Source of the DNA: Deltaproteobacteria bacterium
GTDB lineage: Bacteria; Desulfobacterota; Dissulfuribacteria; Dissulfuribacterales; UBA3076
Assembly: GCA_018399745.1 (NCBI GenBank)
Contig: JAGYNZ010000004.1
Location: 1 to 64,000, forward strand
Length of the DNA stretch: 64,000 nucleotides
Direction: 5' to 3'
Shown here: in pieces, positions 1 through 64,000 of the stretch
Layout: the number at the start of each line of letters is the position of its first letter
Numbering within the stretch: the stretch's first letter is position 1
Position numbers and translations under genes: made by a program
The notes under the pieces: generated by a model
What the model was told of the DNA's origin: nothing
The model's database searches: none
The model's input: only the letters and a program-made list of their open reading frames with translations

Positions 1-1
1 T

Positions 2-88
2 AATGATAGTCAACCTAAGGATGGACATAAAGGAAATTGGATAAAGATAATTGAATTCGCACGCATAGTTGAAGAAAACGATAAATAG
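2..88 (+). CDS. C-terminal end of an unidentified gene (cut by window start)
   Basis: An open frame enters from the left edge and ends at TAG (86-88), giving about 28 residues ending in ...GNWIKIIEFARIVEENDK. No family is recognised. The amphipathic, charged composition looks protein-like, but the piece is too short to exclude chance. It would be the gene upstream of the DUF1566 protein, about 134 bases away. Confidence 0.3.
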   Translation, partial: NDSQPKDGHKGNWIKIIEFARIVEENDK

Positions 89-222
89 AGATTTGAGGTA
101 ATTTAGAATTCCAGGATCACATAATACCCAAAAATCAAAAAATCTCAGAGTCTTCTTCATCACGCTCGATGGCAAAGAAATTTAATAACATAGGAAGTCC
201 CCTATTACATGCAGAGTAAATA

Positions 223-1134
223 ATGAGTCGTTTTCTGGTAGAAAATGAAACTGTTGTTGACGAACATACGGGTTTGATGTGGACAGGAAACGCCTCTTTA
301 TTAGATTTTCCCCGGAGTTGGTGTGAGGCTTTAGATACCATCAAAGAACTTAATAATTCAGCACTATATGGTTATCGTGATTGGAAGATCCCTAATCGTA
401 AAGAATTATTCAGTTTGATCAGTCATGAAACAATTAATCCCTGCCTGCCGCCGGGTCACCCGTTCACAAATGTATTTACCAGCTACTACTGGACTTCTTC
501 AACGTGTGTGAGGTTGCCAAAACAGGCGTGGTACATTCATTTGGGAGGTGGCAGAGTGTTCAAAGGGATGAAGTATAATTCATATATGGTTTGGCCCGTT
601 CGAACTGTAGAGAATAATAAAAGCACGTTGTTTCAGACCGGGCAGAGAATATGTTTTGATGAAAACGGTGTTGTTATAGATTGTCATGGCACTGGTCAAG
701 ATGGTGAAATACAGTCAGGCGTAACGTTCAGGAATCGTTTCACAGAAACGAAACAGACTATCTGTGACAATGCCACAGGCCTGGAATGGCTGCGGAATGC
801 AAATGTCACCAGAGATGCAGTAGACTGGAATTCGGCCTTTGCTTTTGTTTCAGAGATGAACGGCAAAATGGAATACGGCCATAATGATTGGCGAGTCCCC
901 AATATCATTGAACTGGAGAGTTTAACAGACATGAATCGAGATTCGCCGGCACTGCTATGTGCTCATCTATGTGATGACGTAAAGGAGTTTTATTGGTCTT
1001 CAAGCACAAGCATGTATGATACGAATTATGCATGGGTATTATATATGATAGACGGAGGTGTGGGAGTTGGATATAAGCCATTAACTGAATTTTATCTTTG
1101 GCCTGTGAGGGGAAACGCATTAATAGTTCGATAA
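223..1134 (+). CDS. DUF1566 (Lcl C-terminal type) protein with two tandem domains
   Basis: The 303-residue protein contains two copies of the DUF1566 fold, at about residues 10-125 and 183-298. Each runs D-x-x-TGL-x-W, then DW-(K/R)-(I/V)-PN, then YW-(T/S)-SST, and ends in WPVR. DUF1566 domains have a C-type-lectin-like fold and are often found in surface, phage-related or accessory proteins. No signal peptide or membrane segment is seen. The first ATG has no clear Shine-Dalgarno sequence, so the start is uncertain. The gene lies in an AT-rich accessory block next to a broken excisionase-like fragment and a HEPN operon. Function is unknown; ligand binding by the lectin-like fold is an inference. 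Confidence 0.75.
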   Translation: MSRFLVENETVVDEHTGLMWTGNASLLDFPRSWCEALDTIKELNNSALYGYRDWKIPNRKELFSLISHETINPCLPPGHPFTNVFTSYYWTSSTCVRLPKQAWYIHLGGGRVFKGMKYNSYMVWPVRTVENNKSTLFQTGQRICFDENGVVIDCHGTGQDGEIQSGVTFRNRFTETKQTICDNATGLEWLRNANVTRDAVDWNSAFAFVSEMNGKMEYGHNDWRVPNIIELESLTDMNRDSPALLCAHLCDDVKEFYWSSSTSMYDTNYAWVLYMIDGGVGVGYKPLTEFYLWPVRGNALIVR

Positions 1135-1292
1135 CAGCTTACGAGGTGGTGCAAGCGACCGATAGAATTTGCGCCTGATCCTCACTGCAAGCTGGAAGGC
1201 AGGGAAGGGGTATTCAGGATTTTAAAAACTTTTCAAGGCAGATAGGTTATTTACTTTTTTTGTGACATAGGATGTCCACTATTACGCTATGA

Positions 1293-1433
1293 CGTTATCC
1301 TGCGGGGAAAGCCTATGTGTATAAGCTGATAGACATGGGTGAGATTAAGGTTATCCCCACGGGCACCAAAAGGGGCATAAGAGTATGCGAGGATTGGCTG
1401 AACGAGTATATATTGAAGAAAGAAAACGACTGA
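1293..1433 (+). pseudogene. Remnant of an excisionase/MerR-type helix-turn-helix protein
   Basis: Between a TGA at 1290-1292 and a TGA at 1431-1433 the frame reads as the second half of an excisionase-family HTH: AYVYKLIDMGEIKVIPTG followed by a K-R-G-I-R-V strand and a D-W-L-x-x-Y helix. This matches the usual V-Y-x-L-I-x-x-G-x-L/I pattern. The N-terminal helix with a start codon is missing, and the only internal ATG (1335) falls inside the fold. I read it as a decayed gene left by a mobile element. A frameshift upstream is possible but not provable here. Confidence 0.45.
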
Positions 1434-1459
1434 ATGTGACCACGGAAAAAGCGGATCGC

Positions 1460-1840
1460 CTAACGGTCTTTGAATTCCTTAATGATATTTCTACTTACAG
1501 TCAGGTTCTTTTGCGCGAAATTTTTGATATTTCCGCAGATATGATCCTCGTAATCTGCTTTTCGTCTTTCCTTCTTAAGCCGCTGGAGGTTATTGCCAAT
1601 GCGGCCATAACCTCTGTCTTTTAAAGCTTCAGGAACCTTTTGGTGCAAATATGTTAATTCATATTTTGGATCAAGATTATATTTATTAACCAAGAAATCT
1701 TTACAAATATGCAGTGCGGCATAATAAGCCCTGCTCACCGCAGAACGGCACGCCGCTTCTTCGTTTACTGACGATTCATCGTTACGCTTTTTTGAGAGCT
1801 CGTCCGCTAATGTGTAGTAATCGATCCAATCAAAGCTCAT
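1460..1840 (-). CDS. HEPN-domain protein, third gene of a coupled operon
   Basis: The 126-residue all-helical protein has an HEPN-like core. A conserved helix (residues 31-50, CRSAVSRAYYAALHICKDFL) is followed by the RNase-type R-x6-H motif at R93-H100 (RKADYEDH). HEPN proteins with this motif are commonly ribonuclease toxins or defence effectors. The ATG overlaps the stop of the upstream gene in an ATGA tetranucleotide (1837-1840), so translation is coupled. Its position as last gene after two proteins of unknown function suggests an effector controlled by its partners; this role is inferred. No membrane segment or signal peptide is visible. Confidence 0.75.
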   Translation of the reverse strand: MSFDWIDYYTLADELSKKRNDESSVNEEAACRSAVSRAYYAALHICKDFLVNKYNLDPKYELTYLHQKVPEALKDRGYGRIGNNLQRLKKERRKADYEDHICGNIKNFAQKNLTVSRNIIKEFKDR

Positions 1841-2493
1841 TCAATTTCTATGTCAATTATAAGTCTGGACTCGTCTTTGCCGGCCTCTAACCACCAATGT
1901 CGGTCGAAAGCTTCAAGTTTTTCGAGTGCCGTATCAACTGGCTCGTCTGTGGTTATCGCTAGGTCCAAGTAATTGTCTCCAGTACCCTCCGGATCTTCAG
2001 AGTAACGGAGTTTCAGTTGAGCGGCGCCAAAGTACTTTCTTATACGATATATTGCCTCAAAAAGAATGGGCACAAGGTCGGAATTATTCCGTAAAAAGCC
2101 TTCCGTCTCGACGTTATTGTAAAATGAGTATTGATCCCGTATTGCATCTATTTTCTGATCGAGCAGATCCCCAATCCGTCCCGTTGGCCGGAAGACTTCT
2201 GTGCTTGATCCTTGCTCAGACATCCTTTTCCAATCGATTGAGATATGTAGTGCGTTGGCAGCTTCTTCCCAATATCTGAGACAGTCAATAGACAACGCCA
2301 TGTTAGTTTGACCTGCGGAATCTGCAATCCTTTGAATGCTTGCTAAATCTGGACCTAAAGTGTCTATGTCCTGATGTATGAAGGAAGCAGCACCGGATAC
2401 TCCTGCTTCATGAGTCACGTTCTTTATAGAAGCCAAGACAGTCGGCAATTTGTCCAATTCTTTTTCGGGTAAAGACTGAGTAATTCCACTCAT
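1837..2493 (-). CDS. Unknown protein with C-terminal FDxxWW-type domain, second gene of HEPN operon
   Basis: The 218-residue protein has no named domain I can assign. The N-terminal third is rich in A, S and Q and may be helical. The C-terminal half (about residues 115-218) has a recognisable order: a GFLRNNSDLVPILFEAIYRI helix, a KYFG-x-A-x-L strand, a D-P-E-G turn, an E-x-L-E-A-F-D-R-H-WWL segment, and a final acidic strand DIEIE. I have the impression that this pattern occurs in uncharacterised proteins of many genomes, but cannot name the family. Start and stop overlap the flanking genes by ATGA tetranucleotides (2490-2493 and 1837-1840), tying it to the HEPN protein. An antitoxin or sensor role is possible but not shown. 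Confidence 0.72.
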   Translation of the reverse strand: MSGITQSLPEKELDKLPTVLASIKNVTHEAGVSGAASFIHQDIDTLGPDLASIQRIADSAGQTNMALSIDCLRYWEEAANALHISIDWKRMSEQGSSTEVFRPTGRIGDLLDQKIDAIRDQYSFYNNVETEGFLRNNSDLVPILFEAIYRIRKYFGAAQLKLRYSEDPEGTGDNYLDLAITTDEPVDTALEKLEAFDRHWWLEAGKDESRLIIDIEIE

Positions 2494-3140
2494 ATCCCAC
2501 CTTCCTCTTTGAGTCTCTCTATAATTTGGAACGAGGTTTTTTTTGCCTCCTCCCAGACTTGGATGGTTTCAAGAATTTCAGTGACTTTGTCTTCTGAAAT
2601 CAAATCTTTATGATAATTGAAAGAGCACTGCAGTGTTTCAGTCGATGCTTCTTCTTTTTTAATTATTATGGGTTTGATATCCAGCTTCAATCGGGTTCCA
2701 AAAATATCCCTGCTGAAATACGCTCCATATTTGCCATCGAGGGTATCAAAAAACTCGTGTACTTTCCTTTTCTGATAAAATAAACTCCGTGTAAAGACCT
2801 GCATTGTGACATCTGGTGTTAGGTGCCATAAAAAGTTAATCCCAGCAGCTGTATATGGGGTTTCTGGAAGCCTCTCAACTATTCCGCCTAACATGTTTCT
2901 GATTTGTTCTTGGCTGCATTTATTAGGATTCAAGGGGGAGAACTGCAATTGCTCAGGAAAGACCGTCAATCGAAAATCTTTAGTATTTATTCGTGAGAGA
3001 TGAGGAATATTGATTGCGCCTGATAGGATATCATCTTCAGTGACAATTCCGTGCTTTATAAGCCAGTGCTTATCGATTATTGCCGGATTGAACTGATGGG
3101 CAACTAAAACCACATTGCCATTGGCCAAGGTCCTTTCCAT
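2490..3140 (-). CDS. Unknown protein, first gene of HEPN operon
   Basis: The 216-residue protein starts with a beta-rich region (NVVLVAHQFNPAIIDKHWLI), continues with a strand-rich F-R-L-T-V-F-P-E-Q-L-Q-F segment, and has T-P-Y-T-A-A-G-I-N-F at about residues 95-105. This order resembles a widespread family of uncharacterised accessory proteins, but I cannot name it. The C-terminal 60 residues are charged and helical. The gene opens the three-gene unit and overlaps the next gene by ATGA. No catalytic motif is apparent. The region is AT-rich compared with the genes right of the tRNA, in keeping with acquisition by transfer. Confidence 0.72.
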   Translation of the reverse strand: MERTLANGNVVLVAHQFNPAIIDKHWLIKHGIVTEDDILSGAINIPHLSRINTKDFRLTVFPEQLQFSPLNPNKCSQEQIRNMLGGIVERLPETPYTAAGINFLWHLTPDVTMQVFTRSLFYQKRKVHEFFDTLDGKYGAYFSRDIFGTRLKLDIKPIIIKKEEASTETLQCSFNYHKDLISEDKVTEILETIQVWEEAKKTSFQIIERLKEEGGI

Positions 3141-3222
3141 ATACTGTGTCTCCGAGGGTTTACGCGCGCATAACAGAAAATTGGTACTGATTAAATTTAA
3201 GTAGCAGTATCCCCTAGGCGTG

Positions 3223-3252
3223 TGAATAGCATTAGCGACGTCTTATTGTCAA
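3223..3252 (-). promoter_or_regulatory. Possible sigma70 promoter of the HEPN operon
   Basis: Read on the minus strand, a perfect TTGACA (3252-3247) is followed after 18 bases by TATTCA (3228-3223), about 85 bases before the first start codon. The -35 is strong and the -10 weak (3 of 6). Confidence 0.3.
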
Positions 3253-3414
3253 CAATGAATTGCAGTCATCGCGCGTAGAGGTTTTTCTGTTGCCCAATAA
3301 CATAGTATAATACAGAAAATCGTTGTAATTACCTTTATCGAAAAAAATCGTTCGGTTGATTAATGCCTCGTTCCGCCTGTACCTGAAAGGCGAATTGGGT
3401 ACCTTTCACTAATA

Positions 3415-3443
3415 AAGCACTTAACAAATAATGTTAAGTGCTT
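3415..3443 (-). terminator. Terminator of tRNA-Thr
   Basis: A perfect 12-base inverted repeat (AAGCACTTAACA / TGTTAAGTGCTT) with a five-base loop lies six bases beyond the encoded CCA of the tRNA. On the minus strand it is followed by TTTATTA. The intrinsic-terminator form is clear, although the T-run is short. The rest of 3141-3449 shows no gene. Confidence 0.65.
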
Positions 3444-3449
3444 GATATA

Positions 3450-3524
3450 TGGAGCCGGCATGCGGACTTGAACCGCAGACCTGCTGATTACGAATCAGCT
3501 GCTCTACCACTGAGCTATGCCGGC
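3450..3524 (-). tRNA. tRNA-Thr (anticodon CGT)
   Basis: On the minus strand the sequence begins GCCGGCA and ends TGCCGGC-T-CCA, giving a full seven-pair acceptor stem and an encoded CCA. The D arm (AGCTCAGTGGTAGAGC), the anticodon stem-loop GCTGA-TTCGTAA-TCAGC and the T arm (GCGG-TTCAAGT-CCGC) are all present. The loop places CGT at the anticodon, which reads ACG threonine codons. The 3' end faces the accessory block at 1-3.4 kb, a common orientation for island integration. Confidence 0.95.
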
Positions 3525-3823
3525 CTGATGGACGCCCTGTTTTTATCATGCGACTTTACGGCTGGTCAAGGGCAAATTTGCACCGGGTAAAAAATGTCCT
3601 GGCTCCTGGCATGTAATAGTGAAAGGCATGTAAAGTAAATCTGGTATTGCCTTGTCTTTGGACAGTATCATCATTATCATATTTTTTACGTGCCGGATAG
3701 TCGGGTAAAATCTCCTGGACATGGCGTACAAAATAAAAAAAACTGAAGGAGGTGGTGAAAAACATAAAACCGGTGAATCTTACAGGGCATAAGCAATAAA
3801 CATATAACAGAGGAGACATATAA

Positions 3824-5107
3824 ATGAACAGGCAGGGGTTTGCAGTATTGGGGTGTTCTCTGTTTGTATTCTGTTTCGCCGGCATGGCGACCGGAGCGGA
3901 AGAGGCCTGTATTACCTGTCACAGGACCATTTCTCCGGGTCAGGTAGCAGACTGGGATTTCAGCAGACACAGCGCAGAAGACGTGACCTGCTCGGTCTGC
4001 CATGGAGAGGAGCACACAGACGCTCAGGATTTCAGGGAGGCCATTCTGCCTGATGAACATGTCTGTGCCCAGTGCCATGAAGAACAATTCAGCTCTTTTG
4101 TCAGAGGCAAGCACAATTTTGGGTGGTCCACGCTGAACGCCCTGCCGGTGACACACGTTGAGCCCGATGAGTTAATGGAGGGGGGCAGGGGCTGCGGCGG
4201 TTGTCACAACATGGGTGTCAAGAGTGATGCCCAGAAAAAGGAACAGCGAGACAAGGGATATCGTTATCAGAACAACTCCTGTGATGAATGCCATACCAGG
4301 CACAGCTTCGCCAAAAAAGAGGCCCAGGACCCCAGGGCGTGTCAGCAGTGCCATATGGGGTATGATCACCCCCAATGGGAGATGTGGAGCAGCGCAAAGC
4401 ACGGCACCCGCTGGTTTGTGAAGCAAGGCGGAAGATTGCCTGAAAATGCCCAGGCCCCTATATGCCAGGAGTGCCACCTGCCTGACGGGACCCATGAGAA
4501 CAGGACGGCCTGGGGTTTTCTGGGTGTAAGGCTGCCGCTTCCCGAGGACAAACAGTGGGCTGCCGACAGGGTGACTATTCTCAAGGCCCTTGGTGTTTTG
4601 AATCCGGAGACAGGGGAACCGACCGCGCGGCTGGAGGTGGTAAAGTCTCTGGACATGGTCCGTTTGACCGAAGAGGCATGGCTTACGGAGCGGAATAAGA
4701 TGATTAAAACCTGCGCCAAATGTCACTCTGAAAATTATGCGAGAGAGCAACTGGCTTACGGCGATTCCATGATGCAGAAGGCAGACAGATTGATGGCAGA
4801 GGCTATAGAGATTGTTGCGGGGCTTTACAAAGAGGGCATTATTCAAAGACCTGAAAATTATGCCTTTGCCTATCCTGACCTTTTGTATTTCATGAGGACA
4901 GGTGGGGGCAATATGGCCCGAATGTCTCATATAGATCAGGTCCTGTTAGAGATGTATATGAAGCACCGGATGCGCACATACCAGGCATTCTTCCATGTCA
5001 ACCCGGACTATGCCTACTGGTATGGTTGGGCCATGATGACGAAAGACCTTGGTGAGATCAAGGAACTTGCCCATACCATGAGGGCTGCGGCCAGGATGGA
5101 AAAATAA
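3824..5107 (+). CDS. Octahaem c-type cytochrome, hydroxylamine-oxidoreductase-like
   Basis: The 427-residue exported protein has a Sec signal peptide (residues 1-24, cleavage near ATG-AEE) and eight CxxCH sites: C29, C56, C81, C124, C153, C173, C214 and one near 298. The last four hundred bases encode a long helical region rich in M, Y and H, as in the C-terminal helices of the hydroxylamine oxidoreductase (HAO)/epsilon-HAO superfamily. Members oxidise hydroxylamine or hydrazine, or reduce nitrite or hydroxylamine, in the periplasm. Whether the HAO cross-linking tyrosine is present needs alignment; a PDYAYWYG segment near the C-terminus is a candidate. The Shine-Dalgarno GAGGAG precedes the ATG. 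Rubredoxin and flavodiiron genes follow. The 299 bases upstream (3525-3823) hold no clear gene. Direction of catalysis is unknown. Confidence 0.85.
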   Translation: MNRQGFAVLGCSLFVFCFAGMATGAEEACITCHRTISPGQVADWDFSRHSAEDVTCSVCHGEEHTDAQDFREAILPDEHVCAQCHEEQFSSFVRGKHNFGWSTLNALPVTHVEPDELMEGGRGCGGCHNMGVKSDAQKKEQRDKGYRYQNNSCDECHTRHSFAKKEAQDPRACQQCHMGYDHPQWEMWSSAKHGTRWFVKQGGRLPENAQAPICQECHLPDGTHENRTAWGFLGVRLPLPEDKQWAADRVTILKALGVLNPETGEPTARLEVVKSLDMVRLTEEAWLTERNKMIKTCAKCHSENYAREQLAYGDSMMQKADRLMAEAIEIVAGLYKEGIIQRPENYAFAYPDLLYFMRTGGGNMARMSHIDQVLLEMYMKHRMRTYQAFFHVNPDYAYWYGWAMMTKDLGEIKELAHTMRAAARMEK

Positions 5108-5154
5108 ACTGTATGGATCAGATTGATTTCGCTGAAAGATAAGGAGGAGCAGTG

Positions 5155-5313
5155 ATGCAAAAATATGTATGTACTGTCTGTGGATATGTATATGACCCGA
5201 ATGAAGGCGATCCGGACAACGGAATAGCAAAGGGGACCCCTTTTGAGGAACTGCCTGGCGACTGGGTGTGTCCGGTATGTGGTGCCGAAAAGGACCAGTT
5301 TGATCCGGAATAA
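5155..5313 (+). CDS. rub: Rubredoxin
   Basis: The 52-residue protein [20 protein letters not shown]... is a typical rubredoxin. The two knuckles C6-x2-C9-G-Y and C39-P-x-C42-G-A bind a single iron, and the conserved aromatic residues Y11, Y13 and W37 are present. A strong GGAGG precedes the ATG. It carries single electrons in the cytoplasm. The gene directly downstream encodes a flavodiiron protein, so it is the likely donor to that enzyme (rubredoxin:oxygen/NO oxidoreductase). It lies 47 bases after the octahaem cytochrome gene and may be co-transcribed. Confidence 0.95.
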
Positions 5314-5325
5314 GATAATTTTCCT

Positions 5326-5363
5326 GATTCACCGGTACATGGTTCGCCAAGTACCGGTGAATC
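5326..5363 (+). other. Strong intercistronic hairpin between rubredoxin and flavodiiron genes
   Basis: A perfect 13-base inverted repeat (GATTCACCGGTAC / GTACCGGTGAATC, 12-base loop) fills most of the 71-base gap. No T-run follows, so it is not a standard intrinsic terminator. It ends 21 bases before the flavodiiron start. A role in mRNA processing or stability, giving unequal expression of the two genes, is plausible. Protein binding to the DNA palindrome is an alternative. Confidence 0.6.
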
Positions 5364-5384
5364 TCTGCAGGGAGGGCAGGCAGG

Positions 5385-6581
5385 ATGAAGGTGTGTGAAA
5401 TAAAAAAAGACATATACTGGGTGGGGGCCGTAGACTGGAGCAGGCGGGACTTCCACGGCTATTCAACTGACAAGGGCAGTACTTACAACGCCTTTCTGGT
5501 CATAGATGACAAGATCACTCTGTTTGATACCGTCAGGAGTGAGTTCAGGAGTGACCTGCTGCATAATATCAGGAATATAATTGATCCCTCAAAAATTGAT
5601 TACATGGTGGTAAATCATGTTGAGATGGATCACACTGGTTCATTGCCTGACGTCCTGGAGGCAGTGAGGCCGGAAAAGCTGTTTTGTTCCGCCATGGGCA
5701 AAAAGGCGCTCCTGGACCATTTTCACCGGCCGGATTGGCCCTATGAAGTGGCAGCTCCGGGTGATACCCTGAGCCTGGGCAGGAGGTCTGTAAAGTTTAT
5801 TGAGACCAGGATGCTTCACTGGCCGGACAGTATGTTTTCATATATACCAGAGGAAAAATTGCTCATATCCAGTGATGGATTTGGCCAGCACTGGGCCACC
5901 AGTGAAAGGTTCGACGATGAAGTGGATCTTTCCGAGCTGATGTCGCATGCGGCGAAGTATTATGCCAACATACTCCTTCTCTTTTCTCCGCTGGTGAGAA
6001 AGCTCCTGGAAAGGCTTAAAGAACTCGGTATTGAAATCGATATGATCGCCCCTGACCATGGACTTATCTGGCGCTCCCATGTCAAGGACATCCTTGAGGC
6101 TTACGGAGACTGGGCCCACCACAGAAGCAGGAAGAAGGCACTGGTGATCTATGACACCATGTGGCACAGTACGGAGACCATGGCCAGGGCGGTGGGGAGC
6201 GGCATAGAACAGCAGGGGGTGAGCATAAAGCTGATGGACCTCAAGGTCAACCACCGCAGTGATGTCATTGCCGAGGCGCTTGACAGCAGAGGGCTGGTAT
6301 TCGGCTCGCCTACACTGAACAACGGCATACTTCCCAGAATGGCGGCACTGCTCTCCTACATGAAGGGTCTGAAACCCAGAGAAAAGATAGGCGCTGCATA
6401 CGGGTCTTATGGATGGAGCGGTGAAGCGGTAAAAATCATGAATAATTACATGAAAGAAATGGATTTTGACGTGGTTGAACCGGGTATAAGGGTGAAATAT
6501 GTACCCACCCATGATCACCTCAAGGAGTGTGTGGAGATGGGTAAAAGAATAGGCCTGGCAATAAACAGGACAGGGGATTGA
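5385..6581 (+). CDS. Flavodiiron protein (rubredoxin-dependent O2/NO reductase)
   Basis: The 398-residue protein has an N-terminal metallo-beta-lactamase-like domain (about 1-250) and a C-terminal flavodoxin domain (about 253-395) with the FMN loop (VIYDTMWHSTETMA). All diiron ligands are visible: H78-x-E80-x-D82-H83, H145, D164 and H225. The class reduces O2 to water or NO to N2O in the cytoplasm using electrons from rubredoxin, encoded just upstream. In anaerobes this protects oxygen- and NO-sensitive enzymes. No extra C-terminal rubredoxin or reductase domain is fused, so it is a class A protein. The neighbouring octahaem cytochrome suggests it may clear NO made during nitrogen-oxide metabolism; that link is inference. 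Confidence 0.93.
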   Translation: MKVCEIKKDIYWVGAVDWSRRDFHGYSTDKGSTYNAFLVIDDKITLFDTVRSEFRSDLLHNIRNIIDPSKIDYMVVNHVEMDHTGSLPDVLEAVRPEKLFCSAMGKKALLDHFHRPDWPYEVAAPGDTLSLGRRSVKFIETRMLHWPDSMFSYIPEEKLLISSDGFGQHWATSERFDDEVDLSELMSHAAKYYANILLLFSPLVRKLLERLKELGIEIDMIAPDHGLIWRSHVKDILEAYGDWAHHRSRKKALVIYDTMWHSTETMARAVGSGIEQQGVSIKLMDLKVNHRSDVIAEALDSRGLVFGSPTLNNGILPRMAALLSYMKGLKPREKIGAAYGSYGWSGEAVKIMNNYMKEMDFDVVEPGIRVKYVPTHDHLKECVEMGKRIGLAINRTGD

Positions 6582-6656
6582 GTGATTTTTGCCGGTCAAA
6601 TAGTTTCAGCTATTCGGTGAATGGGAGACGTAAAGAGGTAAGAGGAGAACACGGAT

Positions 6657-7256
6657 ATGCGACAGGATATTGCGAAAGACACGGCCAAGAAGAGTCCCAG
6701 AGTCCTTCGACGCAGGGTCCGTGAGCTTCTGGGCTCGGGAGATCTGGAACAGATCCTTCATGAGATGAGAAAAATCTCTCCCCGCAAGGCCATTAATCCT
6801 CTCATTTCAGCATTTTATGACAGTGATCCCGAGATAAGGCTTAAGGCCGTGAAGGCCTTCGGGCAGTTGGTTGCCGACCTGGCGGAAGAGAATATGGAAG
6901 AGGCAAGGGTTGTCATGCGGCGTCTCATGTGGACCCTGAATGACGAGTCCGGCGGAATAGGGTGGGGGGCCCCTGATGCCATGGCAGAGGCCATGGCCTG
7001 CAGTCCCCGCCTGGCCGAAGAATATGTCCGTATTCTTATCTCCTATATCAGGGAAGACGGAAACCTCCTGGAGTTCGAGCCGCTGAGGAGAGGAGCGTTA
7101 TGGGGCATAGGGCGTCTTGCCCAGGTATATCCTGAAATGATGAGAGAACTGGAGGCAGCCAAGTATGTACGGCCGTATCTGGAAGACGACAATGAGTCTT
7201 CCAGAGAAATGTCTGCCTGGGCATTGAAGATGCTCGCAGACCAAACCGACCCGTGA
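6657..7256 (+). CDS. HEAT-repeat protein (DVU0298-like)
   Basis: The 199-residue helical-repeat protein has HEAT-like helices, for example PRKAINPLISAFYDSDPEIR followed by LKAVKAFGQLVADLA, and later RRGALWGIGRLAQVYPEMMRE. It resembles a short HEAT-repeat protein found beside redox genes in sulfate reducers (DVU0298 type); the name is from memory. Such scaffolds usually bind partner proteins and no enzyme motif is seen. GAGGAG precedes the ATG. Its stop overlaps the GTG start of the next gene (GTGA, 7253-7256), so it is translated together with the RibD-C protein. Confidence 0.8.
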   Translation: MRQDIAKDTAKKSPRVLRRRVRELLGSGDLEQILHEMRKISPRKAINPLISAFYDSDPEIRLKAVKAFGQLVADLAEENMEEARVVMRRLMWTLNDESGGIGWGAPDAMAEAMACSPRLAEEYVRILISYIREDGNLLEFEPLRRGALWGIGRLAQVYPEMMRELEAAKYVRPYLEDDNESSREMSAWALKMLADQTDP

Positions 7257-7912
7257 GAGTATTTCTTATCTGCGTAACCACTGCCTGCGGCCGGATCACC
7301 CCGGGTAATATCGGGAGTACAAAGGACCGAAGACACCTGGAGAACATGAGAATGAAGACCGATGCAAGTCTGCTTGGCGCAGGGACCTTGAGGGCAGGGG
7401 ATGCCGAGATGCGCGGGACTGATGGTATTATACCGGACAAACGAATCAGGGCCGTCATAACCATGTCCGGCAACATACCGGTGAAAGACCGCAGATTATT
7501 CCACACCGGTCCTCCTCCGGTGGTTTTTACCGGCCAAGATCAGGCCACTCAACTGGGTAAGGTCCTGGGCCGCAAGGCCAATGTCATATCACTTCCCGAA
7601 GGAATCCATGGTCTTTCAGTTCGTGCCGCAATTTCGACCCTTGGTCAAATGGGCGCAAAGACCGTTCTGATCGAAGGGGGGGCAATGCTCAACTATGCCG
7701 CCCTTTCAGAGGGAGTGGTTGATGAAATATATCATACCATTGCCCCGAAGGTCTCCGGAGAGAGAGGTTCAGCCTCTCTTGCAGATGGTCCAAGGCCCCT
7801 TGGGGGACCGTTTCTAATGCTTAAGCTCCTGGAGTGTCATGCCGCAGACACAGGTGAGGTATTTTTGAGGTATGAGGTGGGGCAGGAGGGTGAATGGAAA
7901 AGCAGGAATTAG
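7253..7912 (+). CDS. RibD C-terminal-domain reductase (dihydrofolate-reductase fold)
   Basis: The 219-residue protein consists of a single RibD-C/DHFR-like domain. The conserved D-x-x-L-L-G-A-G-T-L-R-A-G-D segment lies near residue 37-50, and the NADPH-binding G-A-K-T-V-L-I-E-G-G-A-M-L-N near 132-145. The deaminase domain of bifunctional RibD is absent. Free-standing members reduce pterin- or pyrimidine-like substrates; the substrate here is unknown. It starts with GTG overlapping the HEAT gene stop and overlaps the following PP-loop gene by 19 bases. The tight coupling suggests the two enzymes act in one pathway, perhaps a modified nucleoside or cofactor. Confidence 0.82.
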   Translation: MRVFLICVTTACGRITPGNIGSTKDRRHLENMRMKTDASLLGAGTLRAGDAEMRGTDGIIPDKRIRAVITMSGNIPVKDRRLFHTGPPPVVFTGQDQATQLGKVLGRKANVISLPEGIHGLSVRAAISTLGQMGAKTVLIEGGAMLNYAALSEGVVDEIYHTIAPKVSGERGSASLADGPRPLGGPFLMLKLLECHAADTGEVFLRYEVGQEGEWKSRN

Positions 7913-8637
7913 CCATCCTGTTTTCAGGTGGGAGTGATTCCCTTGCACTGTATGCACTGGCAGCAGCCGGAGCCCATCCGGAGATTCCGCGGCCCAGAGG
8001 GATTCATCTTCTTAATATGTTGAACGGTATGGGACGATTTTCTTCCTTTCCCAAGGGTCGATTCCGGGTAAGCGAGAGGATTCTCATGGCTCAATTGCCT
8101 GACTCAGAGCAGGTTCCACAATCAATTTATGTAGAGCTGGATATGGGCCGCCTGTTTCAGGGCCTGTGGCTCGACCGGTATGAAGAACTGATGCCCCGCT
8201 ATGGAGGCAAGAATCTGGTGTGTGTAGCATGTAAACTGGCCATGCATATAAGGGCCTTGATCTACTGCATTGAAATGCTTGTCCCCCAGCTGCTTGCGGG
8301 ATATGCCAGGAAACAGAGCTATTACCCGGAACAGACCACGGCCTTTATGGACAGGATATCACGGTTGTCAGACGAATTCGGGATAAAGACCGTGTTTCCG
8401 GTATATGATGATTTTGACGACGAGGCAGTTACCCGTCACCTCCTTGAAGACTTCGGTCTTCCTTCTACCGGGGGAGGAGAGCGGAAATGTCTGTTCTGTC
8501 AGACCCTGACTACTGCCACGGAAAAGGAGATAGGTCTGTATCTGGATGACATGATTCCCAGACTGAGACGTTATATGGACCACAAGCTGGCCGGAAGGGT
8601 GAAAGACGCAGCTTTGTGCTTTCCTCCAGGGCGATAG
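7894..8637 (+). CDS. PP-loop (N-type ATP pyrophosphatase) protein with two CxxC pairs
   Basis: The 247-residue cytoplasmic protein has the PP-loop signature S11-GGSDS-16, which adenylates a substrate before thiolation, amidation or ring formation. Two cysteine pairs, C110-x2-C113 and C199-x2-C202, could bind zinc or an iron-sulfur cluster as in QueC- or TtcA-type relatives. A G-Y-A-R-K-Q-S-Y-Y-P-E-Q stretch (136-147) is a second likely substrate-binding segment. It does not match a named subfamily that I can assign with confidence. GGAGG inside the end of the RibD-C gene drives its start. Coupling to a RibD-C reductase points to modification of a small heterocyclic substrate. Confidence 0.82.
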   Translation: MEKQELAILFSGGSDSLALYALAAAGAHPEIPRPRGIHLLNMLNGMGRFSSFPKGRFRVSERILMAQLPDSEQVPQSIYVELDMGRLFQGLWLDRYEELMPRYGGKNLVCVACKLAMHIRALIYCIEMLVPQLLAGYARKQSYYPEQTTAFMDRISRLSDEFGIKTVFPVYDDFDDEAVTRHLLEDFGLPSTGGGERKCLFCQTLTTATEKEIGLYLDDMIPRLRRYMDHKLAGRVKDAALCFPPGR

Positions 8638-8683
8638 GATAGTCTGCCCCCCTGTTTTTTCCACTGTTCAAAATTCATACGGT

Positions 8684-8697
8684 ATATTTTAAAATAT
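8684..8697. promoter_or_regulatory. Palindromic AT-rich site upstream of the TonB receptor
   Basis: ATATTTTAAAATAT is a perfect 14-base palindrome, flanked by near-symmetric GGT/TCC edges, about 105 bases before the TonB-receptor start. It could be an operator for a dimeric regulator. No family consensus is recognised, and AT-rich palindromes also arise by chance. Confidence 0.3.
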
Positions 8698-8801
8698 CCT
8701 CCATACTGTCGATAACCTAATTCAATGCAGGTAATTTTCTTTCTGAATTACAAAAAAATGATTTCGTTTCATTAATCAGCATATGGATATTGGAGACAGA
8801 T

Positions 8802-10703
8802 GTGAAAAAGTGCATTTACATCCTGGGCATGGTCAGTCTTTTTGCCTGTGCTGCCTGTTTTAACTTGTGGGCACAGGAGTCTGTTCAGATAACAAAAGAA
8901 GAACTCCTCTTTATGGAGATACCCATGGTGGTGAGCTCTTCCAAACGGGAGCAACCTCTTACGGAAGCGGCCTCTTCCATAAAAGTAGTTACCTCTGATG
9001 ATATAAGGAATTCAGGGGCCACGAACCTGGCTGACGTTTTACGATCAGTAGCAGGTTTAGACATAAGGGAAGCCCATGCAGGGCAGCATGTCATAGGGAT
9101 TCGTGGTCTTTGCGACACCTCTCACGTTTTGGTCACCTTAGACGGCAACAGCGTATTTATGTACCATGCCAATCATATCTTCCTCGACTGGGCCCCGGTT
9201 GATCTGGAGGAAATTGACCGGGTTGAAATTATCAAGGGCCCTGGTGCCATATTTTATGGCGGTTCTGCCTTCAGCGGCGTAATCAATATTATTACCAAAA
9301 CCCCAGGGCAGCTTAAGGGGACACGAATAAACCTGGCAGGTGGCAATCGGGAAACTGTGCGCAGCAATATTATCCACGCCGGGGCCTATAAAAATGCAGA
9401 ATACAGTTTATCAGCCGGATACCGGCAGGCCGAGGAATGGGAAAAGCCCGATATTCCTCAAGAGCGCGACAATTTTTATGTCAGGCATTTCAGCGGCAAG
9501 ACGGTTTATCATTTTGACGACCTCTCATCTATCTCCCTGTCTGGTCGTTATTCCAATGCGGATAATGTTATAAGTCGAGTATGTCAGCCGGATACTACAT
9601 TTATTGCTCTGCGCTATGAACGCCCTGATTTCATGGCGCGCCTTTTCTATAATAATCATGAAAAAACCTTCTGGAATGATACCTACAGTGTTGAGGATTC
9701 AAACTATGAATTTGAACTCCTTCGCACATTCAGATGGGGCAGGAATATTACAACCTTTGGGGGGTATGCGAAAAGGACCTCCTGGAAGGTAGAGGCGCGC
9801 AAAGATGTATCAGTGGAAATAAGGGCCGGGGACAACGAAGATCATGAAGTCAAGGACTATGCATTGAACCTTGAAAATGAATACCATGTAAACGACAAAC
9901 TTATACTCACCATGGGTGCCAGAGGCGCCTACTACAGTTATCTGGACTACCTGGGCCTGGGCAGGGGGAGTGTTATTTATAAGCCTTCAGAGGATCATTC
10001 CATACGTTTTACTGTAGCTAGCGGTTATTATATACCTTCGCTTTTTCAACATACAAACGAAGGCAATGCATATCCCTTCGCCCTTGGTAGTTCTTCCCTA
10101 AAGGAAGAAAAAATCATCTCTTATGAATTAAGCTGCTATAGTAAATTAAATAAAAGGGTTAAATTGAATGCCTCTATTTTTTACAACGATTATAGAGACC
10201 TAATCGATAATACACAGAGCGGTCCCATGCGTAACGTAGCTGATGCCAGTCAATATGGAGGAGAGATAGAATTTAATTTTATTATTAATGACTGGTTATC
10301 AGGATTTGCCAACTATGCATATCAGACTATTGATCGTGATGATTTTGGTAGACTGGAAGTAGATCCTGAACATAAAATCAACAGCGGATTAACGGCAAAA
10401 TATGGCAAATGGTCTGCAAATGTAATCTTTCACTATGTTAGCAGGTATTACGAAATATATCTTACTTCAAACCCTGTATTCGGCCGTGTCCAGCCTGCCC
10501 CGGTAAAAGTAGATGCCTATGCTACGGTGAATGCACGTATTGCATATAATTTCAGTGATAATCTTGAGATAGCAATAGCCGCTTCTAACCTGTTTAAAGA
10601 CCGGCATTACGAGTCAAATCCTCCTGATTCAAATCCCGATAACTGGCATGCGGGAGATCGCGTAGGTCGCAGGATTATAGCAAGTATGAATTTTAAATTT
10701 TAA
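8802..10703 (+). CDS. TonB-dependent outer-membrane receptor
   Basis: The 633-residue receptor has a signal peptide (about 1-24, ending near LWAQE), an N-terminal plug domain (residues about 45-165, with VTLDGNSVFMYH and the box DRVEIIKGPGAIFYGGSA-F-S-G-V-I-N-I-I-T) and a C-terminal beta-barrel ending in the aromatic signature N-F-K-F. I prefer the GTG at 8802 because GGAG lies six bases upstream; an in-frame TTG at 8790 has no good site. These receptors import siderophores, cobalamin, haem or other metal chelates using TonB energy. The short-looped barrel resembles colicin I/CirA-type receptors, but the ligand is not identifiable. A periplasmic binding protein and a sensor kinase follow in the same unit. 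Confidence 0.92.
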   Translation: MKKCIYILGMVSLFACAACFNLWAQESVQITKEELLFMEIPMVVSSSKREQPLTEAASSIKVVTSDDIRNSGATNLADVLRSVAGLDIREAHAGQHVIGIRGLCDTSHVLVTLDGNSVFMYHANHIFLDWAPVDLEEIDRVEIIKGPGAIFYGGSAFSGVINIITKTPGQLKGTRINLAGGNRETVRSNIIHAGAYKNAEYSLSAGYRQAEEWEKPDIPQERDNFYVRHFSGKTVYHFDDLSSISLSGRYSNADNVISRVCQPDTTFIALRYERPDFMARLFYNNHEKTFWNDTYSVEDSNYEFELLRTFRWGRNITTFGGYAKRTSWKVEARKDVSVEIRAGDNEDHEVKDYALNLENEYHVNDKLILTMGARGAYYSYLDYLGLGRGSVIYKPSEDHSIRFTVASGYYIPSLFQHTNEGNAYPFALGSSSLKEEKIISYELSCYSKLNKRVKLNASIFYNDYRDLIDNTQSGPMRNVADASQYGGEIEFNFIINDWLSGFANYAYQTIDRDDFGRLEVDPEHKINSGLTAKYGKWSANVIFHYVSRYYEIYLTSNPVFGRVQPAPVKVDAYATVNARIAYNFSDNLEIAIAASNLFKDRHYESNPPDSNPDNWHAGDRVGRRIIASMNFKF

Positions 10704-10726
10704 ATGAGTCGATATTCTATCTCGAT

Positions 10727-11647
10727 ATGAGAATTATCTTAGGTATTATTTTATTTCTCTTTGTGAACAGCAGTAGTATCTGTTCAGCTGAAACTATAGA
10801 TATTGTTGCCATAAAGAGCCAGGATACCATTCCCTACAATACCACTTTGTGCGAGTTTAAAGACTATTTAAATAGACAGCACATGGAAGTGCGGATAACG
10901 GAAATTGCCCTTCAAAGTGAAACCCAAGATGAATTGTTTAATATAAGAAAAGTAATTGAGTCGATAAGACCAAATCTGATTTTGGCCCTAGGGACTCCGG
11001 CGGCCAGGCTTGCTCAGGAGTCAGCTGAAAATATTTTAGTGCTTAGTACCATGGTACTGGACCCAAAGTCCAGCAAGATTGAACCGCCGAGCATATCCAT
11101 AGATATTCCCGTTCAGACAAAACTGAGACAACTTAAAAGTATCCTGCCCGATGTAAAGAAAATAGGACTGTTCTATTCACCGAGTACGGGCAATGTATTT
11201 GAAGAGGCATCTCGAATAAGTGGCCGTTTGGGTCTTGAAATTGTTGCCCGGCAAATCAATTCGGCAAGGGAATTACACAATGCATTTAATAGACTGTGTC
11301 AAAGAATAGATTGTTTTTTAATAATACCTGATTCTACGATATATTCCGCAAAGTCTGTTGAATATTTATTAATTGAGGCATTCAGAAAAAAAATTCCGGT
11401 TATAGGACTTTCTGCATCCTACACCAGGGCCGGTGCGCTCATTTCTTTTGAATGTAATTACGAAAATCTGGGAAAACAGGCGGCTGAGACGGCTTTGAAT
11501 ATGCTCAATGGTGGAGATCCGGCGATGATAGGTTATTCCGGACCAAAGGAGATATGTTTTTCATTGAACTTACTGGCTGCAAGGAGATTGAATGTCAAAA
11601 TTTCAACAGAGATCATAAAAGAGGCAAGAGAGGTTTTTGGAGAGTGA
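10727..11647 (+). CDS. ABC_sub_bind-type periplasmic binding protein
   Basis: The 306-residue protein has a signal peptide (residues 1-21, cleavage near CSA-ETI) and the fold of the ABC_sub_bind/DUF534 family. It shows two Rossmann-like lobes with I-R-P-N-L-I-L-A-L-G-T-P-A (near 84-96), K-K-I-G-L-F-Y-S-P-S-T-G (near 145-156) and the late Y-x-x-x-G-A-L-I-S-F segment. No permease or ATPase gene is next to it. Instead its stop overlaps the GTG of a hybrid histidine kinase (GTGA, 11644-11647), so it more likely presents a ligand to the kinase sensor than feeds a transporter. Confidence 0.85.
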   Translation: MRIILGIILFLFVNSSSICSAETIDIVAIKSQDTIPYNTTLCEFKDYLNRQHMEVRITEIALQSETQDELFNIRKVIESIRPNLILALGTPAARLAQESAENILVLSTMVLDPKSSKIEPPSISIDIPVQTKLRQLKSILPDVKKIGLFYSPSTGNVFEEASRISGRLGLEIVARQINSARELHNAFNRLCQRIDCFLIIPDSTIYSAKSVEYLLIEAFRKKIPVIGLSASYTRAGALISFECNYENLGKQAAETALNMLNGGDPAMIGYSGPKEICFSLNLLAARRLNVKISTEIIKEAREVFGE

Positions 11648-14280
11648 GAATTAAAATATCCGTAAAAATCATTATTTTATTCATTATTCTGCTTATTGCC
11701 TTGGGAGCGCTGCTTAGTAGCTATTTTTTAAAGATCCAGAAAGGCATACTGCATTCAGAATTTGATATTCGGGCAAACGCATTGATTGGCAGTCTTTCAG
11801 CCAGTAGTGAATACCCGGTTTTGGTCGGAGACAAAAAATCACTTGCAAAAATGGGGCGAGGTATCTTGGAGCAGCAAGATGTGTTGTTCTGTGAGATTAA
11901 AGATAACAAAGGCGGTATACTGTTTCAGGGAGGCAAAAAAGGCGAAGAATACACAAAGGAATATACATCTCCTATTATAACTCAGGAGTTCAAGGAGTCT
12001 ACAAACGAGGCCCTCATTTTAGGTTTTGAGGAAAAGGAAACGAAAAATATCGGGCAAATAAGTCTGGTCTTTTCTCAGGCCAGCCTGAAAGAAAAGCTGA
12101 ATGCAACAAAAAAGACCGTAGGGGCATTTATACTGATCAGCATTTTTTTGGCCGCTGGATTTATTTCCCTGCTGATCAGGCTCATTTTGAGTAGGCCAAT
12201 TGAACATTTGGTCAAGGGGACGGAAATGGTTTCCCGAGGCGATCTCAGTCATAAAGTGCGATTGAAAAGTACAGATGAAATAGGTTTACTCGCCAGGTCT
12301 TTCAATAAAATGACCGAAGATTTGGAGAAAACGACTGTTTCAAGGGATTACCTGAATAATATAATTGGCAGTATGACCGATAGTCTAATTGTGGCCTCTT
12401 TGGACGGCAAAATAAATAGAGTCAATCAGGCGGTCCTGGATTTATTGAGATACGATGAGAAAGAATTAATAGGTCAAGATCTGGCCAAGTTGTTTGTGAA
12501 AGAAGAAAGAGACCAGATTACGGAAGATGTCAAAGGGCTTAATCCAAAGTTTAACCTGAAAACAGGTGAAAGACACTTTAGAACACGTGATGGCGAAGAG
12601 ATTTCCGTATTGTTGGGCTGGTCCATGATGAAAGATGCGGTTGGTAAGACAACTAATCTGATCTGTGTTGCCAAGGATATCACGGAACTCGTAGAGGCGG
12701 AGAAGGCCTTACGGCAGAGTGAGGAGCGGTTGCGCCTGGCCGGAAAGGCCGCGTACGATTTAATCTATGAATGGGATGTGGAAAAAAATGACCTCAACTG
12801 GTTTGGGGATATTGACAGGACCCTTGGATATAAATCTGGCGAGATAACAAAGACGATCGAAGGATGGCTGCAGCTGATTCATCCTGATGACAGATCCTTT
12901 CTTAAAGATGTTATAGAAATTCATAAGACTTCATCGAAGCCGATTACTTATGAATACCGGATCAGGCAGAAGGACGGCTCATTCAGATATTGGCGAGACA
13001 GTGCAGTGCCGCAATTAGATGATAAAGAACGTCCCTATGTGTGGATTGGTGTATGTACTGATATCACTGAGCGCAAGCAGGCCGATGAGCAAAAAACGTC
13101 TCTTGAGAAACAGCTGCAACAGGCACAGAAAATGGAGGCTATCGGGACTCTGGCCGGGGGCATTGCGCATGACTTTAACAATATTCTAGCTGCCATAATA
13201 GGATATACCGAGCTTGCCATCCATTGTGTCCCAAAGGAATCGTCGGTCCGCAAAAACTTGCGCGAGGTCATGGTAGCGGGAATTCGGGCAAAGGACTTAG
13301 TAAAACAGATTTTAACCTTCAGCCGTCAGACTGAGCATGAACTCAAGCCAATTCAGGTCAAACCTATTGTGAAAGAGACCCTTAAGCTGCTCAGGGCGTC
13401 CCTACCCACAACAATTTGCTTTAAAGAAAATATACAGAGTGATTCTGTCGTGATGGCTGATCCCACGCATATTCATCAGATTCTAATGAATCTGTGCACC
13501 AACGCAGGTCATGCCATGCAGGAAAAGGGCGGCACCCTTGAAGTTAGCCTGAAAGACATTGAGCTTGATGCCCGGAGTGTGGAATTGCTGCCCGGCAGAT
13601 ACCTGAGACTGACTGTGAGCGATACGGGTATCGGTATGGATGCCTTGATGATAAAGCGTATTTTTGATCCTTATTTCACCACGAAAGAAAAGGGCAAAGG
13701 CACTGGTATGGGGCTTGCGGTGGTCCATGGCATCTTAAAAAGTTATGGGGGTAAAATAGACGTCTATAGTGAACCGGGTAAAGGTTCAACTTTTCATGTC
13801 TATCTCCCTGCGGAAAAAATGGATGCAGACGCGGAGGAAGGCATTGAAGTGAGCTTTCCTACTGGAACAGAGTGCATCCTTTTTGTAGATGATGAACAAT
13901 CTATGGCCAACCTGGGAAAAGAATTATTAGAGAGCCTCGGTTACAGTGTCGTGACCCGAACAAGCAGCCTGGAGGCCCTGGAGGCGTTTCGGGTACAACC
14001 TGACAACTTTGATCTGGTGATTACGGATATGACGATGCCCAATATGACAGGAGAAAAAATGGCTGCAGAAATCATGAAGATCCGTCCGGATATGCCGATT
14101 ATTCTGTGTACGGGATTCAGCCCTGTGATCACGGAAGAGAAGGCCAGGGCCATGGGCATTCAAGCCTTTATTATGAAGCCTATCCTGAAAAACGAGATAG
14201 CCGTCAAGATAAGAGAGGTACTTGATGGAGGTAATATGCAGGCTGATAGTACGCATTCGGTAAAAGAAGAACAGGTTTAA
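11644..14280 (+). CDS. Hybrid sensor histidine kinase (HAMP-PAS-PAS-HisKA-HATPase-receiver)
   Basis: The 878-residue membrane kinase has an N-terminal transmembrane helix (about 5-25), a periplasmic sensor region (about 26-165), a second helix (about 168-190), HAMP (about 190-240), two PAS domains (about 250-365 and 375-485, the second with a PAC tail), HisKA with the phospho-acceptor histidine in GTLAGGIAHDFNNILAAI, an HATPase with DTGIGM and GTGMGLAVV boxes, and a C-terminal receiver with the phospho-aspartate in DLVITDMTMPNMTG. GTG at 11644 is chosen because it overlaps the stop of the binding-protein gene and keeps the membrane anchor at the N-terminus. The periplasmic region probably reads the neighbouring binding protein. 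No DNA-binding output partner is adjacent. Confidence 0.92.
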   Translation: MRIKISVKIIILFIILLIALGALLSSYFLKIQKGILHSEFDIRANALIGSLSASSEYPVLVGDKKSLAKMGRGILEQQDVLFCEIKDNKGGILFQGGKKGEEYTKEYTSPIITQEFKESTNEALILGFEEKETKNIGQISLVFSQASLKEKLNATKKTVGAFILISIFLAAGFISLLIRLILSRPIEHLVKGTEMVSRGDLSHKVRLKSTDEIGLLARSFNKMTEDLEKTTVSRDYLNNIIGSMTDSLIVASLDGKINRVNQAVLDLLRYDEKELIGQDLAKLFVKEERDQITEDVKGLNPKFNLKTGERHFRTRDGEEISVLLGWSMMKDAVGKTTNLICVAKDITELVEAEKALRQSEERLRLAGKAAYDLIYEWDVEKNDLNWFGDIDRTLGYKSGEITKTIEGWLQLIHPDDRSFLKDVIEIHKTSSKPITYEYRIRQKDGSFRYWRDSAVPQLDDKERPYVWIGVCTDITERKQADEQKTSLEKQLQQAQKMEAIGTLAGGIAHDFNNILAAIIGYTELAIHCVPKESSVRKNLREVMVAGIRAKDLVKQILTFSRQTEHELKPIQVKPIVKETLKLLRASLPTTICFKENIQSDSVVMADPTHIHQILMNLCTNAGHAMQEKGGTLEVSLKDIELDARSVELLPGRYLRLTVSDTGIGMDALMIKRIFDPYFTTKEKGKGTGMGLAVVHGILKSYGGKIDVYSEPGKGSTFHVYLPAEKMDADAEEGIEVSFPTGTECILFVDDEQSMANLGKELLESLGYSVVTRTSSLEALEAFRVQPDNFDLVITDMTMPNMTGEKMAAEIMKIRPDMPIILCTGFSPVITEEKARAMGIQAFIMKPILKNEIAVKIREVLDGGNMQADSTHSVKEEQV

Positions 14281-14359
14281 TCAGATTTAAAAATTCAAAT
14301 CTTTATGATAAAACGCACGTCATTTTTTACACCGGGTTTCTAGACTGAAGATTTATCTG

Positions 14360-14388
14360 TTGACATTTCCCTCGCTAAGTTAGATAAA
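14360..14388 (+). promoter_or_regulatory. Sigma70-type promoter upstream of the nine-haem cytochrome
   Basis: TTGACA (14360-14365), a 17-base spacer and GATAAA (14383-14388) form a good housekeeping promoter. Transcription would start near 14395, leaving a leader of about 240 bases before the cytochrome gene. The leader contains a small hairpin (CGAATAA-TTT-TTATTCG) and a short open frame. The gap 14281-14637 has no other gene. Confidence 0.55.
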
Positions 14389-14423
14389 AAAGGTATAGCC
14401 TAACAGGTTAGGTGAGCTGTAAA

Positions 14424-14555
14424 ATGCCCTGTTGCCATCAGCCAGCGAATAATTTTTATTCGGGGCCAAAGGCAGTTCTGGTGCATTCGCCTGTGCCTTT
14501 CGGTTATGAGCGGCTTTTTTTTGAAGAGAGGCTTAATAAGGTTAAGGGACCTTAA
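14424..14555 (+). CDS. Possible 43-residue small protein or leader peptide
   Basis: The frame starts at ATG 14424, eight or so bases after AGGTGAG, and encodes 43 residues beginning MPCCHQPANNFYSG and ending in E-R-L-N-K-V-K-G-P. It lies in the leader between the predicted promoter and the nine-haem cytochrome. No homology is recognised. It may be a real small gene, a regulatory leader peptide, or chance. Confidence 0.22.
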   Translation: MPCCHQPANNFYSGPKAVLVHSPVPFGYERLFFEERLNKVKGP

Positions 14556-14637
14556 GGAAGTTGACTTTGCAAGCAGTGTGGTTAGTTTTTACCCAGCATT
14601 AATTAACTCTCAGAAAAATTAGGAGGAGGGGCCGAAG

Positions 14638-16425
14638 ATGAAAGAATTTTTTTTGTTGGCGGGGGTTGTTGGACTTTATGTATTTACGGCCTTTACACTG
14701 GTTAATGCCGGTGAAATGGGCGACGGTGAAGCACTTTATATGAAAAACTGCAAAATGTGTCACAAGTTGAAGACGGATGGGATGGCTTCTTCCCTCGAGA
14801 CCATGGCCAGGAAATATCAGAACAATAGCTCAGGCATTGTAGACTTTCTGAATAATCCTACGGGGAAAGGGGCCAGAATGATGAAAAAATTCATTACCGG
14901 TCTGTCCCCACAGGAAAAAGAGGCTATTGCCTCCTGGATGACAGCTCAAGGACAAGGACAGGGACAAGATCAGGCCAAGACAAAAGAAAATACTGCCCCT
15001 GCTCCTGTCAGTGGAGATACCGAGGCATGCCTGGGGTGTCATGAATCCGTTACCCCTGGTATTGTGGAAGACTGGCGCACTAGCAGGCACGCCCATACAA
15101 GTCCTGAAATGGCCCTTAAAAAGCCGGCTGTAGAGAGAAGGATTTCATTCGAGAGCATTGACAGGGGACTTAAATCTTCCGCAGTAGGCTGCTACGAATG
15201 CCACAGCCTGAATCCCAAGCTTCATTCAGACAACTTTGAGCATAACGGGTACCAGATTAATGTAGTGGTTAGTCCCAATGACTGTAAGACCTGTCATCCG
15301 GTTGAAAACAGGCAATACGCTCAAAACATAATGTCGCACGCCTATGGAAATCTTAACAATAACCCTGTTTATCGTGATCTGGTAGACTCGGTGAACGGCA
15401 TTCAGTCTTTTAAGGATATGAAGACAGCCCTGACAGCCCCGGACGCGGAAACTGATGCTGATTCCTGCTTTTACTGCCATGGGACCTTAGTTAAGGTCAA
15501 GGGTATGCAGACCAGAGATACAGTAATGGGTGGTATGGGATTTCCTGTCCTTTCAGGCTGGCCCAATTCGGGTGTGGGAAGACTCAATCCTGATGGTACC
15601 ATGGGATCATGTACTTCCTGTCATACCAGACATGCATTTTCTATTGAGATGGCCAGAAAACCTGCTACCTGCTCTGAATGCCACAAGGGACCTGATGTCC
15701 CGGCATACAAGGTTTATGAGGTCAGTAAGCACGGAAATATTTACTCCTCGCTGAATAAAAAATGGGATTTCAACTCAGTTCCCTGGACAGTGGGAAGAGA
15801 TTTCACGGCCCCGACCTGTGCCACCTGTCATGCCAGTTTAATCGTCACTGGTGAGGGTGAAATAGTCGCAGAAAGGAGCCACCAGATGAGTGATCGAAGC
15901 GCATGGAGACTTTTTGGAATTTATGCCCATGCCCATCCAAAGTCCCCGGATACAACAATTATCAGAAACAATGCCGGTTTGCCTTTGCCGACTGAACTCA
16001 CAGGAGAGCCGGCAACAGACTATCTTATTGATGCCAGTGAGCAGGAAAAGAGGCGCGGGAATATGCAGAGGATATGCCTCACATGCCATAGCGATGGATG
16101 GGTAAAGGGGCAATACGCCAGATATGAGAATACCATCAATACTACCAATCAGTCTACTCTGACTGCTACCAAGATTCTTCTTACTGCCTGGGATAAAGGG
16201 GCAGCCAAAGGTCTGGCACAGAATGACAGCATTTTCAATGAGGCGATAGAAAAGAAGTGGGCAGAACATTGGCTCTTTTTTGCCAATTCTACCCGTTTTG
16301 CCTCTGCGATGGCAGGGGCCGACTACGGTGTCTTCGCTAATGGTCGATGGTATTCGTCAAAAAATATTCAGGAGATGCTTGACTGGCTGGAATTTAAGCT
16401 CGAGAGTAAAAGCCAAGAAAATTAA
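14638..16425 (+). CDS. Nine-haem c-type cytochrome: cytochrome c domain fused to an HAO-like octahaem domain
   Basis: The 595-residue exported protein has a signal peptide (1-24, ending near VNAG), a small class I cytochrome c domain (about 25-105; C38-x2-C41-H42 with distal methionines near M80-82), a G-Q-rich linker (about 108-125), and a domain with eight further CxxCH sites, including CLGCH, CYECH, CKTCH, CFYCH, CTSCH, CSECH, CATCH and CLTCH. The haem spacing and the CTSCHTRHAFS segment are those of the HAO superfamily. The N-terminal domain probably acts as an internal electron shuttle. GAGGAGG precedes the start. A c554-like cytochrome gene follows 154 bases later, which mirrors HAO-c554 pairing. 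Hydroxylamine, hydrazine or nitrite turnover is possible; sulfur compounds cannot be excluded. Confidence 0.85.
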   Translation: MKEFFLLAGVVGLYVFTAFTLVNAGEMGDGEALYMKNCKMCHKLKTDGMASSLETMARKYQNNSSGIVDFLNNPTGKGARMMKKFITGLSPQEKEAIASWMTAQGQGQGQDQAKTKENTAPAPVSGDTEACLGCHESVTPGIVEDWRTSRHAHTSPEMALKKPAVERRISFESIDRGLKSSAVGCYECHSLNPKLHSDNFEHNGYQINVVVSPNDCKTCHPVENRQYAQNIMSHAYGNLNNNPVYRDLVDSVNGIQSFKDMKTALTAPDAETDADSCFYCHGTLVKVKGMQTRDTVMGGMGFPVLSGWPNSGVGRLNPDGTMGSCTSCHTRHAFSIEMARKPATCSECHKGPDVPAYKVYEVSKHGNIYSSLNKKWDFNSVPWTVGRDFTAPTCATCHASLIVTGEGEIVAERSHQMSDRSAWRLFGIYAHAHPKSPDTTIIRNNAGLPLPTELTGEPATDYLIDASEQEKRRGNMQRICLTCHSDGWVKGQYARYENTINTTNQSTLTATKILLTAWDKGAAKGLAQNDSIFNEAIEKKWAEHWLFFANSTRFASAMAGADYGVFANGRWYSSKNIQEMLDWLEFKLESKSQEN

Positions 16426-16579
16426 GGTAATGGCCTGTAAGGGCCCTGTGGCTGTTATGAGAGAATTTGTGTAAAGAGCACATACCATTTTCAGGTAATC
16501 GAGAGAGACAAATTACCTGTAGAGGTTGTCTTTGCCAGATATTACATCAGCTTGTTAAGAAAAATAGACGGAGGATTTT

Positions 16580-17923
16580 ATGAAAAATCTAAGGGCATGT
16601 TTCATTATGACGTTGATCTTATTAATTTCCCCGTTCCTGGTTTACAGTGCCGAAATGGGCAAGTTCTCATATGGGGATTTTGAACAGCCCAAGAGATGCG
16701 GAATGTGTCACAAAGAGATTCATCAGGAATGGCAGCAGAGCCTGATGTCACAGAGTTTTACCCATGAATGGGATCAGGTTGAGTATTTCAAACTGGCCCT
16801 TCCTCACGCCCTGAAGTTACAAAAGGTCTCAGGGATAAAAGGGGGCTGTATTGCCTGTCATGGCCCCCTTGCCTTTTTGAGTGGGGATATTCCTCCAAAG
16901 CCGGCTGAAGCCGGTACCCGGGCCAATGAAGGCGTGAGTTGCGAGATCTGCCACAACATTATCGGAACGACTGAGGAAGTCCCTTTTAATTTCAGCTTTA
17001 TCATCGAGCCGGACAAAGTGAAACAGGGGCCGAGGGGCGACGCAAAGTCCCCTGCCCATGATGTGAAATATTCCGAGTTTACCATAAGTCCGGAGCTCTG
17101 TGCCACCTGTCATGACGAGCAGAGCCCTTATGGGGCCTGGGTCAAGACCACTTACAGAGAATGGAAGGCCAGTCCCCACGCCAATGGCGGCAAGAGGTGC
17201 CAGGATTGCCACATGTATCACGCACCAGGCAAGTCCGCCTTTGGTGGAAAAGAAAGGGCAGATATGGCCCATCACAACTTCCATGGTTCCCACTTCCCCA
17301 GCAAGCTTGCTGGTACGGTCGATCTGGCCCTTTATACTAAAAACAAGGAAATCACTCCTGGTTCAAAACTGGAACTGCGGGCAGAACTCTTTAATGGTAA
17401 GGCCGGGCATTATATACCGTCAGGTTCCACGGAAGAGCGCATGTTATGGATGGAGGTCTGGGCCATTGACGCCATGGGCAAGCATTATCCTATACCCGTA
17501 GATCCCAAGGGCTTTCATGGAGAGGAATATACTATTGCCGATCCTAAGGCCATGGCATATCAGGCCATGGGAGAGATCATGGAAATCAAGGACTTCAAAG
17601 GATTAAAACGAGACGGCAATGTCCAGGAGGGTGCCCGAATCTTCCGAAGACCTTTCCTGGATCCCAAGGGACGCATGACTATCTGCCAATGGTACACCGA
17701 GAACAACACCCTGGTTGATTACAGGATCGGTCCCATGGAGACCAAGATCGAGAATTACACATGGTCTGTACCGGCAGAGGTCGCTTCAGGGCAATTGACC
17801 ATTAAAGCCAGTCTTTTTTTCAGCCAGGTCCCCAGCTCTGTGGGTGAGTTTCTTGAATTGCCGGCGTTTGAGTATGAGCCGATTCCGGTTAATACCGCAA
17901 CGTTAATACTGGAGGCCAGATAA
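16580..17923 (+). CDS. Five-haem cytochrome c554-like protein with C-terminal beta domain
   Basis: The 447-residue exported protein has a signal peptide (1-23, ending near VYSAE). Five CxxCH sites (CGMCH, CIACH, CEICH, CATCH, CQDCH) lie in the N-terminal 220 residues, with nearby histidines (HANGGKRCQDCHMYH) as distal ligands. The layout is that of the cytochrome c554 family. The remaining 220 residues lack haem sites and look like beta-sandwich domains. Family members receive electrons from HAO-like enzymes in the periplasm. The gene follows the nine-haem HAO-like cytochrome with GGAGG before its start. The pair probably forms one periplasmic electron-transfer route. Confidence 0.82.
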   Translation: MKNLRACFIMTLILLISPFLVYSAEMGKFSYGDFEQPKRCGMCHKEIHQEWQQSLMSQSFTHEWDQVEYFKLALPHALKLQKVSGIKGGCIACHGPLAFLSGDIPPKPAEAGTRANEGVSCEICHNIIGTTEEVPFNFSFIIEPDKVKQGPRGDAKSPAHDVKYSEFTISPELCATCHDEQSPYGAWVKTTYREWKASPHANGGKRCQDCHMYHAPGKSAFGGKERADMAHHNFHGSHFPSKLAGTVDLALYTKNKEITPGSKLELRAELFNGKAGHYIPSGSTEERMLWMEVWAIDAMGKHYPIPVDPKGFHGEEYTIADPKAMAYQAMGEIMEIKDFKGLKRDGNVQEGARIFRRPFLDPKGRMTICQWYTENNTLVDYRIGPMETKIENYTWSVPAEVASGQLTIKASLFFSQVPSSVGEFLELPAFEYEPIPVNTATLILEAR

Positions 17924-17977
17924 TAGTAATTTGAATTTCGTTACTTTCGTTACCGATATTCCATCCGTGTTGTTTGC

Positions 17978-18100
17978 ATGACCGCTGAAGGCCTGGCCGC
18001 CTTGCAACAGTGCATGGGCCGGCGCTTCAGCGGGTTGGAGCTCTATCTGTGCCAAGAATTACTGTGCCTGATGCGGCGCAAAAATCAGGTACGTGTATAG
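17978..18100 (+). pseudogene. Short remnant resembling IS66 accessory protein TnpB (Orf2)
   Basis: A 40-codon frame reads GLAALQQCMGRRFSG, then LELYL, then R-R-K-N-Q-V-R-V and a stop. This follows the order of IS66 TnpB (D-G-L-A-A-L, F-S-G, L-Y-L/V-F, R-R-x-(D/N)-x-(L/V)-K), with the ends missing. An internal hairpin, CCGCTGAAG / CTTCAGCGG, covers its first half. No tnpA, tnpC or terminal repeats are seen. I judge it a decayed insertion-sequence fragment rather than a riboswitch leader. Confidence 0.38.
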
Positions 18101-18166
18101 AGTTATGCAGGCCGGCAGTGCGGTCGGGGATAAGCCTTTTTTGTTTTCCTCCAGGAAGATAAACTT

Positions 18167-18973
18167 ATGCAGGTAAGTTGTATTATCCCCACCAGAAATC
18201 GAAGAGACATGGTCATTACGGCCATAGAGAGTGCGCTGGCCCAGGATGGATATCAGCCTGAGGTCTTGGTCGTAGATGATGGATCTAGCGATGGGACAGA
18301 AAGGTCTATCCTAAGACGTTTTCCGAAGGTGAAAATAATTTCCACCCCAGGATTAGGCCCCGGCCTTGCCAGAAATGAGGGTGCTGTTGCCGCTAAGGGC
18401 GGTGTGCTCATGTTTTTGGATTCCGATGACAGATGGTTGCCTTTTCATGTGAAATCATTGATGCAACTGGTACAAAAGGGTTTTCACGTGGCTTATGGCG
18501 TGACCATGACAAGAGATTTACTGCTTCAGAAGGAGTTCTTCATCCCTGAGAGGGGTGAAGAGGTCAGCGGCGACTGTTTTAAAAGTCTAACCAGGTGGTG
18601 CTTTATGGTACCATCTTCTGTGGCGGTTACGCGCAGGGCCTTTGAAGATGTCGGCGGATTTGGTCAGGGGAAGATAGGCGAAGACTGGGTCTTTTTTCTC
18701 AAACTGTCCTGTCGATATTCCTTTGGCTTTGTGCCGAAGGTGATCAGTCACCGTATCCTGCATCGGGGGAGCCTCTGTTGTTTGCAAAACGGTGGCGTGG
18801 AGATTCAGGAGGCCCTGAGGCGAATCATGGAGTTTTTGCAAACAAGTGATAAAGCTATGCCTGAGGACCTCCACAGGATGGAAAAGATGCAGTTATTTGC
18901 CAGTGAAGGGAGACAAGGATGGCGAACAGTGCAGGAGTGGTACACAAGTATGAAAATGCAAGGCCTGGTTTAA
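18167..18973 (+). CDS. Family 2 glycosyltransferase
   Basis: The 268-residue GT-A-fold protein opens with the nucleotide-sugar-binding strand VSCIIPTRNRRDMV, followed by VLVVDDGSSDGTE (near 35-47) and the metal-binding LDSDDRW (near 85-91). A glycine-E-D-W segment (KIGEDWVFFLKLS) matches the catalytic ED motif. It transfers a sugar to an unknown acceptor on the cytoplasmic side of the membrane. No membrane helix is present. The last 55 bases overlap the folE2 start, so the two genes share a transcript, although no functional link is evident. Confidence 0.88.
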   Translation: MQVSCIIPTRNRRDMVITAIESALAQDGYQPEVLVVDDGSSDGTERSILRRFPKVKIISTPGLGPGLARNEGAVAAKGGVLMFLDSDDRWLPFHVKSLMQLVQKGFHVAYGVTMTRDLLLQKEFFIPERGEEVSGDCFKSLTRWCFMVPSSVAVTRRAFEDVGGFGQGKIGEDWVFFLKLSCRYSFGFVPKVISHRILHRGSLCCLQNGGVEIQEALRRIMEFLQTSDKAMPEDLHRMEKMQLFASEGRQGWRTVQEWYTSMKMQGLV

Positions 18974-19953
18974 GACCCCGGATACCTCTTTCAGAACATA
19001 AAAGGGTCCTCCATGAAGGCAAAGACGTGCCTGATCAGGCGCCAGCCTTTCAAATAGATCTTACGGAGGTAGGTATTTCCGAGAAGACCGTATGGGTCAC
19101 TCTGCCACAGGGCATGCTCCCATTCAACACTGAGATATATGTTGATCTTCCTGAACACGTGCGTGGAATTCACATGTCCAGGATCGAAGAGGCAATATCA
19201 CAACTATACCACAAGAGTTTTCCCGATATACGCTCTTATGCCTATGAACTGGCACTACTGGTTCTGGAAAAACAGCGTGGGGAATGTGCCCGGGTGCTGG
19301 TTACAGGCAAGGCCCCTCTGATTAGAAGAACCTCAGTAAGCCAGAGGACATCCGTAGATGCGGTTGATATGAGCGCTGATGTTCGTGCGTCAATTAAGGG
19401 GGGCGCACTGTTCTTAAAAACAATCATCGGCATGGGCGTTTGTCACATGACGGCCTGTCCCTGTACTCAGGTGTATAACCAGGTCCTTTCTGAGGAAGTG
19501 GATGCCCAGCTCCCGACACTCACCCACTCCCAGCGTGCCGAGACAAAGCTTTATCTGGAGGTACAGGATGATCATCCCGGTTATGAAGAGATTTTACAGT
19601 GTCTTGAGTCAACCCTGCACGTTACCCAAGATTTGCTTAAACGTCCGGATGAAGCGGAAATTGTTTTAAAGGCACACTGCTATCCACAGTTTGCAGAAGA
19701 CGTTGTCAGAGAAGTTGCAAAGGAAGTGGGAAAAAGATTTAGGGGAAAACTACCTGACGCCACAGAAGTTATTGTCGAATCTCTGAGTCTTGAGAGTATT
19801 CATACTCATAACGTACGATGTATGCTTCAAACAACCTTAAAGGAAATTTCTGAGGCTGTTTCTGCACAGGCCCGTTTAGATGCGGGAAACCCTTCATATA
19901 ATAACGGTCCGCAGACAACAGGGTCAGAATCCCAACAAATTAAAACGGATTAA
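18919..19953 (+). CDS. folE2: GTP cyclohydrolase FolE2 (type IB)
   Basis: The 344-residue protein matches the FolE2/MptA family: the D-L-T-E-V-G-I-S-E-K-T-V-W start of the tunnel fold, V-R-G-I-H-M-S-R, and the metal site GVCHMTACPCTQ with the following LTHSQRA. FolE2 converts GTP to dihydroneopterin triphosphate, the first step of folate or pterin cofactor synthesis, and can work with metals other than zinc. Start 18919 has GGAGA seven bases upstream and lies inside the end of the glycosyltransferase gene. The C-terminal 25 residues are a low-complexity tail. No folE is visible in this window. Confidence 0.93.
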   Translation: MANSAGVVHKYENARPGLRPRIPLSEHKRVLHEGKDVPDQAPAFQIDLTEVGISEKTVWVTLPQGMLPFNTEIYVDLPEHVRGIHMSRIEEAISQLYHKSFPDIRSYAYELALLVLEKQRGECARVLVTGKAPLIRRTSVSQRTSVDAVDMSADVRASIKGGALFLKTIIGMGVCHMTACPCTQVYNQVLSEEVDAQLPTLTHSQRAETKLYLEVQDDHPGYEEILQCLESTLHVTQDLLKRPDEAEIVLKAHCYPQFAEDVVREVAKEVGKRFRGKLPDATEVIVESLSLESIHTHNVRCMLQTTLKEISEAVSAQARLDAGNPSYNNGPQTTGSESQQIKTD

Positions 19954-19988
19954 TTTAGAAAGTGTAAAGACACAAGGAGAAGTTACTC

Positions 19989-20846
19989 ATGGATAAACAG
20001 GCATTGATTGAGAGGTTAAACAAGGATCTTGCCGATGAGCACGCAGCCATAATACGCTATATGGTTCACGGCTATATGGAAGGAGAAGATACACCTTTGG
20101 GCGCGAGCCTGATCTCCATATCAAGAGAGGAGATGTGGCATTTTCACTGGCTGGGTATGATCATAGGTAAATTGGGTGGAGAGCCTGATTTTACCCCGGC
20201 TCCTTACCCCCACGATCCATCCAGCCGGGCGACTCTGCTGAGGTCTTATATTGATTACGAGGAGAAGTTGATCCCCCATTATGGTGGAGAGGCGGAAAAG
20301 GTGGATGATCCTCATATCAGGCGGGTACTTGAGAGAGAGGCTTGGGAATCGGCCATTCATGCCAGAAAATTTAAAAGAAAACTGGACAAGTTGAGTCCGG
20401 AAGAGGCAGCAGGCCTTCCCGGCGGAGAGAGTGAATTGCCAGAGGATCTGCTGGATAAGTTACAGGCAGAGGTCACAAACAAGTATACAGAAATGCTGCA
20501 ACACTTACGCACTTCCTGGCTCTTCCAAAAGGATGATATCATTGGATGGAAAATCATGGACCAGGCCATGGAAAAGATGAAACAGCTTGCCCACTTTGCT
20601 GAAGACATAGCGGAAGATGGCGTTGCTCCAACATTTAAACCCGGCGTGATAGACAGAAGTAGTGCCATCGGGCAGGTATTGAAAAGGGCATTGGAGGATG
20701 TTCGCACAGCCCGGGAGCGTCATCTGCAATTGAGAGAAGACAGTGAAGTCGGAAAGCATTTAGGGCTTGTTATCAATTTGGACCTCACCATACAACAGGA
20801 GGAATATCAGGGAGCAGAACTCGAGGACTGGTTAAAAAATACATAA
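19989..20846 (+). CDS. Protein with two ferritin-like four-helix domains
   Basis: The 285-residue protein has an N-terminal ferritin-like domain (residues about 5-130) with the diiron ligands E18-x2-I-I-R-Y, E47-x2-H50 and a later E-x-x-A-x-x-H (E118, H122 region). A second four-helix stretch (about 155-280) again shows E/H-rich helices. The first half resembles bacterioferritin/DUF2202-type or Mn-catalase-like proteins. It could store iron or detoxify peroxide. GGAG precedes the ATG. It sits between folE2 and sufC and is likely linked to iron supply for Fe-S cluster assembly. Confidence 0.78.
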   Translation: MDKQALIERLNKDLADEHAAIIRYMVHGYMEGEDTPLGASLISISREEMWHFHWLGMIIGKLGGEPDFTPAPYPHDPSSRATLLRSYIDYEEKLIPHYGGEAEKVDDPHIRRVLEREAWESAIHARKFKRKLDKLSPEEAAGLPGGESELPEDLLDKLQAEVTNKYTEMLQHLRTSWLFQKDDIIGWKIMDQAMEKMKQLAHFAEDIAEDGVAPTFKPGVIDRSSAIGQVLKRALEDVRTARERHLQLREDSEVGKHLGLVINLDLTIQQEEYQGAELEDWLKNT

Positions 20847-20953
20847 CACCAATCAATGCGGGAACAGGCCTTATATATCTTATGCAAGAATTTTTGACAT
20901 TTTAAACTTGTAAGCTGTAACTTGTACTCCGTAACTCAGGCAGGAAAGAAGAG

Positions 20954-21709
20954 ATGCTACAAATCGAAGACTTGCAGGTTAAACTAGGCGACAAAGAGAT
21001 CCTGAGACATATCGACCTGGAAATTCTTCCGGGAGAAATTCACATTCTATTTGGTCCGAATGGATCAGGCAAGACATCTTTACTAATGACTATTATGGGC
21101 TACCCACAATACCGGGTCACCGGCGGAAAGATCCTCTTTAAAGGACAGGACATTACTCATATGTCGGTTAATGAACGGGCGCGACTCGGCATCGGGATGT
21201 CCTATCAGCGGCCACCTACCATTCACGGGGTGAAGACAAGGCAGATGATTGAAATCTGCGCGAAAGAAAAGATTGATGTGGATGCACTTGCAAAAAAGGT
21301 GAATTTTTCTGAGTTTCTGAAGCGTGACGTCAACGAAGGCTTCTCGGGCGGCGAGATCAAGCGCTCGGAGCTTTTGCAGTTGATGGCCCAGGATGCAGAC
21401 CTGTTTCTCTTTGATGAACCAGAATCTGGTGTGGATTTGGAGAATATATCACTTATAGGAAACATAATCAGCGAGTTGCTTCAACGGGACTTCAGGGTGG
21501 AATCAAAAAAGACACAGAAGGAGCGGCACAAGGAACGGACCAAGATGGGCCTGATTATTACGCATACCGGGTTCATACTGGATTATGTAACAGCGGATAA
21601 GGGACAGGTACTATTTGATGGATCGCTGACATGCACGACCAATCCCAGGGAAATATTCAGGTGTATCAGCAGGGTCGGATATGAGGAGTGTATAAGATGC
21701 GCGACTTGA
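20954..21709 (+). CDS. sufC: Fe-S cluster assembly ATPase SufC
   Basis: The 251-residue ABC ATPase has Walker A GPNGSGKTS (near 33-41), the Q-loop SYQRPPT, the signature GFSGGEIKRSELLQ and Walker B DLFLFDEPESGVD. The ISGVD-type sequence after Walker B and the length are typical of SufC. It energises the SufB(D) scaffold in the cytoplasm. A basic insert (VESKKTQKERHKERTK, near 180-195) before the H-loop is unusual for bacterial SufC and occurs more in archaeal-type pairs. The sufB start lies 13 bases inside this gene, showing translational coupling. No sufD, sufS, sufU or sufE lies nearby, matching minimal SufCB (SMS-type) systems. Confidence 0.92.
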   Translation: MLQIEDLQVKLGDKEILRHIDLEILPGEIHILFGPNGSGKTSLLMTIMGYPQYRVTGGKILFKGQDITHMSVNERARLGIGMSYQRPPTIHGVKTRQMIEICAKEKIDVDALAKKVNFSEFLKRDVNEGFSGGEIKRSELLQLMAQDADLFLFDEPESGVDLENISLIGNIISELLQRDFRVESKKTQKERHKERTKMGLIITHTGFILDYVTADKGQVLFDGSLTCTTNPREIFRCISRVGYEECIRCAT

Positions 21710-22911
21710 ATGAAAGAGCACTTCGTGCCAAGGATAAAACCTCAAATCTTGGACTGGACATAGACCTCGATACATACGGGTCGGAACCTGTTTCCCATAG
21801 CTATGTAGAGGATCTAGATGCCCTGTCCGAGGCCGATAAAGAGAGAATGATCATGGCTGGAATAGATGCTGAAGAGACCGAGAGGTCCGGCACCTACGTT
21901 CAGAAAGATGCTTCGGTGATTTATTCCCGTTCCAGGCAGGAAGGGATAGAGGTTATACCAATCATAGAAGCGCTTAAAAAATATGAGTGGGTCCAGGATT
22001 ATTACTGGAAGCTGGTGCCTGTGGACACTGACAAGTACACAGCGCGAACCCAGCTTGACTTGCATAACGGTTATGTCATAAGGGCCCTTCCGGGCAGCAA
22101 GGTCGTCTATCCTGTCCAGGCGTGCATGTATATGGAAAGGGAAGGTCTGAGCCAGAACGTCCATAACATAATTATTGCTGAAGAAGGATCTGAGCTCCAT
22201 ATCATCACGGGTTGTGCTACTGCCGCCCATTTGCAAAGCGGACTTCATGTCGGGGTCTCTGAGTTTTATGTCAAAAAAAATGCCAGGCTCAGCTTCACCA
22301 TGATTCACTATTGGGCTGAAGAGATGATGGTAAGAACCAGGTCAGCTGGAATTGTAGAGGAGGGCGGTCTATTTCTTAACAATTATATTTGTATGAAACC
22401 AGTCAGGTCACTCCAGATGTATCCCACTACCCACCTGGTTGGGAAAGGGGCTGTTGCCCGCTTTTACAGCCTTCTTGTCGGAAGTCCTGAATCTCAAATG
22501 GACATAGGTGGCCGCATTTACCTAAAGGAGCCGGATACGCGGGCTGAAATCATTTCCCGTGCCATTACCAACGGCGGAAATATTATTGCCCGCGGGGACC
22601 TGATAGGTGAAGTGCCTGGAGTGAAGGCCCATCTGGAGTGCCAGGGTCTTATCCTTAATGGTGGATCGATCCATGCCATACCTGAGCTGGAGGGCATGAT
22701 AGACGGGGTGGAGATGTCTCACGAGGCAGCAGTGGGCAAGATAGCTCAGGACGAGATCCTGTATCTTATGTCCCGTGGTCTGAGTGAAGATGAAGCCAGT
22801 GCTACCATTGTAAGGGGGTTTTTAAGTGTAGACATTCCGGGCCTGCCTCCCCAGCTCAAGGCAGAGATCGATCGTGCTGTGGAACAGAGTGATAAAGATA
22901 TGTCGATGTAG
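21697..22911 (+). CDS. sufB: Fe-S cluster scaffold SufB/SufD-family protein
   Basis: The 404-residue protein belongs to the SufB/SufD family. Its core is the parallel beta-helix (about 130-350), and the C-terminal motif GGSIHAIPELEG...VEMSHEAAVGKIAQDEILYLMSRGL is typical. I place the start at ATG 21697 because GAGGAG ends eight bases before it. It is shorter than classical SufB and stands alone with sufC, as in the minimal pair of archaea and many anaerobes, where it forms a homodimer. It builds Fe-S clusters needed by the many iron-sulfur and redox proteins encoded around it. Confidence 0.9.
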   Translation: MRDLNERALRAKDKTSNLGLDIDLDTYGSEPVSHSYVEDLDALSEADKERMIMAGIDAEETERSGTYVQKDASVIYSRSRQEGIEVIPIIEALKKYEWVQDYYWKLVPVDTDKYTARTQLDLHNGYVIRALPGSKVVYPVQACMYMEREGLSQNVHNIIIAEEGSELHIITGCATAAHLQSGLHVGVSEFYVKKNARLSFTMIHYWAEEMMVRTRSAGIVEEGGLFLNNYICMKPVRSLQMYPTTHLVGKGAVARFYSLLVGSPESQMDIGGRIYLKEPDTRAEIISRAITNGGNIIARGDLIGEVPGVKAHLECQGLILNGGSIHAIPELEGMIDGVEMSHEAAVGKIAQDEILYLMSRGLSEDEASATIVRGFLSVDIPGLPPQLKAEIDRAVEQSDKDMSM

Positions 22912-22987
22912 AAATTTTCATAGAAGCAACTTGTAATATTGACAGGCTTATGAGAGAATAAATTATTGTATTTTAAAGACTTTATGA

Positions 22988-23200
22988 TGTTACGCTTTGC
23001 CGCAGGCTTATGATCCCACAAAATGGGAAGAGGCTATGAAGACGTCCCGTGAATGGGGAGACAAGATCCCCCTGGGCATTATTTACCGGAATGAACGGTT
23101 GCCTTTTGAAGAGCACTTTTCCGTCCTGAATCAAGGGCCTCTGGTAGGGAGGGATGTAGACCGTGTAATGCTCAAGAGTATCATGGAAGGTTTTGGATAG
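22988..23200 (+). pseudogene. C-terminal fragment of a 2-oxoacid:ferredoxin oxidoreductase beta subunit
   Basis: After an in-frame TGA (22985-22987) about 70 codons read PQAYDPTKWEEAMKTSREWG then D-K-I-P-L-G-I-I-Y-R-N-E-R. This is the well-known C-terminal end of thiamine-pyrophosphate-binding beta subunits of 2-oxoacid (for example 2-oxoglutarate or pyruvate) ferredoxin oxidoreductases. The catalytic thiamine domain is missing and only SufB precedes it, so this is a remnant of a deleted gene. A TTG at 22997 could start a short peptide but has no ribosome site. Confidence 0.7.
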
Positions 23201-23255
23201 TTTTCAGTTGATCGAAGATTTAATCCAATCGGTTCATATTATAGAGAGGTACATC

Positions 23256-24293
23256 ATGTCAGACAACGGAAGTGGAATGAATCGCAGACATTTTATTAAG
23301 CTGGCGGCAATCGCTGCCGGTGGTGCTGGTTTTACAGGAGGATTGTCCTTTGCCCAAGAACCACAGACCGGCCAGGAGCCTGATAGCCCAGTCTATTTGG
23401 CATTGAATATGTCGAAAGTGGTCAACAGCGAAGAGAGTTTCAGGCTGATGAAAAAGGTTGGGCCAAGGGTCTGTATAACGACGGCTACACACCCCGGGTT
23501 TGTAGGATTTCAGGCCAATATTCAGACCGGAATTCTGCCTCTGGCCGGTCGATACGGTGGGGGAAAGGTGCATATGGAAACGGAATTGAACCCCGTACGT
23601 AATTACCAGTATACAATGTGGAAGAAATGGCAAGACCACGACGACTTTCATCTAAAACAGTTTGACAGGACCTTTGAATTGTGCGGAAGTTGTATGTCCA
23701 TGATCATCGAGGGTCCATGGGAGCCTGTTTACAGGGTGGTAAAGGCCAAGATGCCCCCCATAAGATCCATGGGCCAGATTTCCGATCTTGGCATCGATAT
23801 GAAGGAAGGAAAGGAATTTATTCGTTTTGCCACACCTGCGCGCTGTGTAGCCCTGGCCGAGCATACGGTCAAGCCCGGGAGGGAAAAGGCCTTTGAGCAG
23901 GGAGCCATAGCCACCATGGAGGCCTTGTCTGATTCGACGGGTTTTTTAGGATACATGATCCTTAAACAGATGGGTGTCTGCGCTTTAGGGAGTTTCATGA
24001 TGGACCCTAAATCCATGGTACAATCTTTACAGACTCTGGGGGCAAATCCACCGAAAGATCCCAAACCTTTGTTTGAAACGCCTGAGGCAACGCCAAGCCC
24101 TCCGGAATATCTCATTCACAGCGAATGGGATGCAGCAGAAATGGCACAGCTAGGTTTTGCCAAGGTATTGGTCAATCACAGGATTATAAAGATTCATGAT
24201 GACGGTGTTATGGCACATCTAATTAGAGGCCCTTATATAATGTTTTTCCAGCCCATGATGGAAGAGCCTGGCTGGAGAACCATGCTGACCTAG
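23256..24293 (+). CDS. sor: Sulfur oxygenase reductase with twin-arginine signal peptide
   Basis: The 345-residue protein matches archaeal sulfur oxygenase reductase (SOR), which disproportionates elemental sulfur with O2 to sulfite, thiosulfate and sulfide. The catalytic residues known from Acidianus ambivalens (C31, H86, H90, C101, C104, E114) reappear at a constant offset of 42: C73 (RVCITTATHPGFVGF), H128 and H132 (DHDDFH), C143 and C146 (CGSC) and E156 (GPWEP). Known SORs are cytoplasmic. This one has 42 extra N-terminal residues with a Tat signal (NRRHFIKLAA followed by A-I-A-A-G-G-A-G-F and cleavage near SFAQ). I chose ATG 23256, six bases after AGAGAGG; an ATG at 23193 would bury the signal. 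The mature enzyme is probably periplasmic. Confidence 0.92.
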   Translation: MSDNGSGMNRRHFIKLAAIAAGGAGFTGGLSFAQEPQTGQEPDSPVYLALNMSKVVNSEESFRLMKKVGPRVCITTATHPGFVGFQANIQTGILPLAGRYGGGKVHMETELNPVRNYQYTMWKKWQDHDDFHLKQFDRTFELCGSCMSMIIEGPWEPVYRVVKAKMPPIRSMGQISDLGIDMKEGKEFIRFATPARCVALAEHTVKPGREKAFEQGAIATMEALSDSTGFLGYMILKQMGVCALGSFMMDPKSMVQSLQTLGANPPKDPKPLFETPEATPSPPEYLIHSEWDAAEMAQLGFAKVLVNHRIIKIHDDGVMAHLIRGPYIMFFQPMMEEPGWRTMLT

Positions 24294-24459
24294 CCAAAGC
24301 TGCCCACGCGATAAAGGATATTTAGTCGGATGAGTTTTACAAAAAGCAGGAGATACACAAAAGGGATCGATTTTGAGCAATGCCTTCTAAATACTAATGT
24401 ATAGAATTAGATTTATGATATAACGAAAGGATTTTTAGTGACTTTTTTTTAAAAAGTTC

Positions 24460-26550
24460 ATGTCTATTTGGCTGATGCAAGACAAAAAAACAGCTTCAAA
24501 CCGTCTGATTGACGAGAAGAGCCCTTATCTCATTCAGCACGCAGGGAACCCTGTAGATTGGTATCCATGGGGTGAGGAGGCCTTTGATAAGGCCAGGCAG
24601 GAGGACAGGCCTGTCTTTCTGTCCATAGGCTATTCCACCTGCCACTGGTGCCATGTGATGGCGCACGAGTCGTTTGAGGACGAGGAAGTTGCACAGATCC
24701 TTAACGAATCCTATGTCGCTGTCAAGGTAGACCGTGAAGAACGTGAAGACGTGGACAAGATTTACATGTCAGTGTGCCAGTCTATTACCGGTCGCGGAGG
24801 ATGGCCCCTTTCCATCTTTATGACACCTGAGGGCAAACCCTTTTTCGCAGGCACCTACTTTCCAAAATACAGCCGGATGGGAATGCCTGGTTTTGTGGAT
24901 ATCATCAAGCAGATTGCCGCCATGTGGCAAAATGACCGGGCACGTCTCGTAGAGTCCAGTGAGGCAATTACAAACGGCATCAAGCCCAGGTCAGATTCGG
25001 CGGGGTCGGTTAATGCTTTAAACGTGGAGACCATGAAGAAGGGTTACGCCCAGTTGGCAGGCACCTTTGATCCGGTCTGGGGGGGATTTGGCGTTGCACC
25101 GAAATTTCCAACACCCCATCATCTCATGTTTCTCTTGAGGTGGTATAAGCGGAGCGGTGATTCAAGGGCCGTTGAGATGGTGGAAAAGACACTGAACTCC
25201 ATGAGAAGCGGTGGAATCTTTGATCAGATCGGCCTTGGTTTTCACCGCTATTCTGTGGATGAAAAGTGGCTGGTCCCTCACTTTGAAAAGATGCTCTATG
25301 ATCAGGCCTTGCTGGCCATGGCGTATATAGAGGCATATCAGGCGACAGGAAAGTCCCGGTTCGCCCGGGTAGCACGCGAAATATTTACCTATGTATTGCG
25401 AGACATGAATTCGTCTGAGGGCGGATTCTATTCGGCAGAAGATGCTGACAGCGAGGGCAGGGAAGGGCTTTTTTATCTCTGGACTCCCCAGGAGGTCAAG
25501 AAATACCTTGGAAAAGAGACGGGCGATCTTTTCTGTCGCTTCTATGGAATTACCGAGGAAGGCAATTTTGAAGAAGGGAAAAGCATTCTCCATGTGCCCT
25601 CATCTACTGAGAGTCTTGTGATAAAAGAGGGCATGGATTCGACAGCACTTGAGAAAGCCCTCAAGGACGGGAGAAACAGGCTCTTTGATATCCGCAGAAA
25701 ACGAGTATCTCCCCTGAAAGATGACAAGATCCTGACCTCGTGGAACGGACTCATGATCGCCGCTCTGGCCAGAGGATACCAGGTCTTTGGTGATCAATCA
25801 TACGTGAATGCGGCCTCAAACGCTGCAAAATTCATATTAAGAAACCTCAGAACATCTGGCGGCAGGCTTCTTCGGCGTTACAGACAGGGGGATTCAGCCT
25901 ATCCGGGATACGTGGATGATTATGCCTTTTTGACCTGGGGTTTAATCGAATTGTATGAGGCCACCTTTAAGGTCTCCTATCTTGGGGAGGCCATAGCCCT
26001 GAATCAGGCAATGATAGACATTTTCTGGGATGAAGAAGGTGGCGGGCTTTATTTTACAGGAAAGGGGAATGAACCTTTGATTATGAAAAGCAAAGAGATC
26101 TATGATGGGGCCCTTCCATCCGGCAACTCAGTAGCTGCCCTGAATTTTCTGCGCCTGGGGAGGCTTACCGGAAGCACCGATTTAGAGAAAAAAGCCGATC
26201 AATTGACCAGGGCCTTTGCCTCAGAGGTCATGGAGCACCCTGCGGCTTTTACACAACTATTGATTTCGCTTGATTTTATGATCGGCCCAAGCCAGGAGAT
26301 CGTCTTTGCCGGAGATCCCGCTGCGGAGACTATGCAGGAAATGCTTAATGTCTTCCAGAAGAAGTTTTTGCCTAACAAGGTCATGCTTCTGCACCCGTAC
26401 GGGGAAGAGGGGAAAAGGCTGGCTGCCCTGTCTCCTTTTGTGGAGCCCATGCATTCCGTGGATCATCAACCCACTGTTTACCTGTGTGAGCAATACAGTT
26501 GCAGGAGACCGATAACCACGGTTAGTGAGTTAAAGACATTACTTCACTGA
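24460..26550 (+). CDS. DUF255 thioredoxin-domain protein (YyaL/SSP411 family)
   Basis: The 696-residue protein has an N-terminal thioredoxin-like domain (about 15-175; active site [10 protein letters not shown] with C61 and C64) and a C-terminal alpha/alpha-barrel (about 190-690) like N-acylglucosamine 2-epimerases. The conserved segment [20 protein letters not shown] and the final Y-L-C-E-Q-Y-S-C are family hallmarks. Biochemical function is not established; a redox or disulfide role is assumed. There is no signal peptide, so it acts in the cytoplasm. The first ATG lacks a good ribosome site; ATG at 24475 is an alternative. It lies between the SOR and cytochrome P460 genes. Confidence 0.9.
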
Positions 26551-26616
26551 TGCCGTCTCACGAGGCCTAAATGAAGGCGAACCCAGAATTTTTCACATAT
26601 AAAAAGGAGGTCTTCA

Positions 26617-27096
26617 ATGAAAAAAGTGCCGATTACTATTGGCGTTTTTGTTGTTACGGCTTGTTTACTTTCCGGTTCAGTTGCATTTGCGGACATGCCC
26701 GGAGCGAACCCGGAAGAGCTGTGGAATTATATCACAAAAGTTTCTCCATATAAGGAATGGTCTTTCTGGCCAGACCATCAAGGGATGCAACCAGGTCGTG
26801 CCCCCCATGGACCGTTACACAAGGTTTACGTGAACGACCGTGCGCTGAAGTCACCAGGACCCCCGGTCCAGTATGGAGCCATTGAGGTAAAGGAAAACTA
26901 CAGCAAAGAGAAAGAACTCAAGGCAATCACTGTGATGTATAAGGTCAATGGATACAATCCTGTCGATGGGGACTGGTTCTGGGTAAACTATACACCCGAG
27001 GGTGAAGCCGAGCCTTTTGGCAAACCCTCGGGCTGTATTCTTTGTCATGGAACCAGAGTCGACAACGACTTTATAATAGTACACGAGTTCAAGTAA
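26617..27096 (+). CDS. Cytochrome P460-family protein
   Basis: The 159-residue exported protein has a Sec signal peptide (1-25, ending near AFAD), the family segments VQYGAIEVKENY and AITVMYKVNGYNPVDGDWFW, and one c-type haem site C140-I-L-C-H144 near the C-terminus. In cytochrome P460 a lysine cross-links the haem and the enzyme oxidises hydroxylamine or NO; K92 in VKENY is a candidate that needs alignment. AAGGAGG precedes the start. Together with the HAO-like cytochromes at 3.8 and 14.6 kb it suggests periplasmic hydroxylamine/NO chemistry. It may also be an NO-detoxifying cytochrome c'-beta-like protein. Confidence 0.85.
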   Translation: MKKVPITIGVFVVTACLLSGSVAFADMPGANPEELWNYITKVSPYKEWSFWPDHQGMQPGRAPHGPLHKVYVNDRALKSPGPPVQYGAIEVKENYSKEKELKAITVMYKVNGYNPVDGDWFWVNYTPEGEAEPFGKPSGCILCHGTRVDNDFIIVHEFK

Positions 27097-27232
27097 AATT
27101 AAAATTCAAGACAGAATTTGATGACGGTTTAACTTGAAGTCAATTTTGTTAACTATTTGAGTATCTGGACTTTCAAGAGATTTTTGAGAGTTCATCAATT
27201 TATGCAGTTTTCATCATCATAAGGGGTATGTT

Positions 27233-27661
27233 TTGCTCGTAATACATCCGATCATTCAATTATTGGCTGTAATGTTAACACTGTACGTATTCTACCTGGG
27301 GATTCCGCGTTTTCGGTCTCTTCATCTTCATCAAAAGACGCTTTTCAGATGGAAGCGGCATGCACTCTTGGGAAAGATTGCTCTGTTGGCATTGCTGGGC
27401 GGTATGTTGGGGGGCATGACCATGGTATATCTTTACCTGCATGATTTCCTCATAACTGGGGTCCACGGTAAGTTCGCCCTTGTAATGACTCCCTTTATCG
27501 TTTTCGGCGGAATGACAGGTATATACATGGACCGTAACAAGAAGAAGCGAACAGGCCTTGCCATTATTCATGGCTTGAACAATCTCGTTGTTCTGATTTT
27601 CGCCTTGACTCAGGTCGTGACCGGTTGGAGGGTCTATACGCTATTAGTCTTAGGACGCTGA
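27233..27661 (+). CDS. DUF4079 four-helix membrane protein
   Basis: The 142-residue protein has four membrane helices (about 5-22, 43-63, 77-95 and 113-138), with histidines at the helix ends (H5, H42, H76, H120) in positions suited to haem binding. It resembles DUF4079 proteins, which look like small cytochrome b-type membrane proteins. The likely start is TTG 27233, seven bases after AGGGG; no in-frame ATG is nearby. A role in passing electrons between quinones and the periplasmic cytochromes encoded upstream is plausible but unproven. Confidence 0.72.
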   Translation: MLVIHPIIQLLAVMLTLYVFYLGIPRFRSLHLHQKTLFRWKRHALLGKIALLALLGGMLGGMTMVYLYLHDFLITGVHGKFALVMTPFIVFGGMTGIYMDRNKKKRTGLAIIHGLNNLVVLIFALTQVVTGWRVYTLLVLGR

Positions 27662-27777
27662 CCATCGAGTTGCTGATGAAAGACAAATAAGGGGTTTTAA
27701 ACTGTTCAATTACGTTTAAAACCGAGGTTTAAATTAACTGATTGGCTTAAATTCCATAAGAAAAGGGGGATGAGACG

Positions 27778-28026
27778 ATGCATGACAAAAAGGAATTGTG
27801 TGAGAAGATCAAGTCGATCTATCCTGACATCGGCGAATGCGGCATAGATGTCGATGTGGAGTATGATGAGACAAAAAAGGCCTGGCTTGTTGACCTGAAA
27901 AAAGGTGAACATGAGCTCAAGACTCACCTGGAACCCTCAGAAGCAGATGACTGTATGGAAGGGAAACAGTGTGTTTCTCTGGGTGTGCAGATTGGGGGAC
28001 TGAGGACGAACATAGAGAAGATGTAG
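27778..28026 (+). CDS. Small acidic cysteine-containing protein, unknown
   Basis: The 82-residue protein is acidic, with four cysteines (C8, C20, C60, C66) and a pattern C-G-I-D-V-D-V-E-Y-D-E suggesting a beta strand pair. No family is recognised. GGGGATGAG precedes the ATG. No signal peptide is seen, so it is cytoplasmic. Its place between the P460/DUF4079 genes and the selenoprotein-glutaredoxin-FTR group hints at a thiol or metal-related role. Confidence 0.7.
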   Translation: MHDKKELCEKIKSIYPDIGECGIDVDVEYDETKKAWLVDLKKGEHELKTHLEPSEADDCMEGKQCVSLGVQIGGLRTNIEKM

Positions 28027-28240
28027 AGTCAATCAAAAACAGGTCTTGGTGCCTGTGCGGTTAATTGACATAGGGTGGGCGGGGCTTACATGCTGAGTCA
28101 ATAAGAAGTGGGTTTTTCCACCTTTTTTGCTGCAACTGGCGAGGGAGCGTGAAAAGGCCCGTATTTCAGCGATGAATTCTGTTTACTTGTCCTGACTCAC
28201 CCTCATTGCATCAGACAAATCCATACAGACGGCCTTGTCA

Positions 28241-28275
28241 AAGACTGAATGAAGGCCTCGTTGAATTTCAGTCTT
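28241..28275 (+). other. Hairpin in the leader of the selenoprotein gene
   Basis: AAGACTGAA (28241-28249) and TTCAGTCTT (28267-28275) form a perfect nine-pair stem with a 17-base loop. It ends about ten bases before the GGGAG ribosome site of the selenoprotein. It may stabilise or regulate the message. A weak terminator-like hairpin (GTGG/CCAC plus six T, 28109-28128) lies further upstream, after the small acidic gene. Confidence 0.4.
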
Positions 28276-28297
28276 AAGGATTAAGGGAGAAATAATC

Positions 28298-28867
28298 ATG
28301 GCGGAAAACATCAAATGGGAAACAGATTTAGACAGCGCACTGCAACGGGCACGGGCTGAGAACAAATTTATATTGCTTAGTTTTTTCAATCCCGGATGAA
28401 TTGGATGTCAACAGATGGATGCAGTTACGTATCCCGATGGAAAGGTGACCAGGTTTATCAATGATAATATGATTCCCCTTCAGGTCCGATTCGATGTCCA
28501 ACCCCTGTCCACAGATTTTAATATAAAGTGGACACCCACCCTTATCACTTTAGATGCCCAAGGCAAGGAGCATCATCGGACAGTGGGTTTTCTTGCCCCT
28601 GAAGAGTTGATTCCTTCACTGTTGCTGGGTATGGGGAAGTCCTATCTGGAGATGGATCAATTTGATGAGGCACTCGCAAAGATAGAAAAACTGCTGTCAG
28701 AATATCCAAAAAGCCATTCGGTGCCTGAGGCTCTCTATTGGCGCGGCGTATGCAGGTACAAAGCCACAGATGATACCAGGCCTCTCAAGGAGGCCTATGA
28801 GCAATTAAAGGCCGAACACGCCTCAAGCGAGTGGACCAAGAGGGCCTATCCTTATCGGCTTTTATAG
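28298..28867 (+). CDS. Thioredoxin-fold selenoprotein with U-x-x-C active site (in-frame TGA)
   Basis: Reading through TGA at 28397-28399 gives a continuous 189-residue protein: M-A-E-N-I-K-W start after GGGAGA, then LLSFFNPG-U34-I-G-C37-QQMDAVTY. The TGA falls exactly at the first cysteine position of the thioredoxin-fold C-x-x-C. The downstream 155 codons stay open and keep the fold, including the cis-proline strand KWTPTLITLD (near 80) and a C-terminal tetratricopeptide-like helical tail (about 110-180). A SECIS-like hairpin follows the TGA. The protein is therefore read as a selenocysteine-containing reductase of thioredoxin type. It has no signal peptide. Gene callers would split it and start at ATG 28415. 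Glutaredoxin and ferredoxin-thioredoxin reductase genes lie just downstream. Confidence 0.87.
28403..28434 (+). promoter_or_regulatory. Bacterial SECIS-like element
   Basis: Three bases after the TGA, GGATGT pairs with GTATCC (two G-U pairs), then AAC pairs with GTT across a small internal loop, closing an 11-base apical loop AGATGGATGCA. The loop GG lies 18-19 bases after the TGA. In the E. coli fdhF SECIS the loop GG is at almost the same distance. This spacing is what SelB requires. Confidence 0.7.
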
Positions 28868-28963
28868 GCCAAATAAGGGACTATAAAAGACGGCAGGATT
28901 TGACTTTTAAGAAGGCCTTCTCCAGATTTCATAAAAACGTTTTTAAAGATAGAGGGGTTGGGG

Positions 28964-29215
28964 ATGAAAAAACCGGTTAAAATTTATACGCTCAGTACAT
29001 GTAGCCATTGCAAGGCCACTAAAACATTTTTGAATGACTGCGCTGTGGAGTATGAATTTACTGATGTGGATCTGCTTCAAGGAGGAGAAAGGACCGCTAT
29101 CCTTGAGGACGTAAAAAAATGGAATCCACAGTGCTCCTTTCCCACAATCATAATTGGAGACAAAGTCATTATTGGATACAAAGAAGATGAGATCAGGGAG
29201 GCCCTTGGATTATGA
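28964..29215 (+). CDS. Glutaredoxin-like protein
   Basis: The 83-residue protein has the thioredoxin/glutaredoxin fold with the active site C13-S-H-C16 in YTLSTCSHCKATK, the cis-proline strand CSFPTIIIGDKVIIGY and a final helix DEIREAL. The start at ATG 28964 follows AGAGGGG by six bases; an upstream TTG at 28958 is not needed. It overlaps the next gene by ATGA (29212-29215). It is probably the substrate or partner of the ferredoxin-thioredoxin reductase encoded next. Confidence 0.88.
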   Translation: MKKPVKIYTLSTCSHCKATKTFLNDCAVEYEFTDVDLLQGGERTAILEDVKKWNPQCSFPTIIIGDKVIIGYKEDEIREALGL

Positions 29216-29547
29216 ATGAGGTGGAAAGGCTTTATGAGACTTTAAAAAAGTTTCAAGAGCCCAAAGGTTACTATTTTAATAGAGACAAAGAAAGGGTCTT
29301 CGAGCTCCTTGACGCACTTCTCGTTAACAAGAAACGTTACGGCTATATGTCCTGCCCCTGCAGACTGGCATCCGGTGACCGCGGCCTGGATAAGGACATC
29401 TTATGCCCTTGTGTTTACAGAGGCCCTGATGTGGAAGAGTATGGGAGTTGCTATTGTAATCTTTACGTTTCAAAGGCATGGAACGAGGACAAGATACCCA
29501 GGGTCCATGTCCCGGAGAGAAGACCCCGGGAAAAAATTCCTTATTGA
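29212..29547 (+). CDS. Ferredoxin-thioredoxin reductase catalytic subunit (FTR-like)
   Basis: The 111-residue protein has the three cysteine clusters of the FTR catalytic chain: C48-P-C50, C65-P-C67 and C80-Y-C82. These bind a [4Fe-4S] cluster next to the redox disulfide. The last motif is CYC, not the CHC of plant enzymes, and the spacing to it is longer, as in some bacterial and archaeal variants. The enzyme takes electrons from ferredoxin to reduce thioredoxin-type proteins in the cytoplasm. No variable subunit gene is present. It overlaps the glutaredoxin gene, which with the selenoprotein makes a likely ferredoxin-to-thiol relay. Confidence 0.9.
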   Translation: MNEVERLYETLKKFQEPKGYYFNRDKERVFELLDALLVNKKRYGYMSCPCRLASGDRGLDKDILCPCVYRGPDVEEYGSCYCNLYVSKAWNEDKIPRVHVPERRPREKIPY

Positions 29548-29716
29548 ATTGTAAAAAGAGAACGCTGGGTTAAGTGCCAGGAAATCGTCTGGCCCTGCTT
29601 ATGCCTTTTTTGAAACCATCTGCATCGAAAGGTCTCCTGGGATATCGGGAGACAAAAAGAATGCCTGTAAGAGGCTGAGGACATCACAAGAAGAGTTGGG
29701 AGGGGACCGCCATTTA

Positions 29717-29744
29717 AAGCCCGGTCTCTATGGAGACCGGGCTT
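29717..29744 (-). terminator. Intrinsic terminator for the hydrolase-lectin gene
   Basis: AAGCCCGGTCTC / GAGACCGGGCTT is a perfect 12-pair stem with a four-base loop, nine bases past the stop codon of the minus-strand gene. On that strand it ends in CTTTAAA. On the plus strand it is followed by CCTCTTTCC and could also serve the FTR operon. Confidence 0.7.
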
Positions 29745-29752
29745 CCTCTTTC

Positions 29753-32461
29753 CTACGGGGTAACGACCACCTGCACGCCGTCCAAATAAATCTGATCGAG
29801 GGAGAGATACCCGTCTCGGTTCGTGTCCACCGCAAAGTAGAGCCAATACGTGCCCGGAGGAACGCTCGAAAGAGACGTGGGCAAATCAATGGCCGGCGGG
29901 GGAAAACTCACAAGAATCCCCTGATAGATGGGAACGGGTACGACGGACCAGCCTGAAAGAGAGAGAAACGCTAGCCCGGCGGGAGATTGGAGAAACAGCC
30001 AATAGTCCGCTTCCGGCCCAATGGTATTGCCGTTTTCCAGAAGCAGGGACACCGTCAATGAACCGGAGCGGCTGACCTCCACCTTTCTGTCCGAATCGTT
30101 TGCTTTGATGTCCGGTACTGGAAACATCATGCCCCTCTGAGGATGCCGGAATTCGTCGTCACCGCCGCTGCTTTGCGGCACGATTTTTTCAATGCGCCAT
30201 TCCTGGTTGTCAGTGTTGCGGGTGAGAGTATCCTTGCAATCCCAGATTTGGACGTTTCCACAATTCTTCATGTCGTTATTATTGTAGTTGTCCGCGTCCA
30301 GGCACTTGCCGCTGCTCCTAACTTTCAGACGGTAGTAACCATCCTGCGCCCGTTCGATGCACCATTCCTGATGGTCGTTGGCGGCGTCCGAGGAAATGCA
30401 ATTGGCCACCTGGACATTGCCGCCGTTGGTGGCGTCGCTTCCGCCCGAATCATCGGCCTCCAGGCATTTTCCATTGCGCTTTATAACAGAATAAGTCCCG
30501 GAGGTGGTGATCTCCCACTGCTGTCTGGACGAGCCCTCACAGTTTCGCAGTTCAACGTTGGTATTGGTCCGCCTGTCTAACTCCAGGCACTTGCCGCTCG
30601 ATCGAACTTTGATCAGGTAGGTGTCGCTCGGGAGGCTTGCGGGCGTTTCCACCGTAAATTTTACAGGCGGTCCCCAGGGGGCTCCTCCGTGATCATTGAA
30701 CGGCCGAACCGACCACCAGTGTTCGCCGTCGTTTAGGATAGTCGGAGATGCGACGGCACAGGTGGGGCTTACTCCGCCGCAGTCCCAGCAGTCACAGCTG
30801 GCATCCAACGAAGAATACCAGCGAATGAAGTTGATGCCGGTGGTATTATAGACCAGCAACTGATATCTCGTCGCCCCTTCCGAGGCGTCCCATTTGAATG
30901 TAGGCGTATGATCCGCTTCGGCCCCCCCGGGAGATCGAAGCGTCGTAGCAGCGGGCACCCGGACCTCAAACGCTGCCGGATCGCTGTCAAACCATACTGA
31001 CGACACCCGGGCCGAAACCGTCCAGTTTCCCTCATAGACTTCCCCGGGAATGCTTTTTGAGCACAACCCGCCGTGAGGGCACCCCGCCTCCTCAGGAGAA
31101 ACGTCCTGCGTGAAAGACCCGCCGCCCCCGGTGTCCGTCACTCGTATACGATAAGTGCTGGCCCCTGGAATTGCATACCATTCGTAGTCATGATCCGGGA
31201 AATCCTCGATTCCCCGGGGCGCAATAATCTCAGGGTATTCGGGAAGCAGCGTGCTGTCAAAGATGTGGCGGCGCCCCACATTGGACTTCCATGCCTTATT
31301 GCTCGAGTGGTAGGCATTTTCAATAGTCACCAGATAATGGTTGTCATACACCGATTCGCCCAGGGCGTGTCCTATATAGTTGAAATAGATAAGACCCCTC
31401 TCCAGCCGATTGCGTCCTTCCAGGAGCGCACCGCAGGATTTGTCGAGCGCTGCATCGCAGGAATTCGTATCCAGTCGCCCCAGCAGGTAAGCCACAGATT
31501 TGTTCTTGTAGCGGAATTTGACCCCTTCAATGCCGATATCGTCTATGACCTCCTGCCAGTAACCGTTCAGATTGCCTCCCAGTCCGTAGATGTAATCATC
31601 GTATGTAATCGGGCAGAGGCCCGGATCGTCGGGGCAGCAGTCGGGATCGGGGCAGAGGCTGAAAAAGGCCGGCACTGGGGTCAGGAAGGCATCCATAGTC
31701 CCGGGAAATACACGTTCGTCGGAAAAATAGACATAGGAAGACGGGTTAGCAATGACGTACTTCATCAGGACACCGGTCTCCCAAATGGTCTCCCCTATGC
31801 GCGTGGAGGCGGCGTAGCGGTTGACGTACTGGCCTCCGGCCGAGTGCCCTGCGATGACGATCTTCGCCAGGTTGGGGAAGTTGCCGCTGGTTGCGATATA
31901 CTCAATAATGCGGTCCATGACGTCGTAGGAACTCACGCCGCCGGCATTCACGGAAGGGTCGCCGAACTTCCAGCCGTTGCTGGTCCATTTGAGTCCCGTG
32001 GACGTATTCAGGCCGTAATGGGCGAGATTCGCGTTGCTCTGCACGAAATGCGGCGCCATGATCAGGGTGGAATTCAGCTCACATGGCGGATCTGTCGCAT
32101 CTCGTTCCCTCCAATGCAAATTCGGGGTAGTGTCCATGATCATGCAGGCGCTACCTTTCATCCGGTCGTACTGCACCTCGGCCTTTGTGTCGTCGTCTCC
32201 TGCGCCGTGGATAGCGATGACGACTCTATAAATGTCCTCATTACGCGTGCTTAAAGGGTAGTTGCGAAAATAGGGGACCCTGTAAGTACTCCCTCCGGAC
32301 TGAATGTTAATCCGACCCTCCTCCGAGGCATCCGCCGCAACGGCACTCGTTTCGAAGGATTGAAAGAAAATGAGCGTTAGGACGCAGCCGAGGATCAGTG
32401 CCATCCCCCACCAACGGTCGCTCTTTCCCATGCAAAAAAGGCTGAAAGTTATCCCTTTCAT
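29753..32461 (-). CDS. Secreted alpha/beta hydrolase with ricin-type lectin domain
   Basis: The 902-residue protein has a long signal or anchor segment (residues about 15-43, ending near SAVAADA). An alpha/beta-hydrolase domain (about 50-420) carries the nucleophile elbow IAGHSAGGQYVN. Two fibronectin-like or sandwich regions (about 435-625) follow, then a ricin-type beta-trefoil (about 630-775) with three Q-x-W repeats (QQW, QEW, QEW) and SSGKCLE/D segments. A C-terminal domain ends in a calcium-loop-like DTNRDGYLSLDQIYLDG. Many cysteines suggest disulfides. It is probably a polysaccharide- or ester-degrading extracellular enzyme, with the lectin for substrate attachment. A strong AAAGGAGGG precedes the ATG. 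Base composition is more GC-rich than the flanking genes, hinting at transfer. Confidence 0.85.
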   Translation of the reverse strand: MKGITFSLFCMGKSDRWWGMALILGCVLTLIFFQSFETSAVAADASEEGRINIQSGGSTYRVPYFRNYPLSTRNEDIYRVVIAIHGAGDDDTKAEVQYDRMKGSACMIMDTTPNLHWRERDATDPPCELNSTLIMAPHFVQSNANLAHYGLNTSTGLKWTSNGWKFGDPSVNAGGVSSYDVMDRIIEYIATSGNFPNLAKIVIAGHSAGGQYVNRYAASTRIGETIWETGVLMKYVIANPSSYVYFSDERVFPGTMDAFLTPVPAFFSLCPDPDCCPDDPGLCPITYDDYIYGLGGNLNGYWQEVIDDIGIEGVKFRYKNKSVAYLLGRLDTNSCDAALDKSCGALLEGRNRLERGLIYFNYIGHALGESVYDNHYLVTIENAYHSSNKAWKSNVGRRHIFDSTLLPEYPEIIAPRGIEDFPDHDYEWYAIPGASTYRIRVTDTGGGGSFTQDVSPEEAGCPHGGLCSKSIPGEVYEGNWTVSARVSSVWFDSDPAAFEVRVPAATTLRSPGGAEADHTPTFKWDASEGATRYQLLVYNTTGINFIRWYSSLDASCDCWDCGGVSPTCAVASPTILNDGEHWWSVRPFNDHGGAPWGPPVKFTVETPASLPSDTYLIKVRSSGKCLELDRRTNTNVELRNCEGSSRQQWEITTSGTYSVIKRNGKCLEADDSGGSDATNGGNVQVANCISSDAANDHQEWCIERAQDGYYRLKVRSSGKCLDADNYNNNDMKNCGNVQIWDCKDTLTRNTDNQEWRIEKIVPQSSGGDDEFRHPQRGMMFPVPDIKANDSDRKVEVSRSGSLTVSLLLENGNTIGPEADYWLFLQSPAGLAFLSLSGWSVVPVPIYQGILVSFPPPAIDLPTSLSSVPPGTYWLYFAVDTNRDGYLSLDQIYLDGVQVVVTP

Positions 32462-32968
32462 AAGCCCTCCTTTATGGATCTAGGGTGAATAAGAAAACGG
32501 GTGAAAAGCCTCTTGCCTTTGAGAAATCCTGGAAATCTGACATGCCACAGCAACAAGCATCCAGAGGGGGGGTTCCCTCACAAGCAATTCATTTTCAGCC
32601 ATTCCCGTTTAAGTGACAGGAAATCACTCTTCAGAGATTGGGAAGCAGGTTGACCAGTGAGCGCTGAATTGTGGGGACAAAACTCCTCAAACTCTATCTC
32701 TCCCAATTCCTGTGACCTGAAAATCGTGTATCACGACTAGGATTGGGCTGTCAAGAGATCAGATGATATTTTTGCGTTGGTCTTGAGGTATAAAAGGCTT
32801 GAAATCGAGACCCCGTATCCTGCTTCCAAAGTCCGAGGTGCTCAGACATCAGGCGAATCACAATCACATCCGGGTCCTGGAACAGTTATCTGTAATCACT
32901 GCATTGCATTGTACCAGGCCATATCGGTTCTTTTCATGCGCATACATAATCTTCCATGATTTTGTTTA
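32462..32968. other. Intergenic region, no gene seen
   Basis: The 507 bases between the hydrolase-lectin gene and the radical SAM gene hold only short, non-coding-looking frames on both strands. I see no tRNA, no strong hairpin with T-run and no clear repeat. The right half should hold the radical SAM terminator and the left half the hydrolase promoter, but neither is convincing. Confidence 0.4.
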
Positions 32969-34249
32969 TCAGGATATCCAGTTTGGCCGGTCGGCTGACC
33001 AGGATTTTGCGGTTTCTGGCAGCCATTTTTCGAGTTTTTTATTCAGATAGAACCTCGGATAGAGAAGATCGTCATCTGCTGAAATCAATCCTTGTCTAAC
33101 TGCGGTCCGTGCCAGGGCAGTATGGGGATAAATACGTATACCTACGGTTACCTTTACCGTCTCTATATCCAGTGAATCGGCAAACAAAAGACTCTCCTTC
33201 ACAGACTCTTTTGTTTCACCCGGTCCTCCCAATAATAGAAAGCCAGTCTGTCGAATACCATAGTCCTTGAGTATCTGAGAAATTCGCTTCACTTCTTTAA
33301 GATTAAACCGTTTGTTCATGGTTCGCAGGATTCGCTCACAACCGCTTTCGCAACCCAGGGCAACCTCTTTGCAACCAGCCTTGGCCATCCATTTCACTAG
33401 CTCTTCATTAACTTTCCACGGATACAGAATGCAACGCCAGGTAACGTTTAGATCGGCGTCATGCAGTTGAACACAGAGTGATTTTGCATATGAAGGAGGA
33501 AGATTAAAGGTATTATCCACAAAAAAGAAGCGATCAAAACCGAGGACACTGTATTGAGAAATCATGTCAATAATTTTTTCCGGTGGATACTTGCGAATGG
33601 TATTGCCTTCTATTAAAGCCGTTGAGCAATACGAACAATTCATTGGACATCCCCGGCGGGTTTGGACCGGAAGCCATAGCCTTTCATCATCCAAGGTGAA
33701 ATTGGTCCAAAAGTGTATATTGGAAAGGGGCAGTGGATTATCTGCCAGTCTTTTTATTCTCTTTGGCTTATAGTGAATTTGCTGTCCGGCAAAATAGAGT
33801 CCGGGAATCCCGGCAGGCTCTTTTTTTTCATTCAGCATATGGAGAAGTTCTAAAAAGGCTGCTTCCCCTTCACCCTGAATACCCATATCGGCACCGAGAT
33901 AATCCAGGGCGGCTTGTGGAAAGATACTATACCCCGCACCCCCTAGAACAATGGTGGCATCTGAATGTTTACGGCATTCGGAGATGATATTTTTTACCGG
34001 ATCCAGGAGAAATCTCGGACGCCCCATGTTTTGGTCATCAATATTCCTTACTGAGATTCCTATTACATTCGGATAAAAGTCAAAGAGACGCCTTTTGAGG
34101 AGGGATAGAGAATCCTTTTTGTCCGATAGATTTAACAGTTTTGTATCATGGCCCGAGACCTTTGCCGCTGCGGCTATATATCCCAATCCTAACGGTAAAA
34201 CCGGCATATTAAGGGTTTCTGTGCTGGCCGAAATTAAAAGTACCTTCAA
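32969..34249 (-). CDS. B12-binding-domain radical SAM protein
   Basis: The 426-residue protein has an N-terminal cobalamin-binding-type Rossmann domain (about 1-150; VLLISAST, PLGLGYIAAAAK, VLGGAGYSIFP) and a radical SAM barrel with the [4Fe-4S] motif RRGCPMNCSYCSTAL (near 196-207). The H-x-x-G cobalamin signature is not evident, so the domain may be a B12-free variant. TTG is the start, about five bases after GAGGG. Related enzymes modify lipids, cofactors or peptides (BchE/HpnP/HpnJ types). The substrate cannot be deduced, and no pathway genes are adjacent. Confidence 0.87.
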   Translation of the reverse strand: MKVLLISASTETLNMPVLPLGLGYIAAAAKVSGHDTKLLNLSDKKDSLSLLKRRLFDFYPNVIGISVRNIDDQNMGRPRFLLDPVKNIISECRKHSDATIVLGGAGYSIFPQAALDYLGADMGIQGEGEAAFLELLHMLNEKKEPAGIPGLYFAGQQIHYKPKRIKRLADNPLPLSNIHFWTNFTLDDERLWLPVQTRRGCPMNCSYCSTALIEGNTIRKYPPEKIIDMISQYSVLGFDRFFFVDNTFNLPPSYAKSLCVQLHDADLNVTWRCILYPWKVNEELVKWMAKAGCKEVALGCESGCERILRTMNKRFNLKEVKRISQILKDYGIRQTGFLLLGGPGETKESVKESLLFADSLDIETVKVTVGIRIYPHTALARTAVRQGLISADDDLLYPRFYLNKKLEKWLPETAKSWSADRPNWIS

Positions 34250-34472
34250 GACGCCCTCTTGTTCGTATGTAAATAATATCTAGTCTACCCAGACCCAGTG
34301 ACAGCCGCAACAAAATGGTGTCCTCAAGGACCGCTCTCCTCTTTTGAATACATGTGTCTTATAGAAAAGATTTGGATCACAGCGGCCCTGAATGCCTGCA
34401 GGTGCCCCTGGCAGCTATCATGCCTTTGGATTATAAATAATAAGAAATCACTACAATCTTTTCATCTTTCAA

Positions 34473-35216
34473 ATGATAGACACCTATTCCGCAATTGCCG
34501 CTATCTCCTTTTTTGCAGGGCTGGTGCAGGGCCTTACCGGCTTTGGCTCGGCTCTGGTAGCCATGCCTCTGTACTTATTGTTACTGGATGCCAGGACTGC
34601 AGTGCCGTTGAGCATACTTAACGGAGTCATTATCACCATCTATCTGTGTCTCCAGCTCAAACGGCATCTGGACTGGAGAAAAATTTTGCCCCTGTTGCTG
34701 GGATGCATGCCAGGAATCGCCGCAGGTATATATCTGCTGAAAAGTGCAGACAACACCTGGATAAAAATCCTCCTGGGCATACTGCTTATAGGCTATGCCT
34801 TATTCAGCCTGAAATTCAAGCCAAGGACCATAAAGATGCCGTCCTTTGGTCCATATGCCGCCGGGTTTGCCACAGGAGTTATAGGCAGCGCCTTCAGCGC
34901 AGGCGGGCCGCCGGCGATTATCTACACAATGCTTGCGGGATGGTCCAAGGACAGCATCAAGGCCACCCTCTCCGGCCTCTTTCTTGTAGCCGGAATTTTC
35001 ATTGCGTGTGCACACTGGTTTTCCGGCCTTACCAACTTCCTGGTATTACAATACCTGACTGTCAGCGCCATACCGCTTATAGGAGGAGTGTGGTCAGGGT
35101 CTCGCATATATTCCAGAACAACGACAGAATCCTATATACGAATCATACTGTTCCTTCTTATCGGTCTGGGAGCGCTTATGATCGCATCTGCAACGGGCCT
35201 CGTTTCCGAGACATGA
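34473..35216 (+). CDS. TauE/SafE-family sulfite exporter-like permease
   Basis: The 247-residue membrane protein has about eight helices and the paired TauE/SafE repeats with FAGLVQGLTGFGSALVAMPL at the start and AAGFATGVIGSAFSAGGPPA in the middle. Members export sulfite, sulfoacetate or other sulfonates, or take up C1/C2 acids. A sulfite exporter would fit the periplasmic or cytosolic sulfite made by SOR, though the genes are 10 kb apart. The ATG at 34473 lacks a clear ribosome site. Confidence 0.88.
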   Translation: MIDTYSAIAAISFFAGLVQGLTGFGSALVAMPLYLLLLDARTAVPLSILNGVIITIYLCLQLKRHLDWRKILPLLLGCMPGIAAGIYLLKSADNTWIKILLGILLIGYALFSLKFKPRTIKMPSFGPYAAGFATGVIGSAFSAGGPPAIIYTMLAGWSKDSIKATLSGLFLVAGIFIACAHWFSGLTNFLVLQYLTVSAIPLIGGVWSGSRIYSRTTTESYIRIILFLLIGLGALMIASATGLVSET

Positions 35217-35296
35217 CAATAAAGGGGTACGTATTTCCCTATGGATACACTTAGGTGCGCCAGGAGTTCTCCTGCGCACCACTGGGCGTACATCTC

Positions 35297-35866
35297 TCAG
35301 GCCTTCCTGACCTCAATCGGCTTGACGTTAGCCTTAGGTATTGCCTTCCTGGGCATTTTTATGGTCAGAATGCCATTTTTAAAGGTTGCCTGGATGTCCT
35401 CCTTCGCGGCGTCTTCCGGCAGAGAAAGGACTCGCTGAAACGAACCGTAGGATCGTTCGACACAATAGTAATTCTTGTCTTTTTCTTCTTTTTCCTGATT
35501 CTTTTCACCTCGGATAATCATGTTGTTGTCTTCAAGTTCAACTTTGATGTCTTTTTCACTTACCCCGGGGACTTCCACGGTAATGGAATATTCCTTTTCC
35601 GTCGCGCCTATATCTACCTTTGGCTTCAGCAGTCTGGCAGCAGAGTCGTGAGTAAAAAAATCAGAACTGAAAGATGACCGCCCAAAGCCCCGAAAGGCAT
35701 TTTCAAAAAGCCTGTCCATCTCGCTATGCAGTTGGATAATTGGGTTTGCCATACTGCTCGGGGGATAGGCGGTCTGAACATCGCCACTCTTCACCGGCAC
35801 AATGGAGCCTGTTTGCTCTTCTTCTTTTTTGAACCAGTTCCATGGCACAAGTTTCTTGATATCCAT
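35297..35866 (-). CDS. Small heat-shock protein (Hsp20/alpha-crystallin), first copy
   Basis: The 189-residue protein has a variable N-terminal region (1-80) with FGRSSFSSDFF and an alpha-crystallin domain (about 82-175; KVDIGATEKEYSITVEVPGV, VERSYGSFQRVLSLP, A-x-x-x-N-G-I-L-T-I) and the I-P-K-A-N-x-K-P-I tail. It holds unfolding proteins in ATP-independent oligomers. AGGAGG precedes the ATG. A terminator separates it from the upstream copy, so it has its own promoter. Confidence 0.92.
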   Translation of the reverse strand: MDIKKLVPWNWFKKEEEQTGSIVPVKSGDVQTAYPPSSMANPIIQLHSEMDRLFENAFRGFGRSSFSSDFFTHDSAARLLKPKVDIGATEKEYSITVEVPGVSEKDIKVELEDNNMIIRGEKNQEKEEKDKNYYCVERSYGSFQRVLSLPEDAAKEDIQATFKNGILTIKMPRKAIPKANVKPIEVRKA

Positions 35867-35907
35867 ATTGACCTCCTGTTATCTGGTTTTTTGATCTCTG
35901 AACAAAA

Positions 35908-35940
35908 AGCAGGAAACCACTTCCAAGGTGATTTCCTGCT
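35908..35940 (-). terminator. Intrinsic terminator between small heat-shock genes
   Basis: AGCAGGAAA / TTTCCTGCT form a nine-pair stem around a 15-base loop, followed on the minus strand by a T-rich run (TTTTTG). It lies after the stop of the middle Hsp20 gene and ends that transcript. Confidence 0.7.
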
Positions 35941-36015
35941 CCATTTACTTTTTTCTGTCTGCAAAGAATCGGAAGAAAGTCGTAACCCGACCCGTTTTAA
36001 ATATCTGTTATTTTT

Positions 36016-36402
36016 TCAAGCGGCCTTAATCTCTATCTGCTTAGGCTTGGCGGCTTCTGATTTCACCAGATGGAGGCGCAGTACACCATCCTTCACTTCA
36101 GCATTTATCTTGTTCACGTCTATTGTCTGCGGTACTGAAAAGGTCCTCCTGTATTCGACATTGCCAAATTCTTCCCATTGAACTGTCCCCTTGGCCTCAA
36201 TTTTTCTGACGCCACAAAGAGAGAGCTTGCCGTTATCGATATTGACCGTAATGTCTTTCTTGTCAACCCCTGGCATGTCCGCATGCAGCAGAATTTCATC
36301 ATCGTTTTCGTAAATATCGACAAGGGGGGCCAGTGAAGGGATATCACGGCTCCTTTCCGGTAAAGACTTTTCCCCTTTCACAAGTTCTGTTCTATTGCTC
36401 AT
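36016..36402 (-). CDS. Small heat-shock protein (Hsp20), second copy
   Basis: The 128-residue protein is a compact Hsp20: short N-terminus, then the alpha-crystallin domain (about 25-115) with VDIYENDDEILLHADMPGV, Y-R-R-T-F-S-V-P and DGVLRLHLVKSEAA, and a K-Q-I-E-I-K tail. AGGAGG precedes the ATG. It lies 42 bases after the third copy and probably shares its transcript. The DMPGV and KSEAAKPKQIxI segments are shared with the 36445 copy, suggesting tandem duplication. Confidence 0.92.
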   Translation of the reverse strand: MSNRTELVKGEKSLPERSRDIPSLAPLVDIYENDDEILLHADMPGVDKKDITVNIDNGKLSLCGVRKIEAKGTVQWEEFGNVEYRRTFSVPQTIDVNKINAEVKDGVLRLHLVKSEAAKPKQIEIKAA

Positions 36403-36444
36403 GTGAACCTCCTATTCATTCTCGTTTCTTAGCTTTCACGTTAA

Positions 36445-36891
36445 TCAATTAATTGGAATCTGCTTCGGCTTTGCCGCCTCTGATTTTGGTAACGTAAGAG
36501 TGAGCAGGCCATTCGCCAGCTTTGCATCTACCTTGTTCGTATCTACCTCTGAAGGCAGCGTGAAGCTTCTGCTGAATGAGCTCGTGCCCCTTTCCACTCT
36601 ATGAGCCGAATAACCTTTTGGGGTATCTGATCTCCGCGAACCGCTGATCTCAAGATAATTGCCCTGCACCTTGATATTGAGATCGTCCTTTGTGATACAC
36701 GGAAGCTCGACTTTCATTTCGAGATGGTCACCGGCATCGTAAAGATTTGTGCTGGGACCGGTTTGAAATGCGTCCCAGGCCGCCGGGAAGCTCCTGAATC
36801 CGCCATAATCAGGGAATAACCTGTTCATTCTGTTTTGAAGCAGATCCATGGCATTAAACATTCGATCAATGTCACTCCATCTTGTCCACAT
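36445..36891 (-). CDS. Small heat-shock protein (Hsp20), third copy
   Basis: The 148-residue protein has an Hsp20 N-terminal MWTRWSDIDRMFNAMDLLQN, an alpha-crystallin domain (about 45-140; DAGDHLEMKVELPCITKDDL, FSRSFTLPSEV, LANGLLTLTLPKSEA) and a K-Q-I-P-I tail. GGAGG precedes the start. It is the promoter-proximal gene of the pair with the 36016 copy and is divergent from the tandem-domain protein gene at 37098, with about 200 bases between for promoters. No CIRCE element was found there. Confidence 0.92.
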   Translation of the reverse strand: MWTRWSDIDRMFNAMDLLQNRMNRLFPDYGGFRSFPAAWDAFQTGPSTNLYDAGDHLEMKVELPCITKDDLNIKVQGNYLEISGSRRSDTPKGYSAHRVERGTSSFSRSFTLPSEVDTNKVDAKLANGLLTLTLPKSEAAKPKQIPIN

Positions 36892-37097
36892 AACCTACCT
36901 CCTTGATTAGTTTGTTTGTAATTCTTTTCTGTCGATGGTTTTTATGCGTGCCTGTTTATCGTCTACGAAGAATCTAAGTATGGAAAAAACGCTAGTCAAG
37001 ATCATATTATTTATTTTATTTTTTAGTGTATATTACGTATTATGTTAGAAGCTATAAAGTAATGAGATGAATTATTTGTTCAACATGGAGGCTAGGT

Positions 37098-37724
37098 ATG
37101 GATGATGCGCATATGAAAAAGAATAGCGCGCAAAACTCAGGACTCACCATCACGGCTACAGGCCTGAAAGGAAAACAGTCCGTACGGGCGACATTCCGGC
37201 TGCCGGATCATATTATTAAACTGCTGGGAATAGTTGCCTCACAGCTGGGTCTGAAACAGAAATCACTCTTCGACCAGCTCGTAGAAGACGAAGAAGTTTT
37301 GATAAAGGTGGCCGAGGGCGCATCGGGCAAGGTCTCTGCGGCTGAAGAATGTCGTCAAAAGACATATGTTCTTAGCAGGAGATCGCTCGATGTACTGGAT
37401 AATGTGGCGAGACAACAGAATATTCCACGCGATGTGCTGGTGGAGGTGTCCATTAAGCGATTGTTGCCTGTGATGAATAATGAACAGGAAAGACACAGGA
37501 AACGAAAACTTATATATGGGGAAATCCGAACATTTCTGGACCAAGGGAAAAAAATATTACAAAAATCCAGTCGCCTTCTTGGGGAAGAGGACCATGCATA
37601 TGATCTTTTAAAAAAGATTGTGGATGTCTGCGAAGAGAACGTGTTGGAGCTGGAAAGAATTGTTGAAAAAGGACGGCCAATGGAAAATTTCGAGCTGGGA
37701 AAAGGACGAAATCAGGTCCGTTAA
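37098..37724 (+). CDS. Putative tandem ribbon-helix-helix-like DNA-binding protein
   Basis: The 208-residue protein has two similar segments: residues 28-65 (VRATFRLPDHIIKLLGIVAS...KSLFDQLVED) and about 93-128 (KTYVLSRRSLDVLDNVARQQ...RDVLVEVSIKRL). Each reads strand-helix-helix, like ribbon-helix-helix repressors. The C-terminal 80 residues are charged coiled-coil-like helix. No exact family is recognised. It faces away from the small heat-shock operon across about 200 bases and might control it; this is inference. A GGAGG site precedes the ATG. Confidence 0.65.
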   Translation: MDDAHMKKNSAQNSGLTITATGLKGKQSVRATFRLPDHIIKLLGIVASQLGLKQKSLFDQLVEDEEVLIKVAEGASGKVSAAEECRQKTYVLSRRSLDVLDNVARQQNIPRDVLVEVSIKRLLPVMNNEQERHRKRKLIYGEIRTFLDQGKKILQKSSRLLGEEDHAYDLLKKIVDVCEENVLELERIVEKGRPMENFELGKGRNQVR

Positions 37725-37915
37725 ACCGAAGTTGGGAATATATGCGAAAATCTGACAAGAAGCCACCTTAAATGGACTCAGGGGTGTTGACAGGTAAAAC
37801 GAGGAATATTAGGCCCGGAATCCACTTAAATTATACCTCCAACCCTTTTGGGACAATGGGGGGGCCCAGGAGATGGAACTCACATCACCCGATCTTTCAT
37901 TGTCTGACTCTCGCT

Positions 37916-38926
37916 TCAGGTTTTTGGCGACAGGCCAAGTATTGCAATCGTTCCCTGAATCATCTGGTTCGCATATCCCCATTCGTTGTCGTACCAGCTC
38001 ATCACCTTGAGCAGATCGCCATCCACCACCTGGGTCATTTTCAGATCCACAATTGAGGCACGTGGGTCCTTAATAATGTCTGACGAGACGATAGGATCTT
38101 CCGACACACCCAGGACTCCCCGATATCTGTCGCTATTTGCCTCTTCCCGGAAAAACGTGTTGACCTCTTGTATGGTAACATCTCTCTCAGTTAGAAAGAC
38201 CAAATCCGCAAGGGATCCCACTGGGATCGGTCCGCGGACAGCGACACCATCGAATTTTCCGCGGTACTGCGGAAGCACCTTCGTGGTGGCCTTGGCCGCT
38301 CCGGTCGATGTCGGCACAAAATTGATTGCAGCCGCCCTTCCTCGTCTCCATTTGTTTCTGGGGCCGTCTACGATGGACTGGCTCGATGTGTAGGCGTGTA
38401 TAGTGGTCATAGTGGCCTTTTTTATTCCAACTCTTCTTCCGATGATTTCAACGACCGGGCTGATGCAGTTGGTTGTGCAGCTCGCACAGGATATCAACTG
38501 CTGGGGCGCCTCCGATTTATTCACACCGTGGACCACCATTTCGACCTCTCCCGTCTTCTCGGGGGAGGAAAGAACGACCCTCTTTGCTCCGGCTTTCAGA
38601 TGCCTTTTCATATCATCTTTCTTTCGGAAAATCCCTGTGCATTCAAAAACGACGTCAATTTCGAGCTCTCCCCATGGAAGTCGTACGGGGTCCTTTTCAT
38701 TGAACATCCGGTATTCCTTCCCATCTATGATCAGGCTATTTTTACCGGCTTTTACCTCTTTTTCGTACCGGCCGTAAACCGAATCATATTTCAATAAATA
38801 GGCGAGATTTTCCACGGGGAGCAGGTCGTTTATTGCCACAAGCTCAAGCCCCGGGGTATCCAGTATAATCTTAAGCGTGGCCCTTCCGATTCTTCCTAAA
38901 CCGTTGATTCCGATCTTTTTTGCCAT
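37916..38926 (-). CDS. gap: Glyceraldehyde-3-phosphate dehydrogenase (type I)
   Basis: The 336-residue enzyme begins KKIGINGLGRIGRATLK (NAD-binding Rossmann fold), has the active site SCASCTTNCISPV near residue 150, and ends with the W-Y-D-N-E-W-G-Y-A helix. It interconverts glyceraldehyde-3-phosphate and 1,3-bisphosphoglycerate in glycolysis or gluconeogenesis. I place the start at 38926, seven bases after CGGAGG. The open frame continues 41 codons further, but that part is unlike the family. It is the only glycolytic gene here and stands among stress genes. Confidence 0.95.
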   Translation of the reverse strand: MAKKIGINGLGRIGRATLKIILDTPGLELVAINDLLPVENLAYLLKYDSVYGRYEKEVKAGKNSLIIDGKEYRMFNEKDPVRLPWGELEIDVVFECTGIFRKKDDMKRHLKAGAKRVVLSSPEKTGEVEMVVHGVNKSEAPQQLISCASCTTNCISPVVEIIGRRVGIKKATMTTIHAYTSSQSIVDGPRNKWRRGRAAAINFVPTSTGAAKATTKVLPQYRGKFDGVAVRGPIPVGSLADLVFLTERDVTIQEVNTFFREEANSDRYRGVLGVSEDPIVSSDIIKDPRASIVDLKMTQVVDGDLLKVMSWYDNEWGYANQMIQGTIAILGLSPKT

Positions 38927-39181
38927 AATAAAATCCTCCGTACTTTTGGTTTTGTTTCTTTGTCCCGATTCCTGATTACCCTGCGCTGCCTTATCCACCT
39001 GGGCTCCGATCCTTCCGGGAGCTCTAGGTTTTCTGCAAACTTTATCCATCTGGTTAGAAATCAGCAGTCATGCAAGCACCAGAAAGCGGAAAGTCCAGCA
39101 GTCATAATCCATCACTTTCTGTGTGTCCCCGCTGCAAATCAAGATTTTTTGTACTGGACAGAAGCATTACCGGCATGGTCG

Positions 39182-40000
39182 TCATGTCAGGTCTCCTTGG
39201 CCATCCAGGTTTGGGAAGGTGACGAAGTTTATGCCGAGGTTACTTAGGGCGGCTTTGCCGCGCACCGTAAGATCGGAGACGAAACGGAACTGCTGAGAGG
39301 CATCGACCGGATACGCCCTTAACCGGTAGTGAGTTCCCCATGGCTTCTCCTGTAAAATCACCGCGATGGGATCGTCAAAGTGCAGGTACGGACTTGTCAG
39401 TGCCACGTCATGAAGTGTTTGCCGGGCCTGCTTGGCATCGTGTTGCGGATGAAGATAGAAATCAGCAACGCATTGTAGACTGGGACTCCCGTCGTTGGCA
39501 TTTATGATAGAATCATTCCACAGGCAGGAATGGGGGATGGAAACTTTATCATCATCTGCGGTCACTATCTTGATCGTGCGCATACCGACATGGTAAACCT
39601 CGCCATACACGCCGCCTATCTCCACCCAGTCACCGTTGCGGTATGGTTTTTCTCCTATTGCCACGATACCGGCAATAAGGCTGCTGGCATAGTCTTTAAG
39701 GGCGAAACCCAGCGCCAGACCGACGGTACCGAACACGGCCACCATATTCTGGATAGACGGTTCAATGAGCAAGGGCACGATCAAGGCGAATGTCGTCAGA
39801 ATGATTAAAAGGCGAATCAGCGGCACAAGGGCAAGCAAGAGCAGCCGATTTTTACCATGCAGCCGGTTGGCAATCCAAGGCAATACACGCTGAATGAAAA
39901 TAATAAATAGGGCCGATAAGGCAACGATAGAGGCAAGCTTTACCGCTGTAGCGATATCCAATGTCTTGAAAATCTGTGCTATCTGATTCTCTTTCTCCAT
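39182..40000 (-). CDS. MscS-family mechanosensitive channel
   Basis: The 272-residue protein has three N-terminal membrane helices (about 15-35, 52-70 and 75-110). The pore-lining helix VAVFGTVGLALGFALKDYAS is followed by the beta domain (GDWVEIGGVYGEVYHVGMRTI) and an alpha/beta cytoplasmic end. This is MscS-like (YggB) architecture. It opens under membrane tension to release solutes in osmotic down-shock. GAGGAC precedes the start. It lies nine bases after an unknown 413-residue protein gene and is co-transcribed with it. Confidence 0.92.
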   Translation of the reverse strand: MEKENQIAQIFKTLDIATAVKLASIVALSALFIIFIQRVLPWIANRLHGKNRLLLLALVPLIRLLIILTTFALIVPLLIEPSIQNMVAVFGTVGLALGFALKDYASSLIAGIVAIGEKPYRNGDWVEIGGVYGEVYHVGMRTIKIVTADDDKVSIPHSCLWNDSIINANDGSPSLQCVADFYLHPQHDAKQARQTLHDVALTSPYLHFDDPIAVILQEKPWGTHYRLRAYPVDASQQFRFVSDLTVRGKAALSNLGINFVTFPNLDGQGDLT

Positions 40001-40009
40001 GATCCGTCC

Positions 40010-41251
40010 TCAAAAACCGTCAGCAAGATAATCATGCCCGCAAAGAAAGCCGCGTACGTTTTCATAGGCCAGTCCCGCCACCCACCAACATCCCTGCTTC
40101 CATTCTACAACTCCGGCGTTACGTAAGCGCAAAAGGATTGCCATGCACCTGTAGTGGGACAAAGGCAATAGTTCGGGGAGCAATGAAGCAGGCATTCCGC
40201 CGTGCAGCAGTAATGCGTGCAGAACAAAGGCGGTGTATTCGTCCGTTCCGATGGGCAGGACAGGTTCGCTCAGCTTTGCGGATACCCATACCCTTTCTTC
40301 GTCTGTTTCACCCTGTTCAGACATCTTTTTGTCTGCGTCCGAATTGGTTTCTTCCGTATCGGGTTCTGTGCGAAGCCGGTCTCGCCAGTAAAGTATGGCT
40401 ATTCCTACATTACCGCGGCAATGGGCGGCAAGCTCGACAATCTCTCTTGGAACTTCTGAGTCAGAGCCGGGTATGGTGAGTATGTCATTACCAGTCCTGG
40501 CGTTGCGAAAGCAGATGCGCTTATTTGAACGCAATGCCACCAGATGCGTTAAAAGGCTGGCTAGACGCTGGCCATCGAACGCCTGCAACGTCAAGGCATC
40601 CGGTCTGGACATTGGCCAGACGCGTTGCAGGTAGGCCCATCCCCAGCTGTCGCAGCCAATTACCCCTCGTCCGAGACGCCCGTTTTCCGCCCTTTCAAAC
40701 AGCTCGCGCAGCAGCGTCAGACCACTGGCATGGCGCAAATAACAGCGCTCCAGATTCGGTAGGATCCAAGGCAGATCAGACACAGGCCAGCTGTCAAACC
40801 AGCGTCCGTCACCGGTAAAAATTTGTTGATAGGTTGGCGGAGTTATGGGCGTCGCCTTGTAACGTAAGCCCCATTGCCGAACTATTTCGGCATGATCGCT
40901 ATGGGGCTGGCCGATGACGAATTTTACTGGGCAATCCGAAGTACATGACAGCATCCACTCATTTAAGGAGGCATCAAGTGCCCTGGCGGCTTCGCTCAGA
41001 TTAGGGGGCTGCACCAGGTATTTCAGCCGCACTTGCGGGAGTGCGCTTAATTTGGCCTCTTCTTTGACTGCGGCTGTTGATTCCTCATTTGCGCGTCTGA
41101 ATATCCGCTTTAAGGATGTCCAAGAGGTCGCCGCCGCACTACGGGCGGGAAGACCTGGTATATGGTAATCAGCAAGCGGGACGAACTCCCACAGCGACTC
41201 TGCGTCTTTCGATCCCGACTTTTGATCAGAGGGTGAATTCTGCTCAGTCAT
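40010..41251 (-). CDS. Unknown 413-residue protein coupled to the MscS gene
   Basis: I do not recognise the family. The soluble protein has an acidic N-terminus, a central region with conserved-looking WGWAYLQRVWP and LTIPGSDSEVPREIVELAAH (near 220-290), and a C-terminal winged-helix-like end (LLPLSHYRCMAILLRLRNAGVVEW-K-Q-G-C-W-W-V). In overall order (D-G-R-W-F-D-S-W-P, later R-G-N-V-G-I-A-I-L-Y-W) it resembles ATPase-like proteins that have lost the P-loop. It may regulate the channel. No membrane helix is seen. The gene spacing of nine bases makes co-expression with MscS likely. Confidence 0.75.
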   Translation of the reverse strand: MTEQNSPSDQKSGSKDAESLWEFVPLADYHIPGLPARSAAATSWTSLKRIFRRANEESTAAVKEEAKLSALPQVRLKYLVQPPNLSEAARALDASLNEWMLSCTSDCPVKFVIGQPHSDHAEIVRQWGLRYKATPITPPTYQQIFTGDGRWFDSWPVSDLPWILPNLERCYLRHASGLTLLRELFERAENGRLGRGVIGCDSWGWAYLQRVWPMSRPDALTLQAFDGQRLASLLTHLVALRSNKRICFRNARTGNDILTIPGSDSEVPREIVELAAHCRGNVGIAILYWRDRLRTEPDTEETNSDADKKMSEQGETDEERVWVSAKLSEPVLPIGTDEYTAFVLHALLLHGGMPASLLPELLPLSHYRCMAILLRLRNAGVVEWKQGCWWVAGLAYENVRGFLCGHDYLADGF

Positions 41252-41389
41252 TCATGAATTCCTGCTGTTATCATTAAAAAGAACAATGGTCTTATGACCT
41301 TCTGTTCTTTCACTCCAGGATACCTAAATTTTAAAGTCTATACATTCAATTTTTGCAGTCATGAGTTTATCTCTTTTAAGCATTTTTTA

Positions 41390-43156
41390 TTATTTCTTGT
41401 CATGACAGAGGTTTACAGGGCCGACTCCTATAGCAACCGAATGTCCCGGTAAAAGAATCGCATCGTCTTCAACCGTAACCCCTTCTTCGGAAGTCAGAAG
41501 GATTTCCTTTTTGCCGGGCTTGAGGCAAGGAATGCGCTGATTTACAGGTGCAAAATTAAAGACCATCCATATACGCCCGCGTGTCATAATCAGCCATCGT
41601 ACCTCTTCGTCAAAATAAACAGCCGTTCGCTCCATGCGCCCGTTATGCAATTCAGGTATCTGTCGGCGCAGCTTGATAAGGGATCGATAAAAATCAAGAA
41701 GTTCATGGTGCGGTGGCATTGCTATCTCGCTCCAATCAAGCCTGGAGCGGAGAAAGGTTTCCTCGTCCTGTGGATCAGGGATTTTATCAGTTTCCCAGCC
41801 AAAGGAGGCGAACTCCTTTTGCCGTCCGGTCTTTACGGCTGCACCCAAACCAGGCTCCTGGTGGTCGGTAAAATAGAGAAAAGGGGTTGAGGCCCCCCAC
41901 TCTTCGCCCTGAAACAGCATCGGAACAAAGGGCGAAGTAAGGACCATGGCCGCCCCCATCTTGAGCTGACCTGGCAGGAGCAAATGGCCTATTCTCTCTC
42001 CCAAGGCACGATTACCCACTTGATCATGGTTTTGCAGGCATCCTATGAATCGATGGCCGGAAAGTCCGGTGGCCGTCCGTCCGTGGTGAGAGCGGCGGTG
42101 CACGGAGTAACAGCCGTCATAAACAAATCCCTGAGTCAGAACCTTGGCGAGATCGGCCAGCTTTCCAAAGTCCCGATAGTATCCAACGTGTTCACCCGTA
42201 AGAACCGTATGCAGGGAGTGATGGAAATCCTCGTTCCATTGGGCATCGATACCGTATCCCCCCACCTCGGGTGTACGAATCACTTGAGGATCATTGAGAT
42301 CACTTTCGGCTATGAGTATAAGGTGGCGACCCAGCTCCGCTTCCAGATCATTGACTTCAGCGGCAAGTTGTTCTAAAAAGTGGATCGCGGAGGTGTCCAC
42401 GATGGCATGAACCGCGTCGATCCGCAGCCCGTCAATGTGGTAGTCCCGCAACCACATCAGGGCGTTATCCACAAAAAAACGCCTCACCGCGTCGCTTTCA
42501 GGTCCGTCCAGATTGACCGCTTCTCCCCAGGGCGTTGCATAGCGGCGGGTGAAATAGGGTCCAAAGCGGCCCAGATAGTTGCCCACAGGTCCTAAGTGGT
42601 TGTAAACCACATCCAGAATCACGGCAAGACCTCTTTCGTGACATGCATTCACCAGACGTTTAAGTCCCTCAGGGCCTCCATAGCCGTGGTGGGGCGCATA
42701 GAGATCGGCACCGTCATAGCCCCACCCGCGGTTGCCGGAAAATTCAGCCACCGGCATGAGTTCCAGATGAGTGACGCCTAGATCTAAGAGATGATCAATA
42801 CGGTCGACGGCAGAATCGAATGTACCATCCGAAGTAAATGTACCCACGTGCATCTCATAGATTATGGCCGATCCCAGCGGGGGCTGCTGCCAGGCCGAAT
42901 CGGTCCAGGTGAAGATTGAATGATCCATATACCTCGACGGGCAATGCAGCCCATACGGTTGCCAGGCAGAACGCGGATCGGGGAATGGGCCTTTACCATC
43001 GATCCTAAACGCGTAATCAACTCCGTTTTGTATAAAATCAGCGTTCACATACCACCAACCTTGCTCGCCCTTGGTCATGCACAAAATCCGATTATTACTA
43101 TCTAATGTCACCTCTTGAGCCTTTGGTGCCCAGACACGTATTTCAGGCATGTCCAT
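41390..43156 (-). CDS. treZ: Malto-oligosyltrehalose trehalohydrolase (TreZ)
   Basis: The 588-residue GH13 enzyme has an N-terminal carbohydrate-binding-like domain ([14 protein letters not shown]; 1-90), a catalytic barrel with [47 protein letters not shown] (nucleophile aspartate), [10 protein letters not shown] (acid/base glutamate) and [12 protein letters not shown] (stabilising aspartate), and a C-terminal beta domain. The TFxxxG-D and GGYG-x-D-A-Q-W-N-E-D-F patterns identify TreZ, which releases trehalose from maltooligosyl trehalose. The partner TreY is not in the window. It overlaps the end of glgX by 14 bases with GAGGATTC before its start. Confidence 0.93.
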
Positions 43157-45247
43157 GAATCCTCAATACCACCAGGGAGCGAGCTTCAACATTTATTTGA
43201 TCTCCCTCCTTAAGTATTTCTTCAACCTCCAGCCATCCGCCTTCGGTATCAAGCTCCTTTATCCAGATCTCACCCCAACTGGTTCCTGGAAGACTAAAGA
43301 CCAGAGGTTCATAATGTGCGTTGATCATTATGTAGAAGTTGTCGTCGGTTACGGGCTCGCCTCTCGGATTTGGATTCGGGATGGTCTTGCCATTCAAAAA
43401 AACGCCCAGCGACTTTGCATATCCTTGTCCCCAGTCCTCCTCGTCCATCTGTTCGCCTTCTATGGTGAACCAGGCAATGTCCTCGATTTCGCTGCCGTGA
43501 ATCGGCCGGCCATGAAACCATCCGCGGCGGTGGAAGACCGGGTGGTCTATTCTATACTGTATGAGTTTTTGGCAAAAAACAAGGAGATATTCATCCACTT
43601 TTTCCCAGTCGTACCAGGAAATCTCATTGTCCTGACAGTAGGCATTATTATTACCTTGCTGGGTGCGGCCGATTTCGTCGCCTCCTAAAAGCATGGGTAC
43701 GCCCTGGGAAAGCAGCAGCGTGGCAAAAAAATTTCGTTTCTGGCGTTTTCTTAACCGGAGTACCTCCGGGTCGTCCGTGGGGCCTTCCACACCGCAGTTC
43801 CACGAACGGTTGCGGATTTCTCCGTCATCGCTTTCCTCTCCGTTTTTGGCGTTGTGCTTTTTATTATAGGAAACCAAATCATTTAAGGTAAACCCATCGT
43901 GCGCAGTGATAAAGTTGATGCTGGCGTAGGGTAGCCGGGAGGTATTTTCGTACAGGTCTGAGCTGCCGGTAAAACGAGTTGCGAATTCGCCCAGGGTCTG
44001 ATTCTCCCCTCGCCAGAAATCCCTTACGCAGTCACGATACTTGCCGTTCCACTCGGTCCACAGGGGAGGAAAATTACCCACCTGATAGCCGCCTTCGCCC
44101 ACATCCCAGGGCTCGGCTATAAGCTTTACCTGACTGACTACCGGGTCCTGCTGGATGATGTCAAAAAAGGCCGACAGGCGGTTTACATCGTGCAGTTCGC
44201 GAGCCAAGGTGGATGCCAGATCAAAACGGAATCCGTCTACATGCATCTCCAGAATCCAGTACCGCAGGGAATCCATTAAAAGCTGCAGTACATGAGGATT
44301 ACGCATGTTTAAACTGTTACCGGTGCCGGTGTAATCCATGTAATATTGAGGATCATCCGCAAGGCGGTAATAATAGGCATTGTCGATCCCTTAAAGCTGA
44401 ACGTCGGCCCGAGGTGATTACCTTCTGCCGTATGATTGTAGACCACGTCCAGGATCACTTCCATGCCGGCCTGGTGCAAGGTCTTGACCATCTGCTTGAA
44501 TTCTACCACTGCACCTGCAGGTCGCTTGTCGGTTGCATATTCGTTTTGCGGAGCGAAATAGCCGATGGAATTGTAGCCCCAGTAGTTTCTCAAACCCTGA
44601 TCCACCAAGTGCTTATCATGGATAAAAAAGTGGACCGGCATCAGTTCAATGGCCGTGATACCGAGCCTTTGCAGGTAATCAATGACTGCCGCCTGCGCCA
44701 GCCCCGCGTACGTGCCTCGCAGTTCCTCAGGTATTTCAGGGTGGCGGGCCGTAATGCCTTTGACATGAGTTTCGTAAATCACGGTTTCGTACCAGGGCAA
44801 TTGCAGACGGCGGTCTCCGCTCCAATCGAAATGGGGCTGGTGAACCACGCCTTTGGGCACAAAGGGTGCGCTGTTGCTGTCATTGAGAGTCCAGGGACCA
44901 CGGTCGAATAGATACGGAAAGACAGCCTCGTTCCATTGGACTTGACCGTCAATGGCTTTGGCATAAGGGTCGAGCAGCAGCTTGGACGGATTACAGCGGT
45001 GACCGCGCGCCGGTTCCCATGGACCATGGACACGGAAACCGTAACGCCGGCCTGGCTCGATGCCGGGCAGGTAACCATGCCAGCAATATCCGGTTACTTC
45101 AGGCAGGTCGATGCACTCCTCGGTTCCTTCTCGGTCAAATAGACAGAGCTCGACGCGTTGGGCGATTTCGGAAAACAAGGAAAAGTTTGTCCCTGAGCCG
45201 TCAAATACGGCTCCCAGCGGATATGGTTGTCCGGGCCACACCTTCAT
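43143..45247 (-). pseudogene. glgX: Glycogen debranching enzyme GlgX, interrupted by one frameshift
   Basis: Two frames together encode a full GlgX of about 700 residues (GH13_11). The first, 45247-44391, holds MKVWPGQPYPLGAVFDGSGT, the CBM48-like domain and [20 protein letters not shown]. The second, from near 44390 to 43143, begins in [10 protein letters not shown] and holds [15 protein letters not shown] (nucleophile), LIAEPWDVG (acid/base) and [12 protein letters not shown]. The reading frame shifts in AAG-GG-ATC at 44388-44392; one extra G would restore G-I-D-N-A. The total of 2,105 bases is one short of a multiple of three. It could be a real mutation or a sequencing slip. GlgX removes alpha-1,6 branches from glycogen and feeds TreZ substrates. 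ATG 45247 is preferred over an upstream TTG. Confidence 0.88.
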
Positions 45248-45550
45248 TTTGATCAATCCCCTTTTATAATGTTCCAGGTTGACTGAAAGTTGCCAAAGAC
45301 CTTTAAAATAAACTGAAATAAACTAAGGATTATGCTATATTTTGTAAAGGCACTAAAAAAACGGTTATTTTGCCTATTGAAGGGCCTGGCTTTTACCTAC
45401 CGCTAGTCGTTTTTAGACTTTGTCACCAGGCGGCTTTTCGCAATTTCGCTCAGGATCGCATGGAAGGCGATCTTTACAGCACCTATTTTTTCAATCTGAG
45501 GGTCTGGAAATATTTGATAAAATTTTTTCACATCGGTCAGTTCATGTGTG

Positions 45551-48268
45551 TCATGCACCTTCTGAATTTGTTGACACCGGTCTGTTTCGGGCATGTCGAA
45601 TGAGCTTGACTGACTGACCCACCAACAGCGGCAGTATCGCCACTACCAATATGATTGCCCATCCAGCAGCCGTGGGATAGACCAGGCCGAGGATTTGGTG
45701 CAATCCGGGCAAATAAAGTGCGATGGCCAGCAGCCCCAGGCAGACGGCCAGCGCTCCCCAGATGAAGGGGTTGCGGGTGATTTCATTCTGCACAGCTCCC
45801 GAATTCTGATCACGCATATTGAAGACATGGCTGAGTCGAGCCAGCGACAAGGACACGAAGGATATGGTCACGGCCTGCTCCCGCTCCATTCCGAAATACA
45901 AAAGCGCTGTGGCAAAGCCGCCGAGAACAACCACAGCAATCACAATCGCGTAACCCCCAGTGGCAAGCCAGTAGGCCCGGGTCAAAATAGGCTCATTCGG
46001 ATTTCGGGGCGATTGTTTCATGACTGACGGATCTCCTTCTCCGACTCCCAAGGCCAGGGCCGGGAAAACATCGCCGATCAGGTTGAGGTAAAGAATCTGC
46101 AAGGGGAGCAAGGGAAGCGGGGCATTGACCAAGGCGGCAATGGTGATGATTATGATTTGGCTGACATTTCCAGAGAGTAGAAAGAAAAGGAACTTGCGAA
46201 TATTCCCGAAGATCACCCGGCCATGGTAGACGGCGGTGACGATTGTTGAAAACTGATCGTCCTGCAGTACCATATCGGCAGCTTCGCGGGCCACCTGGGT
46301 TCCGCGTTTACCCATTGCGACGCCGATATCCGCCTTTTGCAGAGCAGGAGCGTCGTTCACACCGTCCCCGGTCATGGCCACTATGGCCCCTGCCTTCTGG
46401 TGAAGGGCAATTATATCGAGCTTTTGCTCGGGGCTGACGCGGGCAAAGATCGAAGCCTTAAGCAATTCCTGATTATCCTCCGGCCGGCCGGTTTCTTTAA
46501 GGTCTTTGCCCTGTTTGACCTCGGCACCCTTTTCGGCCAGGCCGACCCTTTCAGCTATAGAGAGGGCGGTGGCGGGATGGTCTCCTGTCACCATGATAAC
46601 CCTGATACCCGCATCCCGGCACTGTTCGATGGCTTCCCCGACATCCTCCCTGGGCGGGTCCCAGAGTCCGGCCAATCCCAGAAGGGTCAGGTCCCGGTAG
46701 GGCCCGACCTCTCTTGAATCGACCCTTTTATATGCCAGGGCCAACACCCGCAACCCTGCTTTCGCCATTTCGTCGTTACGTTGACGCCACTCGACGCGTT
46801 TTTCCTGCGTCAGTTTTTCCTCTCCTTGTTCTAAAGCCACGGATGTGCAGGCCTCCAGGACCACTTCCGGTGCCCCCTTAACGGCTACCAGATATTCCCG
46901 TCCCACCTGATGAAAGGTGGCCATCATTCGGGTTTCCGTAGAAAAGGCCTCTTCCCTGACTTCAGGACGCCTTTTCAGCAACTCATTGCGATTTATTTTC
47001 AGGGCGGTTCCGGCTTCCAGGAGGGCGATCTCCAGGGGATCTCCGACCCCACCCCCTTTCTTTTTGTCAAGTGAAGCGTTGTTGCACAATACTCCGATCT
47101 CCAAAATGCGCAGCGGCAGCCCCTTTTTCTCTAAATCGGCGTACTTCCGGTCCAGTTCCAGGCTCTCGGAAGAGAGTTCAAGACGGGCCAATTTCATGCG
47201 ATTCTCCGTCAGAGTACCGGTCTTGTCGGTGAAAATAACTGTGGTAGCCCCCAGCGTCTCCACAGCGGAGAGCCTGTTGATCAGAGCATTGTGGTGGGCC
47301 ATACGCCACATCCCACGGGCCAGCGCGATGGTGGCAACAATGGGCAGACCCTCCGGAACCGCCGCCACAGCCATCGCGATGGCTGTTTCCAAAACCAGCA
47401 GCCACTCCTTGCCCCCGATCAAGCCCGCTACCGTCAATAATACAGCAATTCCCATGACGGCCCAGATCAGGCGCTGTCCCAGCCGTTCGAGACGTCGCTC
47501 CAGGGGCGTGAATTCTTCTCCGGCATCTTCAGCCAGGGTTGCGATCCCTCCGAGTTCCGTCTGCATGCCGGTTGACACCGTCACACCGACTGCGGAGCCA
47601 GTGGCCACGGCTGTGCCTTTGAACAGCATGCAGTTACGCTCCGCAAGGGAAGTTTCAGCGTCAATGGTTTCCAGCTTTTTGGCGACAGGCAACGATTCGC
47701 CGGTCAGGGCCGATTCGTCTACCTGAAGATTATTGGCTTCCAGCAACCGAAGATCTGCCGGAACCATGTCGCCTGCCTCCAGCAGAACAATGTCTCCCGG
47801 CACCACTTTTTCAACGGACACGACGGATGTTTTTCCCTGACGGCGGATCTTGGCTTCGGCGGATTCCAATTTATGAAGGGCTTCCATCGAGCGAATAGCC
47901 TTCAATTCGGTTAAAAATCCGATTACAGTATTGATGATCAGGGCCACGCCTATAGCGACCCCTTCTATCCACTTGCCGAAGACTGCGGCAACCACGGCGG
48001 CCAAGCCCAACAGTACTACGATCAGACTCTCAAACTGATTGAGGAGGATTTTCCAGGCGCTTTTGGCTTTGGTTTTCTTAAGACGGTTGAATCCATAGCG
48101 TTTGAGACGATTGCGGGCCACCTGCTTATTTAGACCCTGTTCCGGTTCGACTTGGAGATCTTTCAGCACCTTCTCGGCACTCTTGGCCCAAGGCTGATCC
48201 GGAAGATTTAAACTATCCGATTTACTGTCCGGGTTATGGTGCAAATTCGAAGGCCGATGTTTAGTCAA
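45551..48268 (-). CDS. P-type cation ATPase (Ca2+ pump-like)
   Basis: The 905-residue membrane protein has the cation-ATPase N-terminal domain (about 25-95), M1-M4 helices, the actuator motif VDESALTGESLPV, the M4 ion-site VPEGLP (VAAVPEGLPIVATIALARG), the phosphorylation site IFTDKTGTLTENRM, the KGAPE nucleotide loop, the hinge AMTGDGVNDAPALQKADIGVAMG and six C-terminal helices. The PEGL motif and SERCA/PMR1-like layout point to a type IIA/IIB Ca2+ pump, though Mn2+ or Na+ cannot be excluded. TTG is the apparent start. It exports cations using ATP. It is the second large gene of the stress block. Confidence 0.92.
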   Translation of the reverse strand: MTKHRPSNLHHNPDSKSDSLNLPDQPWAKSAEKVLKDLQVEPEQGLNKQVARNRLKRYGFNRLKKTKAKSAWKILLNQFESLIVVLLGLAAVVAAVFGKWIEGVAIGVALIINTVIGFLTELKAIRSMEALHKLESAEAKIRRQGKTSVVSVEKVVPGDIVLLEAGDMVPADLRLLEANNLQVDESALTGESLPVAKKLETIDAETSLAERNCMLFKGTAVATGSAVGVTVSTGMQTELGGIATLAEDAGEEFTPLERRLERLGQRLIWAVMGIAVLLTVAGLIGGKEWLLVLETAIAMAVAAVPEGLPIVATIALARGMWRMAHHNALINRLSAVETLGATTVIFTDKTGTLTENRMKLARLELSSESLELDRKYADLEKKGLPLRILEIGVLCNNASLDKKKGGGVGDPLEIALLEAGTALKINRNELLKRRPEVREEAFSTETRMMATFHQVGREYLVAVKGAPEVVLEACTSVALEQGEEKLTQEKRVEWRQRNDEMAKAGLRVLALAYKRVDSREVGPYRDLTLLGLAGLWDPPREDVGEAIEQCRDAGIRVIMVTGDHPATALSIAERVGLAEKGAEVKQGKDLKETGRPEDNQELLKASIFARVSPEQKLDIIALHQKAGAIVAMTGDGVNDAPALQKADIGVAMGKRGTQVAREAADMVLQDDQFSTIVTAVYHGRVIFGNIRKFLFFLLSGNVSQIIIITIAALVNAPLPLLPLQILYLNLIGDVFPALALGVGEGDPSVMKQSPRNPNEPILTRAYWLATGGYAIVIAVVVLGGFATALLYFGMEREQAVTISFVSLSLARLSHVFNMRDQNSGAVQNEITRNPFIWGALAVCLGLLAIALYLPGLHQILGLVYPTAAGWAIILVVAILPLLVGQSVKLIRHARNRPVSTNSEGA

Positions 48269-48633
48269 TTTCGGGATCTCTTTTTAAGTATCTGATGGTC
48301 AGAGTGAAAGTGCAACCTTAAGGACCTGATGTGACTATAAGGCTGATCTTTTTTCTTAACTGGTTAGTTGGTTTGAAACAGGTATTCGGCAACGTTTTTT
48401 CATGAACATTCAATATCCCTTCCGCGGTGCCAAGATATAAAATTTCAAATACTCAGACAGTTCGGGCTATATAGGTTTCTGCTAGAATACGGGTTCCCGC
48501 AGACTTTGCCGCACAAGATTATATGTGGCTAGGGGCGATGAAACTTGTATTCAGTTTTTCAAACACGGATGCACCTAAAGCATCAAAATGTTTAATGGAA
48601 CCGGCGTTGACCGCCTTGATGCCGGGGCTTTTA
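48269..48633. other. Intergenic region, no gene seen
   Basis: The 365 bases between the P-type ATPase and the CorC-like gene contain no supported gene. The part near 48500-48630 has short plus-strand frames with no ribosome site. I see no hairpin with T-run and no repeat. Confidence 0.4.
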
Positions 48634-49698
48634 TTATTTTTCGTAATCTATATTTCTGCGTGGATCTCGAAGCCTGGATCGAGATGCAAATATCTTTCGG
48701 ATTTTTTCATCATCGTCTTCATCATAGATATCGCCTACGACCTCTTCCAAGATGTCCTCCAGGGTCACAATTCCAAGTCGTTTATTAGACTTAGAAATTA
48801 CGATCGCCATATGATTACGCTTTTCTTGTAAAAGTCGAAGCGCCCTCAAGGCTGATTCAGACTGCTTTAGGATCATAGCAGGCCGAATTAATGGTATCCA
48901 TTCGGTCTCCCCCAGCTCCTTCAAGGCCAAAAATTCCTTTGTATGGAGAATTCCGACAATTTCTTCGCCATCAACCACCGGAAGCCTGGTATGCCCCGAT
49001 TTGAGCACTATTTGGGCTACTTGTTCAACCTTATCGTTTCGACTGACATAGGTGGTGTTTTCCCATGTCACATAAATATCCCTTATTAAGCGTCCTTCAA
49101 TATCTGCAAGGTTGAACATCATTTTCTGGTGGATCGGAGATAAAGAATCGAGATCAATAGATCCCAGTTCCTCTGATTGAGGTCTTTTTTTTTGGAGGGG
49201 CATTATTCTTAATATCAATTTGGTAGATTGTTCAAATACCGTTACCACTGGCGAAAGCAGTCTGTCTGCTAGAAAAAGCCACCTCCCGCCTTTTAAGGCT
49301 ATTTTTGTAGGATTTCTGAGAGCTAGTGACTTAGGTACAAGTTCACCAATAACGACGCTCAGATATGTAATCGGGACAACAACTAAAAGAATGGTAAATA
49401 ATTCCGCAGGCGCTTCACCTATTCCCATTTTATCGATCAGATATGGTTCGATGTTATCAGCTGCACCAGCACCACCAACAGTAGCAGCAATCGCCCCTAC
49501 TAAGGTTATCCCAACTTGAATAGTCGATAGCGTTCTTTCAGGTCGGTCTCGACGTTTTAGCAGCTGCTGCGCCACCTTTTTTCCTGATCGTCCCAGCTCT
49601 CGAAGATCCGCCTTGGAAACTGCGACAAACGCCATTTCGTATGCTGCAAACATGGCGTTAAAAACAATACATGCCAGTATTAGTGTGATTTCTTCCAT
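48634..49698 (-). CDS. CNNM/CorC-type membrane protein with DUF21 and CBS pair
   Basis: The 354-residue protein has an N-terminal DUF21 membrane domain (about 1-150; helices near 3-23, 60-80, 95-115; includes TIQVGITLVGAIAATVGGAG) and two CBS domains (about 200-320; MAIVISKSNKRLGIVTLEDILEEVVGDI). The C-terminal CorC/HlyC domain is missing or very short. Members mediate Mg2+ or Co2+ efflux, controlled by nucleotide binding to the CBS pair. I choose ATG 49698 because AAGGA lies five bases upstream; TTG 49713 is less likely. Confidence 0.9.
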   Translation of the reverse strand: MEEITLILACIVFNAMFAAYEMAFVAVSKADLRELGRSGKKVAQQLLKRRDRPERTLSTIQVGITLVGAIAATVGGAGAADNIEPYLIDKMGIGEAPAELFTILLVVVPITYLSVVIGELVPKSLALRNPTKIALKGGRWLFLADRLLSPVVTVFEQSTKLILRIMPLQKKRPQSEELGSIDLDSLSPIHQKMMFNLADIEGRLIRDIYVTWENTTYVSRNDKVEQVAQIVLKSGHTRLPVVDGEEIVGILHTKEFLALKELGETEWIPLIRPAMILKQSESALRALRLLQEKRNHMAIVISKSNKRLGIVTLEDILEEVVGDIYDEDDDEKIRKIFASRSRLRDPRRNIDYEK

Positions 49699-50034
49699 TA
49701 TTTCCTTCACCAAGGCATATTAAAGCCCTTTTTGGGTAGCTCTTTTCATGTGAGCTAATTTTTATTCTACTCCTTAAAATCAATTCTTCAGTCCTGATTT
49801 TTACATTATAATTGAATATTTTTCAAAAATCATAGTAAAAGGTGTATCAAGTCAGTTCTTGATTTTGGCGATATTAAGCTGGATAACAATATGATTGGAT
49901 TTAAAAATTGCAGGTTCATTCGTGAGTAAAATATGGTAAAAAGCCAAAGATTATAAAGGGCTTTATCCTTGGGGAAGGATCAATGGGATCCGGACAATAT
50001 ATTTTGGCTGTAAACACTTGAAAAGGAGAAAAAA
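49699..50034. other. Intergenic promoter region, no gene seen
   Basis: The stretch separates divergent genes (CorC-like leftwards, DUF3617 rightwards), so it must carry both promoters. It is AT-rich. I see no convincing -35/-10 pair, no RNA gene and no repeat. AAAAGGAG directly before 50035 is the ribosome site of the DUF3617 gene. Confidence 0.4.
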
Positions 50035-50457
50035 ATGAAGAGAAAAGTATTATTGATCAGTATTGTAGGTATAATTGCATTATCAGTTGTCACAGCCTGG
50101 GCCGGTCCCAAAATGAACCCAGGCAAATGGGAAATTACCACAAAAACTACTATGGCCGGAATGCCCGCGCAGTCCATAACTCACATCCAGTGTATCACAA
50201 AGGAGGACCTGATCCCGGTGAACCAGGACGCCAACCAGGGATGCCAGGTGACAGACATTGTTTATGACGGCAATACTGTGTCGTGGAAAATTTCCTGCGG
50301 CGCTCAAAGTGGCGGCATGAAAGGCACTGGAAAAGTCACCTATAACGGGGACAGCATGCAGGGTACCATGCATATGATTATGTCCGGCAGTGATATGCAG
50401 ATCAATAATCAGTTTCAAGGACGGCGTATAGGTCCCTGCGACAGCTCGGAGCGCTGA
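50035..50457 (+). CDS. DUF3617 exported protein
   Basis: The 140-residue protein has a signal peptide (1-23, ending near AWAG) and a DUF3617 domain: MNPGKWEITTKTTMAGMPAQ, HIQCITKEDLIP, GCQVTDIVYDGNTVSWKI, GTGKVTYNGDSMQGTM and the end RRIGPC. Five cysteines (C54, C70, C89, C135 among them) are likely disulfides. It is probably periplasmic, function unknown. A good AAAAGGAG precedes the ATG. The stop is TGA, and the same frame continues open for 47 more codons after it (see the entry at 50458). Confidence 0.85.
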   Translation: MKRKVLLISIVGIIALSVVTAWAGPKMNPGKWEITTKTTMAGMPAQSITHIQCITKEDLIPVNQDANQGCQVTDIVYDGNTVSWKISCGAQSGGMKGTGKVTYNGDSMQGTMHMIMSGSDMQINNQFQGRRIGPCDSSER

Positions 50458-50601
50458 ATCCCACAGACTGCCGGCTCTGATCATGCCATAAGTGAGTTGG
50501 CTGCGCAAGACGCCAAGGATATGGACAAAAACGTCCAAGGGGATGAGAACAAGGCCACAGTGGACGAGGTCATAAAAGGCGTTAAAGGTCTTTTCAAATA
50601 G
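50458..50601 (+). other. Open in-frame extension after the DUF3617 TGA stop
   Basis: After TGA (50455-50457) the same frame runs 47 codons to TAG, reading ...SDHAISELAAQDAKDMDKNV-Q-G-D-E-N-K-A-T-V-D-E-V-I-K-G-V-K-G-L-F-K. This charged helical tail ending in VKGLFK looks coding and resembles tails of some exported proteins. It may be a lost C-terminus after a nonsense mutation, or less likely a readthrough or Sec codon. No redox motif surrounds the TGA. Confidence 0.35.
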
Positions 50602-50649
50602 TACCTTATAAACTGGATTGTTTTAAACTTCACAGCAGGAGTAAAAGGT

Positions 50650-51207
50650 ATGATATTGATATTCATCTCCGTGGGCGCTGTTTTAATCATTATTTTTCTT
50701 TTATATAACAGCCTGGTAAATAAGAAAAACCAGACGCTGAATGCCTTTTCCAGCATCGATACGCTCTTGAAAAAGCGGTATGATTTGATTCCCAATCTGG
50801 TTTCTGCGGTAAAACAGTATATGAAACATGAACAGGGGTTATTCACCCGAATTACTGAATTGCGCACCAGGGCGGTAACCGGCGATCTGACAGATGATGA
50901 AAAAGTGATGCTGGACCAGAAAATGTCCGGGGCCATCAAGGGGATGATGGTGGCTGTGGAAAACTACCCGCAGCTTAAAGCCAATGAGAATTTTTTGCAG
51001 CTTCAGGCCGCATTGAATGAAGTGGAAGAACAGATTTCAGCTGCCAGAAGATCTTACAACGCCATGGTTTTAGAATACAACAATGCCCTGGAAATGATTC
51101 CCACAAACGTCATGGCCTCCATGATGCGATATCAAAAGAAAAAATTTTTCGATATAGCCAAAGCCGAAAGGGAACGCGTTGCCGTTCAATCCATGTTTGA
51201 AAACTAA
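50650..51207 (+). CDS. lemA: LemA family protein
   Basis: The 185-residue protein has one N-terminal membrane helix (about 3-22) and a long helical bundle with the LemA pattern: Y-N-x-L-V-x-K-K-N-Q-x-L-N-A-F-S-S-I-D-x-L-L-K-R-R-Y-D-L-I-P-N-L-V, then NFLQLQAALNEVEEQISAAR and YNNALEMIPTN. LemA proteins are membrane-anchored with an outer or periplasmic helical domain of unknown function. The two genes downstream (DUF3137 and DUF3592) follow with short gaps, a common LemA arrangement. Confidence 0.93.
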   Translation: MILIFISVGAVLIIIFLLYNSLVNKKNQTLNAFSSIDTLLKKRYDLIPNLVSAVKQYMKHEQGLFTRITELRTRAVTGDLTDDEKVMLDQKMSGAIKGMMVAVENYPQLKANENFLQLQAALNEVEEQISAARRSYNAMVLEYNNALEMIPTNVMASMMRYQKKKFFDIAKAERERVAVQSMFEN

Positions 51208-51231
51208 ACTTTCAGGAAAAGGAAGCGCATT

Positions 51232-52215
51232 ATGAGGACCCTGGAAGAGTTGGCTCAATACTATAAAAGCCAGCTAGAACCGGACCTTATAATGCTTGAC
51301 GAAAAACGTTTACGAATAAAAAAGAAATTTGTCCCCTTAATCGCCTTGAGTGCGGTTATTGTCATTTTTTCCTTTGTTTTTGTTGTATATTTTAATATGA
51401 ACTTGTCCGTTATGATTGTGCCGGCTGGCATTTGTGCATCATTAATTGGTGGATGGTATTTGAATTTTTACCGGGATTTTGCCGGTCGGTTTAAAGAGCA
51501 GGTGATAAAGAAAATTGTGGTTTTTATCGATGCAGGGCTTTCCTATGATAAAGACAAGTTTGTTTCTAAAGACCTGTTTCTGGAAAGCAGGATTTTTCAA
51601 GACCGTGCAGACCGTTATGGGGGGGATGATTTTGTTTCCGGAAGGATTGGGAAAACAGACATTCAATTTTCCGAGATCAATGTGAAACGCGTCGAAAAAA
51701 CCACCATGCGCACCAATTTTGGATTAAAAAGTCGCTTAAAAACAAATAGCTATCCGGTTTTTAATGGATTGTTTTTCGTGGGGGACTTTAATAAAGCGTT
51801 TGACAAAAAGACCATTGTTTTACCGGATACCGCAGAAAGAATGTTCGGCAGGCTGGGTCAAAAACTTCAGTCCATAAATGCGTTTCATGGTGAATTGATT
51901 AAACTTGAAGACCCTGAATTTGAAAAATTGTTTGTTGTATATGGAGAGGATCAGGTTGAATCCCGCTATATCCTTTCCACAAGCCTTATGAAACGTATTA
52001 TGGATTTTCGCAACAAGAACAAAAAGGATATCTTTTTATCCTTTGTCGCTTCAAAGGTATTCGTCGCCATTCCTTATGACAGGCCCCTTTTTGAACCCGG
52101 TATTTTTAAATCCATGTTGGATTTTTCGAAGATAAAAAAATATTTTGAAGATTTACAGGTCGCAATCGGCATTGTCGAAGATCTTAATTTGAACATGAGG
52201 ATTTGGACCAACTAG
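51232..52215 (+). CDS. DUF3137 membrane protein
   Basis: The 327-residue protein has two membrane helices near residues 33-55 and 60-78, and a large cytoplasmic domain with F-x-x-R-x-D-R-Y-G-G-D-D-F-V-S-G and T-D-I-Q-F-S-E-I-N segments followed by FNGLFFVGDFNKAF. The F-G-R-L-G-Q-K and SRYILSTSLMKRI pieces are typical of DUF3137. Function is unknown. It follows lemA by 24 bases in the usual LemA-DUF3137 operon, and a ribosome-site-like AGGAAAAGGAAG precedes its ATG. Confidence 0.88.
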   Translation: MRTLEELAQYYKSQLEPDLIMLDEKRLRIKKKFVPLIALSAVIVIFSFVFVVYFNMNLSVMIVPAGICASLIGGWYLNFYRDFAGRFKEQVIKKIVVFIDAGLSYDKDKFVSKDLFLESRIFQDRADRYGGDDFVSGRIGKTDIQFSEINVKRVEKTTMRTNFGLKSRLKTNSYPVFNGLFFVGDFNKAFDKKTIVLPDTAERMFGRLGQKLQSINAFHGELIKLEDPEFEKLFVVYGEDQVESRYILSTSLMKRIMDFRNKNKKDIFLSFVASKVFVAIPYDRPLFEPGIFKSMLDFSKIKKYFEDLQVAIGIVEDLNLNMRIWTN

Positions 52216-52236
52216 GAGGAAGAGTCCACGAGTGAT

Positions 52237-52959
52237 ATGAAAGACTTCAAAAACAAGAGCGATGCGAAGAGGAAAGAAGCCCTGCTAAACTACGGTAAAA
52301 AACTCGATGAAACCGTGGGTGCAAAATATCGTGTGGTCAAGGGGTGGTTTTTTAAGATATTTGGCGCCCTGCTGATGCTCATCGGTGTTTTCGTTCTGCT
52401 GGCAGGGGGGATTAATGCGGGTTTGGGAATTTTGGGCGTCGGTTTTTGGATCCTGGGTATGGGGTTGAATCTTTCAATGATGATTCAGCGTATTGTCATT
52501 GCCACGGGCTTAGTTATTCTTGGGTCTGCCTTTGTAAATTATGGTTTCGGTCAAATGGCAAAAGCCAAAGAAAGTGTAAACTGGCCTTCTGCTGCGGGGA
52601 AGATACTCAGTTCCGAACAAGAAAAGCGCACCAGTACCGAAGGCAACGGAAGTAGTAAAGAAACAAAGACATATTATGTAGCAGTAATCAGTTATGAATA
52701 TCAGGTGGACGGCAAAGCCTATACATCAAACAGAATTGGATTTGCCGGGCAAAGTGGCGTCCAGTCCAACGCCTTGGTGAACAAATATCCCAAAGGTAAA
52801 TCCGTCAGCGTGTTTTACTGTCCGAACAATCCAGAAGAAGCGGTCCTTGAAAAAGGGGGCAAAAAAGCGGACTATTTCTTTCCTGTTTTCGGCGGATTTA
52901 TTATCCTCTTTGGATTGTTTTTAGCTTATAAGGGAAACAAAGCAAATTCAGAAACATAA
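52237..52959 (+). CDS. DUF3592 membrane protein
   Basis: The 240-residue protein has three membrane helices, about 40-58, 66-100 and 215-233. Its extracytoplasmic loop (about 110-205) carries the DUF3592 pattern W-P-x-A-x-G-x-I-x-S, Y-x-V-x-I-S-Y-E-Y-Q-V-D-G-K-A-Y-T-S-N-R-I and V-x-V-x-Y-x-P-x-N-P-x-x-A-V-L-E. Function is unknown. The AGGAGG site lies 17 bases before the ATG, so the start is a little uncertain. It is the last gene of the LemA operon. Confidence 0.85.
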   Translation: MKDFKNKSDAKRKEALLNYGKKLDETVGAKYRVVKGWFFKIFGALLMLIGVFVLLAGGINAGLGILGVGFWILGMGLNLSMMIQRIVIATGLVILGSAFVNYGFGQMAKAKESVNWPSAAGKILSSEQEKRTSTEGNGSSKETKTYYVAVISYEYQVDGKAYTSNRIGFAGQSGVQSNALVNKYPKGKSVSVFYCPNNPEEAVLEKGGKKADYFFPVFGGFIILFGLFLAYKGNKANSET

Positions 52960-52991
52960 ATAATGAATGATAAAAAATCGCCTTCTCTGTT

Positions 52992-54575
52992 TTAGTGCCT
53001 CAAATCAATAGACTCGCCCACTTTAGGGACCATTACATCATGGCCTTTAGATTTCAAGGTGTCGGCAAAGGCCAGGGTCTGGTCCACGTCTCCGTGAACT
53101 AAGGCGATTTTTTTGATTTTCAAATTGGATTTTTCAATAAACCGCAGCATTTCATCCTTATCTCCATGGGCGCTGAAGCCATCGATTTTCGCCACCTGAG
53201 CCGCCAGGGGATATTCCTTGTTGAGCAATTTCATTATAGGGGGTTTTCCCTTCCTGCCTGATTTCTCATAGGCCTGCCCTTCTTCCAGGATGCGACGGCC
53301 CAATGTATGCTTAGCCATATATCCTACAATTAGAATGGTGTTTTTCGGATTATGCATCTTATATCGAAGATGGTGCAGGATGCGGCCGGCTTCACACATA
53401 CCGGCCGCTGAAATGACGATATGCGGCTTTTTCTCCCGCATAAGGGCCATTGACTCATCCACGGAGGAAGTAAAATTCAGCTCATTGAACATGAACGGAT
53501 TATCGCCGCCTATCAAAAAATCAGCATGGGTTTCAGGGTCGTACATTTCCGGATGTTCCCCAAACACCTCTGTAATCCGAGTAGCCAGAGGGCTGTCCAC
53601 ATAGACCGGGATGTGTGGCGTCTCATTTTTATTATAAAGATCGTGAATAACGTACAACAGTTCCTGAGTGCGGCCGAAAGCAAAGGCCGGGATCAGCAAG
53701 GCGCCGTTACGCTCTACGGTATTGTTGATTATCTGTTTGAGACGCGGTGCCATATCCTGTACCGGTTCATGCAGACGATTTCCATAGGTACTTTCCATGA
53801 TCAGCAGATCAATCTCCCTGTCATCTTCGGAAAAATTCAGAGTTGGGTCTTTTAGAATTGGTTTGTCAAACCGACCGATATCGCCTGAAAAACAGACTGT
53901 ATGCCTTTTCCCTTTAACACGGGTTCTGATAATGCTGATAGCCGAACCCAGAATATGGCCAGCGTCATAGAAGGTGCAGGTCGAATCCATTCCTACAGCT
54001 ACGGAGATCCCATACGGCACGCCTTCGAAAAAGGTCAGGGCGTGCTCTGCTTCCGAAATGGTATACAGGGGCGATATTGCTTCCAGATGATAATCAGCGG
54101 CCAGTTCATTAATAACATCAACATTTAACTGGTGTTTTCCCTTTTTCAACAGGGCCTTGATTTCTTTCATTCGGTTGGCCGAGCTTTTCGGCCGACCTCG
54201 GCCGCTTTTGATTTTAGATAAAATATTGCGTACTACCTTATAATTCAGATATGCGGCGTCGGATTCCTGAATATGGGCACTGTCCGGCAGCATGTAGCAG
54301 CAGGCGTCCTGAGTGGCCCGGGTGGTAATTATACGCCCGGCGAAACCGTCCCGGGTCAGAAGCGGAAGCCTGCCCGAATGATCTATGTGGGCGTGGGAAA
54401 GAATCAGGTTCGTAATGATCGCCGGGTCAAAGGGCATAATGCGATTTTTGCGATCCGCATCCTTCCGTCTGCCCTGATACATTCCACAGTCCAGCAGAAT
54501 ATTGTCCTTACCGGTCGCGATCATATGCATAGAACCGGTCACTTCTCTAACAGCGCCGTAAAAAGTTACACGCAT
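52992..54575 (-). CDS. Beta-CASP metallo-beta-lactamase RNase
   Basis: The 527-residue protein has the metallo-beta-lactamase motif SHAHIDHSGRLP (zinc ligands H-x-H-x-D-H), a long beta-CASP insert with motif-A-like D-x-x-x-x-E-S-T-Y-G-N-R, motif-C-like VISAAGMCEAGRILHHL and the C-terminal RNA-specificity motif AKIDGFSAHGDKDEM. These enzymes cut or degrade RNA, like RNase J or CPSF73 relatives. A KH domain is not seen. GAGGAG precedes its ATG. It is cytoplasmic, and the gene is separated from its neighbours. Confidence 0.92.
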   Translation of the reverse strand: MRVTFYGAVREVTGSMHMIATGKDNILLDCGMYQGRRKDADRKNRIMPFDPAIITNLILSHAHIDHSGRLPLLTRDGFAGRIITTRATQDACCYMLPDSAHIQESDAAYLNYKVVRNILSKIKSGRGRPKSSANRMKEIKALLKKGKHQLNVDVINELAADYHLEAISPLYTISEAEHALTFFEGVPYGISVAVGMDSTCTFYDAGHILGSAISIIRTRVKGKRHTVCFSGDIGRFDKPILKDPTLNFSEDDREIDLLIMESTYGNRLHEPVQDMAPRLKQIINNTVERNGALLIPAFAFGRTQELLYVIHDLYNKNETPHIPVYVDSPLATRITEVFGEHPEMYDPETHADFLIGGDNPFMFNELNFTSSVDESMALMREKKPHIVISAAGMCEAGRILHHLRYKMHNPKNTILIVGYMAKHTLGRRILEEGQAYEKSGRKGKPPIMKLLNKEYPLAAQVAKIDGFSAHGDKDEMLRFIEKSNLKIKKIALVHGDVDQTLAFADTLKSKGHDVMVPKVGESIDLRH

Positions 54576-54642
54576 GGCCGTTCTCCTCTTAACAAAATTT
54601 TACTTTTCAAAAATTCAGGGCACATCTTACTCCAACTTCCGA

Positions 54643-55545
54643 TCAAAAGGAGAGGGCTTTTCTGTTTTTCTGCACGATTGATGTAACCCATCCATCATGC
54701 TCTTCCGACCAGATAACCTCAAGGCAATAACTCCGGATTAATTTAGCAACCTCTCCTCTCCCCGTCGATTTAAAGCCGCTCATAACCACTACGCCGGGGG
54801 CGTTCAATAGCTTTACAATTCTGCCGAGCATTCTAAACATTACAGAGATTGTCAGATTGGCCAATGCCATGGTCCATTTGCCGGGCGGGAGGTCTTCCAA
54901 GGTACCTTGTGTTACGGAAACCGTGGCATCAAGGCCGTTTCGGCGTATATTCCCCTTGGCTACTCTTGTTGATTCCGGATCTATGTCCATGCATATCACG
55001 GATCGAGCCCCCATTTTACCCGCAATAATTCCCAGAATGCCGGTTCCTGTTCCCACGTCCAGCACTGATCTGCCCCGTACCAGGTTGTGCTCATGTAAAT
55101 ACTGAAGGGCATTGACGCTGCCCTGTGTGGAAGCATGACATCCGTCTCCAAAGGCCCATCCAGGACTCAGGAAAATGATATTTTTAGTGGATGCCTCATA
55201 CCTGTTTAATGTCCGGGTATGGGATGACAAAGGGTCGGGCGGAACCGCAATCCACGAACGGCCGATTCGCACCGGTTCTTTATCTCTCAAGAGATTATAG
55301 CGTTCCAGTGGCATAACCTCCCATTCCGTGGCGGCATGAATATCTCCTGGAAGTAATCGGCAAACACGGTTTTGGAGTTCTCTCAGGCAGAAATTCCATC
55401 GTGAAACAGGCTCACTTGTGCTAAAGGTAAGTATACCTGACGTACCTTTAAGGATTCGCCAGTGAGTGCCTAAGTACAGATTTGCTGGAATATTGACAGA
55501 ACAGTCCCTTGGTAAACGAATTTGAACGACTATGCCCTTGTTCAC
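54643..55545 (-). CDS. PrmA-like SAM-dependent methyltransferase
   Basis: The 300-residue protein has an N-terminal domain of PrmA type (about 1-130) and a Rossmann methyltransferase with motif I VLDVGTGTGILGIIAGKMGAR, the acidic D-I-D-P at the ribose site, and MALANLTISV in the motif IV position where PrmA has N-I-L. It may methylate ribosomal protein L11, but the sequence around the active motif differs (NLT), so another protein target is possible. It starts with GTG. The ribosome site is weak. Confidence 0.8.
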   Translation of the reverse strand: MNKGIVVQIRLPRDCSVNIPANLYLGTHWRILKGTSGILTFSTSEPVSRWNFCLRELQNRVCRLLPGDIHAATEWEVMPLERYNLLRDKEPVRIGRSWIAVPPDPLSSHTRTLNRYEASTKNIIFLSPGWAFGDGCHASTQGSVNALQYLHEHNLVRGRSVLDVGTGTGILGIIAGKMGARSVICMDIDPESTRVAKGNIRRNGLDATVSVTQGTLEDLPPGKWTMALANLTISVMFRMLGRIVKLLNAPGVVVMSGFKSTGRGEVAKLIRSYCLEVIWSEEHDGWVTSIVQKNRKALSF

Positions 55546-55915
55546 GGCCTATTATTATAAATGCCAGCGACGGAACCGGAAAATTCGCCTGCCGGGTCTC
55601 TGAACTCCGAATAATCAAGAATCAACAAATCACTTTGAACTGAAACAACGCCTTCAAGAAAGGCACACTGAATCATTTAGCACTGTCAGCCGTGGAAGGT
55701 CAAGGAAATTTCAAGATATCGTAAAGATTTATAAATTTTTATCTTACTGATAATATTGAAAAATATAAAAAGTACCCATCCTTATTACGCTGATTTTTGC
55801 CTGTTCGCAAATTGATGAGTTACAGATTTAAGTGCTGGATGCCGAAAATAGAGATTAGGAAAAAGCTGGAGTCTATTGATTATTACCTGGGCTTGTTCAG
55901 AAGAAGGAGGATGCC
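55546..55915. other. Intergenic promoter region, no gene seen
   Basis: AT-rich 370 bases between divergent genes. Both the methyltransferase and the WVPGH-repeat gene must have promoters here, but I cannot pick a clear pair. GAAGGAGG at about 55900 is the ribosome site of the next gene. No RNA gene or repeat is seen. Confidence 0.4.
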
Positions 55916-56251
55916 ATGTACAACCTAGCTAAAATTATGCTCATTGTCGCCTGCTTGAATTTTCTGCCGTTTCTTTTTTCCTCTTGTACCCATGCAAGGC
56001 CGCCAAAACCAGGACCAAATTTTGTCTGGGTACCTCCTCATACATTACCAAGTGGAATAACTATTCGTGGTCATTGGAAATATGAAGGACCGTCGCAATC
56101 TGGCAAGACATGGGTGCCGGGACACTATGCGCCTGACAGGACCTGGGTTCCAGGCCACTGGAAAAATCTGGCATCTCCAAAACCGCATGGAATATGGGTA
56201 CCAGGACATCACGGTCCTCGGGGAAGATGGATACCGGGGCACTGGAGATAA
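55916..56251 (+). CDS. Lipoprotein with tandem WVPGH repeats (YXWGXW-like)
   Basis: The 111-residue protein has a lipoprotein signal peptide (1-24) with lipobox F-S-S-C25. The mature part is built from repeats of about 15-19 residues: WVPGHYAPDRT, WVPGHWKNLAS, WVPGHHGPRG and WIPGHW. Such aromatic, P-G-H-rich repeats occur in YXWGXW-type envelope lipoproteins of unknown function. A strong GAAGGAGG precedes the ATG. It leads a row of three envelope genes (55916, 56346, 56824). Confidence 0.75.
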   Translation: MYNLAKIMLIVACLNFLPFLFSSCTHARPPKPGPNFVWVPPHTLPSGITIRGHWKYEGPSQSGKTWVPGHYAPDRTWVPGHWKNLASPKPHGIWVPGHHGPRGRWIPGHWR

Positions 56252-56345
56252 TCACAAGAAGATCGTTGCAGCAAGGGACGGCGAAGATTTGAATAAGTAC
56301 TGATTAAGTGATTTTGCTCGGCAAATTGCTCGACAGGAGACTAAA

Positions 56346-56813
56346 ATGATCCGTTTTTTCAAAAAAGTTATTTCATTATTAACGCTGACCGTTTTGCTTC
56401 CAGCTGGGATTGTTCTCTCTGCACAGGCCATTCAAACGCAGGAAAGCATAACTTGGGATGGGATTGAGGCGGATTTGACTGATGTCAGAATAAGCCAAAA
56501 CATTGTTACAATAAAAGTCAGGCTCAGGAACATCGGGTCTGAAGAACAGGGCGTAAAAATTCCTTACGATACATGTTTCATCATGGATGAAACAAACCAG
56601 AAAAAATATTATCCCCTTAAGGATTCCGATGGTCTTTATATTGCGGGCCCCATGGCTGACATTCAAAGAGGAGGGAGATTCTGGTTTGGAATTCAAGCAG
56701 GAAAGGCCAAGGGACTGTGGATAAAATTCCCCGACCCGGCTGACAGGCCTGAAACCATTACGATCTCTCTTGAAGGAATTTTTCCGTTTGAAGAAATTCT
56801 GTTAAAGAGGTAA
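56346..56813 (+). CDS. Exported beta-sandwich protein, unknown
   Basis: The 155-residue protein has a signal peptide (about 1-28, ending near AQAIQ) and a single beta-sandwich resembling DUF4352-type domains: VRLRNIGSEEQGVKIPYDT, YYPLKDSDGLYIAGP, G-K-A-K-G-L-W-I-K-F-P-D-P. Function is unknown; these domains often act as chaperone-like or binding modules in the envelope. It lies 94 bases after the WVPGH gene and 10 before the OmpA-like gene, so co-transcription is likely. Confidence 0.72.
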   Translation: MIRFFKKVISLLTLTVLLPAGIVLSAQAIQTQESITWDGIEADLTDVRISQNIVTIKVRLRNIGSEEQGVKIPYDTCFIMDETNQKKYYPLKDSDGLYIAGPMADIQRGGRFWFGIQAGKAKGLWIKFPDPADRPETITISLEGIFPFEEILLKR

Positions 56814-56823
56814 GGAATGTCTT

Positions 56824-57459
56824 GTGAATATTTGTAAATTTCTGATTTTGCTCGCATGGCTTTGTTTTTTCTTGCCTGTTCTCTGTACGGCCCAAGAGGA
56901 GGTGATTTTTGTTCCTCCTGAAGCTCACCAGAAGGCTCTTCAGGCCTTACAGGCTCTCGGGCCAGAAAGAGGATCGAAAAACATTGACTATTATAAAGTG
57001 AACATTATCGGTGTTGCCAAAGGAATAGAAACGCAGAATGCGACAATCGAGACGGCAATAAAGGATCTTGGAGCGAGGGAAACAGAGCTGGATATACAGA
57101 TCCAGCTCTCCGGGGATGTTCTGTTTGATTTTGACAAATGTGATATCCTCTCAGATGCCGAGGCCACGCTTAAAAAGATCGGGCTTATTATTACAGCTTA
57201 TAACAGCCCGCAAGTTATTATAGCGGGCCATACTGATTCAAAGGGTTCGAAGAGCTATAATCAGAGTCTTTCAGAAAAGAGATCTGAATCGGTTAAAAAA
57301 TGGCTTTTAGAAAACGTGGAAATCGGCGCGTGCATCATGAAGACAATCGGATACGGTGAAACCAGACCAATGGCACCAAATTGCAATTCCGATGGGTCAG
57401 ACAATCCAGAGGGGCGTAAGAAGAATAGAAGGGTTGAGATAGTAATAAAGAAAAAATAG
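56824..57459 (+). CDS. OmpA-family peptidoglycan-binding protein
   Basis: The 211-residue protein has a signal peptide (about 1-24), a short N-terminal region (25-85) and an OmpA-like domain (about 95-211) with VLFDFDKCDILSDAEATL, IIAGHTDSKGSKSYNQSLSE, KRSESVKKWL and G-E-T-R-P-M-A-P-N...N-R-R-V-E-I-V-I. The domain binds diaminopimelate in peptidoglycan. It starts with GTG, after AGGAATG. A soluble periplasmic protein is likely because no barrel precedes the domain. Confidence 0.88.
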   Translation: MNICKFLILLAWLCFFLPVLCTAQEEVIFVPPEAHQKALQALQALGPERGSKNIDYYKVNIIGVAKGIETQNATIETAIKDLGARETELDIQIQLSGDVLFDFDKCDILSDAEATLKKIGLIITAYNSPQVIIAGHTDSKGSKSYNQSLSEKRSESVKKWLLENVEIGACIMKTIGYGETRPMAPNCNSDGSDNPEGRKKNRRVEIVIKKK

Positions 57460-57540
57460 AAACGGAGATGATTACGCTAAAATAGTCCAATCTGCAAAAT
57501 TATTTTCAGGGTTTTTGCCGCATAAATAATCAATCCTGAT

Positions 57541-58296
57541 TTATATCAACATAATGGCCGTTGCATTCCTGCCGGTCACGCCTTCCCTCCTGTAAGAAAA
57601 ATAGTCTTTGGAGCATGCTGTACATATGCGGCTCGTCTCTATCTGCTCAGAAGGCAACCCGGCCGATCTGAGCTGCCAAAGTGTTATGGCCCAGAAATCG
57701 AAATGAGCCGGAGCTGTTTGAAAACCATGAAGAGTCCTTGGGAGTAAATTTTTCCAGTCCTTAAATTCCGCGCAACAAGGCCCTAGAGACGGGCTGATAG
57801 ATGCCCAAAGATTTTCGGGATGAGAGGAGTAAACCCTGACCATCTTTCTAACCGCCTTTATAAGGATGTTTGAGACACTTCCTTTCCAGCCGCAATGTAT
57901 ATTGGCAATTGCCCTGTTTTCCGGGTCATAGAGAACCACGGCCTGGCAATCGGCATGTTGTATTAACAGAGATATCCCCCGCATGTCAGTTAATAAGCCA
58001 TCGACACCGCCAAGGCCTGTCTGATGAACAGGTGAGTCTATCACTGCAAGGCGGCTACCGTGAACCTGCTGGATACTAACCATTTTCCTTGCATCGAGAA
58101 TTCTACTGACAATTTGCAGGTTTTCCTCTACGGCCTCACGATCATCGCCCACATTCAGTCCTACGTTGAGATCGTTATAGGGAGGAAGACTCACCCCGCC
58201 CCACCTGGTTAAACTTATACAGCGCAAATCGTCACGCATGCCATAAGGGAGGTCTTGCAACATAATCCGGTGTGAATTCATAGGTTCAGGGGCCAC
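57541..58296 (-). CDS. pgeF: PgeF/YfiH-family multicopper-type purine nucleoside phosphorylase
   Basis: The 251-residue protein has the family motifs LNVGLNVGDD, VSIQQVHGSRLAVID, the zinc site HADCQAVVLYDPENR and IANIHCGWKGS, and LGPCCAEF plus T-C/S at the C-terminus (ICTACSKDYFSYRREG). This family, once called laccase-like polyphenol oxidase, hydrolyses or phosphorolyses purine nucleosides and edits peptidoglycan precursors. Cytoplasmic. The apparent start is GTG 58296; ATG 58281 is possible. Confidence 0.9.
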   Translation of the reverse strand: MAPEPMNSHRIMLQDLPYGMRDDLRCISLTRWGGVSLPPYNDLNVGLNVGDDREAVEENLQIVSRILDARKMVSIQQVHGSRLAVIDSPVHQTGLGGVDGLLTDMRGISLLIQHADCQAVVLYDPENRAIANIHCGWKGSVSNILIKAVRKMVRVYSSHPENLWASISPSLGPCCAEFKDWKNLLPRTLHGFQTAPAHFDFWAITLWQLRSAGLPSEQIETSRICTACSKDYFSYRREGVTGRNATAIMLI

Positions 58297-58610
58297 AGCT
58301 CAGGATTACCTGTTTCCTTTATTCTGCAAGTTAATAAAATAAACGGTCATAATTCGAGGTTTCCTTATCAAATTTTTTTCACAAGAAATGTAGTTTAGAA
58401 TCAGTTCCGGGTAATAGTCAATAATAGTCATATTTTTACATTAAAAAATAGCTCTTGTATCATAATTTACTACCTGGTTTGCAAATTTTATCTGAAAACT
58501 GTCTTCATCATAGCATATTCAGCCATAAACGGATTTACTTCCTTAAATTTTTCTTGGCTTCCTATAATTTGACTATGCAAAGTTAAAGAGATATTGGTAT
58601 TTTATATATT
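58297..58610. other. Intergenic promoter region, no gene seen
   Basis: AT-rich 314 bases between divergent pgeF and cmk genes. The stretch 58370-58570 is especially AT-rich and probably holds the cmk promoter. No RNA gene, hairpin with T-run or repeat is obvious. Confidence 0.4.
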
Positions 58611-59258
58611 ATGGAGCGTTTGAATATTGTCACTATTGATGGACCGGCCGGAGCCGGTAAGAGCACTGTCAGTCGAGATCTGGCGAGGCGTCTGGGGTTT
58701 ACGTATCTCGACACGGGCGCAATGTATAGGGCAGTAGCCTGGGCTGCAAGGCGCAATGGAATAGATATCGAAGATAAAAAGGCCCTTTCGGAGCTATGTA
58801 ATGACCTGAGACTTGGTTTTAGCGGTGATCGAATTCTGGTGAACGGACAGGATATTTCGTCTTTTATCCGTACTCCGGAAATGGACAGGCTTTCATCTGC
58901 GGTCTCCAAAGTGGATGTAGTGAGGAAGTATTTGACAGAAATGCAAAGGGATCTGGGCAGAGAGGGTCATTTGGTGGCAGAGGGCAGGGATATGGGAACA
59001 GTGGTCTTTCCACAAGCTGCCCATAAATTTTTTCTTACGGCCTCTGCCGAAGAACGGGCCAAACGACGGAAGATGCAAATTGAATATCGTGGAGAAGAGA
59101 TTACATATGAAGAAATTCTGACCCAAATCGAGGCCAGGGATCTGGCAGATTCTACACGCTCTATTGCGCCTTTGCAGGCTGCGCCTGATTGTACTGTAAT
59201 TAACTCCTCTGATTTGACAGTGGAAGATGTGATCGCAAAAATAGTATCCGAAATATAG
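58611..59258 (+). CDS. cmk: Cytidylate kinase
   Basis: The 215-residue protein is a typical (d)CMP kinase: P-loop IDGPAGAGKSTVS (near 8-20), LGFTYLDTGAMYRA, V-N-G-Q-D-I-S-S-F-I-R-T, VAEGRDMGTVVFP and the lid RAKRR. It phosphorylates CMP and dCMP to the diphosphates for nucleic-acid synthesis, in the cytoplasm. The ATG is the first codon that fits the P-loop distance, and its ribosome site is weak. In many bacteria it precedes rpsA, which is not found here. Confidence 0.95.
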   Translation: MERLNIVTIDGPAGAGKSTVSRDLARRLGFTYLDTGAMYRAVAWAARRNGIDIEDKKALSELCNDLRLGFSGDRILVNGQDISSFIRTPEMDRLSSAVSKVDVVRKYLTEMQRDLGREGHLVAEGRDMGTVVFPQAAHKFFLTASAEERAKRRKMQIEYRGEEITYEEILTQIEARDLADSTRSIAPLQAAPDCTVINSSDLTVEDVIAKIVSEI

Positions 59259-59484
59259 TCAGCCTGCGAGTCTTTATGCTTGATCAATGCCGGCCGGTAA
59301 GGTCTGAGCTGCCACACTTGAGGTCAACAATTATGTGGCGTTCGGCTAGTGCTTTTCAACTCTAAAAAAATACTAAGCCCTAGACTCGAGCTGTCAACAT
59401 CCTTATTATGAGATTTATGCTGTACTTGCAGATTTTTTTAAGGAATATGACAGATTACTGCTTGTTTTTTCGGAAAATAGATAG

Positions 59485-61308
59485 ATGAAAAAAAGCCTTT
59501 ACGAATTTCTGGAGCGCCAACCCTCACTTAGGCACCTTAATGATGTTGAGTGGCTGGATATTGTCCGTTCCATCCAGCAGGAATATCTGGCCGGAATCCT
59601 CTCAGACATTATTCACAATGTCGAAGAAATTATCGAGATCGATACCCGTCTTGAAGAAAAGAGGGTCCTTGAGATTGTTGCGGAAAAAATCGTAAATATT
59701 CTCAGGGCCGACGCGGCATACATATGGCTCTTTAATCCTAAATCTCTCAGTACCACATGCCTCGGCGCTTACCGAATTTCTGAAGCCGAATGCGAGGTAG
59801 ATATCTCTTTTGAAAATTCCATTCCACTACAGGTGGTCCGGCAAAACAAAAGCATCTCTATAGCAGGCCTCGTTGAGGACCCGCGTTTCAAGACCAGAAG
59901 CATCGTGAAAGATCAGGGGTTTCATTGTCTTTTGGCAATACCCCTCAAGATTACAGGTTTTTTAGGCCCTGAAGGAGACGTTCTTGGCTCCATTACAATT
60001 TTTTACAAAGAGGACAAAGGGAAATTCGATTCATTTGAAATTATACATGCAGAGCTCCTGGCCAGATGCATAAGCTATGTCCTTGCTAAAAGGAAGATTC
60101 GGGGCCTGCAGAGTCTGAATGCTCATAAGAAGAAGATGGTAGACAGGATTTTTATAAAGTTAAGTAATAGGGAAGGGATTAAGTTAAAGGACCTGTTCCT
60201 CGATATGATTCCAGATCTTGCCCCATATCTTCAGATCAAGAGCTGTTGCCTCTTCTCAGTTTCCAAGGATCAGAAACTCATTCGTGTTGAGGCGGGCTAT
60301 CCCTCAGACAAAACATATCACCAGCCGGGCCATACCTTTACAGTGAGTCATCATCCTTATTTCCAGGTCGCTATCCAAGGGGCATCGGAATACGGAGATT
60401 ATCCGTTTGAAAGGATAGATCCTTCCTACTTTTTGATCAAAGATCCTGAAAAGAGCCGGTTTACCAGCTCAGGTATGAGAAAATTTGTTGAACAACATAA
60501 CATTTATTCTATCCTAATAATCCCTCTTAAGACCAATGGGGCCGCTCTTTATCTAATGACTTTTTATGCTACTGAACAGAAGTCATCTTTTACTAACGAA
60601 GAGATTGATTTGCTGACTTTTTTTGGAAAAGAAGTTATGAGAGCCCTTAGATCAGAGCTTTTGGACGATGTCTTGCACGATTTCAAAAATCCAGCGATTG
60701 GCATTGCAGGTTTTGCCTCCAAGGCAAGGAATCTAATGGAATCAGAGGACCTTAATGAAACAAGAAACAAGTTGACCACCTATCTCGACATCATCCTTAA
60801 GGAAACGGTCCGTATGCAGGATATGGCCCTCTCCATGAAACTGGAAGGACGGGAAGAGGTTTTAAATCTCAGTGATATCGCCGAAGAACGATTCCGTCTG
60901 AATGAGGAGGCCGTTAGGCAATCATGGCGCAGATACATAAGGATCGAGCCCCCTGATATTAAAGAAGAGATATTAATCTATTGCTCGCGCTTTGGTCTGG
61001 AACGAGTACTGGACAACCTTTTGAACAACGCAGTAAATGCCATTCCAAAACAGGGAGGGGTTCTGGCCATGCGTTGCTATATAGAGGGAAGCATGGCCTG
61101 TCTCGAGATTAGAAATACCGGAGATATACCAAAAGAAAAGATCGATCAGGTCAGAAGGGGTGAAGTAAAAGGTCGGGGCTTGAACATCATTTATCGCTTT
61201 GTGCAAAGCAACTACGGTAAAATTAATATCCTGGCCGAAAATGGCCAGACCACAGTAATTGTGAAATTACCACTTTTTCAGCAAAAAGACACTAAATCCA
61301 CAGAGTAA
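59485..61308 (+). CDS. GAF-GAF histidine kinase
   Basis: The 607-residue soluble sensor kinase has two GAF domains (about 50-195 and 220-385), a histidine box LLDDVLHDFKNPAIGIAGFA (phospho-histidine near 398) and a C-terminal HATPase domain with NLLNNAVNAIPKQG, R-N-T-G-D-I and the G-box GRGLNIIYRFV. No signal peptide or membrane segment occurs. The GAF domains probably bind a small ligand or cofactor, such as haem, nucleotide or a redox cluster. No response regulator gene lies next to it, so its partner is elsewhere. Confidence 0.88.
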   Translation: MKKSLYEFLERQPSLRHLNDVEWLDIVRSIQQEYLAGILSDIIHNVEEIIEIDTRLEEKRVLEIVAEKIVNILRADAAYIWLFNPKSLSTTCLGAYRISEAECEVDISFENSIPLQVVRQNKSISIAGLVEDPRFKTRSIVKDQGFHCLLAIPLKITGFLGPEGDVLGSITIFYKEDKGKFDSFEIIHAELLARCISYVLAKRKIRGLQSLNAHKKKMVDRIFIKLSNREGIKLKDLFLDMIPDLAPYLQIKSCCLFSVSKDQKLIRVEAGYPSDKTYHQPGHTFTVSHHPYFQVAIQGASEYGDYPFERIDPSYFLIKDPEKSRFTSSGMRKFVEQHNIYSILIIPLKTNGAALYLMTFYATEQKSSFTNEEIDLLTFFGKEVMRALRSELLDDVLHDFKNPAIGIAGFASKARNLMESEDLNETRNKLTTYLDIILKETVRMQDMALSMKLEGREEVLNLSDIAEERFRLNEEAVRQSWRRYIRIEPPDIKEEILIYCSRFGLERVLDNLLNNAVNAIPKQGGVLAMRCYIEGSMACLEIRNTGDIPKEKIDQVRRGEVKGRGLNIIYRFVQSNYGKINILAENGQTTVIVKLPLFQQKDTKSTE

Positions 61309-61412
61309 TTCCTGCACTTTAAACAGTTAAATTAGTCATACCCGCCTACACGTTTTTCTCCGTGACATGGTGGGAAAAAAGGGGGGGTGCTGCGATCGGG
61401 CAGCATATCCAT

Positions 61413-61649
61413 TTATGATTGTTTGAGTTTGATGCCTGGCTCCTCTCGGATAAAAATCTCAACAGGGTTCTCGCGTTTCTTTTTTGGCAGATTAACTCCC
61501 TGCTTTCGAAGTTCCGTAACAATTTTCGAAACCTGAGTCTTGCTGATACCGAGCTGTTCCGAAATTTCAACCGCGGTCCTGTTTGTATAGTTATTGTATA
61601 TGTAACGTACATCATCTACTGTGTATGGCCTACTTTTGGTCCTGGTCAT
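61413..61649 (-). CDS. Small helix-turn-helix protein
   Basis: The 78-residue protein has a winged-helix or HTH core, YTVDDVRYIYNNYTNRTAVE then ISEQLGISKTQVSKIVTELR (about 10-50). It resembles small phage-type or sporulation-type DNA-binding proteins. The basic C-terminal tail may contact DNA. Its promoter lies in the gap before clpB. No target is known. The ORF begins at ATG with weak flanking signals; the helix pattern and composition support a real gene. Confidence 0.65.
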   Translation of the reverse strand: MTRTKSRPYTVDDVRYIYNNYTNRTAVEISEQLGISKTQVSKIVTELRKQGVNLPKKKRENPVEIFIREEPGIKLKQS

Positions 61650-61974
61650 AATTAATTATCCTTTTACAAATTTTTTGTCTATGACCCTGCTCAAAAGCTC
61701 CGATTTGCGGCATCATTCAATTTTCCGTTATTGGGATGTTTCATTCTTTAAAAATTTTTGAGCCTTGCATCCGGAGCATTTTGAGGGGCATAATATTTTG
61801 GGCTTTTCGCAGTACAATCATCCATGCATTGTGTCATAGTCCCTAATAATCATATATCAGGCGGCAAAATACAAGGCCCATCACGTTGTCAATAAATAGA
61901 TCAAGCCAATATACCAAAAGAGAGCGTTTTGCACCAATTCAGAAACGAGTATTCTTTTTATTAAGTGGAGATTA
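61650..61974. other. Intergenic region with a short cysteine-rich frame
   Basis: The 325 bases between clpB and the HTH gene hold no long frame. On the minus strand 61853-61728 reads M-I-I-R-D-Y-D-T-M-H-G-(TGA)-LYCEKPKILCPSKCSGCKAQ-K-F-L-K-N-E-T-S-Q and stop. The cysteine pattern looks protein-like, but the in-frame TGA and lack of a SECIS hairpin leave it undecided. No RNA gene or terminator is obvious. Confidence 0.3.
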
Positions 61975-64000
61975 TCAGTTTTTCCGGAATGATATATGGC
62001 CATTTTCGTCTATGTCAACAAGGATATTGTCTCCCTCCTTGAAAGTTCCCTCAAGGATTTTAAGTGCCAGAGGATTTTCAACATAGCGCTGGATAGACCT
62101 CTTGAGAGGACGGGCACCATAGGTTGGATCATGGCCCACATCAGCTATCCATGTCTTTGCCTTTTTGGTCAGGTCTATTTCATAATTGCGCTCCTTTAGA
62201 CGGTTTTTGAGATAGTTAAGCTGAATGTCCACGATACTCTCCAGGTGTTCCTTGCTGAGTGAGTGAAAGATGATTATGTCGTCTATACGGTTTAAGAACT
62301 CGGGTTTAAAGTGCGAACGAAGTGAGTTCATCATCTTGTGTTCTATTTCCTCTGGATCTCTGATTTGTTGAATCAGATCAGTACCTATGTTTGAAGTCAT
62401 GATAATTATGGTATTACGAAAGTCTACTGTGCGCCCCTTACCGTCGGTCAACCTACCATCATCCAGGATTTGAAGCAGTATGTTGAATACATCCGGATGG
62501 GCCTTTTCTATCTCGTCAAAAAGGATAACAGAGTATGGTTTGCGCCGCACTGCCTCTGTGAGGTAGCCTCCTTCTTCGTATCCCACATATCCTGGAGGTG
62601 CACCAATTAACCTGGCTACTGCATGTCTTTCCATGTATTCGCTCATGTCCATGCGAATTATGGCCTGCTCTGTATCGAATAAGAATTCAGCCAGGGTCCT
62701 GGCCATTTCCGTTTTTCCGACACCTGTTGGTCCAAGGAAGATAAAAGAGCCTATAGGCCGCGCGCTGTCCTGCAGACCGGACCTGGCCCTGCGGACTGCA
62801 TTTGATACCGCCTGTATAGCCTTTTTCTGGCCAACTACTCTTCGGCTTAGGCGATCTTCCATGTGAACCAGCCTTTCTCTCTCCCCCTCAAGGAGCTGAC
62901 TAACAGGAATTCCGGTCCACTTGGATATGATGTCCGCAATGTCGTTTGCGTCCACTTCCTCTTTAAGAATACCGGTGCCGTCCTTCTGAAGTTCTTCTAT
63001 ACGCTCCTGTTCCTTTTTCAGATCTTTCTCAAGTTTGGGGATTTCTCCGTAGAGGATCTCGGCGACTTTATTGAGGTCTCCCTCCCGCTGGTACCTCTCC
63101 GCGTCGATTTTTAGCTGATCTATACGTTCCTTGATTTCACGAATTTTTGTAATAATACCCTTCTCCTGCTGCCATCGGGCCTTTAGTGCATCGCTCTGTT
63201 CCCTGAGATCGGCAAGATCCTGTCTGATCTTGCCCAATCTTTCTTTGGAAGCAGGATCGGTCTCTTTTTTAAGGGCCTCTTGTTCAATTTCAAGCTGCAT
63301 GCTTCGTCTTTCTAATTCATCAATATCTGATGGAAGGCTATCTATTTCAATTCGGAGTTTTGCCGCTGACTCGTCTATAAGATCAATTGCCTTATCAGGT
63401 AGAAATCGATCCGTTATATAGCGCTGAGACAGAGTAGATGCGGCGACAATGGCTGAATCCTTTATCCTGACTCCGTGGTGTACCTCATACTTTTCTTTCA
63501 ATCCGCGGAGTATGGCAATAGTGTCTTCAACACTGGACTCATTTACCATCACGGGCTGAAAACGCCTTTCGAGTGCCGTATCCTTTTCAATGTATTTACG
63601 ATATTCGTCAATCGTGGTGGCGCCTATACAGTGGAGTTCTCCTCTGGCCAGTGCCGGCTTAAGCATATTGGAGGCATCCATGGATCCCTGGACCGCTCCG
63701 GCGCCCACCAGTGTGTGTATTTCATCTATAAAAAGGACGACCTCTCCTTCCCTTTTTGACACTTCCTTGAGTACTGCCTTGAGGCGTTCTTCAAATTCAC
63801 CCCTGTACTTGGCACCTGCTATCAAGGCACCAATGTCCAAGGCAATAATACGCCGGTCCTTCAATGTCTCCGGAATGTCACCGGAAACTATTCTTTGAGC
63901 CAGGCCTTCTACAATCGCAGTCTTGCCAACGCCCGGTTCACCTATGAGGACAGGATTATTTTTGGTCCTACGTGACAGAACCTGCAGAACTCTGCGGATT
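61975..64000 (-). CDS. clpB: ATP-dependent disaggregase ClpB (5' end beyond window)
   Basis: About 675 codons of ClpB are present; the N-terminal domain and part of the first ATPase lie beyond the right edge. Seen in order: the first Walker [19 protein letters not shown], Walker [16 protein letters not shown], the long coiled-coil middle domain (about 63,350-62,930), the second Walker [34 protein letters not shown], the sensor motif [10 protein letters not shown] and the C-terminal sensor-2 [18 protein letters not shown]. ClpB rescues aggregated proteins together with DnaK and the small heat-shock proteins encoded at 35-37 kb. No regulator is visible within the window. Confidence 0.96.

Follow-up and report, generated by a model that had tools for sequence, protein, structure and literature searches.

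The sulfur oxygenase reductase (SOR) of Acidianus ambivalens (PDB 2cb2 and 6qne; UniProt P29082) comes from a thermoacidophilic archaeon, has no signal peptide and is described as cytoplasmic, as SORs generally are. Mutagenesis of SOR identified the iron ligands H86, H90 and E114 together with the cysteine C31 as essential (PMC5023260; PMC7398979), and the enzyme forms a 24-mer of 871 kDa and about 15.5 nm (PMC9529111; PMC7398979). SORs have also been recorded in the Desulfobacterota, a phylum known for sulfate reduction. In a sediment study of metagenome-assembled genomes (MAGs) from the Bohai Sea, 33 of 39 SOR-bearing MAGs belonged to this phylum and the enzyme was called cytoplasmic (PMC12345210), and a groundwater paper on the sulfate reducer Desulfomicrobium considers it unclear what SOR does in strict anaerobes (PMC6137086). 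Here we describe an SOR gene in the window, by which we mean the whole 64,000-nucleotide stretch that was analysed. Its host belongs to the same phylum, but its product carries a predicted twin-arginine (Tat) export signal, whereas these two papers, in their accessible parts, treat SOR as cytoplasmic or without reference to location and mention no such signal. A literature search that reached mostly material outside subscription returned no report of an SOR with an export signal; where the available text of SOR papers mentions signal peptides or twin-arginine motifs, it does so for other proteins. The enzyme, its fold and Tat export are each known, and their combination as a conserved lineage appears to be new.

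The gene, tat-sor (23256..24293, forward strand, as are all features located below), is a stop-free frame encoding an SOR precursor of 345 aa plus stop. Residues 46-341 match the Pfam SOR profile PF07682 at 468.8 bits (cut-off 25) over profile positions 2-300 of 300, which sets the catalytic domain at 23388..24290. Among structures in the PDB, the best match is 6qpa_A at 308 bits, an SOR that lacks the Tat extension and lies on a separate branch of the tree; the match to A. ambivalens SOR, of the same family across the catalytic domain, is about 266 bits (6qne). These matches uphold the family that the first-pass annotation had assigned to the frame. The NCBIfam equivalog NF047630, which covers a narrow SOR group, gives the window protein 306.5 bits against a curated cut-off of 400, so by profile score it is a member of the Pfam SOR family outside the narrow equivalog around the characterised enzymes. 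More distant is the subfamily of PDB 9rdn, represented among our sequences by L037 and L040: it is SOR by sequence and has the same active-site residues, but L037 shows only about 33% identity and has no Tat signal. The genomes of both L037 and L040 encode cytochrome bd and heme-copper oxidases.

By alignment, the window protein has the same iron ligands and essential cysteine as A. ambivalens SOR. The cysteine is C73 (C31 in A. ambivalens, PMC5023260; 23472..23474), and the iron ligands are H128 and H132 (H86 and H90; 23637..23651) and E156 (E114; 23721..23723). C143 and C146 (C101 and C104; 23682..23693) are conserved as well. All six residues fall at a constant offset of +42, as the first-pass annotation had claimed; its description of all six as essential holds for four of them (H86, H90, E114 and C31), whereas C101 and C104 are conserved but outside the published essential set. 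On this alignment the window SOR is predicted to be catalytically complete. An AlphaFold2 model of the protein, built from a shallow alignment, has a mean pLDDT of 45, a confidence too low to position the N-terminus within the oligomer.

Ahead of the catalytic domain, the protein has an extension that reads as a typical Tat signal: MNRRHFIK, then a mildly hydrophobic stretch, then SFA followed by Q. The predicted signal peptide spans residues 1-33 (23256..23354), with cleavage predicted between SFA and QEP, and the twin-arginine motif NRRHFIK occupies residues 9-15 (23280..23300). A short linker, residues 34-44 (23355..23387), leads from the predicted cleavage site to the SOR fold in the alignment. 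Cleavage sites here and in the homologues were placed by eye. The first 34 residues, MSDNGSGMNRRHFIKLAAIAAGGAGFTGGLSFAQ, match the TIGR01409 model (TAT_signal_seq) at 20.9 bits, a modest score above the curated cut-off of 16.7. Shuffling the residues of the 44-aa extension produced an equivalent motif once in 200,000 trials, and tat-sor is the sole one of 129 long frames of the window to contain one. A Shine-Dalgarno (SD)-like GAGGT (23246..23250) stands 5 nt before the ATG.

A scan of genome contigs turned up close SORs across much of the phylum, in many genomes; four of those loci have the extension, as do further genomes identified through whole-genome searches. In total it is present in seven other genomes of the phylum (G398, G308, G678, G429, G634, G268 and G665), although the G268 copy ends at a contig edge and the G665 copy has an internal deletion. 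An extension limited to one genome, or created by an assembly error, is thereby rejected. The motifs of these Tat-SORs are NRRNFMK, NRRNFMR, DRREFVK, DRRQFLK, DRRNFMK, DRRDFMK and, in the window, NRRHFIK, and the pattern RRxF[ILMV][KR] is invariant in all intact Tat homologues. Across the 15 SORs of the set, TIGR01409 matches six, the number of full-length proteins that bear the two arginines. All six full-length Tat-SOR genes, the window gene and five others, have an SD site directly ahead of the extension start, and none of the six offers an SD followed by an ATG where the catalytic domain begins. A chance motif or a misannotated start is rejected on the shuffles, on the distribution of TIGR01409 matches across the SOR set and on the SD sites upstream of the extension.

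The signal and the mature protein have evolved at different rates. Between lineages, identity is 29-55% in the signal (78% in one close pair) and 82-87% in the mature protein (96% in that same pair). The pN/pS ratio likewise differs, at 0.25-0.62 for the signal and 0.05-0.13 for the mature part. Such a contrast is what a functional signal peptide shows, drifting except at key positions, and by these comparisons the Tat-SOR signal is evolving yet constrained. Only two weak columns of the mature domain (124 and 309) separate Tat-SORs from cytoplasmic SORs, so the catalytic domain appears to carry no obvious adaptation to export. The cytoplasmic members of this SOR subfamily (L005, L006, L007, L008, L009, L010 and L011) are 69-80% identical to the window protein over their length, but their frames open directly with the catalytic domain, behind an SD of their own, and lack the extension. 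The host genome encodes three TatC and three TatA/B proteins, and TatA/B was found in all seven Tat-SOR genomes searched. The claim that this is an SOR with a twin-arginine signal thus gained ground. With a match to the curated Tat model, a motif, start codon and SD that independent lineages have all kept, and Tat genes in the host, Tat export of the window SOR is well supported as a prediction.

SOR consumes O2, and the genome around the gene looks like that of an anaerobe. DsrA is present (534 bits), which by itself leaves the direction of sulfur metabolism unsettled, and neither cytochrome bd subunit I (CydA) nor heme-copper oxidase subunit I (COX1) had a match in the 97.5%-complete host genome. 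The window also encodes a flavodiiron-type protein (5385-6581; PF19583 plus flavodoxin domains). By gene content, the host looks like a sulfate-reducing anaerobe that deals with O2 by means other than a respiratory oxidase; given DsrA and no oxidase match, what is probably an anaerobe appears to export an enzyme that depends on O2. Among the SOR genomes compared, searches for a bd or heme-copper oxidase gave a match in one of seven Tat-SOR hosts versus five of seven hosts of non-Tat SORs, a difference that is not significant (Fisher p = 0.10) among genomes that are themselves related. This comparison leaves aside G665, with its deleted Tat-SOR, and G077 and G201, with fragmentary SORs; as the relatives include MAGs, oxidase genes are scored in it as not found rather than absent. 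The contrast is only a lead. Two Tat-SOR hosts do not fit the pattern of DsrA without an oxidase: G308 encodes cytochrome bd, and the search for DsrA in G429 gave no match.

Several neighbours of tat-sor recur near other SOR genes. Upstream lie two multiheme cytochromes c with Sec-like N-termini. The first (14638..16425; 9 CxxCH) has an N-terminal monoheme domain fused to a core of the HAO-type octaheme family, with 399 bits to PDB 4qo5, an entry whose own name is hypothetical multiheme protein; a homologue adjoins the Tat-SOR of G634 (L042). The second (16580..17923; 5 CxxCH) has a 72% identical homologue in the L013 SOR neighbourhood. Downstream are a cytochrome P460-like protein with a Sec-like N-terminus (PF16694; 26617..27096), of which a related fragment occurs near the SOR remnant in L047, and a DUF4079-like membrane protein (27233..27661) common to the SOR neighbourhoods of L013, L014 and L047 (67-71% identity). 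Taken over L042, L013, L014 and L047, homologues of the window's multiheme cytochromes and of its ferritin-like, P460-like and DUF4079 proteins occur near SOR genes or remnants, and some of these neighbours may have been transferred along with SOR. The Tat-SOR of G634 has two proteins with Sec-like N-termini on one side, a multiheme cytochrome and a Tll0287-like protein, and a pair of YeeE/YedE sulfur transporters (PF04143) on the other. A YeeE/YedE gene (PF04143) also adjoins the Tat-SOR in L045, and in G678 one follows it. Because the same pair lies ahead of the cytoplasmic SOR of L006, the association is with SOR generally and not with export. Three further observations concern the window itself. 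Just upstream of tat-sor, the C-terminal end of a gene for a pyruvate/2-oxoacid:ferredoxin oxidoreductase beta chain survives as a remnant at 22991-23200 (PF12367, 45 bits, with a query one residue, D, short). A SufC/SufB-type pair of overlapping genes lies at 20954-22911, its SufB-like protein scoring about equally on SufB and minimal SmsB models. A glycogen-debranching-like gene at 43143-45256 is seemingly split into two overlapping frames, possibly by a frameshift.

The explanation that we consider quite probable overall is that a catalytically complete SOR is made as a precursor, exported by Tat, built into a cage in the periplasm and active there in O2-dependent sulfur disproportionation. 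The precursor would fold in the cytoplasm, probably binding iron, as a monomer or small oligomer, and would cross the inner membrane folded, through Tat. Residues 1-33 would then be removed by a cut after SFA. The SOR 24-mer is larger than any Tat cargo known to us, so the hollow cage would have to form in the periplasm, after export. In the first-pass annotation the enzyme took up its iron and was assembled in the cytoplasm before being exported; the model match, motif, start and Tat genes support the export, but size excludes a pre-assembled 24-mer and leaves a folded monomer or small oligomer. Periplasmic SOR would convert S0 or polysulfide and O2 into sulfite, thiosulfate and sulfide, the first two of which the Dsr pathway could reduce. 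We infer the export itself, the formation of the cage after it and the activity of the enzyme from sequence.

As to what such an enzyme would do, the most likely role, which we put forward tentatively, is consumption of O2 in the periplasm of a sulfate-reducer-like cell, with sulfur as the reductant and products that the Dsr pathway can reduce. The host seemingly lacks respiratory oxidases, and a role in handling O2 is therefore no less likely than the usual aerobic oxidation of sulfur. A broader proposal, which is more speculative, is that in anaerobic bacteria of the Desulfobacterota type SOR has turned into a sulfur-fuelled periplasmic O2 scavenger, its cage lying outside the inner membrane beside multiheme cytochromes, so that O2 would be removed before it reaches the cytoplasm and sulfite and thiosulfate would be returned to the enzymes of sulfate reduction. 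The exported SOR might instead serve to gain sulfur rather than to defend against O2, turning extracellular S0 at oxic-anoxic interfaces into thiosulfate, sulfite and sulfide that YeeE/YedE would import and the cell would use for energy or assimilate. We think this possible, though we would not bet on it. A periplasmic site puts SOR near insoluble sulfur, the host has DsrA, and the YeeE/YedE pair of L042 and the PF04143 gene of L045 stand beside Tat-SORs; against this, the pair also accompanies the cytoplasmic SOR of L006, the window copy has no YeeE/YedE neighbour, and SOR itself conserves no energy (PMC12345210). The missing oxidases lead us to favour O2 removal slightly over a supply of extracellular sulfur.

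A maximum-likelihood tree built on the mature domain unites the Tat-SORs in a single shallow group (88/88, recovered in 90% of bootstrap trees); support in this tree is moderate and certain branches are long. The group is nested among SORs that begin directly at the catalytic domain, and the simplest reading is that a cytoplasmic SOR gained a Tat signal once. On this placement the extension marks a late-arising subclade inside a cytoplasmic SOR group. Within the class to which the window belongs, SOR occurs in just 1 of 46 genomes, and the Tat-SOR hosts are spread over several families, which makes horizontal transfer of Tat-SOR likely; a plasmid origin is rejected, as no plasmid match was found. 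The same rarity in the class could mean that the gene is a recent horizontal acquisition that is unexpressed here or heading for loss, and the oxidoreductase remnant just upstream, like the SOR genes of three related genomes with different internal deletions, would fit. We consider this unlikely, as the window gene is intact and has an SD, and the mature part is strongly constrained (pN/pS about 0.1). The deleted genes belong to a single genus (L036 in G797, L038 in G724, L039/L015 in G665) and show three different internal deletions or fusions that always keep the C-terminal part; in L036 the frame runs ATG-TCA-GAA straight into the residue-192 region. They reflect either repeated gene decay or assembly error, and the genus also holds intact copies in G634 and G678. 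Elsewhere, the single-contig genome G201, which has bd and heme-copper oxidases, carries an SOR remnant (L024; G201:C1:213518-213739) with an in-frame stop and about 71% identity to the window protein.

Could the signal be real but uncleaved or inefficient, with SOR tethered to the inner membrane or mostly kept in the cytoplasm? The cleavage sites were, after all, placed by eye and, as Tat cannot pass a 24-mer, rapid cytoplasmic assembly would be expected to rival export. We find this distinctly unlikely, because in all intact Tat homologues the site combines a small residue at -3 with Ala at -1 and is followed by an acidic or polar linker, and because the motif has long been conserved within otherwise diverged signals. 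That translation starts after the motif and yields an ordinary cytoplasmic SOR, which the first-pass annotation had named among the findings that would overturn it, is scarcely credible: in-frame starts do exist downstream, but the ATG at codon 52 has no SD, the TTG at codon 30 has an AGGAGG only 1 nt ahead, too near to serve it, and all six full-length Tat-SOR genes retain the upstream SD and the arginine-containing frame.

If Tat export and periplasmic assembly are as proposed here, O2-dependent sulfur chemistry would be located in the periplasm of anaerobes. Tat-SOR would then be a candidate enzyme for the O2-driven oxidation of sulfur and sulfide that sulfate reducers have long been observed to carry out (references in PMC13047784), and its lineage would offer a test case for the assembly of a 24-subunit cage enzyme after Tat transport. 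Annotation that presumes SOR to be cytoplasmic would assign Tat-SORs to the wrong compartment, and an exported SOR may help to explain what this enzyme does in anaerobes.

Follow-up and report, generated by a model that had tools for sequence, protein, structure and literature searches.

The window analysed here, a 64-kb stretch of DNA (64,000 nucleotides), contains a reading frame that starts at ATG 28298, stops at TAG 28865-28867 and is interrupted by a single internal TGA, which raises the question of whether this codon ends a gene or encodes selenocysteine (Sec). The original prediction was of a frame with a GGGAGA ribosome binding site that runs for 33 codons, meets the TGA at 28397-28399 and continues open for a further 155 codons, and this description is borne out. 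It also held that annotation would truncate the protein to a start at ATG 28415; the mechanical list of open reading frames (ORFs) does give only the ORF from 28415, which encodes 150 residues. The features of the locus are as follows.

28285..28290, + strand: ribosome binding site GGGAGA, 7 bases before ATG 28298, read from the sequence
28298..28867, + strand: predicted Sec-containing thioredoxin-like/TPR protein of 189 residues (U34), based on homologues and on purifying selection before and after the TGA
28349..28612, + strand: thioredoxin-fold domain (PF13098) with Sec34, Cys37 and an invariant W78-T79-P80
28397..28399, + strand: in-frame TGA, predicted to encode Sec34 in the motif U-I-G-C; TGA in 93 of 104 relatives
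28417..28434, + strand: bSECIS-like hairpin, stem 28417-28422 / 28429-28434, apical loop 28423-28428 (AGUUAC)
28595..28864, + strand: C-terminal TPR-like helices (PF13174, TPR_6, 42.5 bits; AlphaFold2 model)
28958..29215, + strand: glutaredoxin-like protein (PF00462, CSHC), perhaps co-transcribed; only the closest relatives retain it
29212..29547, + strand: ferredoxin-thioredoxin reductase (FTR) catalytic beta chain (PF02943)

Searching 99 genomes with the protein yielded 20 in which a full-length match contains a single TGA and one, G060, in which it contains none. A named collection added nine full-length relatives, from records of Deltaproteobacteria/Desulfobacterales, Geobacteraceae, Nitrospinota and Acidobacteria, all with a stop in frame at the corresponding position. 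When 395 genomes of the phylum were searched with a profile, 137 matched at E 1e-12, in many cases over the thioredoxin domain only; full-length relatives were taken among the matches listed, and the 139 loci screened yielded 117 full-length rows and, once exact duplicates were dropped, 104 distinct sequences. The aligned codon in these 104 is TGA in 93, Cys (TGC) in nine and neither in two, although some of the 93 TGA forms are near-identical and do not amount to 93 independent events. The TGA is kept at the exact codon in relatives down to about 33% identity, and the 93 carry no further in-frame TGA. Relatives that always ended at the TGA had been named beforehand as a sign of a nonsense mutation; instead, these 93 read through it, and homologues carry either U or, in the nine, Cys at position 34, as had been anticipated. 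Comparison of the window gene with its counterpart L038 gave a dN/dS of 0.26 for codons 1-33 and 0.12 for codons 35-189. With the TGA codon kept in relatives, and with dN/dS well under 1 before as well as after it, the open frame across the TGA is not due to chance.

Some relatives depart from this pattern in their active sites. In loci L122, L124 and L128-L134, all from genome family f66, Sec has given way to Cys and the resolving Cys is mostly lost (CxGS), with L132 and L134 having neither Cys nor Sec at the aligned codon, so that the f66 relatives form a decay series of the active site. The U-form at L176 (genome G454) has a second in-frame TGA 113 codons past the first, which may represent a decayed copy, an assembly fault or a second Sec.

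The hairpin lies downstream of the TGA, and its positions are numbered from the first base after that codon. Positions +18 to +23 pair with +30 to +35 to give six base pairs, enclosing a six-base loop at +24 to +29. The expectation of a hairpin just past the TGA holds, in that one is conserved in the U-forms, but the register and loop placing originally described do not: the GG at +18/+19, taken to be the loop, forms the foot of the stem (G+18 with C+35, G+19 with C+34), and the best gap-free stem that places +18/+19 in a loop has three pairs, compared with six in the actual stem. All six pairs are found in 79 of the 93 U-forms and in none of the nine Cys-forms; of the 14 U-forms that lack these six pairs in register, nine can adopt a displaced stem around GGUC or AGUU, as judged by eye and not by a formal count. 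Across the U-forms, 521 of 558 cells are paired against a shuffle mean of 487.5, a value that none of 1000 shuffles reached, and the in-register pairing of 93% of cells falls to 22-65% when slid by 1 to 3, the control slid by -2 still pairing 65%. The loop G at +25 (28424) is invariant in all 93 U-forms and is mostly followed by U.

Folding of codons +6 to +13 past the TGA was compared with synonymous-codon shuffles. The U-forms have a mean z of -2.73, and 80% of them reach P 0.05 or lower. For five control stretches of these genes the mean z ranges from -0.24 to +0.22, and for the 11 Cys/other forms it is -0.21; considered singly, the hairpin of the window gene is only borderline (z -2.05, P 0.057). 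A tree from which the hairpin columns were left out shows ten two-sided substitutions that preserve pairing (at +20/+33 in five cases, at +21/+32 in three, and at +18/+35 and +19/+34 in one each), and 15 changes that break a pair. The RNA pairing is visible even in the protein, at residues 41 and 45, which in the 93 U-forms are D/Y (53), G/Y (18), E/F (8), N/Y (8) or other combinations (6). From these comparisons of sequence, the conserved hairpin of the U-forms exceeds what the protein dictates, and selection acts on it only in genes with UGA at this codon. An Rfam scan of the hairpin region at E up to 10 returned chance matches only and no SECIS family. A divergent subgroup from genome family f38 (L107, L108, L110, L111, L113 and L115-L117), with the motif DG-U-(I/L/V)-G-C-A, has a different yet complete stem with the loop region GGGUCC, and provides a good independent example of the hairpin.

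Family f57, which comprises 48 genomes, 41 of them with a profile match and 38 with a gene that was read, contains both forms (18 TGA and 20 Cys) in proteins whose sequence is otherwise similar. The TGA genes have a mean z of -2.85 and all six pairs in 16 of 18, whereas the Cys genes, which come from two genera (19 and 1) and represent few independent events, have a mean z of -0.42 and six pairs in none of 20. In the f57 Cys genes the hairpin has been lost together with Sec. SelA is found in 37 of the 38 genomes, including all 20 with a Cys gene, and hence Sec was dropped in one protein and not in the cell. This swap is a clean comparative demonstration that the hairpin functions in Sec insertion, and could be used to ask why bacteria drop selenium in one protein yet keep the pathway.

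The machinery for Sec insertion, suggested earlier as something to look for, is all present in the source genome: SelA (607 bits), SelB (355 bits), SelD (384 bits) and a tRNA-Sec (74.5 bits) typed as SeC by ARAGORN with anticodon tca (UCA in the tRNA). The SelD is itself Sec-containing, with one in-frame TGA and the motif GUASK (L180:188-1114). Among the 20 U-form genomes of the 99-genome search, no SelA was found in G026, G050 and G086, no full-score SelB in G024, G026 and G086, and in G006 and G091 no high-scoring tRNA-Sec; every one of the 20 has at least one of the three. These assemblies are for the most part fragmented. Genome G468, rated 100% complete, has a U-form gene and no SelA match. 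In the 99-genome sample of the phylum, tRNA-Sec exceeds the cut-off in 89, SelB in 88 and SelA in 87; Sec genes being so common, their presence alone discriminates little and was not used as strong evidence. A codon-usage scan of the 64-kb window for other hidden Sec genes, of low power and ranking the Sec34 gene itself only ninth with low scores, gave no convincing candidate.

Codon 34 UGA therefore very probably encodes Sec in a selenoprotein gene, as the original prediction proposed, given the Sec machinery, the TGA and Cys relatives, and a hairpin that is kept in the U-forms and absent from the Cys-forms. A nonsense mutation or sequencing error, leaving either a pseudogene or a gene whose true start is ATG 28415, would agree with the 150-residue ORF from 28415 that is all a gene caller would list. 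It is vanishingly improbable: 93 of 104 relatives share the TGA at this position and have no second one in frame, the codons upstream of it are under purifying selection (dN/dS 0.26), and nine of the 11 non-TGA relatives have Cys there; both the pseudogene and the late start were rejected on the conserved TGA and its Cys counterparts. The open frame alone would also suit leaky read-through or the decoding of TGA as some other amino acid such as Trp. The replacements, however, are Cys and not Trp, the genome has selA, selB, selD and a tRNA-Sec with anticodon tca, and the hairpin is selected only in TGA forms, which together led to the rejection of Trp and make any such reading highly improbable.

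In the Sec34 protein, the TGA was expected to take the place of the first Cys in a thioredoxin-fold motif, and it does so: PF13098 (Thioredoxin_2) scores 43.8 bits (cut-off 27), the motif reads N-P-G-U34-I-G-C37, and both the domain and the UxxC motif (here U-I-G-C) are those by which the Sec family discussed below is described. The protein is not a classical thioredoxin by TIGR01068 (19.8 bits against a cut-off of 96.8), and no NCBIfam model passed, none covering the family of the Sec34 gene. An AlphaFold2 model built from ten sequences (pLDDT 92.3, pTM 0.88) has a strand at residues 24-30, a helix at 35-44 that starts directly past residue 34, and five C-terminal helices at 101-118, 122-135, 142-157, 161-173 and 178-182. 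By analogy, W78-T79-P80 would occupy the cis-Pro position, and the lack of a signal sequence, judged by eye, suggests a cytoplasmic location.

A thioredoxin fold with a cis-proline loop is associated with thiol/disulfide exchange. The UxxC thioredoxin fold and the invariant W-T-P point to such exchange, and thiol-disulfide chemistry is the likely activity of the Sec34 protein. During translation, SelB with Sec-tRNA(UCA) would bind the hairpin, whose loop carries the invariant G at 28424, and insert Sec. The Sec34 selenolate would then attack a substrate disulfide and Cys37 would resolve the mixed selenenyl sulfide, with the TPR-like tail docking a partner or substrate protein, a role for which the chances are about even; the whole would act as a thiol/disulfide reductase.

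The pair of genes encoding the glutaredoxin-like protein and the FTR beta chain adjoins the Sec gene only in the window, the congener (L002/L038) and L039; L039 has two copies of the pair, separated by about 2 kb. When 664 neighbour ORFs were clustered, no neighbour recurred across the family. In the source genus, electrons might pass from ferredoxin through the downstream FTR beta chain and glutaredoxin, but this route is a guess, given that outside the window the two genes adjoin the Sec gene only in the congener and L039 and no neighbour is family-wide, and their role as electron donor is rather doubtful. The neighbourhood was dropped as a functional clue for lack of conservation across the family. 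Promoter and terminator scans over 28000-29700 gave about as many sites as in shuffled sequence.

Elsewhere in the window, whose source resembles a Desulfobacterota genome, there is a sulphur oxygenase reductase at 23193-24293 (PF07682, 468.5 bits), with a cytochrome P460-like gene nearby at 26617. On the minus strand, 29753-32461 encodes a protein of 902 residues whose C-terminal half contains ricin-type lectin domains (PF14200), and 35297-36891 contains three adjacent ORFs that we take to resemble small heat shock proteins.

A selenoprotein could also work chiefly as a CnoX-like holdase or scaffold via its TPR part, with Sec34 capturing oxidised cysteines and thiol reduction not being its main job. 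The order of domains, thioredoxin then TPR, is that of E. coli CnoX/YbbN, and Foldseek matches the model to 3qou and 3qdn (TM about 0.43 by query), but at an RMSD of 11-12 angstrom, so that the two parts do not superpose together; with a tail about half the length of that of CnoX, and with CnoX/YbbN absent from the phmmer matches at E up to 1, such a function, like membership of that family, is unlikely. It is quite unlikely that the protein is a selenium-based, ferredoxin-fed Trx-TPR adaptor, a selenium counterpart of the chaperedoxin in which Sec34 would quickly reduce or capture oxidised clients held by the TPR part. If it were, the family would also constitute a natural series from Sec to Cys (and from Cys to none) in which loss of the SECIS hairpin could be timed.

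The preferred reading, a Sec-containing thiol/disulfide reductase, has a probable published counterpart. A Sec-containing "thiol:disulfide interchange protein" was predicted in 2006 by Zhang and co-workers, with Syntrophus aciditrophicus, Geobacter metallireducens and G. uraniireducens among the hosts given in the accessible part of that paper (PMC1794560), and two reviews, in the portions available, place it under PF13098 with UxxC (PMC13188914, PMC9312934); its published representative is WP_011366075.1. The Sec34 gene probably belongs to this family, to which it is likened by the published description: domain, motif and bacterial group are the same, although the accessible descriptions include no TPR tail, unlike the Sec34 protein. 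In G455 (f57), the relative of the Sec34 gene is the only above-cut-off PF13098 match with an internal TGA; a weaker PF13098 match with a TGA (21.2 bits) is also present. The accessible part of a study of selenoproteins in marine Deltaproteobacteria makes no mention of thioredoxin (PMC8318568), and that of a report of five Sec genes in Desulfococcus multivorans names none of this kind (PMC5109826). In the open-access literature, neither a description of a Trx-TPR layout for a Sec protein nor the hairpin contrast between Sec and Cys forms was found, subscription papers being outside this scope. With mechanical ORF calling truncating the gene and no NCBIfam model for the family, the Sec residue is probably missed in many genomes.

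Other known systems share parts of the protein. The NCBIfam selenoprotein models have other Sec motifs and the Sec34 protein scores far below their cut-offs (38.6 of 805 bits; 24.1 of 275 bits); TsoB (NF045694), the VPGUxxT proteins (NF041383/NF041382) and Trx7/PDZ (NF041199) have only the thioredoxin domain in common with it. DsbD-gamma provides the best PDB matches of the model, and both it and DsbH rank high among the fold and sequence matches to the thioredoxin part, DsbH and CnoX/YbbN also being among the structural matches; compared with DsbD-gamma and DsbH, the Sec34 protein is without a membrane domain and, by eye, an obvious signal peptide, and has Sec for the first Cys as well as the TPR-like tail. 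The chaperedoxin CnoX/YbbN, a thioredoxin domain followed by TPR in the available description (PMC8129009), has SxxC where the Sec34 protein has UxxC, and two five-helix subdomains where the Sec34 protein has five C-terminal helices, about half as many.
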